64,000 nt of DNA from Sphingomonas sp. C3-2. GTDB lineage: Bacteria > Pseudomonadota > Alphaproteobacteria > Sphingomonadales > Sphingomonadaceae. The stretch spans positions 434,001 through 498,000 of the forward strand of contig NZ_CP130322.1 in assembly GCF_033025475.1 (NCBI RefSeq), in the 5' to 3' direction. The notes under the pieces are model-generated. The model was not told the origin of the DNA. It searched no databases and worked only from the letters and a program-made list of their open reading frames with translations. Position 1 is the stretch's first letter, and the number at the start of each line of letters is the position of its first letter. Of this stretch, positions 1 through 64,000 are shown one piece after another. The translations under genes were made by a program, and so were the position numbers.

Positions 1-404
1 TAGCGCGTCGCTACAACCTGCCGGTCCGCGTCGTCACGAACAGCTTTCTGCGCGTGCCACAGGAAGCATTGATCGAACGCATTCTGGTCGATTCGGGCTT
101 TGACGCCGCCGACAACTGGATCGCCGAACGCGCCGATCCCTCCACAATCGTCATCACCGCCGATATTCTGCTGGCTGATCGGTGCGTCAAGGCTGGCGCC
201 ACCGTGCTCGGCCCCAATGGCCGTGCCTTCGACACGCAATCGATCGGCAGCGCGGTTGCCACCCGGGCCCTTATGGAAGATCTGCGCGCCATGGACGCGG
301 TTCGCGGCGGCCCGCCGCCCTTCAGCAAGGCGGATCGTTCGAATTTCCTGTCGGCATTGGATCAGGCTGCCAATCGCCTGATCCGATCGCGCCCCTCAGC
401 CTGA
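1..404 (+). CDS. YaiI/YqxD family protein (DUF188), 5'-truncated by window edge
   Basis: The reading frame is open from base 3, so the true start lies upstream of the window. About 133 C-terminal residues are present of a family that is usually about 150 long. Family signatures are visible: a PVRVVTNS stretch near the start, ITADILLADRCVKAGA in the middle, GPNGRAF, and the closing GPPPFSKADRS motif. The family is a PIN-like fold of unproven function, often annotated as UPF0178. Its TGA overlaps the end of recG on the other strand by 9 bases, so the two genes converge. Family assignment is firm; function is unknown. Confidence 0.9.
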   Translation, partial: ARRYNLPVRVVTNSFLRVPQEALIERILVDSGFDAADNWIAERADPSTIVITADILLADRCVKAGATVLGPNGRAFDTQSIGSAVATRALMEDLRAMDAVRGGPPPFSKADRSNFLSALDQAANRLIRSRPSA

Positions 405-2456
405 TCGCAGCAGTTCGACGCCGGAATCGCGTTCGAAGAGATAGAGGGCTGTTCGAGCCGCCTGCCCGCGCTCGCCCAGCAGTCCGCCATCCCGGTCGAC
501 GAGCAAACGTGCATCATCCGTCGCCATCGGCAGGAATTGCTGCAGTTGTTCGGGGCTGGCGAGCCTGAAACGCGCCTCGCCCGATTGGCGTGTGCCGAGG
601 ATTTCGCCTGCACCGCGCAAACGCAGATCCTCTTCGGCAACCAGAAACCCGTCATTGGTTTCGCGCATGAGGGCAAGCCGCGCCCGCGCGGTCTCGCTGA
701 GCGCCCGCCCACGCAACAACACACAGACCGAACGCCCGCTTCCACGCCCAACCCGTCCGCGCAACTGGTGCAACTGCGCCAGGCCAAAGCGCTCCGCCCC
801 CTCGATGATGATGAGCGTCGCGTTGGGAACATCCACCCCCACCTCGATCACGGTGGTTGCCACCAGCAACTGCGTATCGGCACGCTGAAAGGCCGCCATC
901 ACGGCATCTTTCTCGGGCCCCTTCATCCGGCCATGGACAAGGCCGACCTTGTCTCCGAACCGGGCACGCAGCAGTTCGGCCCGTGCCTCGGCCGCCGCCT
1001 GATCGCTTTTCTCACTTTCCTCGACAAGCGGGCACACCCAGTAGGCCTGCCCGCCCGATGCGATGTGACGCGCCACGCCGTCCACCACCTCGTCCAGCCG
1101 CTCGTCCGAAATCACCCGGGTTTCGATCGGCTGGCGTCCCGGCGGCATCTCATCGAGCCGGCTGACGTCCATCTCGCCATAATGGGTCAAGGTCAGCGTG
1201 CGCGGGATCGGGGTTGCCGTCATCACCAGCAAATGCGGCGGGCGAACACCCTTTTGGGACAGCATCAACCGCTGCGCCACGCCGAAGCGGTGCTGCTCGT
1301 CGACCACGGCAAGCCCCAGATTACGGTAATTCACACCCTGCTGGAAAATCGCATGGGTGCCGATCAGGATATCGATCGAACCATCGGCCAGGCCCATCAA
1401 CGTTGCTTCGCGGGCCTTGCCCTTGTCACGCCCCGTCAGGATCGCGACGGACACGGGAAGCCCGGTCAATTGGCGCGAGATATTCTCATAATGCTGGCGC
1501 GCGAGAATTTCGGTCGGTGCCAGCAACGCGCCCTGCGTCCCCGCCTCCACGGCTGCCAGCAGGGACATGAGCGCGACCAGCGTCTTGCCTGAACCGACAT
1601 CACCCTGCAGCAGACGAAGCATCGGCTGTTCCTGCTGCATATCGCCCTCAATCTCCGCGATCGTGCGGCGTTGCGCTCCAGTCGGCGCATAGGGCAGTTT
1701 CAGCGCGTCGCGCAGCCGTCCGTCACCATGGAGCGGCACGCCCCGGCGTTTGCGGGTGGAGGCGCGCACCAGCATCAGTGCGAGCTGGTTGGCATATACC
1801 TCGTCATAAGCCAGCCGTGCCCGCGCCAACTGGTCCGCAGGATCGGCATGGACCCGCGCCAAGGCCTCGCGCCATTTGGGCCAGCCATATTTCTCGACCA
1901 CGCTCGGTTCGACCCATTCGGGCAGATTGGGCGCACGCTCCAGCGCCTGTTCGGCCAGATTGGCGAGCCGTTTTCCGCTCATTCCCTCGGACAGCGGATA
2001 GATCGGCTCGCGCTCGGGCAGCTTGGACCCCTCATCGAGCGGCAGAACATGGTCGGGATGAACCATCTGCAATTCCTGACCATAGCTTTCAAGCTTGCCG
2101 GATACGATCCGCGCCTCGCCCAGCGGCAGCAGCTTGCGCGCCCAGCCCGGATTATTGCCGAAATAGACAAGGCTCACGTGGTTACCATGTTCGTCTTCGG
2201 CCGCCACGCGAAACGGGCTGCGCGGGCCGCCGGAACGATATTCGACGGGGGTGAGCTGGATCGTCACCACGCGCCCGGCATCGGCCATGCGCAGTTCATC
2301 GACTCGCACCCGGTCGACGAAACCGCTGGGCAGATGGAAGGCCACATCGACCACGCGCGCGAGGCCCAGCCGCTCCAGCGGGCGCGCAAGCGCGGGTCCA
2401 ATGCCCTTGAGCACGGTAATTTCAGCGAAGAGCGGATTGAGAATATCGGGTCGCAT
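396..2456 (-). CDS. recG: ATP-dependent DNA helicase RecG
   Basis: RecG is a superfamily 2 helicase that remodels stalled replication forks and branch-migrates Holliday junctions. The 686-residue product has the N-terminal wedge/OB region, then Walker A GDVGSGKTLVAL, a DEQHRFG Walker B box of the RecG/Mfd type, the TATPIPRT motif, and the C-terminal helicase motif QLRGRVGRG. I start it at the ATG giving MRPDILNPLFAEITVLKGIG, because alphaproteobacterial RecG begins this way; the open frame runs about 100 codons further upstream without family similarity. No strong Shine-Dalgarno precedes this ATG. sdhE and mfd are transcribed divergently from 75 bases away. Confidence 0.96.
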   Translation of the reverse strand: MRPDILNPLFAEITVLKGIGPALARPLERLGLARVVDVAFHLPSGFVDRVRVDELRMADAGRVVTIQLTPVEYRSGGPRSPFRVAAEDEHGNHVSLVYFGNNPGWARKLLPLGEARIVSGKLESYGQELQMVHPDHVLPLDEGSKLPEREPIYPLSEGMSGKRLANLAEQALERAPNLPEWVEPSVVEKYGWPKWREALARVHADPADQLARARLAYDEVYANQLALMLVRASTRKRRGVPLHGDGRLRDALKLPYAPTGAQRRTIAEIEGDMQQEQPMLRLLQGDVGSGKTLVALMSLLAAVEAGTQGALLAPTEILARQHYENISRQLTGLPVSVAILTGRDKGKAREATLMGLADGSIDILIGTHAIFQQGVNYRNLGLAVVDEQHRFGVAQRLMLSQKGVRPPHLLVMTATPIPRTLTLTHYGEMDVSRLDEMPPGRQPIETRVISDERLDEVVDGVARHIASGGQAYWVCPLVEESEKSDQAAAEARAELLRARFGDKVGLVHGRMKGPEKDAVMAAFQRADTQLLVATTVIEVGVDVPNATLIIIEGAERFGLAQLHQLRGRVGRGSGRSVCVLLRGRALSETARARLALMRETNDGFLVAEEDLRLRGAGEILGTRQSGEARFRLASPEQLQQFLPMATDDARLLVDRDGGLLGERGQAARTALYLFERDSGVELLRSG

Positions 2457-2531
2457 AGCTATCTGGGCATCGCTTATAGCCAAGCGCGCTCGCTCCGCCA
2501 GCGTCGGCATCTGAATTCTATTGGGATTATC

Positions 2532-2798
2532 ATGGACCGCGAAACCCGCCTCAAACGTCTCAGTTTCCGCGCCTGGCACCGCGGCACCAAGGAAGCCGAC
2601 CTGCTGATCGGCGGCTTTTTCGACACCTATTCGAAAAGCTGGACGATCGAACAGATCGACTGGTTCGAAACGCTGCTCGGTGAAGAGGATGTCGAGATCA
2701 TGGCATGGGCCATCGGCACCATGCCGGTTCCCGAGCAATATCAGGGCCCGATGATGGATGCCCTGCACAAGCTGGATTACATTCCGGTGGCCCGTTGA
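2532..2798 (+). CDS. sdhE: Succinate dehydrogenase assembly factor 2 (SdhE/CptB family)
   Basis: SdhE-family proteins help attach FAD covalently to SdhA of succinate dehydrogenase. The 88-residue product matches the family length. It starts MDRETRLKRLSFRAWHRGTK, containing the conserved RxWHRGTKE region in which the RGxxE motif (here RGTKE) is the flavinylation signature; downstream are W-rich segments such as DWFETLLGEEDVEIMAW. The gene stop overlaps the proposed TTG start of mfd, so the two are probably co-translated. The same pairing of sdhE with recG and mfd is, from memory, common in alphaproteobacteria. Confidence 0.93.
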   Translation: MDRETRLKRLSFRAWHRGTKEADLLIGGFFDTYSKSWTIEQIDWFETLLGEEDVEIMAWAIGTMPVPEQYQGPMMDALHKLDYIPVAR

Positions 2799-5700
2799 GC
2801 GTCATCGAAAAGATACTGAAGGCCGAACGCCCGCTTACCCTGGCGGGCGCCCCGGCAGGTTTTCTTCCCTGGCTGGCCGCCGATCTGGCGCGCGCCGCCA
2901 AGGAACGCGCGGTTTTCATCGCATCCGACGATGTGGCGATGCGCAGCATCGCCGAAACCGCGCATTATTTCGCGCCCGAGCTTGAGGTGCTGTCCTACCC
3001 GGCGTGGGACTGCCTTCCCTATGACCGTGCCTCTCCGTCGCTGCGCTCCACCTCCGAACGGTTGGCAACGCTCCATGCGCTGCAAAAGAAGCCGAGCGGT
3101 CCGCAGCTTCTCGTCACCACCGTCAATGCGGCCACCCAGCGCACGCTGACGCCCTTTCGCATCCGCCAGATGGTCGCGCGGCTTGCACCGGGCGAACGGA
3201 TCGACCGCGACAAGCTGGCCGCGTTGCTCCAGTTCAACGGCTATGTCCGCACCGACACCGTTGCCGACGCCGGCGAATTTGCCGTGCGCGGCGGTCTGCT
3301 CGATCTTTTCCCGTCGGGCGAGGAACAGGCGCTTCGGCTCGATTTTTTCGGCGACGAGATCGAAAGCGTCCGCCGGTTCGACCCGGCGGATCAGCGCACC
3401 ACCGGGCGGATCGACGGCTTTACCCTCCTGCCCGCATCCGAAGCGCTACTCGATGAAGAAAGCATCAAGCGTTTCCGCAGCCGTTACCGGGAAATTTTCG
3501 GCGCCACCGCGACGGGCGATCCGCTCTATCAGGCGGTATCCGACGGTCGCAGGCTGGCTGGCATGGAACACTGGCTGCCGCTGTTCGAAGAGCGCCTGTC
3601 GACATTGTTCGATCATATCGGTGACGCCGTCATCCTGCGCGATTCGGGCAGCATAGGCGCCGTCGAGGCGCGGCTGGAAGCGATTGCCGACTATCACAGC
3701 AACCGTGAGCGCGCGAAGACGAGCGATCCGGGAAGCTATCGTCCGCTCAAGCCTGAGAGCCTCTATCTAGATCAGACCGAATGGTCCGGTCTTGTCGAGG
3801 ATCGTCGCGCTCACCTGACGACGCCCTTTCACGAGCCGGAAAGTGCGGCCGTTATCGACTTTCAGGTGGATGGCCCGCGCGATTTTGCGCCCGAGCGCGC
3901 GCAAAATGCGAATATATATGAAGCCGTAGCCGCCCATGCACGCACGCTCCAGCGCGCCGGCAAGAAGCTGGTGCTTGCCAGCTATTCAAACGGCGCCCGC
4001 GAACGCCTGATTGGCCTGCTCGCCGATCATGGCATGAAGGGCGTCACGCCCGCCGATAGCTGGCAGGAAGCGCTTGGCGTCGCAACCTCGGGCGTGGCGG
4101 TCACCGTCCTGCCGCTGGACCACGGCTTCACCGGCCCCGAAGTGGCGCTGTTGACCGAGCAGGACATGCTGGGCGACCGGCTTGTTCGCCGCGCCAAGCG
4201 CAAGAAAAGCGCCGATGCGTTCCTGCAGGAACTGGCAACGCTCAGCCCCGGCGACCTTGTCGTTCACATGGAGCACGGTATCGGGCGCTATGAAGGCCTG
4301 ACATCGATCCCCGTCGGCAAGAGCCCCCACGACTGCGTCTGGCTGAGCTATGCGGGCGGCGACAAGCTGTTCGTGCCCGTCGAGAATATCGACGTCCTTT
4401 CCCGCTACGGCGCGGACGGCGAAAACGCGACGCTCGACAAGCTGGGTGGCGAAGCGTGGCAGCGTCGCAAGGCGCGGATGAAGGAACGCATCCGCGAAAT
4501 CGCGGGTGAGTTGATTGCCACCGCCGCCGAGCGTGCACTGCGCCCCGCCGAGGTCGCCGAGCCCGATCCGGGCGGCTACCCTGCCTTTGTCGATCGCTTT
4601 CCCTATCAGGAAACCGACGATCAGGACCGCGCAATCGCTGATGTGATCGAGGATCTGGGCGCCGGGCGGCCGATGGACCGCCTCGTCGTCGGCGATGTCG
4701 GCTTTGGCAAGACCGAGGTTGCGCTGCGCGCCGCCTTTGTCGCCGCAATGGCCGGAATGCAGGTGGCGATCATCTGCCCGACGACATTGCTTGCGCGCCA
4801 GCATCACATGAATTTCGCCCAGCGCTTTCAGGGCTTCCCGCTGAAGATCGGCCGTCTTTCGCGCATGGTTTCGGCAGGCGAGACCAAGGCCGTGAAGGAA
4901 GGGCTGGCCGATGGAACGATCGATGTCGTCGTCGGTACCCATGCCATTCTGGCCAAGGGCATCGAATTCAAGCGACTGGGCCTTGTCATCGTTGACGAGG
5001 AACAACGGTTCGGCGTGACGCACAAGGAGCGGCTAAAGGCGCTCAAGACCGATGTGCACATGCTGACGCTGACCGCGACGCCCATTCCACGCACGCTTCA
5101 GATGGCGATGTCTGGCCTGCGCGAGCTTTCGGTTATCCAGACCCCGCCGGTCGACCGTCTCGCGGTGCGCACCTATGTGATGCCCTGGGATCCGGTGGTG
5201 CTGCGCGAGGCGCTGCTGCGCGAGCATTATCGCGGCGGGCAGAGCTTCTTCGTCACCCCGCGCATTTCCGACCTTCCCGATATCGAGACCTTCCTGCGCG
5301 AGGAGGTGCCCGAGATCAAATATGTCGTGGCACACGGCCAGATGGCGCCCGGCATGATCGAAGAACGCATGTCGGCCTTTTACGACAAACATTATGACGT
5401 GCTGGTTTCGACCACGATCGTCGAAAGCGGGCTCGACATTCCGAGCGCGAACACGCTGATCATCAACCGCGCCGATCGCTTCGGCCTTGCTCAGCTCTAT
5501 CAGCTGCGCGGGCGTGTGGGCCGATCGAAGACCCGCGCCTATGCCTATTTCACCACGGCATCCGAGCGACTGATGACCGAGGCGGCCGAAAAGCGCCTGA
5601 AGGTGCTCTCCGATCTCGACAGCCTTGGCGCGGGCTTCCAGCTCGCCAGCCATGATCTCGATATTCGTGGCGCCGGCAATTTGCTGGGCGACGAGCAGTC

Positions 5701-6253
5701 GGGGCATATCAAGGAAGTCGGCTTCGAGCTTTACCAGTCGATGCTCGAGGACGCGATCCTCGAAGCGAAGGCGGGCGGCGCCGGGCTTGAGCGGCGACAG
5801 GAGGCGTTCTCGCCGCAGATCACCGTTGATGCCCCGATCATGATCCCGGACGATTATGTGCCGGATCTCGACCTGCGCATGGCGCTGTATCGCCGGATGA
5901 ACGAACTGGAAGACAAGCAGGGGATCGAGGCCTTTGCAGCCGAACTGATCGACCGGTTCGGCAAGCTGCCCGATGCCACCGAAAATCTTCTGGCGCTGAT
6001 CGAGATCAAGCTGAACGCCAAGAAAGCATCGATTGCCAAGATCGACGTTGGCCCGCGCGGTGCGCTGGTCAGTTTCTTCAACGACAACTTCCCCAATCTT
6101 CCGGGGCTGCTTTCCTATGTCGAGCGGCTGAACGGCGTGGCGAAGCTGCGGCCGGACAGCAAGCTGGTGATCAACCGCGCCTGGGGCGATCCCAAGGCAC
6201 GGCTGCATGGGGCGCTGCAACTGTCGAAGGGATTGGCGAAAGCGGCCCGCTGA
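2795..6253 (+). CDS. mfd: Transcription-repair coupling factor Mfd
   Basis: Mfd displaces RNA polymerase stalled at lesions and recruits UvrA. The 1152-residue frame matches the family size. Order of domains: UvrB-like N-terminal modules, an RNA-polymerase interaction domain around the HMEHGIGRYEGL motif, a RecG-like translocase with Walker A GDVGFGKTEVAL and DEEQRFG, TATPIPRTLQ, a QLRGRVGRS helicase motif, and the C-terminal TRCF domain. I chose the TTG at 2795, whose last two bases are the start of the sdhE TGA. The open frame continues 30 codons upstream, but that part is sdhE read out of frame. A hairpin follows the stop. Confidence 0.95.
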   Translation: MSVIEKILKAERPLTLAGAPAGFLPWLAADLARAAKERAVFIASDDVAMRSIAETAHYFAPELEVLSYPAWDCLPYDRASPSLRSTSERLATLHALQKKPSGPQLLVTTVNAATQRTLTPFRIRQMVARLAPGERIDRDKLAALLQFNGYVRTDTVADAGEFAVRGGLLDLFPSGEEQALRLDFFGDEIESVRRFDPADQRTTGRIDGFTLLPASEALLDEESIKRFRSRYREIFGATATGDPLYQAVSDGRRLAGMEHWLPLFEERLSTLFDHIGDAVILRDSGSIGAVEARLEAIADYHSNRERAKTSDPGSYRPLKPESLYLDQTEWSGLVEDRRAHLTTPFHEPESAAVIDFQVDGPRDFAPERAQNANIYEAVAAHARTLQRAGKKLVLASYSNGARERLIGLLADHGMKGVTPADSWQEALGVATSGVAVTVLPLDHGFTGPEVALLTEQDMLGDRLVRRAKRKKSADAFLQELATLSPGDLVVHMEHGIGRYEGLTSIPVGKSPHDCVWLSYAGGDKLFVPVENIDVLSRYGADGENATLDKLGGEAWQRRKARMKERIREIAGELIATAAERALRPAEVAEPDPGGYPAFVDRFPYQETDDQDRAIADVIEDLGAGRPMDRLVVGDVGFGKTEVALRAAFVAAMAGMQVAIICPTTLLARQHHMNFAQRFQGFPLKIGRLSRMVSAGETKAVKEGLADGTIDVVVGTHAILAKGIEFKRLGLVIVDEEQRFGVTHKERLKALKTDVHMLTLTATPIPRTLQMAMSGLRELSVIQTPPVDRLAVRTYVMPWDPVVLREALLREHYRGGQSFFVTPRISDLPDIETFLREEVPEIKYVVAHGQMAPGMIEERMSAFYDKHYDVLVSTTIVESGLDIPSANTLIINRADRFGLAQLYQLRGRVGRSKTRAYAYFTTASERLMTEAAEKRLKVLSDLDSLGAGFQLASHDLDIRGAGNLLGDEQSGHIKEVGFELYQSMLEDAILEAKAGGAGLERRQEAFSPQITVDAPIMIPDDYVPDLDLRMALYRRMNELEDKQGIEAFAAELIDRFGKLPDATENLLALIEIKLNAKKASIAKIDVGPRGALVSFFNDNFPNLPGLLSYVERLNGVAKLRPDSKLVINRAWGDPKARLHGALQLSKGLAKAAR

Positions 6254-6261
6254 ACGACGCG

Positions 6262-6289
6262 AACCGGGCCGGTATCAGCCGGCCTGGTT
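6262..6289 (+). terminator. Hairpin after mfd, possible terminator
   Basis: Eleven-base arms (AACCGGGCCGG and CCGGCCTGGTT) with a six-base loop form a stem with one G-U pair in the plus-strand RNA. No T-run follows, so it may be Rho-assisted or only a 3' stabiliser. It sits at the convergent junction with the minus-strand c-di-GMP gene, whose last codons it overlaps. Confidence 0.5.
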
Positions 6290-8329
6290 GCGTTCGATCA
6301 GATCGACCAGTTCGGCTGCGGCAATCGGCTCCGAGCACAGAAAGCCCTGATAATAGTTGCAGCCTTCGCGCGCGAGCAGGGCAAGCTGCTCCTCGCGCTC
6401 CACCCCTTCCGCGATCACCGAAAGGCCGAGCGAGCGAGCCATTTCGATGACGCCGCGCACCACGATCCTATCACGCGCGGAACCCGCAATGTCCTCGGCC
6501 AATTTCTTGTCGATCTTGAGGTAATCGAGCGGAAGCGCCTTGAGATAGGCGAGGCTGGAATAGCCGGTGCCGAAATCGTCTATCGCCACACGGCAGCCGG
6601 CCTGACGTAGCGTAGTGAGCACGCCTGCGGCATGGCCCAGATCCTCGATCAGTCCGCTTTCGGTGATCTCGACCGTCAGGCGGTTGCGCGGGAAGCCGCT
6701 GCGATCGACACGCGTCAGAAACGCGTCGACAAAGTCTTCCCCCGCAATGTCGGCGGCGGTCACATTGACGGAAAGCCGAATATCGCGAAGCGCGGGCGGC
6801 CATGCCGCTGCCATGGTGACGGCACGTTGCTGCACATGGGACGAAAGCCGGACCAGAAGCCCGGCCCGCTCGGCGGCAGCAAACAGCGTTTCCGCACCCA
6901 ATTCGCCAAAAACCGGGTGATGCCAGCGCGCAAGCGCCTCGACACCCACGATATGGCCGGTGGTGATCTGCACCTGAGGCTGGAAAAGGATACGAATTTC
7001 GTCGCGCTCGAGCGCGCGTGGCAGATCGATCTCCAGCCGGGTATGCCAGTCGACCGCAGCCACGGCCTTGAGATCGAGATCGCGCAGAACGCCGTCATCG
7101 CCTGCCCTGCCGTCCCCCAGCAGCGCGAGCGCGCGAGACAAGAGCATTGCCGGTTCGGCCGTGGCATCGAGCGCGGTGACGAGCCCGACACGGCCAGCAA
7201 GCGGGATGACATGCTCACCCGAGACAAAGGGGCGCGACATCGAACGCGCGAGTTCTTCACCAATCAGGCGCGCGCGCGCATTGGCGAAATCGCCGATCAG
7301 CCCGATGACGAAATCCGCGCCCGCAAGGCGCCCGACAAAGACCCGCTCTTCCGCCACGCCGCGCGCGGCGCTTTCGATCCGCCGCGCAACCGAACGGAGC
7401 AGCGCGTCACCCGCCGCACGCCCAAAGGCGGCGTTGACCATATCGAACCGGCTGACCGAGACGAGAAGCAGGGTGAGCGCCTCTCCGCCGCCGAGATGTT
7501 CGCCCAGCCAACGGTGCGCGGCCGAGCCATCGCTAAGCCCGGTCAGGGGATCATGCTCGGTGGCGAGCGCCTCAACCTCCGGCACCCCGCGCAAGGGCGC
7601 GATCCGGCCGGAAACACCACCGGCGGCGCCCATTGCATAGAGGTGATGGGAAACGGCTTCCCCCTCGCCGCCCGGCATATCATGCGCGAAGGTGGTGTTG
7701 ACCGCGCCATCGCGAATGCGGCGGATCGCACCGCGTGCAGCGGCCCGGTCATCGCGGTCGAGCAACCGGTAAAAACGGGTAAGCGACGGAAAGCGCGCGG
7801 ATTCGAGCCCCAGCCTTTGGCGTAACGGGGTTTCGAGATGAAGCCCGGTATCCCGATCGAAATGCCAGCCAAGTTCCCCGCGCAGATTTTCCTGCCCGAG
7901 GCGGTAGCGCCGCGCAGCCAGGATACGGTCGCTATGGCGCTGCGCCATCGCCAGCGCATGGATGAGAACACGGTCTTCAAGCGGATCGACGAGGAAATGG
8001 GTGGCGCCGGCGGCAAAGACGAGGTCGAGTGCGCCCATATCGGCGGGTGCCAACAGCATGACGAGCGCGCAGCCATGTTTCTCGACCGAGGCAGCAAGCG
8101 TGCGCGCAAGCGACAGGCCGTGGCGAAAATCGCCGCGCGCATCGACGAGCGCCAGCGTGGCGCCGCTCGCGATGAAGCGCCGTGTCAGGCCATCAGCGCC
8201 GCAATCCTCAATCACCCGCCATCCGGCCCGCGCCATGGCAGAAGCCAAAAGACCACCCTGCCCTGAGCCGAGCAGATAGACAGGCGCAGCATTCGGTGAT
8301 GCCAGCGTTTCAGCCTGCATCTTCAACAT
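6275..8329 (-). CDS. EAL-domain c-di-GMP phosphodiesterase with degenerate GGDEF domain
   Basis: The 684-residue protein has an N-terminal region of about 140 residues with a receiver-like alpha/beta pattern (LALVDARGD, then GATHFLVDPLED), a middle linker, a GGDEF domain at about 255-420 and an EAL domain at about 435-680. The GGDEF signature is replaced by AGADF at 336-340, so diguanylate cyclase activity is unlikely. The EAL domain keeps EALARW at 464, the VEITES glutamate, DDFGTGYSSLAYL at 584, and AEGVE, so it should hydrolyse c-di-GMP, with the GGDEF perhaps as a GTP sensor. No membrane segment is evident. It is monocistronic as far as the window shows. Confidence 0.88.
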   Translation of the reverse strand: MLKMQAETLASPNAAPVYLLGSGQGGLLASAMARAGWRVIEDCGADGLTRRFIASGATLALVDARGDFRHGLSLARTLAASVEKHGCALVMLLAPADMGALDLVFAAGATHFLVDPLEDRVLIHALAMAQRHSDRILAARRYRLGQENLRGELGWHFDRDTGLHLETPLRQRLGLESARFPSLTRFYRLLDRDDRAAARGAIRRIRDGAVNTTFAHDMPGGEGEAVSHHLYAMGAAGGVSGRIAPLRGVPEVEALATEHDPLTGLSDGSAAHRWLGEHLGGGEALTLLLVSVSRFDMVNAAFGRAAGDALLRSVARRIESAARGVAEERVFVGRLAGADFVIGLIGDFANARARLIGEELARSMSRPFVSGEHVIPLAGRVGLVTALDATAEPAMLLSRALALLGDGRAGDDGVLRDLDLKAVAAVDWHTRLEIDLPRALERDEIRILFQPQVQITTGHIVGVEALARWHHPVFGELGAETLFAAAERAGLLVRLSSHVQQRAVTMAAAWPPALRDIRLSVNVTAADIAGEDFVDAFLTRVDRSGFPRNRLTVEITESGLIEDLGHAAGVLTTLRQAGCRVAIDDFGTGYSSLAYLKALPLDYLKIDKKLAEDIAGSARDRIVVRGVIEMARSLGLSVIAEGVEREEQLALLAREGCNYYQGFLCSEPIAAAELVDLIERNQAG

Positions 8330-8474
8330 CCCCCGTTACCCCCGGCACAACGACCCTGGCGCGGATTCGTAACCTTTCCGCTCTAAGCCATTGCAGGCTG
8401 CCATGCCATGCCTTCTGTAAGTCCCTGCATCGAAAGGCTGTTCGTAAACCAATTTCCATGACAGGAGCATGATC

Positions 8475-8585
8475 ATGGACAGCCGATTTGGCGCCAAGTT
8501 AAAAGGAGTGGATATGCCGCAGGGGGCACGGATGGATGAAACCGAACTGATCATGGCATCGCACGGCATGGGAAGCCGCCGGTGA
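8475..8585 (+). CDS. Small ORF (36 aa) overlapping the nadK start; possible leader peptide
   Basis: A 36-codon frame starts at ATG 8475, seven bases after AGGAG. It contains a second in-frame ATG at 8514 placed five bases after a very strong AAAAGGAG, which would give a 23-residue peptide. Its TGA overlaps the nadK GTG start as GTGA, the usual geometry of translational coupling. The peptide (MDSRFGAKLKGVDM..., ending GMGSRR) resembles nothing I recognise. It could be a real small protein, a coupling leader, or chance. nadK itself has no comparably good ribosome-binding site, which favours a coupling role. Confidence 0.4.
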   Translation: MDSRFGAKLKGVDMPQGARMDETELIMASHGMGSRR

Positions 8586-9367
8586 ACATGATCGGAGAAC
8601 CAACGCGCGGACTTGTCGCCTCGCCCACCGAGGCGGCGCAGGAAGCCGCACAATTGCTGCGCGACATGTATCACAACTGGGTGGAGCCCGAACGCGCCGA
8701 CATGCTAGTGGTGCTGGGCGGCGACGGGTTCATGCTCCAGACGCTCCACGCGATGCTGGAACGACGGCGGATCGTTCCGGTGTTCGGGATGAACCTTGGC
8801 ACCGTCGGCTTTCTGATGAACGAGTGGCGCCCCGATTATCTGGACGACCGCATTGCGCGCACCAAGGCATTCAGCGTTGCACCGCTGCGCATGGATGCCG
8901 AGACGATCGACGGCGAGAAATTTTCGCTCCCCGCGATCAACGAGGTCTCGCTACTCCGCGAAACGCGCCAGACCGCGAAGATCGAGGTCCATGTAAACAA
9001 CCATGTCGTGCTGCCCGAACTGGTGTGCGACGGCGTGCTTGTCGCCACCCCCGCCGGGTCGACCGCGTATAATTTCTCGGCGCAAGGGCCCATCCTGCCG
9101 CTGGGATCGTCGATGCTGGCGCTGACCCCGATCAGCCCCTTCCGCCCGCGGCGCTGGCGCGGTGCGATCCTGCCCGACCGGACACGCTTCAGCCTGCGCG
9201 TGCTGGATGCCGCCAAGCGCCCGGTAAGCGCGGTGGCCGATCAGCGCGAAGTGCGCGACGTTGCGAAGGTGGATATCGCCATCGACACCCATGCCACGCT
9301 GACGCTGTTGTTCGACCCCGAACATGCCCTGGATGATCGCATCGCCATGGAGCAGTTCGTTATCTGA
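8582..9367 (+). CDS. nadK: NAD kinase
   Basis: NadK phosphorylates NAD to NADP using ATP or polyphosphate. The 261-residue product carries the catalytic GGDG motif at 46-49 (VVLGGDGFMLQ), the GMNLGTVGFLMN segment, INEVSLL (the NE/D motif), and the glycine-rich DGVLVATPAGSTAYNFSAQGPILP region that binds NAD. It is a short form typical of alphaproteobacteria. The GTG at 8582 overlaps the stop of a small upstream ORF; ATG 8588 is the alternative start. The next elements downstream are two tRNA genes behind their own promoter. Confidence 0.94.
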   Translation: MNMIGEPTRGLVASPTEAAQEAAQLLRDMYHNWVEPERADMLVVLGGDGFMLQTLHAMLERRRIVPVFGMNLGTVGFLMNEWRPDYLDDRIARTKAFSVAPLRMDAETIDGEKFSLPAINEVSLLRETRQTAKIEVHVNNHVVLPELVCDGVLVATPAGSTAYNFSAQGPILPLGSSMLALTPISPFRPRRWRGAILPDRTRFSLRVLDAAKRPVSAVADQREVRDVAKVDIAIDTHATLTLLFDPEHALDDRIAMEQFVI

Positions 9368-9443
9368 ACACCGCAAAAATCAGCCATTTTCGGTGGGTTT
9401 CACGACAATCGCAAAAAAGATGGGAACTATCTTGTTCCAAGGC

Positions 9444-9472
9444 TTGCCGAATCGTGGAACCCGCTGTTATAG
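9444..9472 (+). promoter_or_regulatory. Sigma-70 type promoter of the tRNA-Asn pair
   Basis: TTGCCG at 9444-9449 and TTATAG at 9467-9472 are separated by 17 bases, with the expected transcription start near 9479, about 20 bases before the first tRNA. Both boxes are close to the housekeeping consensus and the position fits a stable-RNA promoter. Confidence 0.65.
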
Positions 9473-9497
9473 GCGCGCCTCCACACGGAGAGATCAT

Positions 9498-9572
9498 TCC
9501 CCGGTAGCTCAGCGGTAGAGCATCCGACTGTTAATCGGACGGCCGCCTGTTCGAATCAGGCCCGGGGAGCCA
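9498..9572 (+). tRNA. tRNA-Asn (GTT), first copy
   Basis: A complete 75-base cloverleaf. The acceptor stem TCCCCGG pairs with CCGGGGA, the D loop holds AGCTCAGCGGTAGAGC, the anticodon stem TCCGA/TCGGA encloses CTGTTAA with anticodon GTT at 9530-9532, and the T loop is GTTCGAATC. CCA is encoded at 9570-9572. It reads AAC and AAU codons. Confidence 0.97.
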
Positions 9573-9612
9573 TCTCGATGTTTGGACATAGAACGCTTTT
9601 TGCGAAGCATGT

Positions 9613-9687
9613 TCCCCGGTAGCTCAGCGGTAGAGCATCCGACTGTTAATCGGACGGCCGCCTGTTCGAATCAGGCCCGGGGAGCCA
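9613..9687 (+). tRNA. tRNA-Asn (GTT), second identical copy
   Basis: Identical over all 75 bases to the first copy, 40 bases downstream, with anticodon GTT at 9645-9647 and an encoded CCA. There is no second promoter-like sequence in the spacer, so both are probably processed from one transcript. Confidence 0.97.
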
Positions 9688-9779
9688 TGCTGCAACACCT
9701 CTTCCTCGACATCATCATGATCTGAGACGCGGTTCGTGGCGCGTCGCAAAGACGTGCGCGCATGGCAGCACGGCGCCCC

Positions 9780-10712
9780 TCAGAGTGCCGGAACCTCCCC
9801 ATAAATGCGTTCGACATCGGCCGGCAGGCAAAGCCCCGTGCCCGGCGTCAACACCGTGGCCGTGCCAGCCGCGACACCACGCCGAAAGGCATCGGTGATC
9901 GGCAGCCCTTGCGCGAGCGCGAGCGTCATGGCGCCGACGAAACTGTCCCCTGCCCCGACAGCACTACGCGCCTCGACCGGAATGGCGGGGAGCCGGTAAA
10001 CACCGGCCTCACCCACGAGGATCGCGCCTTCATGGCCCATCGTGACCGCGACATGGCGGGCCTGACCGCGACCGACGATGTCCTGCGCGGCAGCGACAAT
10101 CTCTTCCGGATCGCCAAGCACGCGCCCGAGATGTTGTTCCAATTCCCCCTGGCTGGGCTTGACAAGGAAGAGCCCGCCCGCCTCCAGCGTTGCCGACAGC
10201 GCCGCCCCGGAGGTGTCGAGGACGATCCGGGACGCGGATTGCGGATCCCGCCCGGCCATGAGCCGGACATAGAAATCGCCCGGCACACCGCGCGGCAGCG
10301 AGCCGCTGAAAACAAGGTAATCGGCGTTGATCTTCGCAAAGGCGACAAGTGCCTGCTGCCATTCCGCCTCGGAGACGAGCGGCCCTTCGGGCACGAAGCG
10401 ATATTCGCGACCAGTGGCATGTTCGAACACGGCATGGCTGATACGGGTGTGATCGGCGATATCGATGCGGCTGCGGGCGATGCCGTCACGATCGAGCAGG
10501 TTGTCGAGCACGCCGCCCGTGGCGCCGCCGGCGAGATAATGCGCGCGGACATTGCCGCCGAGACGCTGGACAACCCGTGCAACATTGATCCCGCCGCCAC
10601 CGGGATCATAGCGATTGGCCGTGGTGCGGACCTTGTGCGTGTGGCGAACGCTTTGCGCTTCGCAGGAGCCGTCGATGGCGGGATTGAGGGTAAACGTGGC
10701 GATGGACTGCAT
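9780..10712 (-). CDS. pfkB: 6-phosphofructokinase II-type sugar kinase (PfkB)
   Basis: PfkB-family (ribokinase fold) kinase that most likely phosphorylates fructose 6-phosphate. The 310-residue product aligns by eye along its whole length with E. coli PfkB (309 aa): TLNPAIDGS near the start, PGGGGINVAR at 37-46, AGGATG, VFSGSLPRGVP, LVKPSQGEL, and the signature AVGAGDSFVGAMTL with the catalytic base Asp256. The open frame extends 28 codons upstream, but the ATG giving MQSIATFTLNP fits the family. 1-Phosphofructokinase or tagatose-6-phosphate kinase activity cannot be excluded from sequence. It lies downstream of secA but is separated from it by a terminator. Confidence 0.88.
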   Translation of the reverse strand: MQSIATFTLNPAIDGSCEAQSVRHTHKVRTTANRYDPGGGGINVARVVQRLGGNVRAHYLAGGATGGVLDNLLDRDGIARSRIDIADHTRISHAVFEHATGREYRFVPEGPLVSEAEWQQALVAFAKINADYLVFSGSLPRGVPGDFYVRLMAGRDPQSASRIVLDTSGAALSATLEAGGLFLVKPSQGELEQHLGRVLGDPEEIVAAAQDIVGRGQARHVAVTMGHEGAILVGEAGVYRLPAIPVEARSAVGAGDSFVGAMTLALAQGLPITDAFRRGVAAGTATVLTPGTGLCLPADVERIYGEVPAL

Positions 10713-10903
10713 CCGCGCCACTCTAGAGCCGGGAGGTCGGCTGGCAAGGCGGATGGAGACGCCCGAACGGCACCATGACGACGATGAAGGCGACATGAGA
10801 ACGCCTTCGGTGTCCGGCCGTCTCCGAAAAATTTTATCGAGACACGTCAGACAGTTGAATGAATTTCATGCGGTAATTTTGTTGGAAACTGTCCCACGGA
10901 CGC

Positions 10904-10940
10904 AAAAGGCCCGCCCCTGTGTGCAGGGACGGGCCTTTTT
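10904..10940 (-). terminator. Rho-independent terminator of secA
   Basis: Sixteen-base arms (AAAAGGCCCG... and ...CGGGCCTTTT) around a TGTG loop. One mismatch on the plus strand becomes a G-U pair in the minus-strand RNA, and that strand ends in a U-run, so it terminates secA transcription 20 bases after the stop codon. Confidence 0.88.
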
Positions 10941-10960
10941 CGCATACTGTCAGGCGGCGA

Positions 10961-13708
<2,748 letters not shown>

Positions 13709-13828
13709 TGTAATTCCTGTCTATTCTATGATGCGCCCGCCGCGACCGCGAGCAGACACGCAAATTTATGGCGATAAGATAAAATGGGAGCGTCGGCGCA
13801 TGGCAATTACGGCGCCGATGGCCGCAAC

Positions 13829-14140
13829 CTATTCCCGACGGCGCTCGCCAAAGGGCGTGGGCGCAAAGGGAAGCAGAGGCTCAACCGGCGTGGAGAGCGG
13901 CTGTGCATAGGCGGCCAGCGAACGGGCGCCGGGTTCGACCGCAGCGCGCACCGGGGCTGCCTTCTCGATCGAAAGAACGTGCGCAACCGCCACGATTCCC
14001 GCGATATTTTCAGCCGCGCTCTGCTGCATCTGTGCAAGCTCGGCCCGACGCTCACCGGAGATAGCCCCGGTAAACCCAGACAAGAGCGCAGACAGAAAAA
14101 GCAACAGTTCCAAAGACGGGCCTCTCAACAGCGTTGGCAT
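13829..14140 (-). CDS. Hypothetical small protein with hydrophobic N-terminus
   Basis: An open frame of up to 103 codons lying between secA and a TonB-like gene on the same strand. The N-terminal part (PSLELLLFLSALLSGFTGAI) is hydrophobic enough for a membrane anchor or signal sequence; the rest is Ala/Pro-rich with no motif I recognise. ATG 14140 has no good ribosome-binding site; an in-frame TTG a few codons on follows GAGAGG and may be the real start. The 525-base gap between the flanking genes otherwise holds nothing I can name. It may be a genuine lineage-specific gene or a GC-rich open frame. Confidence 0.45.
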   Translation of the reverse strand: MPTLLRGPSLELLLFLSALLSGFTGAISGERRAELAQMQQSAAENIAGIVAVAHVLSIEKAAPVRAAVEPGARSLAAYAQPLSTPVEPLLPFAPTPFGERRRE

Positions 14141-14233
14141 GACATAGTTATTGCGGAGCCGTTCGTCTATCGAAACGGCACGAAAAAACCGTACCCGGAC
14201 GCGCGGGCACCCGGGCTGGACGGGGGATACCGC

Positions 14234-14800
14234 TTATTTGGCCTTGGCAATGGCGAAGGGCACGACTTCCTCATGGACACGGCGGCGCCCATCGGCATCG
14301 TAATGCTTGGTATCGATCTTGTGCTTGATCACCACCTGGCACAGCCGCTTGTCCTCGCCCGCGTCACCCGTCGGGCGGACGAGGCGGCAGGAGGAGATCA
14401 TCCCGTCGCGGTCATAGGACAGGATCGCATCGCCGCGGACGATATTGGGATCGTCGCCGCCGAGCAGATCATCGAGCTTCCAACTGATCTTCTGCTTCAT
14501 CCGGCTTTCAACGGCTTTGCCCGCCTCATCGCGCGCGGGCACCCAGCGAGACCGCATGAACACCTCGCAGGTCCGTGAATCCAACGCGGCATGGCCGCTC
14601 GACTGTTCGATCTCGCAGGCCGACACCGCGCCATCGGCGCCGATGGTGAAAATGGCCGCCACCGTGCCTTCCTGACGCTGAGCGGCCGCCTCACGCGGGT
14701 AATCGGCGGCGGTGATATTGGGCCCCTGCCCTTCGACCACCTTGGCCGGTGTGCCGGTTGCGGCATCGGCAAGAAGCATTGCAGCCATCAACAACATCAT
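14234..14800 (-). CDS. TonB C-terminal-like exported protein
   Basis: The 188-residue product begins MMLLMAAMLLADAATG, a short signal-like sequence, and continues with ITAADYPREAAAQRQEGTVAAIFTIGADGAVSACEIEQSSG, the pattern of the TonB C-terminal (energy-transducer) fold in which a YP..A...EG.V...F.I...G.V motif recurs. There is no long Pro-rich periplasmic spacer, so it is not a canonical TonB. The start is fixed by a strong GGGGAGG eight bases before ATG 14800; the open frame upstream lacks similarity. It is divergent from argJ. The role is probably periplasmic, partner unknown. Confidence 0.78.
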   Translation of the reverse strand: MMLLMAAMLLADAATGTPAKVVEGQGPNITAADYPREAAAQRQEGTVAAIFTIGADGAVSACEIEQSSGHAALDSRTCEVFMRSRWVPARDEAGKAVESRMKQKISWKLDDLLGGDDPNIVRGDAILSYDRDGMISSCRLVRPTGDAGEDKRLCQVVIKHKIDTKHYDADGRRRVHEEVVPFAIAKAK

Positions 14801-14940
14801 CTGATCCTCCCCTGTTCCGGGCATGCCCGTCCCACTGAAACAGGCTATCAGTTGGGGGTTTTTTGGAAAAGCCGTTTCCACCGTCTGGCACGATGCGCTA
14901 GACGGCCAGCAGTTCCATTCCGGAGTTTCGAGCCGACACC

Positions 14941-16173
14941 ATGACCGATCTTGTGAAATCCCCCCTTGCCCCCGCAGCCTTCCCCGCACTTCCCGAAATT
15001 GCGGGCGTGTCGAAGCGCGTGGCGCGGGCGCGATACAAGAACTGGAATCGCTGCGATCTGACCTTTGTGACGCTGGATGCCGGAACGAGCGTGGCGGGCG
15101 TGTTCACGACGAGCAAATGCCCCTCGCCCGAGGTGGAATGGTGCCGATCCGCCCTGCCGATGGGCACGGCACGCGCCGTTGTCGTCAATGCCGGCAACAG
15201 CAACGCGTTTACCGGCAATCGCGGGCGTGCCGCCGTCGAGGCGATCGCCGCGCGCGTGGCCGGGCATCTAGGCTGCCAGCCGTCCGAAGTCTTCGTCTCG
15301 TCCACCGGCGTGATCGGCGTACCGTTGCCCATCGACAAGGCCGAGGCCGGGCTGGACGCAGCCTTTTCCGCGCCCGAATGCAGTTGGGAAGACGCCGCCG
15401 CCACGATCATGACCACCGACACCTTTACCAAGGGCGCAACCGCGCAGGCGGTGATCGGCGGGCAGACGGTGAACATCGCCGGGATCGTCAAGGGATCGGG
15501 GATGATCGCGCCGGACATGGCGACGATGCTCGGCTTTATCTTTACCGATGCAGCCGTTGAGCCCGCTTTCCTGCAGCAGATGCTGTCGGCGGCGAACCGC
15601 AAGAGCTTTTCGAGCATCACGGTCGACAGTGATACCTCGACCAGCGACACGGTGCTGGCCTTTGCGACCGGCAAGGCGGGCAACGTGCCGCTTTCAGCCT
15701 ATGACGATGCGGGCGCGGACGCGTTTCAGGCGGCGCTCACCGCGATCTGCCTTGACCTGGCGCATCAGGTGGTGCGCGACGGCGAAGGCGCGAGCAAGTT
15801 CATCGCAGTGACCGTGGAAGGCGCGGTTTCGGACGACAGCGCACACCGCATCGCGCTCTCCATCGCCAATTCGCCGCTGGTGAAGACCGCGATCGCCGGC
15901 GAGGACGCCAATTGGGGCCGCGTGGTGATGGCCGTCGGCAAGGCGGGCGAACCCGCCGAGCGCGACCGGCTGGCCATCCGTTTCGGCGCGACGCAGGTGG
16001 CGCGCGACGGGCTGGCGGTCGAAGGCTATGACGAAGCCCCCGTGGCCGCACACCTGAAGGGCAAGGAAATCGAGATCGGCGTGGAACTGGGCCTTGGCAA
16101 CGGCCGTGCAACGGTCTGGACCTGCGACCTGACGCATGGATATATTTCCATCAACGCCGACTACCGGAGCTGA
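14941..16173 (+). CDS. argJ: Bifunctional ornithine acetyltransferase / N-acetylglutamate synthase ArgJ
   Basis: ArgJ transfers the acetyl group from N-acetylornithine to glutamate, making the arginine pathway cyclic, and may also acetylate glutamate from acetyl-CoA. The 410-residue precursor cleaves itself before the nucleophilic threonine in PDMATMLGF (Thr195) to form alpha and beta chains. Other family marks are VVVNAGNSNAFTG, STGVIGVPLP, KGSGMIAPDM and GEDANWGR. The sequence ends in the conserved Asn-Ala-Asp-Tyr-Arg-Ser tail. The next gene begins five bases after the stop, so they probably share a transcript. Confidence 0.97.
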   Translation: MTDLVKSPLAPAAFPALPEIAGVSKRVARARYKNWNRCDLTFVTLDAGTSVAGVFTTSKCPSPEVEWCRSALPMGTARAVVVNAGNSNAFTGNRGRAAVEAIAARVAGHLGCQPSEVFVSSTGVIGVPLPIDKAEAGLDAAFSAPECSWEDAAATIMTTDTFTKGATAQAVIGGQTVNIAGIVKGSGMIAPDMATMLGFIFTDAAVEPAFLQQMLSAANRKSFSSITVDSDTSTSDTVLAFATGKAGNVPLSAYDDAGADAFQAALTAICLDLAHQVVRDGEGASKFIAVTVEGAVSDDSAHRIALSIANSPLVKTAIAGEDANWGRVVMAVGKAGEPAERDRLAIRFGATQVARDGLAVEGYDEAPVAAHLKGKEIEIGVELGLGNGRATVWTCDLTHGYISINADYRS

Positions 16174-16178
16174 CGACC

Positions 16179-16973
16179 ATGCATCCGCTGCACCACCGCG
16201 TCGCGACATTGATCGAGAAGGTGGGCACGGATGTGATCCTGCCGCGTTTCGGCCGGCTTGCTTCCGAGCATATCCGGCTGAAGGCGGCGGACGAGATCGT
16301 CACCGTCGTCGACCATGAGAGCGAAGACCGACTGGCCGAAGGGCTGGCCCGTATCCTGCCCGAGGCGGGGATTGTGGGCGAGGAGGGCGCGGCGGCGAAC
16401 CCCGCGCTGCTCGAGCATGCCGGCGAAGGGCTGCGCTGGATCATCGACCCGATCGACGGCACCGCCAATTTCGTGGCCGGAAAGCCCCCCTTCGGCGTAC
16501 TCGTCGCGCTGGTCGACAATGGCGTGACCGAGGCCGGCTGGCTGTTCGATCCGATTGACGGGCGGATGTGCCATGCACAGTGCGGGCGCGGCGCGTGGAT
16601 CGACGCCGAACGCGTAAAGGCCGAGGAAAGCGGCGCCCCCCTGCCCATCGCGGCGATTTCGACGATGTTCATGGAAGCCGGGCGCAAGGCCGATTTCAAG
16701 GCACGCGCCAAAGGCAAGATGCGGCTGGTGGACATTCCCCGCTGCGCCGCTGAGCAATATCCGCGCCTGGTGCTGGGGCAAAACGATCTGGCGCTGTTCG
16801 AACGCGCGCTGCCCTGGGACCATGCGGCAGGCGTGCTGTTCGTCAATGAAGCGGGCGGCCGCGTGGCCCGTGCCGATGGCAGCCCCTATCTGGTCGGCGA
16901 TCTGCGCCCCGGGCTGCTCGGCGCCGCTTCCCCCCGGCTATGGGACGAAGCGGCGCAGATACTCTTTGGTTAG
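16179..16973 (+). CDS. Inositol monophosphatase family protein
   Basis: A Mg-dependent, Li-sensitive type phosphatase of the IMPase/CysQ/SuhB superfamily, 264 residues. Metal-binding signatures are all present: GEEG at 67-70, DPIDGTANF with Asp90 and Asp93, and the second signature PWDHAAGVLFVNEAGG. Substrate cannot be fixed from sequence: inositol phosphate, 3'-phosphoadenosine phosphate or histidinol phosphate are known in the superfamily. The gene starts five bases after argJ. It converges with trxA across a palindromic hairpin. Confidence 0.9.
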   Translation: MHPLHHRVATLIEKVGTDVILPRFGRLASEHIRLKAADEIVTVVDHESEDRLAEGLARILPEAGIVGEEGAAANPALLEHAGEGLRWIIDPIDGTANFVAGKPPFGVLVALVDNGVTEAGWLFDPIDGRMCHAQCGRGAWIDAERVKAEESGAPLPIAAISTMFMEAGRKADFKARAKGKMRLVDIPRCAAEQYPRLVLGQNDLALFERALPWDHAAGVLFVNEAGGRVARADGSPYLVGDLRPGLLGAASPRLWDEAAQILFG

Positions 16974-16986
16974 CGGTTCCCAATCC

Positions 16987-17030
16987 GCGATTTCCGAGTC
17001 AGCAGATGCTTCCATCTGCTTCGAAATCGC
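16987..17030. repeat. Inverted repeat between convergent IMPase and trxA genes
   Basis: A two-part palindrome. Outer arms GCGATTTC (16987-16994) and GAAATCGC (17023-17030) flank inner arms GCAGATG and CATCTGC with a CTTC tetraloop. It ends at the base before the trxA stop codon. There is no T-run, so it may be a weak bidirectional terminator, a 3' stabilising structure, or one copy of an interspersed repeat. I found no second copy in this window by eye. Confidence 0.6.
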
Positions 17031-17351
17031 TTAGAGTTCGCTTTCGATCCAGCCCTTGAGTTGGCTCTTGGGCGCCGCGCCGACCTTGGTGGCGGCGGGC
17101 TGGCCGTTCTTGAACAGGATCATCGTCGGAATGCCGCGCACGCCGTACTTGGCGGGGGCGTCGGGATTGTCGTCGATGTTGAGCTTTGCGATCGTGACCT
17201 TTTCACCAAGCTCGTCCGAAAGTTCTTCAAGCGACGGGCCGATCATCTTGCACGGACCGCACCATTCAGCCCAGAAATCGACGAGAACCGGGCCCTCGGC
17301 CGAGATCACGTCCTGATGAAAGCTTGCGTCACTGATCTGCTTGGTGGCCAT
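17031..17351 (-). CDS. trxA: Thioredoxin TrxA
   Basis: Small cytoplasmic dithiol reductant. The 106-residue product has the active site WCGPC (Cys31, Cys34) in [11 protein letters not shown] and the cis-proline loop [14 protein letters not shown] 17351 is preferred over an in-frame TTG six bases upstream because AAAGGAG lies eight bases before the ATG and only two from the TTG. It follows addA by 72 bases on the same strand, the position trxA often holds after addAB in alphaproteobacteria as I recall. Confidence 0.97.
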
Positions 17352-17423
17352 CGCCAAATCTCCTTTAGGGTTGACCGTATCTAGGAGCGGATCGCCCGCG
17401 TCTCAACCGTTTTGCCCAAAGCT

Positions 17424-20400
17424 TTATTCCGTGGGTGCCAAGCCCGGCTTGTGCGCCGCGAGCAACGCCTCGGGCAGCTCGATCAATGCGGGGCCGGCGG
17501 TATAGAGAAGCTCGGCCACGATGCGACGGCCCGGGAAGATCACGCGCAGCGCCTCGGCATAGGCCGACATCTGCCGCAGGTGATGGGTAGGCACCTTGAG
17601 CACCCCGGCGGGCACGCGGCGCCCCGTCTTGAAATCGACAATGCGGATGATATCGTCACGCACGAGAAGCCGGTCGACCGTACCCGCGATCACATCGCCC
17701 GTGACGACCGCAGCAATCGGCGCCTCGGCGAGCGCATCGGCACCGAACAGATCGGCGTGGACGGGATCGTTGACGATCGCGAGCGCGTCGTGGGCAATGG
17801 CCGCGCGTTCGGCGGGATCAGAGAGCCCCGCGCTGTGTTCGAGCCAGTGAAGCGCCGCGCCTTCGCGGGCATCACGCGCGACATCGGGCAGGCGTTCGAA
17901 CAGCGCATGGAGCAGCCGGCCGCGTTCGGCCGCGCGGCGCATCTCGGGGCCCGGCGGCGGGCTGGCGACATCATCAGGGCCCATCGAGGACGGTGCCAAT
18001 GGGCGCGGCGGGCGCGATTCCTCGGGCGCGGCGCGGTGCAGCCATTCGGGCAGCGATGGCGGGAGCTCGACGGCCTTTTCAGCGGGCGGCTGGCGCAGCG
18101 GTGCTTCGGCCGGACGATGGCCAAGGAAATGACGCGCGCCGCCCCATTCGCCGTCATCGACCGCCTCGACGCCCAGTTGCTCGAACGCGCTGCCAATGGC
18201 GGCGTGCCAGCTCTTGGCATGCGGCACGCCCTTGGCCTGCGGCCCGAGCGCACCGCCGATGATCAGGCGTTCCTCGGCGCGGGTGAGCGCGACATAGAGG
18301 AGCCGCCAATGTTCCTGGAGCTCTCGCCGGGTGGACAGATCGACCGCCTCGGCGAGCGATCCCGCCGCCTCCCCTTTTCGCGGCCGAAAGACGGGAACGG
18401 GCTCGTTATTCTCGAAAATGTCCCAATCCACGCTGCTGCGCGGGCCGCGCGTGGGATCGACCGTGGCATCGGCGAGGATGACGAGCGGCGCCTGAAGCCC
18501 CTTGGCGCCGTGCGCCGTCATCACGCGCACGGCATCGAGCGGCGCGGATGGATCGCGGACGATCTCGACATCGCCGCGATCGAACCAGTCGATGAACAAT
18601 TGCAGCGACGGCGCCGAATCGCTTTCGAACTGGAGCGCGGCGTTCAGCAGTTCCTCGATCGGATCGCGCGCCTCCGCCCCCAGCCGCGCCAGCAGCTTGC
18701 GCCGCGCATCGACCGGACCGGAGAGCAGGTTTTCGAGGAAGCGGTAAGGCGTGGTGAGATCGGCCTGGCCGAGGATCTGGCGGATCGCCTCCGCCGCATC
18801 GCCCTCAAGCGCACGCGTATCGCGCAGATGGCGGTAGAGGCTCCTACCCTTGGGACGTTCCAGCCCCTGCTCCATTAGCTGCTCCTGCGTCCAGCCGATG
18901 ATCGGCGAGACGAGCAGTCCTGCGAAATTGAGATCGTCTTCGGGCTGGAGCGCGAAGCGGATGGCGGAGAGGAGATCGCGCACGACGAGCGGCGCGTTGA
19001 GCCGGAGACGATCGATGCCCGCAACGGGCACCCCTTCGGCATAAAGGCGCGCGACGATGAGCGAGGCAAGCTCGCTGCGGCGACGGACAAGGATCAGAAT
19101 ATCCTCAGGGCGGAGCGGCCTCCCCTTGCTTTCGAGCCAGAGCGGTTCTTCGAGCCAGTGGCGGATCTGACGCGCAAGCCGGGTGGCGAAGCTGCGTGTG
19201 CTGTCCGACAGCCAGCTTTCGTCGCCCTCGATTTCGTCGTCATCGCCGCTGAGGCTGTCCGGCGATACGGGGTTCCAGAGCGTGACGATGCCGGGGCCGG
19301 AAACCGCGCTTTTATGCGGCTCGGTGCCCGACATCAGGCCAAGCGCATCATGACCGAGATTGTCGAGCAGTGCGTCGACCAGTTCGAGCACGGGCTCGGT
19401 GGAGCGGAAGGATTCGATCAGCGAGAGATCGAGCAGATCATGCCCGACCGATTCCGCCTGCCGCGCGAAATAGATCTGCGCCGCCTGGAAATTGATCGGA
19501 TCGGTGCCCTGAAAGCCGAAGATCGCCTGTTTATAGTCGCCGACCGAAAAGATGGTGCGGATGCGATCGGCCTTGGAGCCATCGCCCGAAAAGAATTCGC
19601 CCGCCAGCGCCGAGACGATGGCCCATTGCTGGGCATTGGTATCCTGCGCCTCGTCGACAAGGATATGATCGGTCGCCTGATCGAGCTTGAAGCGGATCCA
19701 GTCGGCCATGCGCGACTGGCCGAGCAGTTCGACGGCCTTGCGGATTAGATCGTTGAAATCGACCGAGCCCTGAAGCCGTTTCGCCTCAGCATAGAGCGTC
19801 GCGAAGCGGCGACCCGCCTCAAGCCCGGCGCCCAGAATGGCCGCAAGTTCGGCGCGGCTGCGCAGCGAGAGCAGGTCCTGCACGCTATCGGCAATGCGCG
19901 TGGCATAGCCTTCATAGCCCGGCTCGATCCCGAGCATCTTGGCCGAAAGCGCGAAGGGTTCACCCTTTTTGTTACGGACGACGCCGAGCAGATCGGCGAG
20001 CATCTGCGCGCGCAACTCCGGCGAAGCACCACGCCATTTCGCGATCATGTCGGCCTTGGCGAGGCCCTTTACCCCGGCGATCTCGGCATTGGCGGCGCCG
20101 ATGCGGCGGACGCTTTCCATGTCGAACGCATCATCGGCGCAGGCGGCGATGATCGCCTGTTCGATATCGCCTTCGGGCACGCCAAGCGCCGCGCGAATGT
20201 CGGCCGGGATATCCGCGCCGAAATTGGCCATGGCGGCGGGGACGGCCGCGCAGTCCATGAGGAAGCCTTCGGCCCCGCCTTCCCCCAGCCGGCGGCTGAG
20301 CGCCTGCACGGCCTGAAGCAGTGCTTCGTCACCGCTGTTTTCCGCACCCACCAGCATATCCGCCAAAACGGTTCGGGCGAGCAGCTTCTCCTCGCGTGCC

Positions 20401-20852
20401 TCCATCGGCCGGAAACCGGGGATAAGCCCGGCCTCGACCGGGAAACCGGCAAGCAAGGTCTGGCAAAAACTGTGGATCGTCTGGATGCGCAGCCCCGAGC
20501 CGCTGGCGTCGAGCACGCGGGCAAAGAGCGTACGCGCCACCGCGCGGCTCTCTGGCCCGTGATCCTCACCCAGCGCCATCAGATCGCGCGCCAGTTCGGT
20601 ATCGGGCAGGCGCACCCAATGGGCGAGCCGTGCATGGATGCGATCCGCCATTTCGGCGGCGCCCGCCTTGGTGAAGGTGAGGCAGAGGATCGTCGACGGA
20701 TCGGCCCCGCTTAACAGCAGGCGCATCACTCGCGCGGTGAGGACGTGCGTCTTGCCGGTGCCGGCCGAGGCCGAAAGCCAGACCTGTGCCTGCGGATCGG
20801 AGGCGAGTTTCTGATTGCCGCGCAGGGCAAGGAGCGGTTTTACCTTAGCCAT
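17424..20852 (-). CDS. addA: Double-strand break repair helicase-nuclease AddA
   Basis: AddA is the UvrD-type helicase plus nuclease subunit of AddAB, which resects double-strand ends and loads RecA. About 1142 residues. Walker A SASAGTGKTHV is at residues 27-37, the motif II box is VDEAQDTNAQQW, motif VI contains LLYVALTRAEERL, and the C-terminal nuclease has GTVDRLLVRDD followed by RIVDFKTGRR, a complete PD-(D/E)xK set, then HLRQMSAYAEAL. ATG 20852 gives an 8-base overlap with addB; ATG 20861 is also possible. It is the penultimate gene of the divL-to-trxA cluster. Confidence 0.96.
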   Translation of the reverse strand: MAKVKPLLALRGNQKLASDPQAQVWLSASAGTGKTHVLTARVMRLLLSGADPSTILCLTFTKAGAAEMADRIHARLAHWVRLPDTELARDLMALGEDHGPESRAVARTLFARVLDASGSGLRIQTIHSFCQTLLAGFPVEAGLIPGFRPMEAREEKLLARTVLADMLVGAENSGDEALLQAVQALSRRLGEGGAEGFLMDCAAVPAAMANFGADIPADIRAALGVPEGDIEQAIIAACADDAFDMESVRRIGAANAEIAGVKGLAKADMIAKWRGASPELRAQMLADLLGVVRNKKGEPFALSAKMLGIEPGYEGYATRIADSVQDLLSLRSRAELAAILGAGLEAGRRFATLYAEAKRLQGSVDFNDLIRKAVELLGQSRMADWIRFKLDQATDHILVDEAQDTNAQQWAIVSALAGEFFSGDGSKADRIRTIFSVGDYKQAIFGFQGTDPINFQAAQIYFARQAESVGHDLLDLSLIESFRSTEPVLELVDALLDNLGHDALGLMSGTEPHKSAVSGPGIVTLWNPVSPDSLSGDDDEIEGDESWLSDSTRSFATRLARQIRHWLEEPLWLESKGRPLRPEDILILVRRRSELASLIVARLYAEGVPVAGIDRLRLNAPLVVRDLLSAIRFALQPEDDLNFAGLLVSPIIGWTQEQLMEQGLERPKGRSLYRHLRDTRALEGDAAEAIRQILGQADLTTPYRFLENLLSGPVDARRKLLARLGAEARDPIEELLNAALQFESDSAPSLQLFIDWFDRGDVEIVRDPSAPLDAVRVMTAHGAKGLQAPLVILADATVDPTRGPRSSVDWDIFENNEPVPVFRPRKGEAAGSLAEAVDLSTRRELQEHWRLLYVALTRAEERLIIGGALGPQAKGVPHAKSWHAAIGSAFEQLGVEAVDDGEWGGARHFLGHRPAEAPLRQPPAEKAVELPPSLPEWLHRAAPEESRPPRPLAPSSMGPDDVASPPPGPEMRRAAERGRLLHALFERLPDVARDAREGAALHWLEHSAGLSDPAERAAIAHDALAIVNDPVHADLFGADALAEAPIAAVVTGDVIAGTVDRLLVRDDIIRIVDFKTGRRVPAGVLKVPTHHLRQMSAYAEALRVIFPGRRIVAELLYTAGPALIELPEALLAAHKPGLAPTE

Positions 20853-23811
20853 CGCGGCCATACCATTCGTCGAGACGCATCAGCTGATCATAATCGCCAT
20901 AAGGCGCATATTCGGGATGGAGCTTTGCCGTGAAGGCTTCGTTGCCGGTGAGCCAGCGCTCGGCCGCCTCGATAAAATTGTGCCGCGCAATCGCGGTGAA
21001 TTCGGCAGTGACGATCTTTTGCCAGCGGCCGCTTTCATCGACCGGGCTTTGCTTGTAGCCAAAGCCCGTCTTGCCGCGTGCGAGCGACCAATATTCGAAG
21101 GCGGCGGCGCGGCCGAGAACATCCTCGAACCCAGCCTCTTCCGCGATCAGACCGAGCAAGCCGAGCTGCATCGAAAAGCCTTCGCGCACCGCGCGGCTGC
21201 TGGGCGGAGAGCCGGTCTTGTAATCGATCACGGCAAGGCTGCCATCGGCGAAGCGGTCAATCCGGTCGATCCGGCCGCCGAGTTCGACCCCGGCGATCTG
21301 GAGCGCGCCCCACGCCTCGGCCTTGACCGGGATACGGCCGATGAGGCGGCCTTCGGCGATCTCGGCGGAAATCCATTCGAGCGCCTCCATCAGGCGCGGC
21401 TGCCAGAGAACGCGCATGACCGGATGGGTATCGGCGCGTTCGAAAAGCGCGCGGGCGCGGGCTTCGAGCGCACCGGTTTTCCACCCATCTTCCTTCGCCC
21501 AGATTTCGAGCACATCGTGCGCCGCCGTGCCGCGCCAGGCGGCGGAGGGATCGGCATCGATGGGGTCGAGCGCGCGCAGGCGCAGCATCTTCTGCGCGTA
21601 AAAAGCGTAAGGATCCGCCTTCAGCCGATCGACATCAGTGACGCTGATCGTGCGTGGGCGTTTTTCGATCGGGGGCACGGGTGCGGGCTGGCCGGCTGGC
21701 GTGAACGTGCCCGGCCGGTCGATTGCGCCAATCCAGTGATCGAGCCCCGCGACCCGTTTCATCGGGCCGGCCATAGCCTCCATCCGCAGCCAGAAGCGCG
21801 AGGCGATGGTGGGCGCGCGCGCATCGCGCCGGGCGCGGGTGACGAGAACCTTCGGCCCCCCCAGCGCATTGGCCAGATCGTGCGCCGACAGGCCGATGCG
21901 GCGTTCAAGGCTGGCGAGGCCCAATTCGGAACGGACGCGCGGGGCAAGCCACGGGTCCTGCGACGGGAGCGACGGCCAGCTGCCCTCGTTGAGACCCGCC
22001 AGAACCATCAGATCGGATTGCTGGAGGCGCGCTTCGAGCAGCCCCCAGATCGAGATGCGCGGATGGCCGCCCTGGGGCGGGCGGATCGCGATTTCGTCCA
22101 TCATCCGCTTCAGCAGCGGGGCGAGATGTTCGGGCCGCGCATCGCCGGGGCCGTCCATGGCATGGGCTTCGAGATCGGCGAGCAGGTCGGCGAGCGCCCG
22201 GCCGGCGGGGCCGGACCAGATGCCGTCACCCCCCAATGCCGTCGCCGCATCGCGCAAGGCACCGAGCAGATCGCCAAGCAACCGGGCGCGGCCAAAACCG
22301 TCTGCCAGCGGATCGAGCAGCGTACGCGCCTCCGCCCAACCGGGCTGGGCGCGGCGGCGGACGGGTTGCTCGCGATCCGAACCGCCCTGCAGATAGAGCG
22401 AAACCCCCTCAAGCCCCGCAGGCGGGCGCGGGCCGCGAAGCGCGAGATCGAGATGGCGGACCTTTTCCAGCCAGCCGAGCCTTTCCTCGCCCGCCTTGAC
22501 GAGCGGGTGCTTGAGCAACGCGAGCAGCGGGACGGGTGCAAAGTTTTCGGCCGCCGCCTCGGCAATGGCGAGCAGCAGCGTGCCCGGCGCCTCGGTCGAC
22601 AGCGGACGCCCGGCGGAATCGTCCGCCTCGATCCCCCAGCGTTTGAGATGGGCGGAAACGCGGATCGCGAGCGCGCGGTCGGGCGTGACGAGCGCGGCAG
22701 TGCGCTCGGGCGTTTCCAGCGCCTCACGCAGCGCCAGAGCAATCGCCTGTGCTTCCTCGGCCGGGGTCGCCACCTCGAGCGCGCGGATGCCGCTGAGGCG
22801 CGTGACGATCCCCTCCTCGCTCCACCGGCCGGTGAAGAGCGCGGGCTTCATCGCGTTGGAAATGGCGCGGCTGCGTTCGGCGCGGGCATCGTGCCCGCCG
22901 CTCCACGCCCAGCGCTGCACCTCGGCGCGGCCGACATCCATTCGGTCGAGCAGCAGCTTCAGATGGAATTGGGGATGGGTTTCGATCGACGGACGGCGCG
23001 TGCCGGTGACCGGATCGCGGGCAAAGGGGCCGAGCGCATCCCATTCGTCGCCCGGCATCTCGTCATCAAGGCCGGGCAGGACGACGAGGCCGTTATCCAT
23101 CCACGCGACCGATTTGAGCAGACCGGCAACCGCGGGCGCGGTGGAGGTGATGCCGGCGGCCGCAACGAAGCTGGCGCCGCTGCCCTGTTCGCGCCAGCGC
23201 CGCGCGATGCGGTCGAGCAGCAGGTTGCGGCGTTCGACCATGTCGATCCGGCCGAGCCGTTCGAGTTGGGCGGGCCAGCGATCAAGGATGATGGTGAGGA
23301 GCGCGAGCGATTTCTGCCAATGCTCGGACAGTTCGGGCGCGACCTCGAGCGTCTTGAGCCGCGCGGGATCGACACGTTCGACGAGAAGCTGATCGAGCGT
23401 GCGGGCCAGCTCGGCGGCCAGGCGGATCGCCTCGGCGGCATCCACCGGCTCGCGGGCGCGCGCGCGCTCTTCCTGCACCAGCCGGGCCAGGATCATGCGG
23501 CGGCGAACGGGATCGATAGCGGGGGGCAGCGGTGCGCCCTGCCCGATCGGATCGAGCGCGCTGCCCAGCCGTTCATCGAGATCGGGATCGCCGATGGGAA
23601 CGAGCCGGGGCAGCAGTAACCCGCCCTCTGCCCGGCGGACAAAGGCCGATATGACGGCATTGCCCGCGCGGTTGTTGGGCACGAGGACGATGCCGCGCGC
23701 CAGCGCGAGCGGATCCTTGCCCCAGCGTTTGAGCAAACCTTCGGCCAGCGCATCCGCAAAGGCACGGTGCGGGGGGATAGTAAAGACGGATGGGGCCTGC
23801 GCCTCACCCAT
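20845..23811 (-). CDS. addB: Double-strand break repair protein AddB
   Basis: AddB is the second nuclease subunit and Chi-recognition candidate of AddAB. The 988-residue product has a helicase-like N-terminal region whose Walker A site is degenerate (GIVLVPNNRAGNAV), a middle region with GLNEGSWPSLPSQDPWL, and a C-terminal PD-(D/E)xK nuclease: GTAAHDVLE, GGRIDRIDRF and LAVIDYKTG. I find no cysteine anywhere in it, so the iron-sulfur cluster of Bacillus-type AddB is absent. Start ATG 23811 overlaps the upstream nucleotidyltransferase stop by 8 bases, and its own stop overlaps addA. Confidence 0.95.
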   Translation of the reverse strand: MGEAQAPSVFTIPPHRAFADALAEGLLKRWGKDPLALARGIVLVPNNRAGNAVISAFVRRAEGGLLLPRLVPIGDPDLDERLGSALDPIGQGAPLPPAIDPVRRRMILARLVQEERARAREPVDAAEAIRLAAELARTLDQLLVERVDPARLKTLEVAPELSEHWQKSLALLTIILDRWPAQLERLGRIDMVERRNLLLDRIARRWREQGSGASFVAAAGITSTAPAVAGLLKSVAWMDNGLVVLPGLDDEMPGDEWDALGPFARDPVTGTRRPSIETHPQFHLKLLLDRMDVGRAEVQRWAWSGGHDARAERSRAISNAMKPALFTGRWSEEGIVTRLSGIRALEVATPAEEAQAIALALREALETPERTAALVTPDRALAIRVSAHLKRWGIEADDSAGRPLSTEAPGTLLLAIAEAAAENFAPVPLLALLKHPLVKAGEERLGWLEKVRHLDLALRGPRPPAGLEGVSLYLQGGSDREQPVRRRAQPGWAEARTLLDPLADGFGRARLLGDLLGALRDAATALGGDGIWSGPAGRALADLLADLEAHAMDGPGDARPEHLAPLLKRMMDEIAIRPPQGGHPRISIWGLLEARLQQSDLMVLAGLNEGSWPSLPSQDPWLAPRVRSELGLASLERRIGLSAHDLANALGGPKVLVTRARRDARAPTIASRFWLRMEAMAGPMKRVAGLDHWIGAIDRPGTFTPAGQPAPVPPIEKRPRTISVTDVDRLKADPYAFYAQKMLRLRALDPIDADPSAAWRGTAAHDVLEIWAKEDGWKTGALEARARALFERADTHPVMRVLWQPRLMEALEWISAEIAEGRLIGRIPVKAEAWGALQIAGVELGGRIDRIDRFADGSLAVIDYKTGSPPSSRAVREGFSMQLGLLGLIAEEAGFEDVLGRAAAFEYWSLARGKTGFGYKQSPVDESGRWQKIVTAEFTAIARHNFIEAAERWLTGNEAFTAKLHPEYAPYGDYDQLMRLDEWYGRDG

Positions 23812-24568
23812 GGGCGAGCATCGCCTCGGTCTTCTTCACCGCGACCGGTGTGCCGACATCGAACCACAGCCCTTCATGAACAAGGCCGTAGCAACGGCCC
23901 TCGGCAATCGCGCGGTCCCAGAAGATATTGGTCGAAAAGGCGCCTTCGGGCGCATCGCGCAGCAGCCGGTGCGACACGATCTGGATGCCCGTATAGACGA
24001 AGGGCGCAACGCGCCCCGGCTTGCGGCGGCTGACGCGGCCTTCGGGATCGAGATGGAAATCGCCGGGACCGGTGTGGCAATTGGCGCGCGCCTGCGGAAC
24101 GACGAGGAGAAGCGCGTCCATTTCCTCGGCATTCCAGCGTTCGGACAAGAGTCCGATGGCGTCGACCGGGCCATCGACCCAGAGATTGTCGCTGTTGACG
24201 CAGAGAAAGGGATCATCCTCGATGAGCGGCAGCGCCTTGATGAGCCCGCCCCCGGTTTCGAGCAGCTGGCCGCGTTCGTCGGATACGAGGATTGCCATGT
24301 CCGACGCCTTGGAGCGCAGATGCGCCTCAACCGAATCCGCGAGATAATGGACGTTGACCACCGCGCGCATGATGCCCGCCGCGCGCAGCCGATCGAGCGT
24401 ATGATCGAGCAGCGCCTTGCCCGCGACGTGCACCAGCGGCTTGGGTCGGGTGACGGTGAGCGGACGCATCCGCTTGCCGAGCCCCGCCGCCATCACCATC
24501 GCGGTACGCAGCGGCGTGCCGCCCGTGGCCGGGCGGATGGCAAGCGGCTTGCGGATGGGCTTGTTCAT
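23804..24568 (-). CDS. murU: MurU-like N-acetylmuramate-1-phosphate uridylyltransferase
   Basis: A nucleotidyltransferase of the GlmU-N/RmlA fold, 254 residues. Signature AMVMAAGLGKRMRPLTVTRPKPL binds the nucleotide; SDERGQLLETGGG and CVNSDNLWVDG are the sugar- and metal-binding segments; WFDVGTP closes the domain. In Pseudomonas and Caulobacter the paired AmgK and MurU convert recovered MurNAc to UDP-MurNAc, bypassing MurA. Its ATG overlaps the stop of the amgK-like gene as ATGA, so the two are coupled, which is the main reason for choosing MurU over other sugar nucleotidyltransferases. Confidence 0.87.
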   Translation of the reverse strand: MNKPIRKPLAIRPATGGTPLRTAMVMAAGLGKRMRPLTVTRPKPLVHVAGKALLDHTLDRLRAAGIMRAVVNVHYLADSVEAHLRSKASDMAILVSDERGQLLETGGGLIKALPLIEDDPFLCVNSDNLWVDGPVDAIGLLSERWNAEEMDALLLVVPQARANCHTGPGDFHLDPEGRVSRRKPGRVAPFVYTGIQIVSHRLLRDAPEGAFSTNIFWDRAIAEGRCYGLVHEGLWFDVGTPVAVKKTEAMLAHG

Positions 24569-25566
24569 GCCGCGGCTTCCGCCGCCCATGCCGCGCCGCG
24601 CTGGTGGGCCGGGATATTGGCATCGAACCAGGCGCGCACGGGGGCAAGCGCGGGATGAGCGAGATCGCGTTCAAGATAAGCCCAGACGCGCGGGAGATAG
24701 GAGAGATAGCGCGGCTTCCCGTCGCGCTTGCACAGGCGCATGAAGATGCCGACGATCTTCGCATTGCGCTGCGCGCCGAGGAGCGCATAGGCAGTGTCGA
24801 AATCATCGCCGACACCTGCTTCCGCCTTGTAGAGCGCAAGCATTTCGGCTTCGACCGCGGCCGAGACATCGCGCCGGGCATCCTGCAGGAGCGAGACGAG
24901 ATCATAGGCCGGATGACCGGCGAGCGCGTCCTGGAAATCGAGCAGGCCGAGCCGGTCGACACCGCTCTTGCCCTCGATCAGCATGATGTTTTCGGCGTGA
25001 TAATCGCGCAGCACCGTGACCCCGCGCGCCTCCGCACCGTAAAGTCCGGCAAGCGCTTGGTCCCAGGCCGCCTCATAACCGGCGGCATCGACGTCGAGCC
25101 CGATCGCGGGGCAATACCATTCGGTGAGCAGCCCCGCCTCGCGCTGATATTGCGCGCGATCATAGGGCGGCACGTCCATGGCCGGATGGCGGTGAAGCCG
25201 CGCGAGCAGGCGCACGGCATCGGCATAGATCGGGCCTTCCACCTCGGGCGCGGCATCGATCGCTTCGCGCACGCGGTCATCACCGAAATCCTCGAGCAGG
25301 ACGAGGCCGTTTTCGAGATCGGTGGCGAGGATCGCGGGCGCGGCAAAGCCAAGCCCGCTCAAATGCTCGGCGATGTGAATGAAGGGGCGCGGATCTTCAT
25401 GCGGCGGCGGCGCATCCATGAGCACCGCGCGCCGGCCGGGTGCGACCACGCGGAAATAGCGGCGGAACGAGGCGTCGCCCGCGAGAGGAAGGATTTCGGC
25501 CCCTTCCCAGCCATGCGCGGCGAGGAAAGCGGGGGCGGATGCGGGCGGAATCATTTCGGTGGCCAT
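24565..25566 (-). CDS. amgK: AmgK-like N-acetylmuramate/N-acetylglucosamine anomeric kinase
   Basis: Aminoglycoside-phosphotransferase-fold kinase, 333 residues. GDASFRRYFRV is the nucleotide-binding loop, LVLLEDFGDD follows the hinge, VLRDYHAENIML is the catalytic loop with its Asp, and GLLDFQDALAGHPAYDLVSLLQDARRD holds the metal-binding DFQD box. AmgK phosphorylates MurNAc at the anomeric position. ATG 25566, after GGGAGG, overlaps tsaE by 16 bases; ATG 25554 would give an ATGA overlap and is also possible. murU is the next gene, so the pair forms a peptidoglycan recycling branch. Confidence 0.88.
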   Translation of the reverse strand: MATEMIPPASAPAFLAAHGWEGAEILPLAGDASFRRYFRVVAPGRRAVLMDAPPPHEDPRPFIHIAEHLSGLGFAAPAILATDLENGLVLLEDFGDDRVREAIDAAPEVEGPIYADAVRLLARLHRHPAMDVPPYDRAQYQREAGLLTEWYCPAIGLDVDAAGYEAAWDQALAGLYGAEARGVTVLRDYHAENIMLIEGKSGVDRLGLLDFQDALAGHPAYDLVSLLQDARRDVSAAVEAEMLALYKAEAGVGDDFDTAYALLGAQRNAKIVGIFMRLCKRDGKPRYLSYLPRVWAYLERDLAHPALAPVRAWFDANIPAHQRGAAWAAEAAA

Positions 25567-25997
25567 CGGCCCTCCCAAGACGGCGGTACGGTTGCTGTCA
25601 AGGCGCGTGCGCCGTCTGCGGTGGGCTGAAGGCTGAGCCGCAGCGCATCGGGCCAGAGCGCATCGCCCAGACGTTCGGGCCATTCGATCAGCAGCACGCT
25701 ATCATACCGCATGTCATCGAGCCCGAGTTCCTGCGCATCCTCGGGATCGTCGAGCCGGTAAAGATCGACATGCGCCACGGGAATGCGTACTTCGGGGACG
25801 TCATAGGGCTGGACGATCGCGAAGCTGGGGCTCGGGGCTTCCTCGGCAAGGCCAAGCGCGGACAACAGGCCGCGCGCCAGCGTCGTCTTGCCCATGCCCA
25901 GATCACCCGACAGCGCGATCACGTCGCCCGGCCGCACACAGGCCGCAAGCGCGGCACCGATCGCCAGCGTCGCGGCTTCATTGGCAAGCCGGATCAT
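25551..25997 (-). CDS. tsaE: tRNA threonylcarbamoyladenosine biosynthesis ATPase TsaE
   Basis: TsaE is the small ATPase that recycles the TsaBD complex making t6A at position 37 of ANN-decoding tRNAs, including the tRNA-Asn in this window. The 148-residue product has Walker A SGDLGMGKTTLARG, PSPSFAIVQPY, VAHVDLYRLDDPED, and LLIEWPERLG, all family landmarks. Its start overlaps the divL-like stop as ATGA. MtaB at 56991-58244 acts on the t6A that TsaE helps make. Confidence 0.95.
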   Translation of the reverse strand: MIRLANEAATLAIGAALAACVRPGDVIALSGDLGMGKTTLARGLLSALGLAEEAPSPSFAIVQPYDVPEVRIPVAHVDLYRLDDPEDAQELGLDDMRYDSVLLIEWPERLGDALWPDALRLSLQPTADGARALTATVPPSWEGRWPPK

Positions 25998-28342
25998 CGC
26001 GGAATTTCCATCGTCAGTACGGTCCCTTCCCCCGGTTCCGAATAGAGTGTGAGCGAGCCGCCATGCGCCTCCGCATATTGGCGCGCAAGGGGCAAGCCGA
26101 GGCCGAAGGCATCATCGCCGTCCGGTGCGCGGTCGGCGCGGCTGAAGCGATCAAAGGCATGAGCCTGCTGATCCGCGTTCATCCCCGCGCCATCATCGGA
26201 CACGACGATCCGCGCCGCCGCCCCATCGCCGCTGCCATGGAGGAGGATACGGCCGTTTTCGGGCGTCATCGCGATGGCGTTGCGGATCATGTGCGCGACG
26301 CTGCGCCGCAGCCGCCGCGCATCGCCCGACACCTGCCCCACCGACGGATCGAGATCGAGCGCGAACGTGATTCCCTTGGCAGTCATCGCCCCCTTCTGCT
26401 CGGCCGCGATTTCCGAGGCGATGCTGTGCAGATCGACCGGTTCATGCTCCATCGGAACGCCCCCCGCCCCGCCCTGGGTAAGATCGAGCACATCGTCGAT
26501 CAACCCGCTCAGCCGTGTGACGGAATCGATGATGGCGCCGACATAATCACGCGCGGTATCGGCAAGCGGACCCGCATAGCCCTGTTGCAGCATTTCCGCG
26601 AAGCCCCCGATCGAGGTGAGCGGGGTGCGCAGTTCATAGCTCATATTGGCGACGAAGGCGGTCTTGAGCTTGTCGGCATCCTCAAGCGCCTCTGCACGGT
26701 CGCGCAGCGCCTGTTCGATGCGACGGCTGTCCGAAATGTCGAGCATAGTGAAGAGCGCGTTGCCATCGGGCAGCGGGACGGCGGCAAATTCATAATGATG
26801 CCCGTTGCGCAGCGCCACGCGTCCGCTGCGATGCTGGCGTTCGTTGGTGGCGACGCGGACCAGTTCGCGGATCAGCCGGCCACGTTCGGGATTGGCGAGC
26901 TGACCACCCATGATTTCGACCAGCGCATCGATGCGCGGATGGGCGGTGAGAATTTTTTCCTCCAGCCCCCAGATTTCGCGGAAGCGATCGTTCCAGAGGT
27001 TCAAGCGCCCGTCGCCGGCAAACACGGCAATCGCCTCGAACAGATTGTTGAACGTGGCGGTGCGGACGCGCAGCAGCGTATCGCGCGCGCTTTCGAGCTT
27101 GAGCTGCTCGGTGCGGTCCTCGAACACGATGAACAGGCCGCCATCGGGCGACGGCTGGGCCACGACACGCAGATGCGCGCCGCCGGGCAGCAGCCAGCTT
27201 TCCTCGGCTGCGGCCTCGCCCGAGAGGAACCAGCCCCGCCGTTCCTGCTTCCAGCCGGGGAAGTCGCGGACCTCTGGCACGCGCCCCGCCTCGCGCATGC
27301 GTTCGAGAACCCGGTCGAATTCAGGACGATCGGCAAGCCATTCGGGCTTCATGCCGAAGATGCGCTGGAAGGGCTGGTTGCAGAAGATGAGCGAGCGATC
27401 CGCGCTGAACTGAGCGACGCCCGCGGACAGGCGATCGAACATGTTTCGTTCGGCAGCAACGAGCCGGTTGAGCGCGGTGCGGAGCTGTTCGGTTTCCTCG
27501 ATATCGATCGCGAAACCCGCAACGCCCGCTTCGCCGATGGGCACGTCGACGACACGCATCATCCGGCGTTCACCGCCGATCGTGGCGGGCACGGTCCGCT
27601 GCATCACCTCATCCGCCTCGCGAGCAGCCGCGGCCATGGCAAAGGGGGTGCGCCCGCCGCTGGCCTCGACCAGTTCGAGCCCGCGTTCGATGACATCGGC
27701 GGCGTCGCGCCCCTCGACGGCCTTCACATAGGCGCTGTTGACGAGCGCCAGCCGCAGATCGGCCCCGCGATGCCACATCGGAAAGGGCGACGCTTCAATC
27801 AGCCCGGCAAGCGCGCCGAAGGATTTGGTGAGGCGCCCGACCTCATCCCCCAGACGCCCGATTTCGAGCTGGCTTTCGGTAGCGTCGAAGAACCAGAGGA
27901 TGACCCCGCCGGGCGCGGACAGCACGGGCCCGGCTGGCGTGCCCCGAATGATGAGCGTGCGGGCACCGTCCTGCGTGCGGACGGCGCGGGAGAAGCGGCC
28001 GCCCGATTTTTGCGCGGCGGCGATATCTTCCGCAAGGCCTGCGCCGTCGCTTTCGAGCAGGCCGGAATCGATCCCCGCCAGCTCGCCCAAATAATTGGGC
28101 ATGCGCGCGACGCCGAGCCAATCGGCCAGCCGCGCGGGCGCATCGATCCGGCCATCGGGACGGACAAGCATGGGAATGGCAGGGGCGGCTTCGAGCAGTT
28201 CCTCAAGCCGGACGACATCGCGTTCGACCCGCGCGGCGCGGCGCCGGAAACCGAGCCCGGCATAGAGCGCCCAGCCGGCAAGCATCAGCCACAGCGCGAG
28301 CACCACACCGACCACCAGCGCGATCACCGTGCTTTCGCTCAT
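25994..28342 (-). CDS. divL: DivL-like PAS sensor pseudokinase with Tyr in place of the phospho-accepting His
   Basis: The 782-residue protein has one N-terminal membrane segment (about 5-30), several PAS-type modules (about 45-540), a dimerisation helix and a C-terminal ATPase domain with VSDDGAGM and GLGLPLAR. The H box reads VANMSYELRTPLTS: the usual histidine is Tyr569 (codon 26636-26638). This is the hallmark of Caulobacter DivL, a 769-residue membrane PAS protein that binds phosphorylated DivK and tunes CckA-CtrA. Topology, length and the downstream tsaE-amgK-murU-addBA order agree with that assignment. Orthology and role are inferred; other Tyr-type kinases cannot be excluded. Its stop overlaps the tsaE ATG. 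Confidence 0.82.
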   Translation of the reverse strand: MSESTVIALVVGVVLALWLMLAGWALYAGLGFRRRAARVERDVVRLEELLEAAPAIPMLVRPDGRIDAPARLADWLGVARMPNYLGELAGIDSGLLESDGAGLAEDIAAAQKSGGRFSRAVRTQDGARTLIIRGTPAGPVLSAPGGVILWFFDATESQLEIGRLGDEVGRLTKSFGALAGLIEASPFPMWHRGADLRLALVNSAYVKAVEGRDAADVIERGLELVEASGGRTPFAMAAAAREADEVMQRTVPATIGGERRMMRVVDVPIGEAGVAGFAIDIEETEQLRTALNRLVAAERNMFDRLSAGVAQFSADRSLIFCNQPFQRIFGMKPEWLADRPEFDRVLERMREAGRVPEVRDFPGWKQERRGWFLSGEAAAEESWLLPGGAHLRVVAQPSPDGGLFIVFEDRTEQLKLESARDTLLRVRTATFNNLFEAIAVFAGDGRLNLWNDRFREIWGLEEKILTAHPRIDALVEIMGGQLANPERGRLIRELVRVATNERQHRSGRVALRNGHHYEFAAVPLPDGNALFTMLDISDSRRIEQALRDRAEALEDADKLKTAFVANMSYELRTPLTSIGGFAEMLQQGYAGPLADTARDYVGAIIDSVTRLSGLIDDVLDLTQGGAGGVPMEHEPVDLHSIASEIAAEQKGAMTAKGITFALDLDPSVGQVSGDARRLRRSVAHMIRNAIAMTPENGRILLHGSGDGAAARIVVSDDGAGMNADQQAHAFDRFSRADRAPDGDDAFGLGLPLARQYAEAHGGSLTLYSEPGEGTVLTMEIPR

Positions 28343-28440
28343 CCAATAGTCCGTCGTGGATCAGGCCGATGCATGTTCCAAGTCCTTAGACGAACGCCGG
28401 GGCGGAGCAAGCCTGTCGGCCCACCCCGCCCCCGGCCTTC

Positions 28441-31400
28441 CTATTCCCAATAATAGGGCTTGCGGCGGCGGGTGCCGGTCACTTCCTCGTTCAATGTCGC
28501 CGCGTCGTAAAGACGCCCGCCAAGCATGACCTTCGAGACCTTGTCCGAATTGCGGATATCCTGCGTCGGATCGGCATCGAGAATAACCAGATCGGCGAGC
28601 TTGCCGGGTTCAAGCGATCCGATCTGGCTATCATAACCAAGCGAGCGCGCCGCCTCGATCGTGCCCGCGCGCAGTGCCTGAACCGGGCTCATCCCGCCGC
28701 GCACAAAGGACCAGAGTTCCCAATGCGCGGCGATGCCGGGTTCCTGCCCATGGCCACCGATGGCGACGGGTACGCCGCGTTCGGCCAGCTTCTTTGCCTC
28801 GCGCGCATTATCGTCATCGACATAATCGCTCTCGGGCGCCTTGACGCGGCGGACATTGGCCGCTTGCAGGATGGTTGCCGGTTCATGCTTCTGGAGCAGC
28901 GGATGCGTCCAGACATCGGTCGCCTGCCGCCAATAGGGATCGCCCGCCGGGCCGCCATAGGTGACGACCAAGGTCGGCGTGTAGCCCGTCGTCGACCCGG
29001 CGAAATAATCGATGACGTCCTTGTAGAGGACGGCCTGCGGGAAATTATGCTCAAGCGTGGTGTTGCCATCGGCGATATGGCCGACATCCATCGCGAAGAG
29101 CGACCCGCCCTCGGCCACGACGCGCATCCCCTCCTCGCGCGCGGCGGCCACGATCTGCTGGCGCTGTTCGCGGCGGGGCTGGTTATAGTTCTTCACGCTG
29201 TGCGCGCCCTGCGCCTTGAGGCGGCGCAGATGCGCCCGGGCATCGTCCAGACTATCGATCTGCGCATAGACGCCGGGCGCCTTGGCGCCGTAGATCACCT
29301 CCCCGGTCGAAAAGGTGCGCGGCCCGGTGACGAGCCCGGCGCGCTGCATTTCGGAGAAAGGAAAGACGGTTGCCGCGCTGCTCGACGGATCGTGCGTCGT
29401 CGTGATGCCGAGCGCGAGATTGACCATCGCGGACCAGTTCTGCTCGGGCGTGAAATCGTCGACGCCGTAAGCCCCGTGCGCGTGCGCATCGACCAGCCCG
29501 GGCATGATCGTCTTGCCGGTGACGTCGAGCGTCTTCGCGCCTGCCGGGATTGCGACGCTACCCTGCGGGCCGACCGCGACGATGCGTTCGCGGTCGATGA
29601 CGATGGTGCCATTGTCGATGACGCCGCCCTTCTCATCCCCCATGGTGACGACGCGCGCGCCGGTGAGCGCGACGATGCCCGTGGGTCGATCCGCCGGAAC
29701 TGTCATCGCCAGCGAAACGCCTGCGCGCGGCGGATCGAACTTGGCCGGTTTACCGTCTGCGGCGGGCGGCGCCGATGCGAAAACGGCATCGGTGGCGACG
29801 CTATAGAGAGTGGGGCCGAGGCTGTAGTGCAGCCGCGTGCCGTTGCCGCTCCAGCTGAGATAATCGGCACCGTCACGGCTGACGCGGGCGACCGGCATCG
29901 CGCTGGCCTTTGCCCCCGTGCCCAGTTCCTGCGTGCCGGGGAGCAGCGGCATCAGATAGGCTTCGTAATTCTCGCGGAAGGCGAAATATTCGCCGCTGGG
30001 CGCCACGTCATAGGCGGTGACGAGTTCGCCCGACGCATGGACGCGCCGTGCCTCGCCGTTCAAATCGGTGCTGACCAGTCGCTTCTTGCCATCAGCGGAA
30101 TCGACCATGAACAGCCGGTCGTTCGATGCGCCAAACTGCGGATCGCTACCACTGCGCGCGACGCGCACCGGCGCGCCGCCCGAGGCCGCCACGCGAAAGA
30201 TGCCCTGCCCGCCCGGCGCGTTGGGCGCGACGAGATAGCCGCCCTCGCGCGCTTCGAACACGATGGTGCGGCCATCGGGCGAGAAGCGCGGGCGCGCATA
30301 GTGCCCCGACACGTTGGTGACCGCGCGGGCCGAACCGCCCGAGGGCGTGATCGTCCGGATCGTCCCCCGCCCCTTGTCGGTCCAGCCGACATAGACGATC
30401 TGCTTTCCATCGCGCGACCATGCGGGATAGGCCTCTCGCTCGGCATCGGAGCGCGTGAGGCGACGGGCAGCGCCGCCCGACAGATCCTTGATCCAGATCC
30501 GACCCAATGTTTCGAACGCGACCTGCCGGCCATCGGGTGACACCGAGGCATAGCGCGGCATCGAAGTAGTGACGTTTTCCGACCAGATGGTGACCGGTGG
30601 GCGCGGTGCCTCCACCGCGCCGCGGCTGTCCTTCACATGGAAGGGAATGTCGCGCACCGCGCCGCTCGCCAGATCGATCCGGTTGATCTTGCCGCCTGCC
30701 CAGAAGACGAGCGTGCGCGAATCCGGGGTCCAGCCCATGTTCGGATAGACGCCGTGGACCGCCCAGGTTTCCTGTACGTCCTGATCGAGCGTGTCATGGA
30801 TCCGGCGTTCCTCGCCGGTCTGCAAATTCTTGACGTAAAGTTTCGAGCGGGTCTGTTCGCGGCGGACAAAGGCGAGCCATTTGCCGTCGGGCGATGGCTG
30901 AGGTCGCACCGCGCCGCCGGGGCCGGACACGATCGTCTCCACCTCCCCCGTTTCAAGATCATAGCGCTCGATCGCGAACAGCTGGTTGTTCGAATCCTGC
31001 GCATATTCGAAGATCGGGCCGGGCGTGGTGTTGCGCGCGAAATAGACATGCTTGCCACCGGGCGCATAGACCGGTTCGCCCAGTTCCTTTTGATGTTGTT
31101 CATTGGGTTTCTTGACCAGCGGCACGCCGCCACCGCCCGAGACGTGATAGACCCAGACCTCACCCGTGCCGAGCGAACGGCCGGTGGTGAAATGCTTGCG
31201 CGCGACGATGAAGCGGCCATCGGGGCTCCAGCTCGGCTGGGTAAGGAGACGGAAATCCTCCTTGGTCACCTGCCGCTTGTCGGAGCCATCACGGTCCATC
31301 ACCCAGATATTCTCGCCGCCGCCGCGATCGGAGGTGAAGGCGATCCGCCCACCATCGGGCGAGAAACGCGGTTGCATGTCAAGCGAGAGCCCCTCGGCAA

Positions 31401-31653
31401 TGCGCCGGGGCGTGCCGCCCGCAATATCCATGGTGTAGATATCACCCAGCAGATCGAAGGCGATTGTCCGGCCATCGGGGCTGACATCGACATTCATCCA
31501 TGTGCCTTCGGTCACGTCGATCGGAACCTGACGGATGGTCGCGCCCTGAGGCGAGTCGACATTCCATTTGTCGGCAGCGCCCCCCATGCCATCGGCGGCC
31601 ACAGCCGGGGCCGCCAGCGCAAGCGCCAGCACGGTCGTCAGTTGAAAACGCAT
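28441..31653 (-). CDS. Exported beta-propeller / amidohydrolase fusion protein
   Basis: The 1070-residue product starts with a signal peptide (MRFQLTTVLALALAAPAVAA). Residues about 50-600 hold repeated SPDG-type blades (for example VSPDGRTIAFDLLGD, FSPDGGRIAFTSDRGG), a TolB/WD40-like PD40 propeller. Residues about 680-1060 form an imidazolonepropionase-like metal amidohydrolase: VTGKTIMPGLVDAHAHGAYG with the HxH pair, TLEHNFPQ, GGHGQEPG and LEPGKLADLVILDADP. It is probably periplasmic and acts on a peptide-like or cyclic amide substrate; the substrate is not known. Start is supported by GGGGAAG before ATG 31653. Confidence 0.88.
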   Translation of the reverse strand: MRFQLTTVLALALAAPAVAADGMGGAADKWNVDSPQGATIRQVPIDVTEGTWMNVDVSPDGRTIAFDLLGDIYTMDIAGGTPRRIAEGLSLDMQPRFSPDGGRIAFTSDRGGGENIWVMDRDGSDKRQVTKEDFRLLTQPSWSPDGRFIVARKHFTTGRSLGTGEVWVYHVSGGGGVPLVKKPNEQHQKELGEPVYAPGGKHVYFARNTTPGPIFEYAQDSNNQLFAIERYDLETGEVETIVSGPGGAVRPQPSPDGKWLAFVRREQTRSKLYVKNLQTGEERRIHDTLDQDVQETWAVHGVYPNMGWTPDSRTLVFWAGGKINRIDLASGAVRDIPFHVKDSRGAVEAPRPPVTIWSENVTTSMPRYASVSPDGRQVAFETLGRIWIKDLSGGAARRLTRSDAEREAYPAWSRDGKQIVYVGWTDKGRGTIRTITPSGGSARAVTNVSGHYARPRFSPDGRTIVFEAREGGYLVAPNAPGGQGIFRVAASGGAPVRVARSGSDPQFGASNDRLFMVDSADGKKRLVSTDLNGEARRVHASGELVTAYDVAPSGEYFAFRENYEAYLMPLLPGTQELGTGAKASAMPVARVSRDGADYLSWSGNGTRLHYSLGPTLYSVATDAVFASAPPAADGKPAKFDPPRAGVSLAMTVPADRPTGIVALTGARVVTMGDEKGGVIDNGTIVIDRERIVAVGPQGSVAIPAGAKTLDVTGKTIMPGLVDAHAHGAYGVDDFTPEQNWSAMVNLALGITTTHDPSSSAATVFPFSEMQRAGLVTGPRTFSTGEVIYGAKAPGVYAQIDSLDDARAHLRRLKAQGAHSVKNYNQPRREQRQQIVAAAREEGMRVVAEGGSLFAMDVGHIADGNTTLEHNFPQAVLYKDVIDYFAGSTTGYTPTLVVTYGGPAGDPYWRQATDVWTHPLLQKHEPATILQAANVRRVKAPESDYVDDDNAREAKKLAERGVPVAIGGHGQEPGIAAHWELWSFVRGGMSPVQALRAGTIEAARSLGYDSQIGSLEPGKLADLVILDADPTQDIRNSDKVSKVMLGGRLYDAATLNEEVTGTRRRKPYYWE

Positions 31654-31925
31654 TTACTTCCCCCAACCGGTTCGGGGGACTTTGCACGCATATGGCGTAA
31701 AGCCCCCGTCAAACCGGCAAACTCACAAGGAAAAGCAGGCGACGCAAGCCTTGTTTGCACGAATGTCAAAATGCCCTGCTGTGACAGCTCCGCAACACAG
31801 CTTTGGTAAAAAACAGGCCGTGCTCCATTGCCATTGCACGCGCTCGTTTCTGGCAGGAAATTCACGGAGCCACTGCCGCAAAAGGGGATTGGTTGTGACC
31901 GCGCTCCCCGGGAGATGACCGGCCG

Positions 31926-32897
31926 ATGAACGCACCGCTTTCCATGGGAGAACGCGCCAGCGCGCTGGCGGCCCATGGCATGGTACGCGATGCCCTGAAG
32001 CTGCTTGAACGCGGCGCCCTGGCGGGGGACCCAGATGCCTGTTTCACCATCGGATTATGGTGCCTGGCGGGCACCCATGTGCACCGCGACCTGACGGCGG
32101 CGCGCAACTGGTTCGGCAAGGCGGGGCAATATGGCCATCCGCTGGGCCGCACGGTGCACACCGCGTTCCTGGCCAATGGCACGGGTGGCGCCCGGCAATG
32201 GGCGCAGGCGATCGGCCAGTTGCGTGTTGATGCCCGCCAAGACAGCGCCGCCGCCCGCCAATTGGCGCTGATCGGGCAAATGGTGCTGGATGCAGACGGA
32301 GGCCCTGCCCCGATCAGTGCTCCCCACGCATATTCGCAAAACCCGGAAATCAGCCTGTTCAAGGGTTTTCTGAGCCGCGCCGAATGCGATTATCTGATCG
32401 ACACGGCAGACCCGCTATTTCGCCCGGCCGATATCGTCGATCCGGGATCGGGGCGGGCGATGCGCAATCCGATCCGCACATCCGACAGCGCGGCTTTTCC
32501 GCTCGCCAATGAAAATCCGGCAATCCATGCGATCAACCGCCGCATTGCCGCCGCCAGCGCAACCGATGTGGAGCAAGGCGAACCGCTCCAGATCCTGCGC
32601 TATGCGCCAGGCCAGCAATATCGATCGCATCTCGATGCGCTGCCCGGAACCGGCAACCAGCGGTTGTTCACCTTCCTCATCTATCTCAACACCGATTATG
32701 AGGGCGGGCAGACGAATTTCGTCGAGGCGGGGCTGCGCATTCGTGGCCAGCGCGGCGATGCCATCTTGTTTCGCAACGCGCTGCCCGACGGCACGCCCGA
32801 TCCGATGACACGCCATGCCGGACTGCCCGTGCAGCGCGGGACCAAATATCTGGCGTCGCGCTGGATACGCCAGCGATCGCTGAGCCTGACGCGCTGA
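31926..32897 (+). CDS. Sel1-repeat / prolyl 4-hydroxylase-like 2OG-Fe(II) oxygenase
   Basis: The 323-residue protein has an N-terminal helical part (about 1-125) with Sel1-like repeats (GDPDACFTIGLWCLAGTHVHRD, AARNWFGKAGQYGHPLG) and a C-terminal prolyl-4-hydroxylase catalytic domain. The iron ligands are visible as His235 and Asp237 (YRSHLDALPG) and His297 (TRHAGLPV), with Lys307 to hold 2-oxoglutarate. It should hydroxylate a protein side chain, perhaps one recruited by the Sel1 part; no target is evident. It is divergent from the amidohydrolase and converges on ahcY. Confidence 0.88.
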   Translation: MNAPLSMGERASALAAHGMVRDALKLLERGALAGDPDACFTIGLWCLAGTHVHRDLTAARNWFGKAGQYGHPLGRTVHTAFLANGTGGARQWAQAIGQLRVDARQDSAAARQLALIGQMVLDADGGPAPISAPHAYSQNPEISLFKGFLSRAECDYLIDTADPLFRPADIVDPGSGRAMRNPIRTSDSAAFPLANENPAIHAINRRIAAASATDVEQGEPLQILRYAPGQQYRSHLDALPGTGNQRLFTFLIYLNTDYEGGQTNFVEAGLRIRGQRGDAILFRNALPDGTPDPMTRHAGLPVQRGTKYLASRWIRQRSLSLTR

Positions 32898-32933
32898 ACG
32901 ACGTGGCTGGGGGCCTGCGACGGCCCCATGAAG

Positions 32934-32961
32934 AAAGGGCCTCCGCGATGGGAGGCCCTTT
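32934..32961. terminator. Bidirectional terminator between the oxygenase gene and ahcY
   Basis: Perfect eleven-base arms AAAGGGCCTCC and GGAGGCCCTTT enclose a GCGATG loop between two convergent genes. The A- and T-ended arms let it act on either strand; it lies 9 bases beyond the ahcY stop. Confidence 0.85.
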
Positions 32962-32970
32962 GCATGCTGA

Positions 32971-34380
32971 TCAGTAGCGGTAGTGATCGGGCTTGAACGG
33001 CCCTTCCACCGGAACGCCGATATAATCGGCCTGCTTCTGATTGAGCTTGGTGAGCTTCACGCCCAGCTTTTCGAGGTGGAGCATCGCGACCTTTTCGTCG
33101 AGATGCTTGGGCAGAACATAGACTTCGTTCTGGTAGTTCCCCGAGTTCGCCCAGAGTTCGATCTGCGCGATCGTCTGGTTGGTGAACGACGACGACATCA
33201 CGAAGCTGGGATGACCGGTAGCGTTGCCAAGGTTCACGAGGCGGCCCTTCGAGAGGACGATGATCTTCTTGCCGTCGGAGAATTCGACTTCGTCGACCTG
33301 CGGCTTGATCTCGGTCCACTTGTAGTTCGAGAGCGCGGCGATCTGGATCTCGCTGTCGAAGTGGCCGATGTTGCACACGATCGCCATGTTCTTCATCGCC
33401 TTCATGTGATCGGCGGTGATGACGTCAGCATTGCCGGTGGCGGTGACGAAGATGTCGGCGCGCGTCACGGCGTCTTCCATCGTCACGACTTCATAGCCTT
33501 CCATCGCGGCCTGAAGCGCGCAAATGGGATCGATTTCGGTGACGAGCACGCGTGCGCCGCCATTGCGGAGCGACGCGGCCGAGCCCTTGCCCACATCGCC
33601 GAAGCCAGCGACGCAGGCGACCTTGCCGGCGAGCATGACGTCGGTTGCGCGGCGGATCGCGTCGACGAGCGATTCCTTGCAGCCATAGAGGTTGTCGAAC
33701 TTCGACTTGGTGACCGAGTCATTGACGTTGATCGCCGGGAAGGGAAGCTGGCCCTTCTTGGCAAGCGCATAGAGACGGTGCACACCGGTGGTGGTTTCTT
33801 CCGAAACGCCCTTGATGGTTTTCACGGTCTCGGTGAGGTAGCCGGGCTTTGCCGCGACGAACGCCTTGAGCGCGCGCTGGAATTCGACTTCTTCCTCATT
33901 TTCCGGCTCGGGCAGCGCTTCGCCTGCCTCGATGCGCGCGCCCCAGAGCGCGAACATGGTGGCATCGCCGCCATCGTCGAGGATCATGTTGCAGGTTTTG
34001 TCACCCCAATCGAAGATGCGGCCGACATAATCCCAATATTCCGCAAGGCTTTCGCCCTTCACCGCGAACACCGGAACGCCCGATGCCGCGATGGCGGCGG
34101 CTGCGTGATCCTGCGTCGAATAGATGTTGCAGGTTGCCCAGCGCACATCTGCACCAAGCGCGGTGAGCGTTTCGATGAGAACTGCAGTCTGAATGGTCAT
34201 GTGCAGCGAACCGGTGATGCGCGCGCCCTTGAGCGGCTGTGCGGCACCATATTCGCTGCGCAGCGCCATCAGGCCGGGCATTTCGGTTTCGGCGATGTCG
34301 ATTTCCTTGCGGCCGAAGGCGGCAAGGCCGATGTCGCTGATGACATAATCATTGGTGTCTACGACAGGTGCGGTGGCCAC
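32971..34380 (-). CDS. ahcY: Adenosylhomocysteinase
   Basis: AhcY splits S-adenosylhomocysteine into homocysteine and adenosine, relieving product inhibition of methyltransferases. The 469-residue product has the long bacterial form. [20 protein letters not shown] and the QDHAAAAI region lie in the substrate domain; [20 protein letters not shown] and the NAD-binding [20 protein letters not shown] follow; it ends in the conserved PFKPDHYRY that completes the neighbouring subunit's NAD site. The start is GTG 34380, eight bases after AGGAG. A perfect palindrome about 90 bases upstream probably regulates it. Confidence 0.98.
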
Positions 34381-34468
34381 AATATGTCTCCTGATGGCTG
34401 TCCGGTTCAGGCCGCGCGCAAGCGGGCCAATTGGGTTGCGAAATAGCGGCGCGCCACCGTGATGGCAA

Positions 34469-34488
34469 ATATAAAGATCTCTTTATAT
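34469..34488. promoter_or_regulatory. Perfect palindromic operator upstream of ahcY
   Basis: ATATAAAGA, a two-base spacer, then TCTTTATAT: nine-base perfect arms that are strikingly AT-rich against their surroundings. It lies in the leader between the GNAT gene and ahcY, 89 bases before the ahcY GTG. Such palindromes upstream of ahcY, metF and metH are bound by ArsR-family SAH-responsive repressors (SahR type) in Proteobacteria. The match to that motif is from memory; no ArsR gene lies in the window. Confidence 0.65.
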
Positions 34489-34508
34489 GGTTTTTACGGA
34501 GGGGCCGT

Positions 34509-34961
34509 TCAGAGGCTGAAGCTGTACTCCGTAAACGCCGTATCGCGCTTCCAGCCGGCGCCTTCGTACAGCGCCTGCGCGGCATGATTGTCGACCGCCG
34601 TGGAGAGTGAGAGCCTGATCGCGCCGGCGGCGCGCGCATGGCAGCAGGCCGCATCGAGCAGAGCGGTAGCGATCCCCTGCCCCCGCCCCTCGGGCACGAC
34701 GAAAAGATCGTTGAGGATGACGATCGGCGCCATCGAGACCGACGAGAAACTGGGATAAAGCTGGGTGAACCCAAGCGCCTGATCGCCACCCCGCGCGAGC
34801 AGGATCACCGATTGCTGACGTGCCATACGCTCGGCCAGAAAGGCCTTGGCACCATCCCTGTCGGACGGCTGACCATAAAAGCAGCGATAGGCGTCGAACA
34901 ACGACGCCACGTCGGGAAGGTCGGCGGGCTGCGCCCGGACGATGCGCACCATATTCGACAT
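34509..34961 (-). CDS. GNAT family N-acetyltransferase
   Basis: The 150-residue product has the GNAT fold pattern: LNDLFVVPEGRGQGIATALLDAA is the acetyl-CoA binding motif A (R-x-x-G-x-G/A), and VDNHAAQALYEGAGWKRD is motif B. The acceptor, whether an amine metabolite or a protein N-terminus, cannot be told. It begins six bases after the yqgE stop, with GAAGGGG before the ATG, so it is the second gene of that transcript. Confidence 0.9.
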   Translation of the reverse strand: MSNMVRIVRAQPADLPDVASLFDAYRCFYGQPSDRDGAKAFLAERMARQQSVILLARGGDQALGFTQLYPSFSSVSMAPIVILNDLFVVPEGRGQGIATALLDAACCHARAAGAIRLSLSTAVDNHAAQALYEGAGWKRDTAFTEYSFSL

Positions 34962-34967
34962 GCCCCT

Positions 34968-35528
34968 TCAGGCCTGGCCGCTGACCGGCGCGAGCAGGCT
35001 GCTGTCGATACCGGCTTCGGCAAAGGCGCGTTCCCAGCGCTGGCGCGGCGCGACATCGAACAACAGCTGATCGCTGACCGGCGTGACGAACCAGCCATGG
35101 CGGGTCATTTCGGTTTCAAGCTGCCCCGGCCCCCAGCCGGCATAGCCCAGCGCGGCAATCCATTGCCCCGGCCCCGAGCCCGCGGCGATCGCGCGCAGCA
35201 CATCGATGGTGCCCGACAAGACCCAGCGATCCCCCACGTGCAGACTGTCCTGCCCGCCCCAATCGGGGCTGTGCAGCACAAAACCACGCTGCGGTTCGAC
35301 CGGGCCGCCCATCAGGATCGGGCAATCGGGCGCGACGCCGGGATCGATATCGAACTGACGCAGCAATTCATGAAAGCCGATCCCCTCTGCGACATGGCCG
35401 ATGCCAATGCCGAGCGCCCCCGCTTCGTCATGCGCGCACATCGCAATAACGGCATGTTCGAAACGGCTGTCGCCGATACCCGGAAGCGCCAGAAGCATCT
35501 GGCCGGTGAGGAAAGCAGGAAGATTCAT
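34968..35528 (-). CDS. YqgE/AlgH family protein (UPF0301)
   Basis: The 186-residue product carries the family's landmarks: FLTGQMLLALPGIGDSRFEHAV, AGALGIGI, GGPVEPQRGFVLHS and the GYAGWGPGQLETEM box. No biochemical role is settled for the family; AlgH was linked to alginate regulation in Pseudomonas. It is divergent from the peroxiredoxin gene and probably cotranscribed with the GNAT gene that follows. Confidence 0.94.
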   Translation of the reverse strand: MNLPAFLTGQMLLALPGIGDSRFEHAVIAMCAHDEAGALGIGIGHVAEGIGFHELLRQFDIDPGVAPDCPILMGGPVEPQRGFVLHSPDWGGQDSLHVGDRWVLSGTIDVLRAIAAGSGPGQWIAALGYAGWGPGQLETEMTRHGWFVTPVSDQLLFDVAPRQRWERAFAEAGIDSSLLAPVSGQA

Positions 35529-35680
35529 GCAATGAATATAAGCCGGTCAGCCCACGGATAAAACCGCAGTTTTCCAAGCCATGCCGCTGGCGGCAACCGG
35601 ATCGACCCATTATATGGCGCAGATTATACGAGCACAGGCCGGCCATGTCGGTGGGCGCACTTCAGCCAAGGAGAATCCGA

Positions 35681-36163
35681 ATGACGATCAAGCAGGGCGA
35701 CGCCCTTCCCGAAGCGACCTTCACCAAGCCCGGCGAACAGGGCCCGGAAAGCGTTTCGACCGCCGATTTCTTCAAGGGCCGCAAGGTTGCGCTGTTCTCG
35801 GTTCCCGGCGCGTTCACGCCGACCTGCTCCGCCAAGCACCTGCCCAGCTATATCGAAAAGGAAGCCGAACTGAAGGCCAAGGGCGTCGACGAGATAGCCT
35901 GCACCGCCGTGAACGATGCGTTCGTGATGGGCGCGTGGAGCAAGGCCGCTGGCGCCGATGGCAAGGTGACCATGCTGGCGGACGGCAATGGCGATTTCGT
36001 GAAGGCGATCGACCTCGTGCTCGACGGTTCGAAATTCGGCATGGGTACGCGCGGTCAGCGTTTTTCGATCCTCGTCAATGACGGCGTTGTCGAGCAGTTG
36101 AACGTCGAGGCCCCGGGCGAATATAAGGTGAGCTCGGCCGAACATATGCTGACCCAGCTCTGA
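35681..36163 (+). CDS. Prx5-type peroxiredoxin
   Basis: Thiol peroxidase of 160 residues that reduces H2O2 and organic peroxides. The peroxidatic cysteine is Cys49 in VPGAFTPTCSAKHLP; another Cys lies in the EIACTAVND segment. GMGTRGQRFSILVNDG and a closing LTQL match PRX5/AhpE-like bacterial proteins. Start ATG 35681 follows AAGGAG by seven bases; a GTG-start extension of 12 codons upstream lacks similarity. Reductant is probably glutaredoxin or thioredoxin. Confidence 0.94.
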   Translation: MTIKQGDALPEATFTKPGEQGPESVSTADFFKGRKVALFSVPGAFTPTCSAKHLPSYIEKEAELKAKGVDEIACTAVNDAFVMGAWSKAAGADGKVTMLADGNGDFVKAIDLVLDGSKFGMGTRGQRFSILVNDGVVEQLNVEAPGEYKVSSAEHMLTQL

Positions 36164-36277
36164 TTTTCGCCGCTTCGCGCGACGCAGGCCGGGCACCGCC
36201 CGTCGCGTCGCGCGGAACGGAATACATGCCCCCCCGTTGATTTGGTGACTATGACACCAGCAACGGGAGAGCATATC

Positions 36278-36601
36278 ATGGTTACGTCCACGCCCGGCCA
36301 CATCGTCCATTTCGACACGCACGCATCCCCCGCACCAACCTCTATGGAGCAGATGCGCGACAAGGGCCGGTCCTATTTCGACAGCACGGTGACGGCGGCG
36401 CAGGAGCACCCCTGGGCAGCGGCGGCGATTGGCGCCGGCGTTGTGGCTACGCTGGCGGCGACAGCTTATGGCGCCACCCGACTGGCGCGGCATTACAGCC
36501 ATGCCGAGAGCGACGATATCGCGCGGACGCCGTTCATGGACGACGTTAGCGGCGACGATCTTGAGGAGAGCATCCCCTCCGCACACAGCAGCGTGATGTG
36601 A
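36278..36601 (+). CDS. Hypothetical small protein with one membrane segment
   Basis: The 107-residue frame starts at ATG 36278 after GGGAGAG. It has a polar N-terminal part (MRDKGRSYFDSTVTAAQEHP), one hydrophobic segment (WAAAAIGAGVVATLAATAYG) and an acidic tail (SGDDLEESIP). The EHPW...AAIGAGV arrangement recalls the ElaB/YqjD/DUF883 ribosome-binding membrane proteins, but the match is too weak to name. The start could be up to 12 codons earlier. Confidence 0.62.
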   Translation: MVTSTPGHIVHFDTHASPAPTSMEQMRDKGRSYFDSTVTAAQEHPWAAAAIGAGVVATLAATAYGATRLARHYSHAESDDIARTPFMDDVSGDDLEESIPSAHSSVM

Positions 36602-36675
36602 CCTTCACGCCGCGCTTGGAGAGAAAGCATCCGGGGGACTTGAAAGCGTCATCGACGCTCGGATAGTCCCTTTGG

Positions 36676-38118
36676 ATGACCAAAGCAGAATCGATCGTAA
36701 ACGAGCTGGATGCGCTCTACCGCAGCTCGGTCGAGCGGCTCCGTACCGCTCTCAGCGCCTTTATCAACCACGGCGAACGCCCCCATCCCGGCCTGCGCCA
36801 GCACGGGGCCTTCGCCTATCCTGAAATCCGCCTCACCCACCGAGGCCCCGGCGATGCGCCGATGCCGCTCCGATCCTATGGCCGGCTGGTGACGCCCGGC
36901 GAATATGCGATCAGCGTGACACGCCCGGCGATGTTCGCCGACTATCTGACCGAACAGCTGCAGATGCTGATCGACGCGCACGATGTCGATGTGAAGGCGG
37001 TTCCTGGCACGCAGGAAATTCCCTTTCCCTATGTGATCGAGGCGGGGCACGATCTTGACCTCGACAAGGTCAACATCGTCGAGCTTGCGCGCTGGTTCCC
37101 GGCGACCGAACTGGCCGATATTGGCGACGAGATCGCCGACGGGCTGTTCGTCGACACGCCCGACGAGCCGCGTCCGCTGGCACTGTTTGACGGGCTGCGC
37201 ACCGATTTTTCGCTGGCGCGGCTGCGCCATTATACCGGCACCCCGCCCGAGCATGTCCAGCGCTTCATCCTGTTCACCAACTATCACCGCTATGTCGATG
37301 AATTTGTGAGCTGGGCGTGCAGCCAGCTGGGCGGCGACAATGGCTATACCGCGCTTTCGGGGGCTGGCGGCGTTTATGTAACGTCGGAGACCGTGGACCC
37401 CGAACGCGTGATCGCCGACAGCGCATGGCGCCGGCACCAGATGCCCGCCTATCACCTGATCGCGCCGAACCGGATGGGCATCAGCGTCGTCAATATCGGC
37501 GTCGGCCCGTCAAACGCCAAGACGATCACCGATCACCTGGCGGTCGTCCGCCCCGAGGCCTGGCTGATGATCGGCCATTGCGGCGGGCTGCGCCCGAGCC
37601 AGCGGATCGGTGATTATGTGCTGGCGCACGCCTATCTGCGCGACGACCATGTTCTGGACGACGCGCTGCCGCCTGAAATCCCCATTCCGCCGATCGCCGA
37701 GGTGCAGCAGGCACTGGCCCGCGCCGCACAGACGGTTTCGGGCGAGGATGAGGAAACGCTGAAATACCGGCTGCGCACGGGCACGATCGTCACCACCGAC
37801 GACCGCAACTGGGAACTGCGCTATTCGCGGTCGGCGCTGCGCTTTTCACAATCGCGCGCGGTGGGGATCGACATGGAATCGGCGACGATCGCGGGACAGG
37901 GTTATCGCTTCCGTGTCCCCTACGGGACGTTGCTGTGCGTTTCGGACAAGCCGCTGCACGGCGAACTGAAACTGCCCGGACAGGCCAACCGCTTCTATGA
38001 ACGCGCGATCAGCGAGCATATGCGGATCGGCATCGAGGCGTGCAACGAGCTGCGCCGCGAAGGCGCCAAGCTGCATAGCCGCAAGCTCCGCGCGTTCAAC
38101 GAACCGCCCTTCCGTTAA
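36676..38118 (+). CDS. amn: AMP nucleosidase
   Basis: Amn hydrolyses AMP to adenine and ribose 5-phosphate, helping adenylate balance. The 480-residue product matches the E. coli length (484). The N-terminal half (RPHPGLRQHGAFAYPEIRLT, HYTGTPPEHVQRFILFTNYHRYVDEFV) is the family-specific domain, and the C-terminal half is a nucleoside-phosphorylase fold (NIGVGPSNAKTITDHLAVVRPEAWLMIGHCGGLR; GIDMESATIAGQGYRFRVPYGTLLCVSDKPLHGE). Its TAA shares a TTAA with the stop of the convergent diguanylate cyclase. Confidence 0.95.
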   Translation: MTKAESIVNELDALYRSSVERLRTALSAFINHGERPHPGLRQHGAFAYPEIRLTHRGPGDAPMPLRSYGRLVTPGEYAISVTRPAMFADYLTEQLQMLIDAHDVDVKAVPGTQEIPFPYVIEAGHDLDLDKVNIVELARWFPATELADIGDEIADGLFVDTPDEPRPLALFDGLRTDFSLARLRHYTGTPPEHVQRFILFTNYHRYVDEFVSWACSQLGGDNGYTALSGAGGVYVTSETVDPERVIADSAWRRHQMPAYHLIAPNRMGISVVNIGVGPSNAKTITDHLAVVRPEAWLMIGHCGGLRPSQRIGDYVLAHAYLRDDHVLDDALPPEIPIPPIAEVQQALARAAQTVSGEDEETLKYRLRTGTIVTTDDRNWELRYSRSALRFSQSRAVGIDMESATIAGQGYRFRVPYGTLLCVSDKPLHGELKLPGQANRFYERAISEHMRIGIEACNELRREGAKLHSRKLRAFNEPPFR

Positions 38119-39311
38119 CCCCCCGTCCCCGTAGGCGCGACCGCCAGCACCAGCGGTTGCGCCACGGTGGTACGGTTACGCCCGCCGATCTTGGAATCGT
38201 AAAGCGCAAGATCGGCGCGGCGAAGCATGTCGCTGAAGCACGTATCGCCGGGCTGAAAGCCGGTGACGCCGAAACTGGCGGACAGCGTCAGCCCCGGATA
38301 TTCCGGCAGTTCGAGCCCCACCAGCGTCGCGCGAATGCGCTCCACAGTCGCCATTGCCTGCTTTTCCGTGGCGTCGACCAGGATGATGCAGAATTCGTCT
38401 CCACCGAGACGCGCGAACATATCCTCTTCGCGCACGACGCCCTGCACATGCGCGGCGAAGGCCGCGAGCGCTTGATCGCCGGCAAGATGGCCGAAGCGAT
38501 CGTTGATCGACTTGAACCGATCAATGTCCCCGATCACGAGCGCAAGCGGACGCCCGCGACGACGCGCGGAGGCGAGTGCGGAGGTTGCCGCCTGCTCGAG
38601 CCCGCGCCGGTTGAGCACGCCGGTGAGCGAATCGCGCGTGGCAAGATGACGCACGCTTTCGGCGAGATCGCCGGCAAGCAGGAAGAGCGCGGCGATACCT
38701 GTGCCGATAACGATGGGGGGGACACCGATGATCATGACCGTGCGGACCGTGGCGGCGACGCCATTGGCACCCGATGGGCCCGAGCTGAGCGACAGGGTGG
38801 TCAGCAAAATCTGGAACAGGGCAAAGACCGTCAGCATCACGAGCAGCCCGATTTCGGGGGGGCTGGGGCGCCGATTTGCCGGATAAAGCGATTTGATCGC
38901 GATCAGGAACATGATGGCGATATAGAGGTTCGTCACCCCCACGCGCAGGCCGTAATGCGGAAACAGCGTATAGGCGCTCGTGATGAGCGCACCGGTGAAA
39001 CCCGCGCTCGCGATCAGGCGCCCATAATGCTCGGGAAGCCCGGCGCGCTGGCGACAGCCGATCAGCACCAGCGAACTGGACGTAATCGCGAGCATGCTGG
39101 CAACCACCAGCGGAACCGGATGCCCCTTGAACACCATGTTGCCGGTGGCGTTGATCGCCCATTGCAGCATGCCGCACCCATAAGCCAGCGCCCAACTGAG
39201 CGCATAGGGACGGCGGCCGAAATGCATCCATGCCAGCAGCATTGCGATGCACAGGATCGCACTGGTGAAGGTGAGCACGGTGAAGGTGACCGCGACGGCG
39301 CTGAGCATCAT
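38115..39311 (-). CDS. Membrane diguanylate cyclase (GGDEF) with I-site
   Basis: The 398-residue protein has about six or seven N-terminal membrane segments (residues 5-220) and a C-terminal GGDEF domain. The active site is intact, RLGGDEF at 301-307, and an inhibitory RxxD (R294-D297, REED) stands five residues upstream, so c-di-GMP feedback is expected. DSLTGVLNRRGLEQ opens the domain. The sensory membrane part resembles no named input domain I can identify. It is the last of the minus-strand genes that start with the hydrolase at 42048. Confidence 0.92.
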   Translation of the reverse strand: MMLSAVAVTFTVLTFTSAILCIAMLLAWMHFGRRPYALSWALAYGCGMLQWAINATGNMVFKGHPVPLVVASMLAITSSSLVLIGCRQRAGLPEHYGRLIASAGFTGALITSAYTLFPHYGLRVGVTNLYIAIMFLIAIKSLYPANRRPSPPEIGLLVMLTVFALFQILLTTLSLSSGPSGANGVAATVRTVMIIGVPPIVIGTGIAALFLLAGDLAESVRHLATRDSLTGVLNRRGLEQAATSALASARRRGRPLALVIGDIDRFKSINDRFGHLAGDQALAAFAAHVQGVVREEDMFARLGGDEFCIILVDATEKQAMATVERIRATLVGLELPEYPGLTLSASFGVTGFQPGDTCFSDMLRRADLALYDSKIGGRNRTTVAQPLVLAVAPTGTGG

Positions 39312-39386
39312 GACGATGCCAGCCCATCGCGATCGGCCAATATCGGCCGTTTCGTTACGTCACCCCCCATGTGCCCCCGACCTAGA

Positions 39387-41219
39387 TCACCAACCGCATT
39401 GTTTGCCCTTATTCTGATCCTTTAACCATGTCATGAGCGGCTGGAAGTAAGAAATCATTGCCGAACCATCGATTTCCCTTGTGCCGGTGAAGGCTTCAAG
39501 CGCGTCGGGCCAGGGCTTGGACGCGCCCATTTCGAGCATCGCGTTGAGCTTCGCACCAACCTCTTTGTTGCCGTAGAAGGAGCAGCGATGGAGCGGCCCC
39601 TTCCAGCCCGACTGCTCGCAAGCCGCCTTGTAGAACTGGAACTGAAGGATGCGCGCAAGGAAATAGCGCGTGTACGGCGTGTTGCCCGGGATGTGATATT
39701 TCCCGCCCGCGTCGAAATTCGCCTCGCTGCGATCAACCGGCGGGACGATGCCCTGATATTGCAGGCGCAGATCGGTCCATGCCTTGTTGTAGTGATTGGC
39801 CGGAATCTGGCCGCTGAATACGCCCCAGCGCCATTTGTCGACGAGCAGGCCGAAGGGCAGGAAGGCAACCTTGTCCATCGCCTGACGCAGCAGCAGGCCG
39901 AGATCCTTGTCTTCGGACGGAACCTCGTTCTGCTTGAGCAGGCCGATCTGGACCAGATAATCGGGCGTGATCGACAGCGCGACGAAATCGCCGATCGCCT
40001 CGTGGAAGCCGTCATTCGCGCCGTTGAGGTAGAGGAAGGGCTGCTTGTTATAGGCACGCTGGTAATAATTGTGGCCAAGTTCGTGGTGGATCGTGACGAA
40101 ATCGTCCGAATTCACCTTGGTGCACATCTTGATGCGGATATCGTCCTTGTTGTCGATATCCCATGCCGAGGCGTGGCAGACCACTTCACGGTCAGCCGGC
40201 TTGACGATCTGCGAGCGTTTCCAGAAGGTTTCGGGCAGCGGCGTGAAACCGAGCGAGCTGTAGAAGCCCTCCCCGATCTTCACCATCTTCACCGGATCGT
40301 CACCGCGACGCTTGAGCAGTTCACCGATATCGAAGCCGACATCGCCTGCCCCCTTGGGCGCGACGACATCATAGATGTTGCCCCATTCCTGCGCCCACAT
40401 ATTGCCGAGCAGATCGGCGCGGATCGCCCCCGATTTGGGCTGGACGGCATCGCCATATTTCTCGTTCAGCTTGGTGCGGGTGTAGCAATGCAGTTCGTCA
40501 TAGAGCGGCTTCACCTGCGCCCAGAGCTTGTCGGTCAGCTTGGCGAAATCGTCTGCGGGCATGTCATAGCCCGAGCGCCACATCGCGCCGACATCCTTAT
40601 AGCCAAGCTCCTGCGCGCCCTTGTTCGCGATCTCGACCATGCGGGTATAGTCCTGCCGCATCGGCGCGCCGACATTGTCGTGCCAGCTGGCCCACATTTC
40701 CTTGAGCTGGGCGGGATTGCGGCTGGTGCCCATTTCGGCCTCGATGTCCGAGCCGCCGATCGGCTTGCCGTCGAGCGTGCCGCGGCCCTTGCCATAGGCC
40801 GAGTTGAGGCGCGTCGCGATTTCGTTGAGTTCGGTCGCGGCGCCCGCCGTCGTCGGCGCAGGCAGCACGATGCCGCCGCGCAGGATATCGAGCTTGCGCA
40901 CCGTATCGGCGGACAGCCCCGGCACCTTCTGGAACTTGGCGGCCTCAAGCGCGAGGCGCACCGACTTCTCGGTACCTTCCGCGCCGCTCTTGGCGGCAAG
41001 CGCATCGGTATCGTCAGTGATATAGGTGGCGTTGACCCAGGCTACGCGCGACGCATCGACCGCATAGTCGAACAGTTCCTTTTCAGCCGCGGCGATAAAT
41101 GCATCCGCGTCAGCGGCGGTGAGCGCCTTGGCAGGGCGGGTATCCGCCTTCTGGGCATAAAGCGGTGCGGCGCTGGCGAGCAAGGTGCCCAGCGCAAGCG
41201 CGGAAAGAGCCGATTTCAT
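39387..41219 (-). CDS. Exported M2 family zinc metallopeptidase (ACE-like peptidyl-dipeptidase)
   Basis: The 610-residue product has a signal peptide ending near YAQ (residue 23) and the gluzincin site HHELGHNYY: His379-Glu380, His383, and the third ligand Glu407 in GANDGFHEAIGD. IPANHYNKAWTDLRLQYQGI and the FHIPGNTPYTRYFLARILQFQF-like segment are typical of bacterial relatives of angiotensin-converting enzyme, which remove C-terminal dipeptides. It is predicted to act in the periplasm on peptides, together with the S9B peptidase nearby. Confidence 0.94.
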   Translation of the reverse strand: MKSALSALALGTLLASAAPLYAQKADTRPAKALTAADADAFIAAAEKELFDYAVDASRVAWVNATYITDDTDALAAKSGAEGTEKSVRLALEAAKFQKVPGLSADTVRKLDILRGGIVLPAPTTAGAATELNEIATRLNSAYGKGRGTLDGKPIGGSDIEAEMGTSRNPAQLKEMWASWHDNVGAPMRQDYTRMVEIANKGAQELGYKDVGAMWRSGYDMPADDFAKLTDKLWAQVKPLYDELHCYTRTKLNEKYGDAVQPKSGAIRADLLGNMWAQEWGNIYDVVAPKGAGDVGFDIGELLKRRGDDPVKMVKIGEGFYSSLGFTPLPETFWKRSQIVKPADREVVCHASAWDIDNKDDIRIKMCTKVNSDDFVTIHHELGHNYYQRAYNKQPFLYLNGANDGFHEAIGDFVALSITPDYLVQIGLLKQNEVPSEDKDLGLLLRQAMDKVAFLPFGLLVDKWRWGVFSGQIPANHYNKAWTDLRLQYQGIVPPVDRSEANFDAGGKYHIPGNTPYTRYFLARILQFQFYKAACEQSGWKGPLHRCSFYGNKEVGAKLNAMLEMGASKPWPDALEAFTGTREIDGSAMISYFQPLMTWLKDQNKGKQCGW

Positions 41220-41283
41220 ATGTGGGTATCCCCAAAGTCTGTTTGCTTGTTGGGGCGCAGACTGAACCGCGCCCCCTGTAGAA

Positions 41284-42048
41284 TCAAGCCGCTAGAAAAT
41301 CGCGGATCGCCTGTCCCAGTTCGGACTTGGTAACCGCGCTCATGTGGTTGCCCGGAATGGCGAGGAAACGCGCGCCCGGAATGGCCTGCGCCAGCGCCTC
41401 GCCCGAGCCATTGTCGTCGTCATCCTCACCCGTCACGACGAGCACGGGCAGATCGATCGCGGCGAGCTGTTCGGGCGCAGTATCGACAAAGGTTTCGAGG
41501 ATGAGGAGCAGCGCCTGCGGATCGCCCTTGGTTGTCTTGAGGAACGCCTCGGTCATCCATTCGCTCGTCCCGCGATCGAAGCTGCCGAGATTGGTGAGGA
41601 CATTGCGGAAATAGGTGCCCCGCCCCGCCGTATCGATGATCCCGTCATAGCCCATGCCGCACAGCACCGCGCGGCGAGGCTTTGCCCCCTGGACGAGCAT
41701 CCGCGTGACCGTGCGGCCACCCAGCGAATAGCCGGCCAGATCATAATCCGTGAGCCCGAGATGGCGCAGCAGCGCAAAACCATCGGCCGCCAGCACATCG
41801 GGCGGATAGGCCTCTGCCTCATGCGGCTTGCCGCTTTCGCCGTGCGCGCGCAGATCGGGCATGATCACCCGGTAGCCAGCATCGGCGAGCAGCGCGGCAT
41901 GGCCGTAGCGAATCCAGTTGGTGTTCGCGTTGGAGAAATAGCCATGGATCAGGACGAGCGGGCGCCCCTCGCCCATTTCATGCCAGGCGAGCATGGTGCC
42001 GTCATCGGCCTGGAAGTGGTGGACTGAAACGTCGAATGTCGTCACCAT
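41284..42048 (-). CDS. Alpha/beta hydrolase
   Basis: A 254-residue cytoplasmic hydrolase without signal peptide. LVLIHGYFSN gives the oxyanion-hole HG, PDLRAHGESG is the DxRxxGxS segment, GYSLGG places the nucleophile at Ser108, LPVLVVTGEDD carries the acid and PGNHMSA the catalytic His. It could be an esterase, lipase or haloperoxidase-like enzyme; the substrate is not evident. It is divergent from marR and 64 bases upstream of the M2 peptidase on the same strand. Confidence 0.9.
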   Translation of the reverse strand: MVTTFDVSVHHFQADDGTMLAWHEMGEGRPLVLIHGYFSNANTNWIRYGHAALLADAGYRVIMPDLRAHGESGKPHEAEAYPPDVLAADGFALLRHLGLTDYDLAGYSLGGRTVTRMLVQGAKPRRAVLCGMGYDGIIDTAGRGTYFRNVLTNLGSFDRGTSEWMTEAFLKTTKGDPQALLLILETFVDTAPEQLAAIDLPVLVVTGEDDDDNGSGEALAQAIPGARFLAIPGNHMSAVTKSELGQAIRDFLAA

Positions 42049-42218
42049 CAGCCCCGTGCCTCGATCGGTTGGATACGCATGTTTTTAACATTCCCTGCAA
42101 GGCGGCCCCGGCCGTTGCGGGACACGCAAGATAGCCCGCTATGCGCCCCATGGCGCGGCTCTGCAATCGACCAATTGCATGGCATGGCCGGCGGTTTAGC
42201 GATGGACAAAACAGCGCA

Positions 42219-42244
42219 CATATAATAAGCGTGTTTACTATATG
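42219..42244. promoter_or_regulatory. marR promoter -10 box inside an imperfect palindrome overlapping the start codon
   Basis: CATATAATAA and TTACTATATG are near-perfect inverted arms (one mismatch) around GCGTGT. The left arm contains TATAAT (42221-42226), a consensus -10 box, and the right arm includes the marR ATG at 42242. A transcript starting about seven bases after the box would carry under ten bases of leader. The layout fits a MarR autoregulatory operator. No convincing -35 box is seen. Confidence 0.6.
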
Positions 42245-42700
42245 GACTCAACAACACAGTCTCTCGGCTTTTTGCTGGCCGATGCCGCCCGTCTGGTTCG
42301 CCGAAATTTCGACGAACGCGCCCGTTCCATCGGTGTCACCGGCCCGCAGTGGCGCGTGCTGACCGCGCTTATCCATCACGAAGGCATTTACCAGAGCCGT
42401 CTCGCCGATCTGATCGAAGTTGAGCCGATCAGCCTTTGCCGCATGGTGGATCGTTTGCAGGAATCGGCGCTCGTCGAGCGGCGCCCCTCCCCCAGCGACC
42501 GGCGCGCCTGGCAATTGTTCCTGACGGAAAAGGCACGCACGCTTGTGGCGCAGCTGCGCGAACCCGCTTATGAAACGCTGAGCGAGGCGCTCGAGGGACT
42601 GAACGAGGCTGAACGCCAACAACTTGCGGCGGCGCTGGAGCGGATCCGGCTCAACCTTTCGCGCAAGCCCGCCGTTTCCGATGGAGCATCCAATGGCTGA
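42242..42700 (+). CDS. MarR family transcriptional regulator of the adjacent efflux genes
   Basis: The 152-residue protein has the MarR winged helix: ARSIGVTGPQWRVLTAL, then QSRLADLIEVEPISLCRMVDRL as recognition region, and LVERRPSPSDRRAWQLFLT as the wing with its conserved DRR. It probably represses itself and emrAB and is released by a phenolic or antibiotic-like ligand. No Shine-Dalgarno precedes the ATG, so the message may be leaderless. emrA starts inside its last codons. Confidence 0.93.
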   Translation: MDSTTQSLGFLLADAARLVRRNFDERARSIGVTGPQWRVLTALIHHEGIYQSRLADLIEVEPISLCRMVDRLQESALVERRPSPSDRRAWQLFLTEKARTLVAQLREPAYETLSEALEGLNEAERQQLAAALERIRLNLSRKPAVSDGASNG

Positions 42701-43778
42701 TTCCGGTGAAGCCATCCGTTTCGACAAGGCCGAACCGATGACGAGCGCGCCCGAAGCCCCCGCCACCAAGCGCAAGCGGCCGATGCGGCTTGCCGCCATG
42801 TTTTCGGTTCCGCTGCTGATTGCGGGAACGATGGGCTATTTCTGGCTGACGAGCGGCCGGTTCATCTCGACAGACAACGCCTATGTTCAGCAGGACAAGG
42901 TTTCGGTGGCATCCGAGATCAACGGGCTGATCGTCGAAGTGAAAGTGGGCGAGAACCAGCGCGTGAAGAAGGGCGACCTTCTGTTCCGGATCGATCCGGC
43001 ACCCTACCGGATCGCGCTGGCCGACGCCAACGCCGCGATCGCATCGGCGCAGGTGTCGCTGGCAACGATGGAATCCAACTATCGTGGCACCGCGGTCGAC
43101 ATCGCGGCCAGCCGCGACACGATGCGCTTCGCACAGCAGGAATATGACCGTCAGGCCGAACTGATGCGCCGCGGCTTCACGACCAAGGCCCGGCTCGACG
43201 CGACCGAACACGCGCTGATCCAGGCGCGCGAAAGCCTGCGCAACGCACAGGCCGCCGCCGACGAGGCCCGCGCCAAGATTTCAACCGGTTCGGCCGTTCC
43301 GGGCCAGAACCCTGAGATTGCCGCCGCGCAGGTGCGCCGCGACAAGGCGTTGCTCGATCTGTCGCGTACCGAGGTCCGCGCGCCGAGCGATGGCACGGTA
43401 AGCCAGTCTACCCGCCTGCAGGTGGGGCAGATGATGATGGCAAGCCTGCCCGCGCTGAGCGTGGTGGTAAGCGACAAGGCGTGGGTGGAAGCCAATTTCA
43501 AGGAAACCGATCTGAAGAACATGGCCGTCGGCCAGCCCGCGACCGTGACCTTCGACGCCTATCCCGAGCTGAAGCTGAAGGGGCATGTCGAAAGCATCGG
43601 CGCCGGCACCGGATCGGAATTTTCGGTGCTCCCTGCCCAGAACGCCAATGGCAACTGGGTGAAGGTAACCCAGCGCGTGCCAGTACGCGTGGCGATCGAC
43701 GACAAGCCCAGCCGCCAGATGATCGCCGGGCTTTCTGCCGAAGTGACCGTCGACACGAAAAACCGTGGCAACCGCTGA
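42693..43778 (+). CDS. emrA: HlyD/EmrA family periplasmic adaptor subunit
   Basis: The 361-residue membrane-fusion protein links an inner-membrane MFS pump to an outer-membrane channel. It has one N-terminal membrane segment (LAAMFSVPLLIAGTMGYFWL), a DNAYVQQDKVSVASEINGLI lipoyl-like half, a long coiled coil, and the second half LSRTEVRAPSDGTVSQSTRLQVGQ. ATG 42693, six bases after GGAG, overlaps marR by 8 bases. emrB begins within its end. No TolC-type partner is encoded in the window. Confidence 0.94.
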   Translation: MADSGEAIRFDKAEPMTSAPEAPATKRKRPMRLAAMFSVPLLIAGTMGYFWLTSGRFISTDNAYVQQDKVSVASEINGLIVEVKVGENQRVKKGDLLFRIDPAPYRIALADANAAIASAQVSLATMESNYRGTAVDIAASRDTMRFAQQEYDRQAELMRRGFTTKARLDATEHALIQARESLRNAQAAADEARAKISTGSAVPGQNPEIAAAQVRRDKALLDLSRTEVRAPSDGTVSQSTRLQVGQMMMASLPALSVVVSDKAWVEANFKETDLKNMAVGQPATVTFDAYPELKLKGHVESIGAGTGSEFSVLPAQNANGNWVKVTQRVPVRVAIDDKPSRQMIAGLSAEVTVDTKNRGNR

Positions 43779-45321
43779 CATCGCGACGGGCGGCGGCACC
43801 GCCGCCATGCCCGTCAAACATCATGGCTGGCTGACGGTCGGCGTGATGGGCGCGATGGTGATGCAGATCCTCGACACCACCATCGCAAATGTGGCGCTGC
43901 CGCACATGCAGACCAGCCTGGGCGCGACGATGGACAGCGTCAGCTGGGTGCTGACCAGCTATATCGTCGCCGCCGCGATCGCGACGCCGGTGACGGGCTG
44001 GCTTGCCGACCGGTTCGGATCACGCAACCTGTTCCTGTTTGCGGTCGGCACCTTCATCTTTGCCTCGATGCTCTGCGGCGCGGCGACCAATCTGGAAACG
44101 ATGGTCGCCTTTCGCATCTTCCAGGGGGTGGCCGGCGCCTTTATCGGCCCGCTGTCGCAGACGGTGATGCTCGACATCAACCCGCCCGAGCGCCATGCCA
44201 AGGCGATGTCGATGTGGGGCATGGGCGTGATGATCGGCCCGATCATGGGCCCGGTTCTGGGCGGCTGGCTTACCGAAAATTACAATTGGCGCTGGGTGTT
44301 CTACGTCAACCTGCCCATCGGTATCCTGACGCTGGCGCTGCTCTGGGCGCTCCTCCCCTCACGTGGCCAAACCAAGCGTTCATTCGACGTCACCGGTTTT
44401 GCCATGCTCTCGGTTGCGCTCGCCAGTTTCCAGCTGATGCTCGACCGTGGCCCGCATGAGGACTGGTTCGCGAGCTGGGAAATCATCATCGAGGCCGCCG
44501 TCGCATTTGGCGCTTTCTGGATGTTCCTCGTCCATCTGCTGACCGCCAAGAAACCGCTGTTCGAGCGCCAGATGTTCAAGAACCGCAATCTGGCGACCGG
44601 GCTGATGTTCATGGTGGTGATCGGGATCACTTCCATGGCGCCGATGGCGCTGCTGCCGCCGATGCTGCAGCAACTTTACGGCTATCCCGTTATCGATACC
44701 GGGATGCTGCTCGCGCCGCGCGGCGTGGGGGTGTTCATCACGATGTTCATCGGCGGCCAGCTGATGGGACGCGGGGTCGACCCGCGCTATCTCATCGCAT
44801 CCGGGCTGCTGATCAGTTCCTGGTCGCTGTGGCACATGGCGCACTGGTCGCTCGACATCGGCTGGCAGACGGTGGCGATCAGCGGGTTCGTGCAAGGCCT
44901 TGGCATGGGGTTCGCGTTCATGCCGCTCAACGCCATGGCGTTCATCACCTTGCCCCCGCAATGGCGCACCGACGGCGCAAGCTCGCTCAACCTGATCCGC
45001 AGCCTTGGTTCGTCGGCAGGGATTTCGATGGTGACGGCGCTGTTGTCGCGCAACACGCAGATCAGCCATTCGGACCTCGCCGCGCACATCACCTCGTTCA
45101 GCATCGACGGGATGGACCCGACACTGGCGCAGGCGCTGGGATCAACGGGCGATACCGTGTTGTCGATGGCCAATGCCGAGGTGACGCGACAGGCGATGAT
45201 GATCGCCTATCTGGACGATTTCTACCTGATGTCGATCATCACGCTTCTGGCGCTGCCGCTCGTGCTCCTGCTGCAGGGGCCTCCGCGCGGGGCGAAGCTG
45301 GAAAAGATCGTCGCCGAATAA
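43765..45321 (+). CDS. emrB: DHA2 family drug:H+ antiporter (EmrB/QacA type)
   Basis: The 518-residue permease has about 14 membrane segments. MFS motifs are visible: LDTTIANVALPHMQ (motif D of the DHA2 group), GWLADRFGSRN (motif A) and GPVLGGWL (motif C of antiporters). With EmrA and an outer-membrane channel it should expel hydrophobic drugs across both membranes. The GTG start at 43765 overlaps emrA by 14 bases; ATG 43807 is the alternative. A strong terminator follows. Confidence 0.94.
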   Translation: MATADIATGGGTAAMPVKHHGWLTVGVMGAMVMQILDTTIANVALPHMQTSLGATMDSVSWVLTSYIVAAAIATPVTGWLADRFGSRNLFLFAVGTFIFASMLCGAATNLETMVAFRIFQGVAGAFIGPLSQTVMLDINPPERHAKAMSMWGMGVMIGPIMGPVLGGWLTENYNWRWVFYVNLPIGILTLALLWALLPSRGQTKRSFDVTGFAMLSVALASFQLMLDRGPHEDWFASWEIIIEAAVAFGAFWMFLVHLLTAKKPLFERQMFKNRNLATGLMFMVVIGITSMAPMALLPPMLQQLYGYPVIDTGMLLAPRGVGVFITMFIGGQLMGRGVDPRYLIASGLLISSWSLWHMAHWSLDIGWQTVAISGFVQGLGMGFAFMPLNAMAFITLPPQWRTDGASSLNLIRSLGSSAGISMVTALLSRNTQISHSDLAAHITSFSIDGMDPTLAQALGSTGDTVLSMANAEVTRQAMMIAYLDDFYLMSIITLLALPLVLLLQGPPRGAKLEKIVAE

Positions 45322-45350
45322 CTCGGCGGTTCGAGGACATGGATGCAAAA

Positions 45351-45388
45351 GGAAAAGGGCCCCGGAATTGCTTCCGGGGCCCTTTTCC
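45351..45388. terminator. Strong bidirectional terminator between emrB and asd
   Basis: Perfect 17-base arms (GGAAAAGGGCCCCGGAA and its complement) around a TTGC loop, placed 29 bases after the emrB stop and 23 bases after the asd stop on the other strand. The A/T-rich arm ends allow termination in both directions. Confidence 0.92.
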
Positions 45389-45411
45389 TGTCCTGCCGAA
45401 ACAGGCTGCGA

Positions 45412-46440
45412 TCAGGCAGCTTTTTTCAGATGGCGACGGCCGAGCAGTTCAGCGATCTGGACCGCATTGAGCGCGGCGCCCTTGCGCAGGTTATCCGACA
45501 CGCACCACAGCGACAGGCCGTTGTCCACGGTCGAGTCATCACGCACACGGCTGATGAAGGTCGCGTAATCACCGACGCATTCGATCGGGGTGACGTAGCC
45601 ACCGTTTTCGCGCTTGTCGACGAGCATAACGCCCGGAGCTTCACGCAGGATTTCCTGCGCCTTTTCGGCCGAAAGCTCGTTCTCGAACTCGATATTGATC
45701 GCTTCCGAGTGCCCCACGAAAACCGGCACGCGCACGCAGGTGGCCGTGACCTTCACCTTCGGATCGAGGATCTTCTTGGTTTCAGCGACCATCTTCCATT
45801 CTTCCTTGGTCGAACCATCTTCAAGGAAGCTGTCGATGTGCGGGATCACGTTGAACGCGATCTGCTTGGTGAACTTTTGCGGCTCGACCGTGTCGCCAAC
45901 AAAGATGTTGCGGCTCTGTTCGAACAGTTCGTCCATCCCCGCCTTGCCCGCGCCGGAAACCGACTGATAGGTGGCGACAACGACGCGCTTGATCGTCGCG
46001 GCATCGTGCAGCGGCTTCAGCGCGACGACCATCTGCGCGGTCGAGCAGTTGGGGTTCGCGATGATGTTCTTCTTGGTATAGCCGTCGATCGCGTCGGGGT
46101 TCACTTCGGGCACGATCAGCGGCACGTCGGGATCCATGCGGTAGAGCGACGAATTGTCGATCACCGTGCAGCCGGCGGCTGCGAACTTGGGTGCGAAGAC
46201 CTTGGTTGCGTCCGAACCGATGGCGAAAAGCGCCATGTCCCAACCCGTCGGGTCGAAATGTTCGATATTCTGGACCTTGAGTTTTCGTCCGGTCTCGCCG
46301 AAGTCAATCTCGTCACCCTGGCTACGCGCGGAAGCCACGACGGCGATATCGTCCAGCGGAAATTGACGTTCCGCCAGAATGTTCAGCATTTCACGTCCGA
46401 CATTGCCGGTCGCACCGGCAACCACTACCCGGTAGCCCAT
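45412..46440 (-). CDS. asd: Aspartate-semialdehyde dehydrogenase
   Basis: Asd reduces aspartyl phosphate to the semialdehyde, the branch point for lysine/meso-DAP, threonine and methionine. The 342-residue product has the NADP-binding VVVAGATGNVGREML, catalytic Cys132 in NPNCSTAQ, SVSGAGKAGMDEL and VPVFVGHSEAI. ATG 46440 follows GGAG; the 80 upstream codons lack similarity. It feeds the same meso-DAP branch as dapF at 56185. Confidence 0.97.
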   Translation of the reverse strand: MGYRVVVAGATGNVGREMLNILAERQFPLDDIAVVASARSQGDEIDFGETGRKLKVQNIEHFDPTGWDMALFAIGSDATKVFAPKFAAAGCTVIDNSSLYRMDPDVPLIVPEVNPDAIDGYTKKNIIANPNCSTAQMVVALKPLHDAATIKRVVVATYQSVSGAGKAGMDELFEQSRNIFVGDTVEPQKFTKQIAFNVIPHIDSFLEDGSTKEEWKMVAETKKILDPKVKVTATCVRVPVFVGHSEAINIEFENELSAEKAQEILREAPGVMLVDKRENGGYVTPIECVGDYATFISRVRDDSTVDNGLSLWCVSDNLRKGAALNAVQIAELLGRRHLKKAA

Positions 46441-46618
46441 TATTAAACACTCCAACTCGGTGAAGTGGGCGGCAATAGCGCGGCTGCAGCATTTGTCCAG
46501 CCCCACCCGGCGCGCGCGCAACGAAAGAACATCACCGCCCGCCAAAAGCTGTGCTATGTTACCGAACAAGGACTCATGCCCGGAGAAAATTTCACGAGTA
46601 CAGCCAAGGAGATGGATC

Positions 46619-47440
46619 ATGGTGGCAACCAACGCGCTAAGACAGCCGACACTGGATATCCCCGACATCCCCATCCGCACGATTACGGCGGACGACCTGA
46701 AGGCATCGCTTCGTGAAGGCTATCAGGACTTTCTGGCCAAGCGTGGCGACCTGTTCTTTGCAGGGCTGATCTATCCGCTGGTCGGCTTCGTCGCTGCCTT
46801 TGGCGCGCTGGGCAGCCACATGCTCTACATCCTGTTTCCGATCGCCGCCGGGCTATCGCTGTTGGGGCCCCTCACCTGCACCGGATTTTACGAACTGGCG
46901 CGGCGGCGCGAGGCCGGGCTGGAATCGCGTTGGCGGCATTTCTTCGACGTGCGCAAGAGCGACGCGCTGGACGGCATATTGGGCGTGGCCGCGGTGCTGA
47001 TCGGTATCTTCATCGCCTGGGTGTTTACCGCGACCGCAGTTTATGAGGTGTTTTTCGGCCGGGAAACGTCGAGTTCGATCGGCACCTTCGTGACGCAACT
47101 CTTCACCACGCCCAAGGGCTGGGCGATGATGATCATCGGCAATCTGATCGGCCTTGGCTTCGCGCTCGTCGCGATGGCGGTCAGCGTAATCGCGCTGCCG
47201 CTGCTGGTGGACAAGGATGTCGATGCCGGTATCGCAATGCGGACATCGATCCGCGCGGTGAAGCAGAATTTCGGCGTGATGATGCGCTGGGGTCTGATGG
47301 TGGCGGCATTGCTCGTCCTTGGCGCCATTCCGCTGTTCATTGGGCTGGCTGCGGTGCTGCCGATCCTCGGCTATGCGACCTGGCACCTCTATACCCGCAC
47401 GATCGATCGTACGGGCATTCCATCCCAGCCCCATCGCTGA
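46619..47440 (+). CDS. DUF2189 family multi-spanning membrane protein
   Basis: The 273-residue product has about six membrane segments after a cytoplasmic N-terminus (IRTITADDLKASLREGYQDF). The regular spacing of the W/L/G-rich helices and segments such as GPLTCTGFYELARRREAG and NQDV-like KDVDAGIAMRTSIRAVKQN match DUF2189 proteins, whose function is unknown. ATG 46619 is seven bases after AAGGAG, and this decides the start over longer frames. A terminator follows 28 bases after the stop. Confidence 0.88.
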   Translation: MVATNALRQPTLDIPDIPIRTITADDLKASLREGYQDFLAKRGDLFFAGLIYPLVGFVAAFGALGSHMLYILFPIAAGLSLLGPLTCTGFYELARRREAGLESRWRHFFDVRKSDALDGILGVAAVLIGIFIAWVFTATAVYEVFFGRETSSSIGTFVTQLFTTPKGWAMMIIGNLIGLGFALVAMAVSVIALPLLVDKDVDAGIAMRTSIRAVKQNFGVMMRWGLMVAALLVLGAIPLFIGLAAVLPILGYATWHLYTRTIDRTGIPSQPHR

Positions 47441-47468
47441 AACCATTATCAGCGCAGAGGCCGGGTAG

Positions 47469-47504
47469 ATATGGCTGCCCCTTCCCATCTCGGGGCAGCC
47501 ATAT
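47469..47504. terminator. Terminator between DUF2189 and S9 peptidase genes
   Basis: Perfect 13-base arms ATATGGCTGCCCC and GGGGCAGCCATAT with a ten-base loop, followed by TCTTGCTCATTT on the plus strand. It lies between convergent stops and may serve both. Confidence 0.87.
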
Positions 47505-47510
47505 TCTTGC

Positions 47511-49736
47511 TCATTTCCGGAGCACGGAACGGTCGAGAAAATTCTCGATCGTCTTCCACAGATGGACGCTCACGCCCTCCCCCGCCACGCGGTGGGTTTG
47601 CCCGGGATAGACCATCGTTTCGAAGGAATGGCCCGCCGACTGGAGCCGGGCCATGAGCGCGGTCGAATTCTCGAAGACCACATTGTCGTCCGCCATGCCG
47701 TGGATCAGCAGCAGCGGATCGGCAATCTTCGTGGCATTGGCGATGGCGCCGGCCTGTTCATAAGACGCAGGATCGGTCGTCGGACTGCCCAGATACCGCT
47801 CGGTATAATGGGTGTCGTACAATTCCCATTTCGTCACCGGCGCGCCCGAGATACCGGCGGCAAACACGCCCGGTGCCGCCTGCAGCAACCGCAGCGTCAT
47901 GAAGCCGCCATAGGACCAGCCATAAACCGCGATCTTGGATGGATCGACAAAGTCCTGCGCCTTGAGCCAGTTCACACCCGCAAGCTGATCGGCAACCTCG
48001 ACGGTGCCCATCGCCTTGTGGATCTGATCTTCGAACGCCTTGCCGCGATCGGGCGTGCCGCGCCCGTCGACCGAAAAGACGATCCAGCCCTTGTCGACCA
48101 GATATTGGTGCAGCCCCCCGCCCCAGTTCGCGGTGACCTGCCGCCCGCCGCCGGGGCCGCCATAAACCTGTACAAAGACGGGATAGCGCTTGCCCGGCTC
48201 GATCCGCGGTGTGAGCAGTTTGTAGTGCAGCGTGCTGCCGTCGGCCGCCTGCATCGTGCCGAAACGCGTAGGCTCATGGCTGGCGAGATAGGGCGCATAG
48301 GGATGACCGGCGGAGAGTTCGTTGCGCTCGATCCAGTTCAGCCGCTTGCCCATATTGTCGGCCAGATAGACCTGTTCGGGCTGGCCGGGCGTCGCATGGG
48401 TGATGATCGCCCGGGTGGCACCGCCGTCCATGACCGCGCTGTTCCAGCTTCCCGCCTCGGTCAGCCGCGTGACATGGCCGGGGCGCGCGATATCGACGGC
48501 GTAGAGATGCTGTTCGACCGGGGTTTCGCGATTGCCGAGGAAATAGACGCGGCCCTTGGCCTGATCGACGCCGACGACCTGCTTGACCGCCCAGTCGCCG
48601 CTGGTGAGCTGGGTCCAGTTGCCGTCCTTGAGGCGGTAGATATGCGCATAGCCGCTGCGTTCAGATGTCCAGATCAGGCTGCCATCCTTGAGCGCGCGCA
48701 GATTGCTGTGGAGATTGATCCAGCTCTTGGCGGTTTCAGCGAACAACGGGGTCGCCTTGCCCGTGGCGGGATCGACGCTCAGTACATCGAGCACCGTCTG
48801 CGCGCGGTTTTCGCGCTGCACGATGAGCGCGCTGCCATCGGGCAGCCAGTCGGCCCGCGCGAGATAATAATCGGGGTCTGTCCCCAGATCGACCTTCACC
48901 GGCTGCGAACCATCGGCACGCATCACATAGAGATCGACGCGCGCATTGGGCGTGCCCGCGCGCGGATAGCGCTGATCGTAGATCTTGGTGCCGTCGGCGC
49001 CGATGGCGGCGCGGCTGACGACCATTACGTCGGCCTCGTCGACGCGTGCGACGGCGATATGGCTGTCATCGGGCGACCACCAGCTGCCGCGCGACCGATC
49101 CATTTCCTCCTGCGCGACGAATTCGGAAACGCCCCAGGTGACGGTGCCCGCACCGTCGCTGGTGAGCTGGCGTTCGGTGCCGCTTCTCAGATCGAGCGCG
49201 AACAGATTTTGATCGCGCACGAAGGAGACAAAGCCACCGCGCGGGCTGATCGTGGCGTTGAGTTCGCCTGCGGCGGTTTCGGTAAGGCGCCGCACCTTGC
49301 CGTCGCGCGTGGCGAGGAAGAGATCGCCGTCAAGGGGCACGAGCAGACTCTTGCCATCGGGCGCCCAGTCATAGGCGACGATACCGCGCGTGCCGCCGAT
49401 GCGCGCGCGTTCGCGCTGCATCTTTTCCTCTTCGGAAATCTGGCCGCCCGAACCGAACTTCTCGGAATCGACAAGCATCGACGCGCGGCCGGTGCGCGTA
49501 TCGATGGCCCAGAGATCGTAACGATCGCGGTCCTGCGGGCGGTTGCGAAGCAGGGTGACGAGCGAGCCGTCGGGCGACAATTTGAGCATGCGCGGACGCT
49601 GGCCGCTGAGATCGGGGCTGGCAAAGACACGCTCCAGCGTCAGCGGCATGGGGGCAACCGTCTCAGCCATGGCCGGCGCAGCCTGTGCCGAAATGAACGC
49701 CGCCCCCGCGAGCAACCATATATCCCTGATCCTCAA
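47511..49736 (-). CDS. Exported S9B dipeptidyl-peptidase IV-like serine peptidase
   Basis: About 741 residues: a signal peptide (IWLLAGAAFISAQAAPAMA), a DPP IV-type beta-propeller, and a C-terminal alpha/beta hydrolase with nucleophile Ser608 in GWSYGGFMT, HGMADDNVVFEN for the Asp, and His715 in GQTHRVAG. The propeller includes EFVAQEEMDRSRG, holding the Glu pair that binds the substrate amino group, so X-Pro dipeptidase activity is likely. The start is uncertain: TTG 49736 leaves a compact signal peptide, and TTG 49766 lies further upstream. No in-frame ATG is available near the signal sequence. Confidence 0.92.
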   Translation of the reverse strand: MRIRDIWLLAGAAFISAQAAPAMAETVAPMPLTLERVFASPDLSGQRPRMLKLSPDGSLVTLLRNRPQDRDRYDLWAIDTRTGRASMLVDSEKFGSGGQISEEEKMQRERARIGGTRGIVAYDWAPDGKSLLVPLDGDLFLATRDGKVRRLTETAAGELNATISPRGGFVSFVRDQNLFALDLRSGTERQLTSDGAGTVTWGVSEFVAQEEMDRSRGSWWSPDDSHIAVARVDEADVMVVSRAAIGADGTKIYDQRYPRAGTPNARVDLYVMRADGSQPVKVDLGTDPDYYLARADWLPDGSALIVQRENRAQTVLDVLSVDPATGKATPLFAETAKSWINLHSNLRALKDGSLIWTSERSGYAHIYRLKDGNWTQLTSGDWAVKQVVGVDQAKGRVYFLGNRETPVEQHLYAVDIARPGHVTRLTEAGSWNSAVMDGGATRAIITHATPGQPEQVYLADNMGKRLNWIERNELSAGHPYAPYLASHEPTRFGTMQAADGSTLHYKLLTPRIEPGKRYPVFVQVYGGPGGGRQVTANWGGGLHQYLVDKGWIVFSVDGRGTPDRGKAFEDQIHKAMGTVEVADQLAGVNWLKAQDFVDPSKIAVYGWSYGGFMTLRLLQAAPGVFAAGISGAPVTKWELYDTHYTERYLGSPTTDPASYEQAGAIANATKIADPLLLIHGMADDNVVFENSTALMARLQSAGHSFETMVYPGQTHRVAGEGVSVHLWKTIENFLDRSVLRK

Positions 49737-49773
49737 TATCCTGACCTTCCATGCGCATGCCCGCAAAACGAAA

Positions 49774-49809
49774 ATGGGCGCCGGCAGACTTATCGCTGCC
49801 GACGCCCAT
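49774..49809 (-). terminator. Rho-independent terminator of the ffh-rplS operon
   Basis: Fourteen-base arms (ATGGGCG.CGGCAG type) with one position that is a G-U pair on the minus strand, followed there by a T-rich TTTTCGTTTTG. It lies 34 bases after the rplS stop and just upstream of the S9 peptidase gene. Confidence 0.87.
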
Positions 49810-49843
49810 TCGAAAGTATTTAAGCAGTATCTGCCGGAGCCGA

Positions 49844-50221
49844 TCAGGCTTCGGTGCTGCGCGTGTCGCGACGTTCGGCGATACGAGCGGCCTTACCGGT
49901 ACGGCCACGCAGATAGTACAGCTTCGCACGGCGAACGGCGCCCTTGCGGACGACTTCGACCGAGTCGATGTTGGGCGAATAGAGCGGAAATACGCGTTCC
50001 ACGCCTTCACCGAAGGAGAGCTTACGAACGGTGAACGACGAGCCCATGCCCTTGTTCGAACGCGCGATGCAGACGCCTTCATAGGCCTGAACGCGGTGAC
50101 GCTCGCCTTCGATGACCTTCACGCCGACGCGGACGGTGTCGCCCGGACGGAATTCAGGAATCTTCTTGGCTTCGTTGAACTTGGCAATCTGCTCGGCTTC
50201 GAGCGTCTGGATGAGGTTCAT
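49844..50221 (-). CDS. rplS: Large ribosomal subunit protein bL19
   Basis: bL19 sits at the 30S-50S interface. The 125-residue product shows [54 protein letters not shown] and [37 protein letters not shown], all conserved. ATG 50221 has AAGGA nine bases upstream; ATG 50227, two codons earlier, overlaps the trmD stop as TGATG and is possible. Last gene before the terminator. Confidence 0.97.
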
Positions 50222-50226
50222 GCTCA

Positions 50227-50964
50227 TCAGTCCTTCTTCTTTTGCCGCGCACCAGAGGGCGACTGGTCCCGAGCACCGACATAGCGCTCCCAAAGGTCCG
50301 GCCGCCTTAGCCGTGTATCTTCCTCCGCCCTTTGTTTCCGCCAGGCGGCGATTTTCGCGTGATCCCCCGATCGCAGCACTTCAGGGATCGCACGCCCTTC
50401 CCACAATTGGGGTCGGGTATAATGCGGATATTCGAGAAGCCCCGTTTCGAAGCTCTCGTCATCACCGCTTGAAGCGGCGCCCATTACGCCGGGAAGCAGC
50501 CGAATGCAAGCGTCAAGCACAATGATTGCGGCGGTTTCGCCGCCTGAGAGAATGAAATCGCCGATCGAAACCGGCTCGATCGGGCGTCCTTCGAAAATCC
50601 GCTCGTCAAAGCCTTCGAAGCGGCCGCAAAGCAGCGTGATGCCGGGCCCCGCCGCCAGTTCGCGCACACGCTGCTGCGTCAGCGGCCGTCCACGCGGCGT
50701 CATCGCCAGAACCGGGCTGTCGGGCTGACGCGCCAGCGCATGATCGACCGCAGAGGCGATCACATCGGGCTTCAGCACCATCCCCGCCCCGCCACCCGCC
50801 GGCGTATCATCGACCGAGCGATGCTTGTCGGTCGCGAAATCGCGGATCTGGATCGGATCGCACGACCATGTGCCCTCGGCCAGCGCACGACCGGCAAGCG
50901 AGGTGCCAAGCGGACCGGGAAACATCTCGGGGTAAAGCGTGAGGATCTGGGCTGCAAATGTCAT
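50227..50964 (-). CDS. trmD: tRNA (guanine-37-N1)-methyltransferase TrmD
   Basis: TrmD makes m1G37 with SAM and prevents +1 frameshifts. The 245-residue SPOUT enzyme shows [29 protein letters not shown] (trefoil-knot region), [13 protein letters not shown] and [21 protein letters not shown] start at ATG 50964 ([15 protein letters not shown]), as in the family; eleven upstream codons are open but not conserved. Shares an operon with rpsP, rimM and rplS. Confidence 0.97.
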
Positions 50965-51022
50965 CGCCAGCCCCAATGGCCCAGTGCGCGCCGCCATGCA
51001 ATGGAGCGGCTAAACGGCCAGA

Positions 51023-51301
51023 TCATATACGGTAGCGTTCGAACCGGTGCAGCGCGGCGAGCGTGCCCGCAAGCCCGGCCAGCCAGAAACTGGCCCCGCC
51101 CAGAAAAGCGTCATCACCAGGCATATCGAGGATCGCAGTCAGCGCGAGAAAGAGCGTGACGACCTGGCTGAACAGCAAGCCGACCGCGACGCGGGCATGC
51201 GCCTCAGCAAGGCCAATACGGCGCGAAAACTGATATCCGATCGCAGCCGACAATATTCCGGCCACCACGGCCAGGATCAGCGCGAAAAGCTCGGCAATCA
51301 C
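51023..51301 (-). CDS. Small membrane protein inserted between rimM and trmD
   Basis: The 92-residue product starts at GTG 51301, overlapping the rimM TGA as GTGA. It has a hydrophobic N-terminal helix (ELFALILAVVAGILSAAIGY), a basic turn (QFSRRIG), and two more hydrophobic stretches (GLLFSQVVTLFLALTAIL; GGASFWLAGLAGTLAALHRF), so three membrane segments. I do not recognise it. The coupled start and the absence of a terminator mean it is expressed with the ribosomal operon. Confidence 0.75.
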   Translation of the reverse strand: MIAELFALILAVVAGILSAAIGYQFSRRIGLAEAHARVAVGLLFSQVVTLFLALTAILDMPGDDAFLGGASFWLAGLAGTLAALHRFERYRI

Positions 51302-51774
51302 TGATCGGCGAAAGCGGCTTCGACGACGAGGGTTTCGCCCCATTCGGGGACGGCGGCCATCGGCACCATGAAGCGCTTGCCGGTCGGGCGTTCGATCTCG
51401 ATGACATCGCCCGCGCCGAAATTGTCGATCGCAACGACGGTGCCCAGCGCTTCACCATCGGTGGAAACGGCCGGCAGCCCGATCAGATCGACATGATAAT
51501 ATTCGCCCGGCGCAAGCGGCGGAAGCGCATCGCGGGGGACGGAAATCTCGGTGCCGCGATATTTTTCCGCGGCGTTTCGGTCGCCGATCTCGGCGAAGCG
51601 GGCGATGGCACCATTGGGGCCATCGCGCACGCTTTTCAGGGTCAGCGCTCCATCATTGAAGCGCTTGTGCGCCTTGAGGCTGGTCACGTCGTCCGCGAAC
51701 AGTTTCAGGCGCACCTCCCCCGTCACGCCATGCGCACCAATGATGACGGCGAGCGTAACGGGGCGAGCAGACAA
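51298..51774 (-). CDS. rimM: Ribosome maturation factor RimM
   Basis: RimM binds uS19 and assists 30S head maturation and 16S processing. The 158-residue product has VTLAVIIGAHGVTGEVRLKLFAD, AEKYRGTEISVPRDALPPL, EYYHVDLIGL and the PRC-barrel segment VVAIDNFGAGDVIEIERPTG.RFMVP. The start is the TTG at 51774, three bases after rpsP, preceded by GAGGG; no better start exists in frame. Confidence 0.95.
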   Translation of the reverse strand: MSARPVTLAVIIGAHGVTGEVRLKLFADDVTSLKAHKRFNDGALTLKSVRDGPNGAIARFAEIGDRNAAEKYRGTEISVPRDALPPLAPGEYYHVDLIGLPAVSTDGEALGTVVAIDNFGAGDVIEIERPTGKRFMVPMAAVPEWGETLVVEAAFADQ

Positions 51775-51777
51775 GGC

Positions 51778-52233
51778 TTAGCCCTCAGCCTGTTCTTCAG
51801 CCGGCGCTGCGTCTTCAGCAGGCGCAGCTTCTTCGGCCGGTGCGGCAGCGGCAGCAGCAGCGGCTTCAGCAGCTTCTGCGGCAGCGGCTTCGGCTGCAGC
51901 AGCCTTTTCAGCCTTTTCTTCCAGGCGTTCCTTGGCCTTTTCGCCGAGTTCGCCCTTCTTGGGGTTGTTGCGGGCTGCGCGTTCCTTGATGCCGGCTACG
52001 TCGAGGAAGCGAGCAACGCGATCGGTGGGCTGCGCGCCGACCGAGAGCCAGTGCTTCAGACGATCGGCGTTAAGGGTGACGCGGTTCGCATCGTCCTTGG
52101 CGAGGAGCGGATTGTAGGTGCCAACCTTCTCGATGAAGTTACCATCGCGCGGGCTGCGCGCGTCGGCAACGACGATACGGTAGTAAGGGCGCTTCTTGGA
52201 ACCGCCACGCGACAGGCGAATGGAAACTGCCAT
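51778..52233 (-). CDS. rpsP: Small ribosomal subunit protein bS16 with long Ala/Glu-rich tail
   Basis: The first about 85 residues are bS16: [38 protein letters not shown], and [15 protein letters not shown]. The protein then runs on to 151 residues, with a charged helix ([20 protein letters not shown]) and an Ala/Glu/Pro repeat. Alphaproteobacterial bS16 proteins often have extensions, but about 65 extra residues is long. It is probably solvent-exposed. The gene starts the rpsP-rimM-trmD-rplS block 57 bases after ffh. Confidence 0.96.
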
Positions 52234-52290
52234 GATCTTCTTCCTTCTTCTTAAACTGTGAAAAACTTTAAAAATTCAACGTCGTAACAA

Positions 52291-53769
52291 TTATTTCTTC
52301 ATGAACTTGTCGAAGCCAGGCGGAAGCTTGGGCATCCCACCCGGGCCGCCGGGAAGCCCCGGAAGCCCGGCCGGGGGCTGTGCCCCGCCGGCACCGCCAC
52401 CGCCGAGCATGCCGCCGAGACCGCCCATGCCGCCCTTGGCGAACAGCGCGCCCAGCCCCTTGAGGCCGCCCATCTTCTTGATCTTCTTCATCGCGGTCGA
52501 CATTTCCTGGTGCATCTTGAGGAGGCGGTTCACCTCCTGCACCGTCGTGCCGCTGCCGTTCGCCACGCGGATCTTGCGCTTGGCGTTCATGAGTTCGGGC
52601 TTGCTCCGCTCCTTGGCGGTCATCGACGAGATGATCGCATCGAGGCGGTTCAGAATCTTGTCGTCGACCTGGCCATTGGCCATCGCGTTCTGCACCTTCT
52701 TGATGCCCGGAAGCATCGAGGCGAGCGCGCCAAGGCCGCCCATGCGGCGCATCTGTTCGAGCTGGGCGCGCAGATCATTCAAGTCGAACTGGCCCTTGGC
52801 CATTTTCTGCGCGAGCTTTTCAGCCTCGTCAGCCTGAATGGTTTCAGCGGCGCGTTCGACAAGGCTGACAACGTCGCCCATGCCGAGGATACGGCCCGCG
52901 ACGCGGCTGGGATGGAACGGCTCGAGCTGATCGAGCTTTTCGCCCATACCCGCAAACTTGATCGGCTTGCCGGTGACGGCGCGCATCGAGAGCGCCGCAC
53001 CACCACGCGCATCACCGTCCATACGCGTCAGCACGACGCCGGTCAGCGCAACCTGTTCCGAGAAGCTCTTGGCGACGTTGACGGCGTCCTGACCGGTGAG
53101 CGAGTCGACGACCAGCAGGATTTCCTGCGGGTTGGCGACGTCGGCCACGGCCTTCATCTCGTCCATCAGCGCCTGATCGACGTGGAGACGGCCCGCGGTA
53201 TCGAGGACGAGAACGTCGAAGCCCTGAAGCTTGGCGGCCTGCAGCGCGCGCTTGGCGATATCGACGGGCTGCTGGCCCGCAATGATCGGCAGCGTCGCGA
53301 CATTCGTCTGCGTGCCGAGGGTTGCAAGCTGTTCCTGCGCGGCCGGGCGATTGACGTCGAGCGACGCCATCAGGACCTTCTTGCGATCCTTTTCGGTGAG
53401 CCGCTTGGAAATCTTGGCGCTGGTGGTCGTCTTACCCGAGCCCTGCAGACCGACCATCATGATGACGACGGGCGGGTTTGCGTTGAGATCGAGTTCGCTG
53501 GTTTCCGAGCCGAGCATGTCAACGAGCGCGTCGTTGACGATCTTGACGACCTGCTGGCCGGGCGTGATCGATTTCAGGACCGACTGGCCAACGGCTTCTT
53601 CGGTAACCTTGTCGACGAATTCGCGTACAACGGGCAGCGCGACGTCGGCCTCGAGCAAGGCAATGCGCACCTCGCGCATGGCTGCACGTACATCAGCCTC
53701 GCCCAGTGCACCGCGGCCGCGCAGGCGATCAAATACGCCGCCAAGCCGATCGCTCAAGGATTCAAACAT
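52291..53769 (-). CDS. ffh: Signal recognition particle protein Ffh (SRP54)
   Basis: Ffh binds 4.5S RNA and hydrophobic signal sequences and docks on FtsY. The 492-residue product has the N domain, G domain with GLQGSGKTTTSAKI (Gly107-Lys113), DTAGRLHVDQ and TRMDGDARGGAALS, and a C-terminal M domain with MLPGIKK and RIRVANGSGTTVQEVNRLL-type RNA-binding segments, ending in a Gly/Met/Pro-rich tail. ATG 53769 gives the conserved MFESLSDRL start. FtsY is also in this window at 58241. Confidence 0.98.
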   Translation of the reverse strand: MFESLSDRLGGVFDRLRGRGALGEADVRAAMREVRIALLEADVALPVVREFVDKVTEEAVGQSVLKSITPGQQVVKIVNDALVDMLGSETSELDLNANPPVVIMMVGLQGSGKTTTSAKISKRLTEKDRKKVLMASLDVNRPAAQEQLATLGTQTNVATLPIIAGQQPVDIAKRALQAAKLQGFDVLVLDTAGRLHVDQALMDEMKAVADVANPQEILLVVDSLTGQDAVNVAKSFSEQVALTGVVLTRMDGDARGGAALSMRAVTGKPIKFAGMGEKLDQLEPFHPSRVAGRILGMGDVVSLVERAAETIQADEAEKLAQKMAKGQFDLNDLRAQLEQMRRMGGLGALASMLPGIKKVQNAMANGQVDDKILNRLDAIISSMTAKERSKPELMNAKRKIRVANGSGTTVQEVNRLLKMHQEMSTAMKKIKKMGGLKGLGALFAKGGMGGLGGMLGGGGAGGAQPPAGLPGLPGGPGGMPKLPPGFDKFMKK

Positions 53770-53977
53770 CGTCACTTCCCTTTCCCGAACCGGACCAAGA
53801 TCAAAACGCAAAACACGCCGGCGGACGAAACCTCGTCGGCCAGCGCGCACCCATGGGCGCATATGTTTCGTTCATGGTCGGAACGATTTGGCGGGCAGAT
53901 AATCGAAATTTGCAAAGCAGGCAAGACCACCCGTTTCTTTAACGCCTTCTACACGCTTTGCGGACACAAGCGGAGAT

Positions 53978-55633
53978 ATGAACCACCCGTCCCATTCGTC
54001 AGGACTCGCGAGCGCTTCCCCGCCGCCAATGCGCGGAGACAGGCGCCGCAAGTCTCACCTTTCAGGCATTGTTGCGATCATCGCCTTGCTGCTTTTGGTG
54101 GCGACGGGCAGCACGCTGATGACGAGCATCGGCCAGGCGTTGCGGGGTGGCGGCCCTGTCGATCCGTTGGCGGCGGCGACGCTGGTTCTGAACCTTGCGC
54201 TGATCGCGATCGGCTGGTTCCGCCATGCCGCACTTTCACGTGAAGTATCGCGCAGCGGCATGGCCGAAGCGCATGCGCGCCAGATGGCCGACCGTGATCC
54301 CCTGACCGGATTCCTCAACCGCCGCGCCTTTGCCGGAGAAGGCGACACGCTGATCGCGCGCGCGCGCCGCAAAGGACAATCGGTAGCGGTGCTTGCGGTT
54401 GACCTCGACAATTTCAAGAATATCAACGATCTCCACGGCCACGCCACGGGCGATGCACTGCTGCTCGCGGTATCGACCGAAATCGGCCGCGCCATTCCCG
54501 ACGATGCGATCGTTGCCCGGCTTGGCGGCGACGAATTCGCCTGCGCGCTGCTGTTTGACGCGCGCGGCCGCGACAATATCGCCCGGACGGCCGAGCAGAT
54601 TGTGGGACGCCTCTCCCTCCCCTTCGACGCGGCGGGCATCCACGCGCATATCAGCGCATCGGTGGGCATCGCCTGCACGTCGGACGGGCAGGAAAGCATC
54701 GAGGCACTGATGCGACGTGCCGATATCGCGATGTATGCGGCAAAGAATTCGGGGCGGAACCGCCATTGCTGGTTCGATTCCTCGATGGAGCGCGCGCTCG
54801 AACTGCGCAACGCCATCGAGGCGGGGCTGAAGATTGGCATTCCGCGCGGCGAATTCGTGCCCTATTACGAACAGCAGATCGACCTGAGCACGGGCCGGCT
54901 TCACGGCTTTGAAGTGCTTGCGCGCTGGAACAGCGCCGCCTTCGGTCTGATGGCGCCCGACACGTTCGTGCCGGTGGCCGAGGAAACCGGGATGATCAGC
55001 GATCTTTCGCTCGCCATCATCAAACAGGCACTGGAACATGGCCGCGACTGGGACCAGGCGCTTACGCTTTCGGTGAACATCTCCCCGACCCAGCTCAAGG
55101 ACCCCTGGCTTTCGCAGAAACTGGTGAAGCTGCTCGTCGAAACCGGATTTCCGCCGAGCCGGCTTGAAGTGGAAATCACCGAAAGCGCGCTGTTCGAAAA
55201 TCTGGGCCTGGCCCAGTCGATCGTCGGCAGCCTCAAGAACCAGGGCATCCAGCTGGCGCTCGACGATTTTGGCACTGGATACAGTTCGCTCGCGCATCTG
55301 CGCGCGCTGCCCTTCGACCGAATCAAGATCGATCGCAGCTTTGTCTCGTCGATCAATGAAAATGCCGAAAGCGCAGCAATCGTAAACGCCATCACCCGGC
55401 TGAGCGACAGCCTTGGCCTGCCCGTCACCGCCGAAGGCGTCGAAACCGGCGCCATCGAACAGCGGCTCCGGACACTTGGCGTACATAAGGGGCAGGGCTG
55501 GCATTTCGGCAAGCCCATGCCCATCGATCAGGTGAACAAGCTGCTCGCCGAAAAGAACCTGCTGCCCGCACGCCGCGCGGCGATCGAACTGCCGCAGAGC
55601 GAAACGGTCAGAAGGTTTCCCCGGGTCGGCTGA
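53978..55633 (+). CDS. Membrane GGDEF/EAL dual-domain c-di-GMP protein
   Basis: The 551-residue protein has two membrane segments (about 28-50 and 63-82), an intact GGDEF motif at 183-187 (ARLGGDEF), and an EAL domain with EVLARW at 312, VEITESALFENL, DDFGTGYSSLAHLRALPFDRIKID and AEGVE. EVL in place of EAL occurs in active enzymes. No RxxD I-site stands before the GGDEF (PDDAIVAR). Net activity cannot be told. It is divergent from ffh; its end overlaps the DUF924 gene on the other strand by 26 bases. Confidence 0.93.
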   Translation: MNHPSHSSGLASASPPPMRGDRRRKSHLSGIVAIIALLLLVATGSTLMTSIGQALRGGGPVDPLAAATLVLNLALIAIGWFRHAALSREVSRSGMAEAHARQMADRDPLTGFLNRRAFAGEGDTLIARARRKGQSVAVLAVDLDNFKNINDLHGHATGDALLLAVSTEIGRAIPDDAIVARLGGDEFACALLFDARGRDNIARTAEQIVGRLSLPFDAAGIHAHISASVGIACTSDGQESIEALMRRADIAMYAAKNSGRNRHCWFDSSMERALELRNAIEAGLKIGIPRGEFVPYYEQQIDLSTGRLHGFEVLARWNSAAFGLMAPDTFVPVAEETGMISDLSLAIIKQALEHGRDWDQALTLSVNISPTQLKDPWLSQKLVKLLVETGFPPSRLEVEITESALFENLGLAQSIVGSLKNQGIQLALDDFGTGYSSLAHLRALPFDRIKIDRSFVSSINENAESAAIVNAITRLSDSLGLPVTAEGVETGAIEQRLRTLGVHKGQGWHFGKPMPIDQVNKLLAEKNLLPARRAAIELPQSETVRRFPRVG

Positions 55634-56168
55634 GCATTTCGGCCTCCTCCGGCGTGCTCTGGCGCCCGAGCGCAAGGTTGCGCTGCGGGAAGCGGCCATA
55701 ACGCTCGATCTGAGCGGCATGGCGGACGGCAAAATCGAGCAGCAACGGATCGCCCATTCCCTCGAACAGCTGAACGCACAGCGCCTGATCGTCGATATCC
55801 TCGGAATGCATCAGCGGCATATAGAGGAATTGTCGTTCGACGACCGTCATCCCCCTGTCCCATTCCCTGGTCAGGGCAAGGCGCGTCAGTTCGCGCGCAA
55901 GCGGATCGGTTGCAAATGCCTCCGCCTCCCCCCGGAAGATGTTGCGGGAGAACTGATCGAACAGGATGATCGCCGCCAGTAGCATATCGGGTTCGTTCCG
56001 CCATGCGCTGGCATTGTCCGCCTTCACCTCGGCACGAAGCGCCCCGAAACGGCCGGCGATTTCGCGGTCAAGCGCAGCATCCTTGACGAAACGCCGTTCG
56101 GGCGGGGTTTCGACCAACCAGAAGTCGAGTATTTCACGGGCCCGCAGGTGGACTTCGGAGCGGCGCAT
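55608..56168 (-). CDS. DUF924 family protein
   Basis: The 186-residue product has the family pattern: REILDFWL near the start, RFVKDAALDREI, AAIILFDQFSRNIFRGEAEAFATDPLA, and FLYMPLMHSEDIDDQALCVQLF. The fold is a TPR-like helical one and no function is known. ATG 56168 is preferred to ATG 56186, because the latter lies back to back with the dapF start codon (shared CATG); neither has a good ribosome-binding site. Confidence 0.9.
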   Translation of the reverse strand: MRRSEVHLRAREILDFWLVETPPERRFVKDAALDREIAGRFGALRAEVKADNASAWRNEPDMLLAAIILFDQFSRNIFRGEAEAFATDPLARELTRLALTREWDRGMTVVERQFLYMPLMHSEDIDDQALCVQLFEGMGDPLLLDFAVRHAAQIERYGRFPQRNLALGRQSTPEEAEMLSRPGETF

Positions 56169-56184
56169 GCCTAGATCGCGATTC

Positions 56185-56991
56185 ATGAGCGTACGCTTTC
56201 ACAAAATGCACGGGCTGGGCAATGATTTCGTCGTGATCGACGGACGCGAAACGCCGGTCGCCCTCGACAACGGACAGGTCCGCGCGATTGCCGACCGGCG
56301 CACGGGCGTTGGCTGCGACCAGTTGATCGTGATCGAGCGCTCCAGCGTGGCCGATGCAAAAATGCGTATCTTCAACGCCGATGGCGGCGAAGTGGAAGCG
56401 TGCGGCAATGCCACGCGCTGTGTTGCACGGCTGCTGGGCGAAGATGTCCGCATCGAGACGATGGCCGGCATCCTGCATGGCACGACCGATGCACTGGGCG
56501 CGACCGTCGACATGGGGGCGCCACGCTTCGACTGGCAAACCATTCCGCTATCCTATGCGATGGACACGCGCGACATGCCCGTGGGCTGGGACGCGGGGCT
56601 GGAACGGCCCACGGCCGTCAATGTCGGCAATCCGCATGTCATTTTCTTCGTGCCCGACACCGATGCGGTTCCGCTCGATCAGGTGGGGCCTGTGGTTGAA
56701 ACCGATCCGCTTTTCCCGGACCGGATCAACGTGAACGTCGCGACGATCGTCGATCGCAGCCATATCCGCCTGCGCGTGTGGGAACGCGGCGTCGGGCTGA
56801 CCCAGGCCTGCGGCACGGGTGCCTGCGCCACGGCGGTGGCGGCGATCCGCCTCGGGCTGGCGGACGGCCCGGTTACCGTGACGCTGCCCGGCGGCGACCT
56901 GATCATCGACTGGCGCGACGGCGAAACGATCCGCATGACCGGCCCCGCCACCCATGTCTTCACCGGGGAACTGGACGCGGACGCGCTCTGA
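56185..56991 (+). CDS. dapF: Diaminopimelate epimerase DapF
   Basis: DapF interconverts LL- and meso-diaminopimelate for peptidoglycan and lysine. The 268-residue product has MHGLGNDFVVIDG, catalytic Cys73 in EACGNATRCV, VNVGNPHVIFFV, and catalytic Cys209 in ACGTGACATAV. It starts a coupled chain: its TGA overlaps the mtaB ATG as TGATG. Its promoter must lie inside the divergent DUF924 gene, or transcription reads through from upstream. Confidence 0.97.
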   Translation: MSVRFHKMHGLGNDFVVIDGRETPVALDNGQVRAIADRRTGVGCDQLIVIERSSVADAKMRIFNADGGEVEACGNATRCVARLLGEDVRIETMAGILHGTTDALGATVDMGAPRFDWQTIPLSYAMDTRDMPVGWDAGLERPTAVNVGNPHVIFFVPDTDAVPLDQVGPVVETDPLFPDRINVNVATIVDRSHIRLRVWERGVGLTQACGTGACATAVAAIRLGLADGPVTVTLPGGDLIIDWRDGETIRMTGPATHVFTGELDADAL

Positions 56992-58244
56992 TGCCCGGCC
57001 CCGAGCTGATCACCATGGGATGCCGGCTGAACATTGCCGAGAGCGAGGCGATCCGCGCGCTCGCCGGCGATGCCGACGACTTGGTCATCGTGAACAGTTG
57101 CGCGGTGACCGCGGAAGCCGTGCGCCAGACCCGGCAGGCGATCCGCCGCGCCAAGCGCGCCCGCCCCGATGCGCGCGTGATCGTGACCGGCTGCGCCGCG
57201 CAGATCGAGCCGCAGACCTTTGCGGCCATGCCCGAAGTGTCCCGCGTGCTCGGCAATATCGAAAAGATGGAGGCAAAAAGCTTTCGCTTCGACGCGAGCG
57301 CTGACGGCGAAGCCGAAGTGCGCGTGGCCGACATCATGGCCGTGCAGCAGACCGCACCGCAACTGGCATCGGGCTTTGCCGAACATGCACGCGCCTTTGT
57401 CGAGGTGCAGAATGGCTGCGACCATCGCTGCACCTTTTGCATCATTCCCTATGGCCGTGGAAACAGCCGCTCGGTTCCCGCAGGCGCGGTGATCGACCGC
57501 ATCGCCGCGCTGGTGGATGAAGGCTATGCCGAGATCGTGCTGACCGGCGTCGATCTCACCAGCTATGGCCCCGACCTGCCCGGCGCGCCCAGCCTGGGGC
57601 TGCTGGTGGACCGCATATTGAAGCAGATCCCGGGTCTCCGCAGACTGCGGCTTTCGTCGCTCGACTCGGTCGAGATCGACGAGCGACTGTTCGAGCTAAT
57701 CGCGCACGAGCCGCGCATGATGCCCCATCTGCACCTTTCGCTGCAGGCGGGCGACGACATGATCCTGAAGCGCATGAAGCGCCGCCACAGTCGCGCGCAG
57801 GCAGTGGAGATGGTGGCGCGGCTGAAGGCCGCACGGCCCGGCATTGCAATCGGCGCCGACATCATCGCGGGCTTTCCCACCGAAACCGACGAGATGTTCG
57901 ACAACAGTTTAAGGCTGATCGACGATTGCGACATCGTCCACGGCCATATCTTTCCCTATTCGCCGCGTACCGGCACACCGGCCGCCCGGATGCCGCAGTT
58001 GCCACGCCAGACGGTGAAGGAACGCGCGGCACGCTTGCGCGACGCGGCCTCAATCCGGCAAAGGCGCTGGCTCGAATCCATGGTGGGAACGACGCAGAAC
58101 GTGTTGATCGAGCGAGACCGCCAATCGGGCCATTCGGAAAATTTCGCACGCGTGCAGCTAAGCGCACCGGCCACGCCCGGCTCGATCCGCGCCGTAACCA
58201 TCACCGACATTCAACAATCCACTTTGATCGGCACCGCCCAATGA
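56991..58244 (+). CDS. mtaB: tRNA t6A37 methylthiotransferase MtaB
   Basis: Radical-SAM enzyme that converts t6A37 to ms2t6A37. The 417-residue product carries the N-terminal UPF0004 cysteines Cys11, Cys37 and Cys68, the radical-SAM cluster Cys143-Cys147-Cys150 (NGCDHRCTFCIIPYGRG), and a C-terminal TRAM-like region. It is the MtaB/e-MtaB rather than MiaB branch because of the VNSCAVTAEA and IIPYGRGNSRS motifs and length. Its stop overlaps ftsY as ATGA. Confidence 0.93.
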   Translation: MPGPELITMGCRLNIAESEAIRALAGDADDLVIVNSCAVTAEAVRQTRQAIRRAKRARPDARVIVTGCAAQIEPQTFAAMPEVSRVLGNIEKMEAKSFRFDASADGEAEVRVADIMAVQQTAPQLASGFAEHARAFVEVQNGCDHRCTFCIIPYGRGNSRSVPAGAVIDRIAALVDEGYAEIVLTGVDLTSYGPDLPGAPSLGLLVDRILKQIPGLRRLRLSSLDSVEIDERLFELIAHEPRMMPHLHLSLQAGDDMILKRMKRRHSRAQAVEMVARLKAARPGIAIGADIIAGFPTETDEMFDNSLRLIDDCDIVHGHIFPYSPRTGTPAARMPQLPRQTVKERAARLRDAASIRQRRWLESMVGTTQNVLIERDRQSGHSENFARVQLSAPATPGSIRAVTITDIQQSTLIGTAQ

Positions 58245-59167
58245 GCGAATCTCCCTGGCATCAGAAACTGTTCGGCGGTTTCAAGCGCACGTCCGACCGG
58301 CTGAGCGAAAACCTCACCGGCCTTTTCACAAAGTCTGCGCTCGACGATGCGACGCTGGACGAGATCGAGGAAGCGCTGATCGTTTCCGATCTCGGCCCCG
58401 CCATGGCGGGCCGCGTGCGCGCGCGCATCGCTTCCAGCCGCTATGAAAAGGGCATCGACGAGGCCGGGGTGAAGGCCATTGTTGCCGAAGAGATCGAAAA
58501 GGTCCTCGCGCCCGTGGCCAAGCCGCTCGAAATCGAAGCCTTTCCGCGCCCCCAGGTGATCCTTGTCATCGGCGTAAACGGATCGGGCAAGACGACGACG
58601 ATCGCCAAGCTTGCCCATCTGTTCCAGGAACAGGATTACGGCGTGATGCTGGCGGCGGGCGACACCTTCCGCGCGGCCGCGATCGGCCAGTTGAAGGTCT
58701 GGGCCGAACGGCTGGGCGTTCCCATCGTCACCGGCCCCGAGGGCGGCGACAGCGCGGGCATCGTCTATGAGGCGGTGAAGCAGGCGACGGCGACGGGCAT
58801 CGACGTGTTAATCGTCGATACAGCGGGCCGACTGCAGAACAAGCGCGAACTGATGGACGAGCTTGCCAAGATCCGCCGCGTGCTGGGGCGCCTCAATCCG
58901 GCGTCGCCGCACGACGTGGTGCTGGTGCTCGACGCGACGACCGGCCAGAACGCGCTGTCGCAGATCGAGGTTTTCAAGGAAGTGGCGGGCGTCACCGGCC
59001 TTGTGATGACCAAGCTCGACGGTACCGCGCGCGGCGGCGTGCTGGTGGCGGCCGCCGACAGATATGGCCTGCCGATCCATGCGATCGGCGTAGGCGAAAC
59101 GATCGAGGACCTTCGCCCCTTCGAGGCTGGCGAACTGGCCCGCGCAATTTCCGGGAGTGGTGAATGA
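58241..59167 (+). CDS. ftsY: Signal recognition particle receptor FtsY
   Basis: SRP receptor GTPase, 308 residues, with N domain (EIEEALIVSDLGPAMAGRV) and G domain: GVNGSGKTTTIAKLA (Lys117), AAGDTFRAAA, DTAGRLQNK and TKLDGTARGG. There is no acidic A domain; membrane contact would be through an amphipathic N-terminus (SPWHQKLFGGFKRTSDRL). ATG 58241 overlaps the mtaB stop. It works with Ffh at 52291. Confidence 0.97.
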   Translation: MSESPWHQKLFGGFKRTSDRLSENLTGLFTKSALDDATLDEIEEALIVSDLGPAMAGRVRARIASSRYEKGIDEAGVKAIVAEEIEKVLAPVAKPLEIEAFPRPQVILVIGVNGSGKTTTIAKLAHLFQEQDYGVMLAAGDTFRAAAIGQLKVWAERLGVPIVTGPEGGDSAGIVYEAVKQATATGIDVLIVDTAGRLQNKRELMDELAKIRRVLGRLNPASPHDVVLVLDATTGQNALSQIEVFKEVAGVTGLVMTKLDGTARGGVLVAAADRYGLPIHAIGVGETIEDLRPFEAGELARAISGSGE

Positions 59168-59790
59168 CGACGGCAAACGCCAACGACAAGGCTGGCGCGC
59201 AGGAACAAAAGCATGGCGGGCTGGGCATGGCGCTCGATTTCGGGCCGCTGCTTGTCTTTTTCCTCGCCTATAAGTTCGTCGGCGTCATCGCCGGGACGGT
59301 GGCGTTCATGGCGGCGATCGTGATCGCGGTGATCGTTTCCAAGGTGAAACTGGGCAAGGTTTCGCCGATGCTGTGGCTGTCGGCCGCGCTGGTCGTCGGC
59401 TTCGGCGCGCTGACGGTCTATTTCAAGGATCCGAAATTCATCCAGATCAAGCCGACAATCATCTACACGATGTTCGCAGGCGCGCTGTTCTTCGGCCTCG
59501 CCATCGGCAAGCCGCTGCTGAAGGTGCTGCTCCAGGCCGCCTATGACGGGTTGAACGATACGGGCTGGATGAAGCTTTCGCGCAACTGGGCCTTCTTTTT
59601 TGCCGGAATGGCCGTGCTCAACGAAGCGATGCGGATGATGCTCACCTTCGACACCTGGCTGACGCTGAAGGTGTGGGGCGTGACGATCCTGTCGTTTGGC
59701 TTCGCGATGGCGAACATCCCCATGATGATGCGCCATGGGCTTAGCATGGGCGAGCAGAAGGCCGCCGAAACGACGCCTCCGCAGGGCTGA
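59164..59790 (+). CDS. yciB: Septation protein A / YciB family inner membrane protein
   Basis: The 208-residue product has five or so membrane segments and the family's marks: LDFGPLLVFFLAYKF, KPTIIYTMFAGALFFGL, KLSRNWAFFFAGMAVLNEAM, and WLTLKVWGVTILSFGFAMANIPMMMRH. YciB affects septation and envelope integrity in enterics and Shigella. The ATG overlaps the ftsY stop as ATGA, completing the dapF-mtaB-ftsY-yciB chain. Confidence 0.93.
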   Translation: MTTANANDKAGAQEQKHGGLGMALDFGPLLVFFLAYKFVGVIAGTVAFMAAIVIAVIVSKVKLGKVSPMLWLSAALVVGFGALTVYFKDPKFIQIKPTIIYTMFAGALFFGLAIGKPLLKVLLQAAYDGLNDTGWMKLSRNWAFFFAGMAVLNEAMRMMLTFDTWLTLKVWGVTILSFGFAMANIPMMMRHGLSMGEQKAAETTPPQG

Positions 59791-59793
59791 GCC

Positions 59794-61011
59794 CTAGAGC
59801 GTCACCAATTCGCATTGCACGTCGGGGAGCGCCCCTTCGTGCCGTGCGAGGCGAAAGGCCATCTGGCCTTCATTATGCCCCATCGTCTCGATCCAGCGGG
59901 TGTCGGGGCGCCCCGGATCGGCATGGGCGAGCGCCAGCCGAACCCGACCATCGGGCCCCGGCGAGGTTTCGACACTGGAGGCGAAGACGCGGTTGCCAAA
60001 GCGCCATTCGAAGGATTCCATCCAGTAGTTCATCGGCACGAAGCTCCAGTACCGTCCCCTTGGCGGGACGAAGGAGATGAAGAGCGCCTGCCCCGGCTTT
60101 ACCGACCAATAGCCTTCCAGATATTTGTGGCCGGCGGGTGTGTAGATATCCCCGCCATCGTCGAAATGGGCAAGCCGGTTGAACTTGGTTTTGCGGCAAC
60201 GATCCACCCACTGCGCCCATGTCTTGACATTCCATGCGGCAAAATTGACCGCTTTTACGAGCTGCGCGCCGAGATCGACGGTCGAGAGCGGTTTGAGCAC
60301 CGGCGCGCCCGAGGTCCGTTCGATCGTCAGCGCGCGCGGCTTGTAGCGTAGCGGATCGCGCAGATAGCGGCGGACCACGACGACGCTGCCGTCATCGTCC
60401 ATGCGCAGCGCATTTTCCCCCTGCCCGCCGCGATTGAGGAGCACGGTAAAGCGCCCATCGGGCGCGATCTTCATCTCGGCCTCAGTCAGGCTGCTCACCA
60501 ACCGGCGGCGCGCCTTGTTGTCCTTGTTGAGCGTTCCCGAATAGACGGTGAATTCGAGCATCAGCAGATCGTGCATGTCGCCGGTGACACGATATTCATA
60601 TTCGGGCGAGATCACAGCGGAGTCATAAAGCTGACCGGGGCTGTCGCCGGCGAACTTGCGTACCCCGTCGCGCGTCTTCTGATAAAAGGCCGGGAACGCC
60701 GGATCGGCATATTCGACATATTGGTCGAGACCGATCGTGAAATAGCGCATGAACAGGCGAAAGCCTTCGGCGCGGTCGATATCAGTGCGCGGCGCGGCCA
60801 GCGCCTCAAACTCATCGGCAAAGGCGGCGATGCGGCCTGCAACCTCTTGCCAGGCACTGGTCAATCCGGGAGTCAGTACGGGCCCTTGCGGCGCGGGTCC
60901 GGCCGCAGCCGCACGCCCCGCTATGCCGCCGAGCGTCGCGGCCAGCACCGCGCCCGCCATCCCCTCGACAAGCCCGCGACGGCTCGTGCTGATCATGGCT
61001 TCTTCGCTCAT
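59794..61011 (-). CDS. DUF1214 domain protein with twin-arginine type signal
   Basis: The 405-residue product starts with TSRRGLVEGMAGAVLAATLGGIAG, a Tat-like signal (SRRG followed by a hydrophobic stretch). The C-terminal half has PPRGRYWSFVPMNYWMESFEWR, characteristic of DUF1214, a beta-sandwich domain found in exported proteins. Function unknown. GGGGAGG before ATG 61011 fixes the start. It is convergent with yciB, three bases apart. Confidence 0.8.
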   Translation of the reverse strand: MSEEAMISTSRRGLVEGMAGAVLAATLGGIAGRAAAAGPAPQGPVLTPGLTSAWQEVAGRIAAFADEFEALAAPRTDIDRAEGFRLFMRYFTIGLDQYVEYADPAFPAFYQKTRDGVRKFAGDSPGQLYDSAVISPEYEYRVTGDMHDLLMLEFTVYSGTLNKDNKARRRLVSSLTEAEMKIAPDGRFTVLLNRGGQGENALRMDDDGSVVVVRRYLRDPLRYKPRALTIERTSGAPVLKPLSTVDLGAQLVKAVNFAAWNVKTWAQWVDRCRKTKFNRLAHFDDGGDIYTPAGHKYLEGYWSVKPGQALFISFVPPRGRYWSFVPMNYWMESFEWRFGNRVFASSVETSPGPDGRVRLALAHADPGRPDTRWIETMGHNEGQMAFRLARHEGALPDVQCELVTL

Positions 61012-61101
61012 CTGCGCCTCCCCCTGCTGGAGCGGCGAGTGTTTGATGCATCGCGCTGGCGCGCAACGCCTTTCACTGTCGGGGAGCGATCAAAGCGCAC
61101 C

Positions 61102-61668
61102 TCAATTGAGGGCGGTCTTGCAGCCCCGGTTTTGATGCATGCCGCGCAGGAAGCCGCGACGTGCAAAGCCTGCGGCAATGGCGGCATCGCGACGGCGCTC
61201 GGCAGGCCCCGCCCCCGTCACCTCGCGCACCAGCCCGCGAAAGGGGATGAGCGAATTGACGATCGCCTTGCCCCCCGCCTCGGCGAACTTGCCGAAGCGG
61301 TTCTCGTTATTTTCCCGGCCCACGCCGAAATCCTCGCCCAGAACCGCGTTCAGCTCATGCACCGCATCGGCCAGTTGCTTGCAGGTCTTCACGCCTTCGG
61401 TGCTGTACGGATTTTCGACCACCGCCTGCAGCAAGGGAGGCACTTCGGTGCGGACGACGCCGATATCGCGCGCGGGCTGGGTGACGATATCACCCGCCTT
61501 GTCGATCGTATCGTCCTTCTTGGGTGACGGGCGCTCGTCCTTGTCAGGCTTCTGAGCAGAAGACGGCGCCGGCTCTTCCTTCTTCGATCCGCTTTCCTGC
61601 GCACGTGCAAAACCAGCGGTAGGCACGGCGACAACCAGTGCGGCCAGCAGAAGATAGGAAGTCCTCAT
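61102..61668 (-). CDS. Exported protein of unknown function
   Basis: The 188-residue product has a clear signal peptide (MRTSYLLLAALVVAVPTAGFARA), then a Lys/Asp/Pro/Ser-rich linker (SGSKKEEPAPSSAQKPDKD), and a C-terminal domain with two cysteines (Cys in KTCKQLAD and NRGCKTALN) that could pair in the periplasm. VTQPARDIGVVRTEVPPLL and FRGLVREVTGAGPAERRRDAAIAAG look like a conserved region, but I do not recognise a family. Confidence 0.8.
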   Translation of the reverse strand: MRTSYLLLAALVVAVPTAGFARAQESGSKKEEPAPSSAQKPDKDERPSPKKDDTIDKAGDIVTQPARDIGVVRTEVPPLLQAVVENPYSTEGVKTCKQLADAVHELNAVLGEDFGVGRENNENRFGKFAEAGGKAIVNSLIPFRGLVREVTGAGPAERRRDAAIAAGFARRGFLRGMHQNRGCKTALN

Positions 61669-61728
61669 CGCGTCGCTTTTCCCTTCTCGTCATCGCGGGC
61701 GCATCGTTCGCCAAACTATCAACGAAAA

Positions 61729-61752
61729 GAGCCGGAGATCGCTCCCCGGCTC
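61729..61752 (-). terminator. Terminator of sodB
   Basis: GAGCCGG and CCGGCTC arms with a ten-base loop, followed on the minus strand by TTTTCGTT. It lies 26 bases after the sodB stop codon. Confidence 0.75.
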
Positions 61753-61777
61753 CCTTCATTCGGACAGGATCCGATGC

Positions 61778-62401
61778 TTACTGGGCCTGATCGGCTCGCG
61801 ATGCGCCTTCGCCGTCGAGATTCTGCTCGACGAATTCCCAGTTGATGAGGTTCTTCAGCACGGCTTCCAGATAGTTGGGGCGCGCGTTGCGATAATCGAC
61901 ATAATAAGCGTGTTCCCACACGTCGAGCGTGAGGAGCGGCTTGATGTCATCATAGACGACCGGGGTGTCGGCATCATGGAGCGAGGTGATGGCAAGCTTG
62001 CCGTCCTTCAGCACCAGCCAGCCCCAACCCGAACCGAAATGGCCGATCGATTCGTCCTTGAGCTTGGTGAGCAGCGCGTCGGTCGAGCCAAAGGCTTCGT
62101 CGATCATCGCCTGCAGCTTGGCCGAGGGCTGGCCGCCCTTGGGGCTGAGGCACTTCCAGAAGAAGCTGTGGTTCCAGATCTGTGCGGCGTTGTTGAACAG
62201 GCCCTTGTCGCCGTCCTTCTTCGCCTTGTCGATCACCTGAAGCAGCGACAGACCGGCGAGGTTCTTTTCCTCGACCCAGCCATTGACCTTGTCGACATAG
62301 GCCTTGTGGTGCTTGCCGTGGTGATAATCGAAGGTTTCGGCCGACATGTGCGGCTCAAGCGCGTCCTTCGCATAGGGGAGATCGGGCAGGATGAAGGGCA
62401 T
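61778..62401 (-). CDS. sodB: Fe-type superoxide dismutase
   Basis: Cytoplasmic Fe/Mn-family SOD, 207 residues. Metal ligands are visible: the His in YHHGKHHKAYV, His in QIWNHSFFW, and Asp/His in DVWEHAYYVDY. GLFNNAAQIWNH and QSAK-type residues (Ser-Lys in QPSAKLQAMI) and the AQ dipeptide at NNAAQ favour iron. GAGGTGAGTC precedes ATG 62401. pspF lies upstream on the same strand, 101 bases away. Confidence 0.96.
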   Translation of the reverse strand: MPFILPDLPYAKDALEPHMSAETFDYHHGKHHKAYVDKVNGWVEEKNLAGLSLLQVIDKAKKDGDKGLFNNAAQIWNHSFFWKCLSPKGGQPSAKLQAMIDEAFGSTDALLTKLKDESIGHFGSGWGWLVLKDGKLAITSLHDADTPVVYDDIKPLLTLDVWEHAYYVDYRNARPNYLEAVLKNLINWEFVEQNLDGEGASRADQAQ

Positions 62402-62502
62402 GACTCACCTCTTTTGGTTTGAAAACACGCCCTCCTAACGCATTGCGCGCAAAAAGGGCCGCGAATTGTTACGCTGGGCGCCAATATTTTCCATCAGCCG
62501 CC

Positions 62503-63543
62503 CTATGGCAATTCGTGCCGCTTGAGCGCGTGACGCAACTGATCATAGCTCAGGTTGAGGCTTTTCGCGGTCGCCCGCTGGTTGAAGCGATTATGGGCGA
62601 GCGCCGCCTCCAGGATCGCGCGTTCATGCGCATCGACCGCCTGTTTCAGATCGCCCACCAGATGCAGTTCGGTTGCGGGCGATGATGTCGGCGCGGTGGC
62701 GACACGCACCGCCCCCTCCTCCGCGCGCTCCACTTCCTGCGTCACGCTGCCCGGCATCGGCCGCGAATGCCAGGGCGTGGCGAAGGGATCGAAGATGATC
62801 GCATCGACCGCGCGTTCGGGATCGTCCCAGCGGTAAACCGCGCGTTCGACCACATTGCGCAGTTCGCGGACATTGCCCGGCCAGTCATGGCTGACGAGCT
62901 GCGCTGCGGCGGTTTCCGAAAAACCCGGCCAGCGTTCCCAGCCCAACTCGGCGGCCATGCGCCGCCCGAAATGATTGGCGAGCACGGGCACATCCCCTTC
63001 GCGGACACGCAGCGGCGGGAGCGAGATCACCTCGAAGCTCAGCCGATCCAGAAGGTCGGCGCGGAACCGGCCTTTATCGACCATGGCCGGCAGATTTTCA
63101 TTGGTGGCGGCGACGATGCGAACATCGACCCGGATCGGATGACTGGAGCCGATGCGCGTCACCTCGCCATATTCGACCGTGCGAAGCAGCCGTTCCTGCG
63201 CCCCTTGCGACAAGGTGCCGAGTTCGTCGAGGAACAGCGTGCCGCCATCGGCTTCCTCGAACCGCCCGGCGCGCGCGCGGGTGGCGCCGGTAAAGGCGCC
63301 CGCCTCATGCCCGAACAGTTCGGCCTCGATCAGCGTTTCGGGAAGGGCTGCACAGTTCATGATGACGAGCGGCCCGTCCCACCGCGGGCTGAGGCGGTGC
63401 AGACGTTCGGCAACCAGTTCCTTGCCGGTACCCCGCTCGCCGATCACCAGCACGGGACGGTTGAGCGCCGCCGCGCGGCTTGCCCGCTCGACGGAATCGA
63501 GAAAGGCCAGCGACTGGCCGATGAAATGACTTTCGCGCTCCAT
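62503..63543 (-). CDS. pspF: Phage-shock-type sigma-54 activator PspF
   Basis: The 346-residue AAA+ activator has no receiver domain and begins directly with the ATPase: Walker A GERGTGKE at 35-42, the sigma-54 contact loop GAFTGA at 82-87, Walker [32 protein letters not shown], and a C-terminal Fis-type helix-turn-helix ([22 protein letters not shown]). This is the PspF layout, held inactive by PspA. The divergent gene set carries a sigma-54 promoter and pspA, which confirms the assignment. ATG 63543 is chosen because the open frame upstream has no similarity. Confidence 0.93.
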
Positions 63544-63643
63544 TCCCAAGATTAGGGATATTTCCCAAAATTTGGCAATACTCACCAACTCAGAATAATG
63601 TAAATTATGCAAAATATCCCGAAAAATGGAGCTTTTCAAAAAC

Positions 63644-63659
63644 TGGCACGCATCCTGCT
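63644..63659 (+). promoter_or_regulatory. Sigma-54 (-24/-12) promoter of the psp operon
   Basis: TGGCACG with CTGCTT four bases on, so GG at -24 and GC at -12 are ten bases apart as required; one base differs from the TTGC consensus. It reads towards the microprotein and pspA, with a start near 63670. The AT-rich 63550-63640 segment upstream is the expected PspF-binding region. Confidence 0.82.
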
Positions 63660-63715
63660 TAGTTGAGAACAACTGCTTCTACGGAAGTGCAAATCAAAGG
63701 TTCAGGGAGGCCATT

Positions 63716-63877
63716 ATGACCACCAGCAAGATCGGAAACACCTTCACCGCAATCGTCTGCACCGTTCTGTTCAGCGCCACCTGCGTGCTGAGCGCGGTGG
63801 GCCCGGCACAGGCCGCGGACACCGCCAAGACGAATGCCGGCGTGGTTACCGTTTCGGCCGACAGGATCTACGCCTGA
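63716..63877 (+). CDS. Predicted secreted microprotein (53 aa), first gene of the psp operon
   Basis: ATG 63716 follows AGGGAGG by five bases. The product has a textbook signal peptide: MTTSKIGN, a hydrophobic core FTAIVCTVLFSATCVLSAVG, and AQAA as a likely cleavage site near residue 34, leaving a mature peptide of about 19 residues (ADTAKTNAGVVTVSADRIYA). It lies between the sigma-54 promoter and pspA, with an intervening hairpin. It is not PspB, PspC, PspD or PspE. I recognise no family and infer it is induced with the Psp response. Confidence 0.75.
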   Translation: MTTSKIGNTFTAIVCTVLFSATCVLSAVGPAQAADTAKTNAGVVTVSADRIYA

Positions 63878-63888
63878 AGGCAGCCCCC

Positions 63889-63920
63889 GCCGGGGCGGAA
63901 TTCCCTTGCTCCGCCCCGGC
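63889..63920 (+). terminator. Strong hairpin between microprotein gene and pspA
   Basis: Perfect 11-base arms GCCGGGGCGGA and TCCGCCCCGGC with a ten-base loop. No T-run follows, so full termination is not expected. More likely it is an mRNA-stability or partial attenuation element that raises microprotein over PspA. Confidence 0.6.
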
Positions 63921-63961
63921 ACCCCAATGCCAAATACGTCGTCATCTCAGGAGTATCCAAA

Positions 63962-64000
63962 ATGGGAATTTTCTCACGAACCCGCGACATCATCGCCGCC
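63962..64000 (+). CDS. pspA: Phage shock protein A, 3'-truncated by window edge
   Basis: Thirteen codons are present: MGIFSRTRDIIAA, the conserved amphipathic N-terminus of PspA that binds stressed membranes. CAGGAG lies eight bases before the ATG. PspA binds and inhibits PspF until membrane stress; PspF is encoded divergently. The short fragment is enough to name it given the sigma-54 promoter and pspF. Confidence 0.9.
   Translation, partial: MGIFSRTRDIIAA

Follow-up and report, generated by a model that had tools for sequence, protein, structure and literature searches.

The window, a 64,000-nucleotide stretch of DNA from Sphingomonas sp. C3-2, contains an orthologue of divL (Table 1), the product of which, judged from its sequence, is a genuine relative of Caulobacter DivL with a tyrosine, Tyr569, at the site of the former active histidine. 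This membrane-anchored pseudokinase probably acts as a receptor of phosphorylated DivK (DivK~P) that tunes the hybrid kinase CckA. Tyr569 lies within TAFVANMSYELRTPLTSIGG in the translation of the minus-strand frame, also given within TAFVANMSYELRTPLTSI, and occupies the position at which an active sensor histidine kinase has its phospho-accepting His; both the translation and the alignment confirm this replacement in the H box, which an earlier note on this DNA had reported. As that note had warned, the generic label 'sensor histidine kinase' would be misleading for this gene.

Table 1. Features of the divL locus and its neighbours, with positions in the window.
Feature	Positions	Strand	Basis or remark
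divL orthologue, 782-residue PAS–HisKA–HATPase pseudokinase	25994..28342	-	ORF, ATG start
Single N-terminal membrane helix, about residues 5–24	28271..28330	-	Hydropathy; helix in model
PAS-like module 1, about residues 55–153	27884..28180	-	Model strands and helices by eye; no Pfam best stretch
PAS-like module 2, about residues 189–280	27503..27778	-	Model, by eye
PAS module 3, about residues 308–409	27116..27421	-	Model; PAS_8/PAS match 299–347
PAS module 4, about residues 437–535	26738..27034	-	Model; PAS_7 match 432–544
DHp domain, about residues 556–625	26468..26677	-	Pfam, model; carries R572, T576, G580, F581 and Y600
H box AFVANMSYELRTPLTSI, residues 562–578	26609..26659	-	Tyr569 codon at 26636–26638
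CA (ATPase-like) domain, about residues 634–781	26000..26443	-	Pfam, alignment; ATP-site residues canonical
tsaE	25551..25997	-	Start codon overlaps divL stop (ATGA)
APH-family phosphotransferase, amgK-like, conserved neighbour	24565..25683	-	Locus comparison
Nucleotidyltransferase, murU-like, conserved neighbour	23804..24589	-	Locus comparison
PD-(D/E)XK nuclease, addB-like, conserved neighbour	20845..23811	-	Locus comparison
ahcY (S-adenosylhomocysteine hydrolase), usual upstream neighbour of divL	32971..34380	-	4.6 kb from divL here

HisKA (PF00512, residues 560–626, 66 bits) and HATPase_c (PF02518, residues 673–781, 73 bits) were matched above the Pfam cut-offs, as were PAS domains, with PAS_7 matched in two stretches. 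Of the 19-residue hydropathy windows, the one with the highest value begins at residue 5 and none that starts beyond residue 40 exceeds 1.6, giving one N-terminal membrane helix. The AlphaFold model (21-sequence alignment, mean pLDDT of 83) comprises this helix, four PAS-like modules, a DHp hairpin and the CA domain, with a pTM of 0.32 that leaves the packing of the domains unsure. Hydropathy, Pfam and the model thereby agree on the plan of one membrane helix and stacked PAS modules described in the earlier note. In the alignment, the N, G1, F and G2 boxes of window DivL are canonical (N688, D716, G718, G720, F733, G747 and G749). By analogy with Caulobacter, from which the docking positions are taken (PMC4211667; published work is cited here by accession, for the accessible part of its text), we infer that the DHp domain would be the docking module for DivK. 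A 796-residue open frame (window positions 26063–28453, plus strand) runs antisense across nearly all of divL and is probably a by-product of the high G+C content.

A sequence search of the PDB returned Caulobacter DivL (entry 4q20) as the top match of window DivL, with an E-value of 6.1e-44, followed by 7z8n, titled GacS kinase (1e-27), and Tyr569 aligns with Tyr550 of 4q20. Foldseek matched 4q20 at 35% identity with a TM-score of 0.70 by target length, ranking it eighth by E-value, below longer multi-domain entries. Sensor kinases of the PnpS, PhoR, MtrB and WalK types, in which the acceptor is His, have the overall HisKA–HATPase architecture in common with window DivL and are among the top NCBIfam matches, the 25 scores listed all being far below the curated cut-offs. 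A relative at E <= 1e-60 is encoded in 54 of the 59 genomes of Sphingomonadales, own genome counted, and full-length relatives were found across the order and the class; the nine named relatives from the related-loci search are all sphingomonads or MAGs, with Caulobacter absent among them. Like the DivL of Caulobacter crescentus (4q20; PMC4211667), window DivL has Tyr for His, PAS domains before DHp–CA and retained histidine kinase motifs, the docking positions are the same and the same partners are encoded. It differs in two docking residues (Phe in place of Tyr562, Tyr in place of His579), in a DHp loop with two extra residues, in its location in an ahcY–tsaE–amgK–murU–addB cluster and in belonging to a lineage where CtrA is dispensable. 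The alignment, the order-wide orthologues, the shared neighbours and the partner genes support the DivL-type pseudokinase reading of the earlier note, and the substitution is, as stated there, the one found in Caulobacter DivL, the closest PDB relative.

Most of the long loci retrieved from across Sphingomonadales have the gene order ahcY–divL–tsaE–amgK–murU–addB, with one gene missing or an early end in some; the names amgK, murU and addB are those that we take these neighbours to bear. Because the start codon of tsaE overlaps the stop codon of divL, the two genes are probably co-transcribed. A paralogous or transferred gene was considered and ruled out, as gene order and presence track the order. 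In the window, ahcY and divL are separated (28441–32897) by a 2OG-Fe(II) oxygenase gene and a gene for a 1070-residue amidohydrolase with β-propeller repeats, and the amidohydrolase gene also adjoins divL in some near relatives (loci L039 and L047).

The partners of DivL are present in the same genome: CtrA (NCBIfam CtrA, 419 bits against a cut-off of 350), an orthologue of DivK (top PDB match DivK, 1m5t, E = 1.8e-38), ChpT (PF10090, 121 bits against a cut-off of 22.9) and CckA, which in the PDB best matches 5idj and an entry titled CckA, 5idm; the NCBIfam models of CckA take first and second place for this candidate but score below their cut-offs, with the frame cut by the end of the locus. 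The search for cckA, chpT, ctrA, divK and pleC proposed in the earlier note thus yielded the first four, while neither PleC nor DivJ was identified among the 17 of 18 HisKA (PF00512) places of the genome that were read. His occupies the site in 16 of these places and Tyr only in window DivL, and the aligned residue is His in all 26 further kinase loci, from the own genome and related ones, that could be aligned (27 were given; L005 failed to align and was left out). One of the kinases is odd: locus L008 (own genome C1:387068-387256, minus strand; L008:997-3036:-) keeps His in its H box, VHELRTPLNAILGFAEMI, has no HATPase_c match in Pfam and has unrecognizable N and G boxes, its CA domain being degenerate. 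We take the H box HELRTPLNAI to be of the PleC/DivJ type, which among the HisKA places read is borne by L008 only, and this protein is a possible partner of DivK, PleC/DivJ-like but degenerate.

The constancy of the tyrosine was examined by reading DivL from each matching genome of two surveys, 165 genomes of Sphingomonadales. Three of these DivLs have lost the DHp domain (G017, G072 and G147), and of the 162 that bear it 160 have Tyr at the site, one has Asp (G053), one has Ser (G058) and none has His. The earlier note had proposed a check for His in close relatives and for fixation of Tyr in the clade: no relative read within the order has His, and fixation holds apart from the Asp and the Ser. 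Chance occurrence of Tyr or a sequencing error is ruled out by its presence in 160 of the 162. Tyr is found in 155 of the 156 DHp-bearing DivLs from genomes with DivK and in five of the six from genomes without it. In Caulobacter, mutation of R553, T557, Y562 or H579 weakens the binding of DivK~P (PMC4211667). Three of the corresponding docking residues are near-invariant among the 162 sequences: R572 (R553) is Arg in all, F581 (Y562) is Phe in 159 and Tyr in three, and Y600 (H579) is Tyr in 161 and Gln in one. T576 (T557) is Thr in 140 and Asn in 22, and R572 and T576 of window DivL are identical to Caulobacter. In one genome (G032, locus L251) divL is split into two overlapping frames, matching query residues 11–274 and 255–781, which is a frameshift or an assembly error.

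Losses of DivL and DivK are associated. Among 149 genomes of Sphingomonadaceae, each at least 95% complete, DivK is missing in 18 at a threshold of E <= 1e-30, with G033 and G133 counted as missing on account of weak matches (2.4e-16 and 2.1e-20). The DHp domain of DivL is absent in 15 of these 18 versus one of 130 DivK-bearing genomes, G139 having been dropped from the table because its contig ends within divL; of all 131 DivK-bearing genomes of the family, 129 have a DHp-bearing DivL. The 18 comprise 12 without DivL at E <= 1e-60, three with DivL lacking DHp and three with a full, Tyr-bearing DivL and no detectable DivK (G021, G083 and G084). All 12 genomes without DivL retain ahcY and tsaE in their usual order, and nothing between the two genes matches divL (E <= 1e-4), the gap measuring about 10 to 110 bases in G136, G033, G125 and G133 and 0.6 to 6 kb, with other genes inside as judged by eye, in G007, G065, G090, G099, G161, G156, G024 and G130. 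In G072 and G147 the deletion removes DHp and spares the preceding helix and a relic CA domain, and in G017 it removes DHp plus the linker. The profile searches scored six candidates per genome in the family and four in the class, so that a DivL that had both moved and diverged strongly could have escaped them; for G007, G024 and G033, in which every first-look candidate was scored, the best matches were confined to the kinase part (E = 1.4e-21, 1.5e-25 and 2.5e-22). CtrA is divergent in these same three genomes (67, 61 and 55% identity), CtrA was not found at 1e-50 in G017, and ChpT, sought in ten genomes, was not found in G024 and G033.

The Fisher p-value for the co-loss is 9.7e-17 with kinship ignored. 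A five-gene tree of 50 rows, of which 46 were scored, requires at least seven changes for DivK and at least six for the DivL DHp domain, and independent pairs gave on average 4.0 changing the same way, 0.1 the opposite way and 1.9 without difference, which is not significant (p = 0.125) in a tree-aware test of little power. DivL appears usually to be dismantled in sphingomonads without DivK, with kinship limiting the support. The short DivL of Rhodobacterales (PMC2877005, PMC9430884) is alike in that the kinase-like part was lost along with DivK, as in these sphingomonad relatives. It differs in that its whole kinase-like part is gone, whereas in G017, G072 and G147 DHp is excised and a relic CA domain stays; window DivL is full length. 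Two side observations concern the emptied site: in G158 (L264, 9139-9369) a divL relic of the last 76 residues stands between ahcY and tsaE with DivK still encoded, and in L255, L256, L257 and L265 (G065, G090, G099 and G161) the gap is filled by pairs resembling PIN/VapC toxin–antitoxin systems by eye. With other genes there in other genomes, the gap left by divL seems to take up inserts.

In the wider class, 212 alphaproteobacterial genomes were sampled, with the state of DivL assigned from which part of the profile it matched and DivK called at E <= 1e-22, some calls being weak (G258, G338 and G356). DivL with DHp was found in 116 (101 with DivK), including G285, split over two frames, and G348, cut by a contig end; DivL without DHp in eight, one with DivK (G322); and no DivL in 88, nine with DivK, this last group including G202, G210, G263, G342 and G359, the E <= 1e-70 matches of which cover the kinase part only or are unlisted. 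The 120 DivLs outside the family were represented by 66 rows that are not a random draw (26 best-scoring and 40 chosen, about half of the latter for low score); these have Tyr in 50, His in four, Phe in two, Leu in two and one each of Val, Ser, Thr, Arg, Gly, Lys, Gln and no DHp. This count led us to abandon the idea of a Tyr fixed throughout DivL. Among the 65 that bear DHp, Tyr is present in 49 of 58 with DivK versus one of seven without (p = 3.7e-4), in a sample confounded by small, fast-evolving genomes among those lacking DivK. His at the site was seen, outside the order, in G246 (L316), G302 (L360), G214 (L324) and G328 (L328); all ATP motifs are kept in G246 and G302 but not in G214 and G328, and the tree groups G246, G302 and G328 with the Tyr-bearing G180 in a single supported set and places G214 elsewhere. 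Since ahcY and tsaE were not seen near the gene in G246, paralogy is possible there, and the His-bearing homologues represent either reversal or paralogues.

As a DivK~P receptor, window DivL would offer the DHp helix pair as the docking platform; Tyr569 would take away the phosphate acceptor, so that docking would be read as a change of shape with no phosphate passed on, and the PAS modules would convey the docking state to CckA, from which phosphate would pass via ChpT to CtrA. With DivK~P bound, CckA would tend towards its phosphatase mode. The contacts with DivK and CckA, the direction of control and the absence of kinase activity are carried over from Caulobacter, and we infer that they would apply here. 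Loss of CtrA does not harm the growth of Sphingomonas melonis (PMC8116508), and the outcome in sphingomonads is therefore probably tuning of motility and the cell cycle rather than viability.

An active sensor kinase that uses its intact G boxes to phosphorylate Tyr569 or another residue is very unlikely. Window DivL has every ATP-site residue that was examined, 4q20 carries the title 'tyrosine kinase', and the set of Asn, Asp and two GxG pairs is kept in 134 of the 160 Tyr-bearing DivLs of the order; however, it is incomplete in the other 26 with Tyr kept, so that the claim of the earlier note that the G boxes are retained holds for window DivL but not for the whole family. A FastTree tree built from the PAS part shows at least 16 changes of the ATP set, two of the site residue, one of Y600 and none of R572. 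The aromatic residue of the ATP lid is found in only 87 of the 160 versus 25 of 26 ordinary kinase loci (p = 1.7e-5), a soft figure given that the lid is the worst-aligned part, and Caulobacter DivL is without kinase activity, its CA domain being dispensable (PMC4211667). A loss of the ATP set significantly above that in ordinary kinases was not obtained (134 of 160 versus 25 of 26, Fisher p = 0.13); what may be a relaxed constraint on the ATP site is supported only by the lid aromatic and by how often the set changes on the tree. On average, the most frequent residue at a position makes up a share of 0.92 in the H box, compared with 0.70 across DHp, 0.51 across CA and 0.40 across the lid, and the variability of CA relative to DHp would suit a decaying kinase without present function, yet this is scarcely credible in view of the intact frame, the gene order common across the order and the Tyr and docking residues held over 162 sequences.

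It is unlikely that this DivL-like pseudokinase docks a response regulator other than, or besides, DivK. Such docking would account for the retention of Tyr, R572, F581 and Y600 in the DivK-less G021, G083 and G084, and likewise in G025 (completeness 67%) and G035 (DivK not found at E 1e-18), and further DivL inputs have been proposed for Hyphomonas (PMC7200025); against it, DivK is encoded in the own genome and in 129 of the 132 family genomes with a DHp-bearing DivL. The pairing of DivL and DivK is not absolute, as G021, G083 and G084, with DivL and no DivK, and G158, with DivK and only a divL relic, break the pattern. Further points against the preferred reading are that neither DivJ nor PleC was identified among the HisKA places read, that five of the six DHp-bearing DivLs from DivK-less genomes of the order retain Tyr, that the independent pairs give no significant coupling, and that in Hyphomonas DivK is dispensable and DivL essential (PMC7200025), so that DivL need not act solely via DivK. 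The preferred reading is still that of a DivK~P receptor.

DivL has been reported to lack kinase activity, with Tyr550 conserved in alphaproteobacterial DivL except for an Ala in Magnetospirillum, and alphaproteobacteria without DivK are often also without the DHp–CA part of DivL (PMC4211667); wherever DivL has no kinase domain DivK has been reported absent too, and DivJ–PleC–DivK to be degenerate or lost in Sphingomonadales (PMC2877005), while in Rhodobacterales DivK loss was followed by a degenerate and then a short DivL (PMC9430884). Given these reports, neither the pseudokinase nor the coupling of DivL to DivK is new. No publication describing the excision of DHp or the deletion of divL from sphingomonads was found in a search made mostly at the level of titles and abstracts, with few subscription papers covered, and the four His-bearing rows exceed the one exception stated in the accessible text of PMC4211667. 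We tentatively propose, at a chance just short of even, that selection on sphingomonad DivL is split, the protein being purely a receptor of DivK~P, with the Tyr and the docking face frozen and the ATP pocket free to decay; that upon loss of DivK the DHp domain was cut out, leaving a relic CA, or the gene was deleted from its conserved site, several times; that class-wide Tyr was also given up in DHp-bearing DivLs without DivK, though five of the six such cases in Sphingomonadales keep it; and that the small His-bearing set with intact ATP motifs, outside this order, may be a natural reversal to a working kinase. Since the Y550H variant of Caulobacter DivL remains able to bind DivK~P but is harmful to the cell (PMC4211667), it is a puzzle why Tyr is otherwise kept, and the His-bearing relatives, if they are real orthologues, would test this. 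Full DivL with an intact ATP site, full DivL with a broken one, DivL with DHp excised and deletion of the gene form a natural series within one family, which lets the part of the pseudokinase needed for signalling be tested without engineered mutants.
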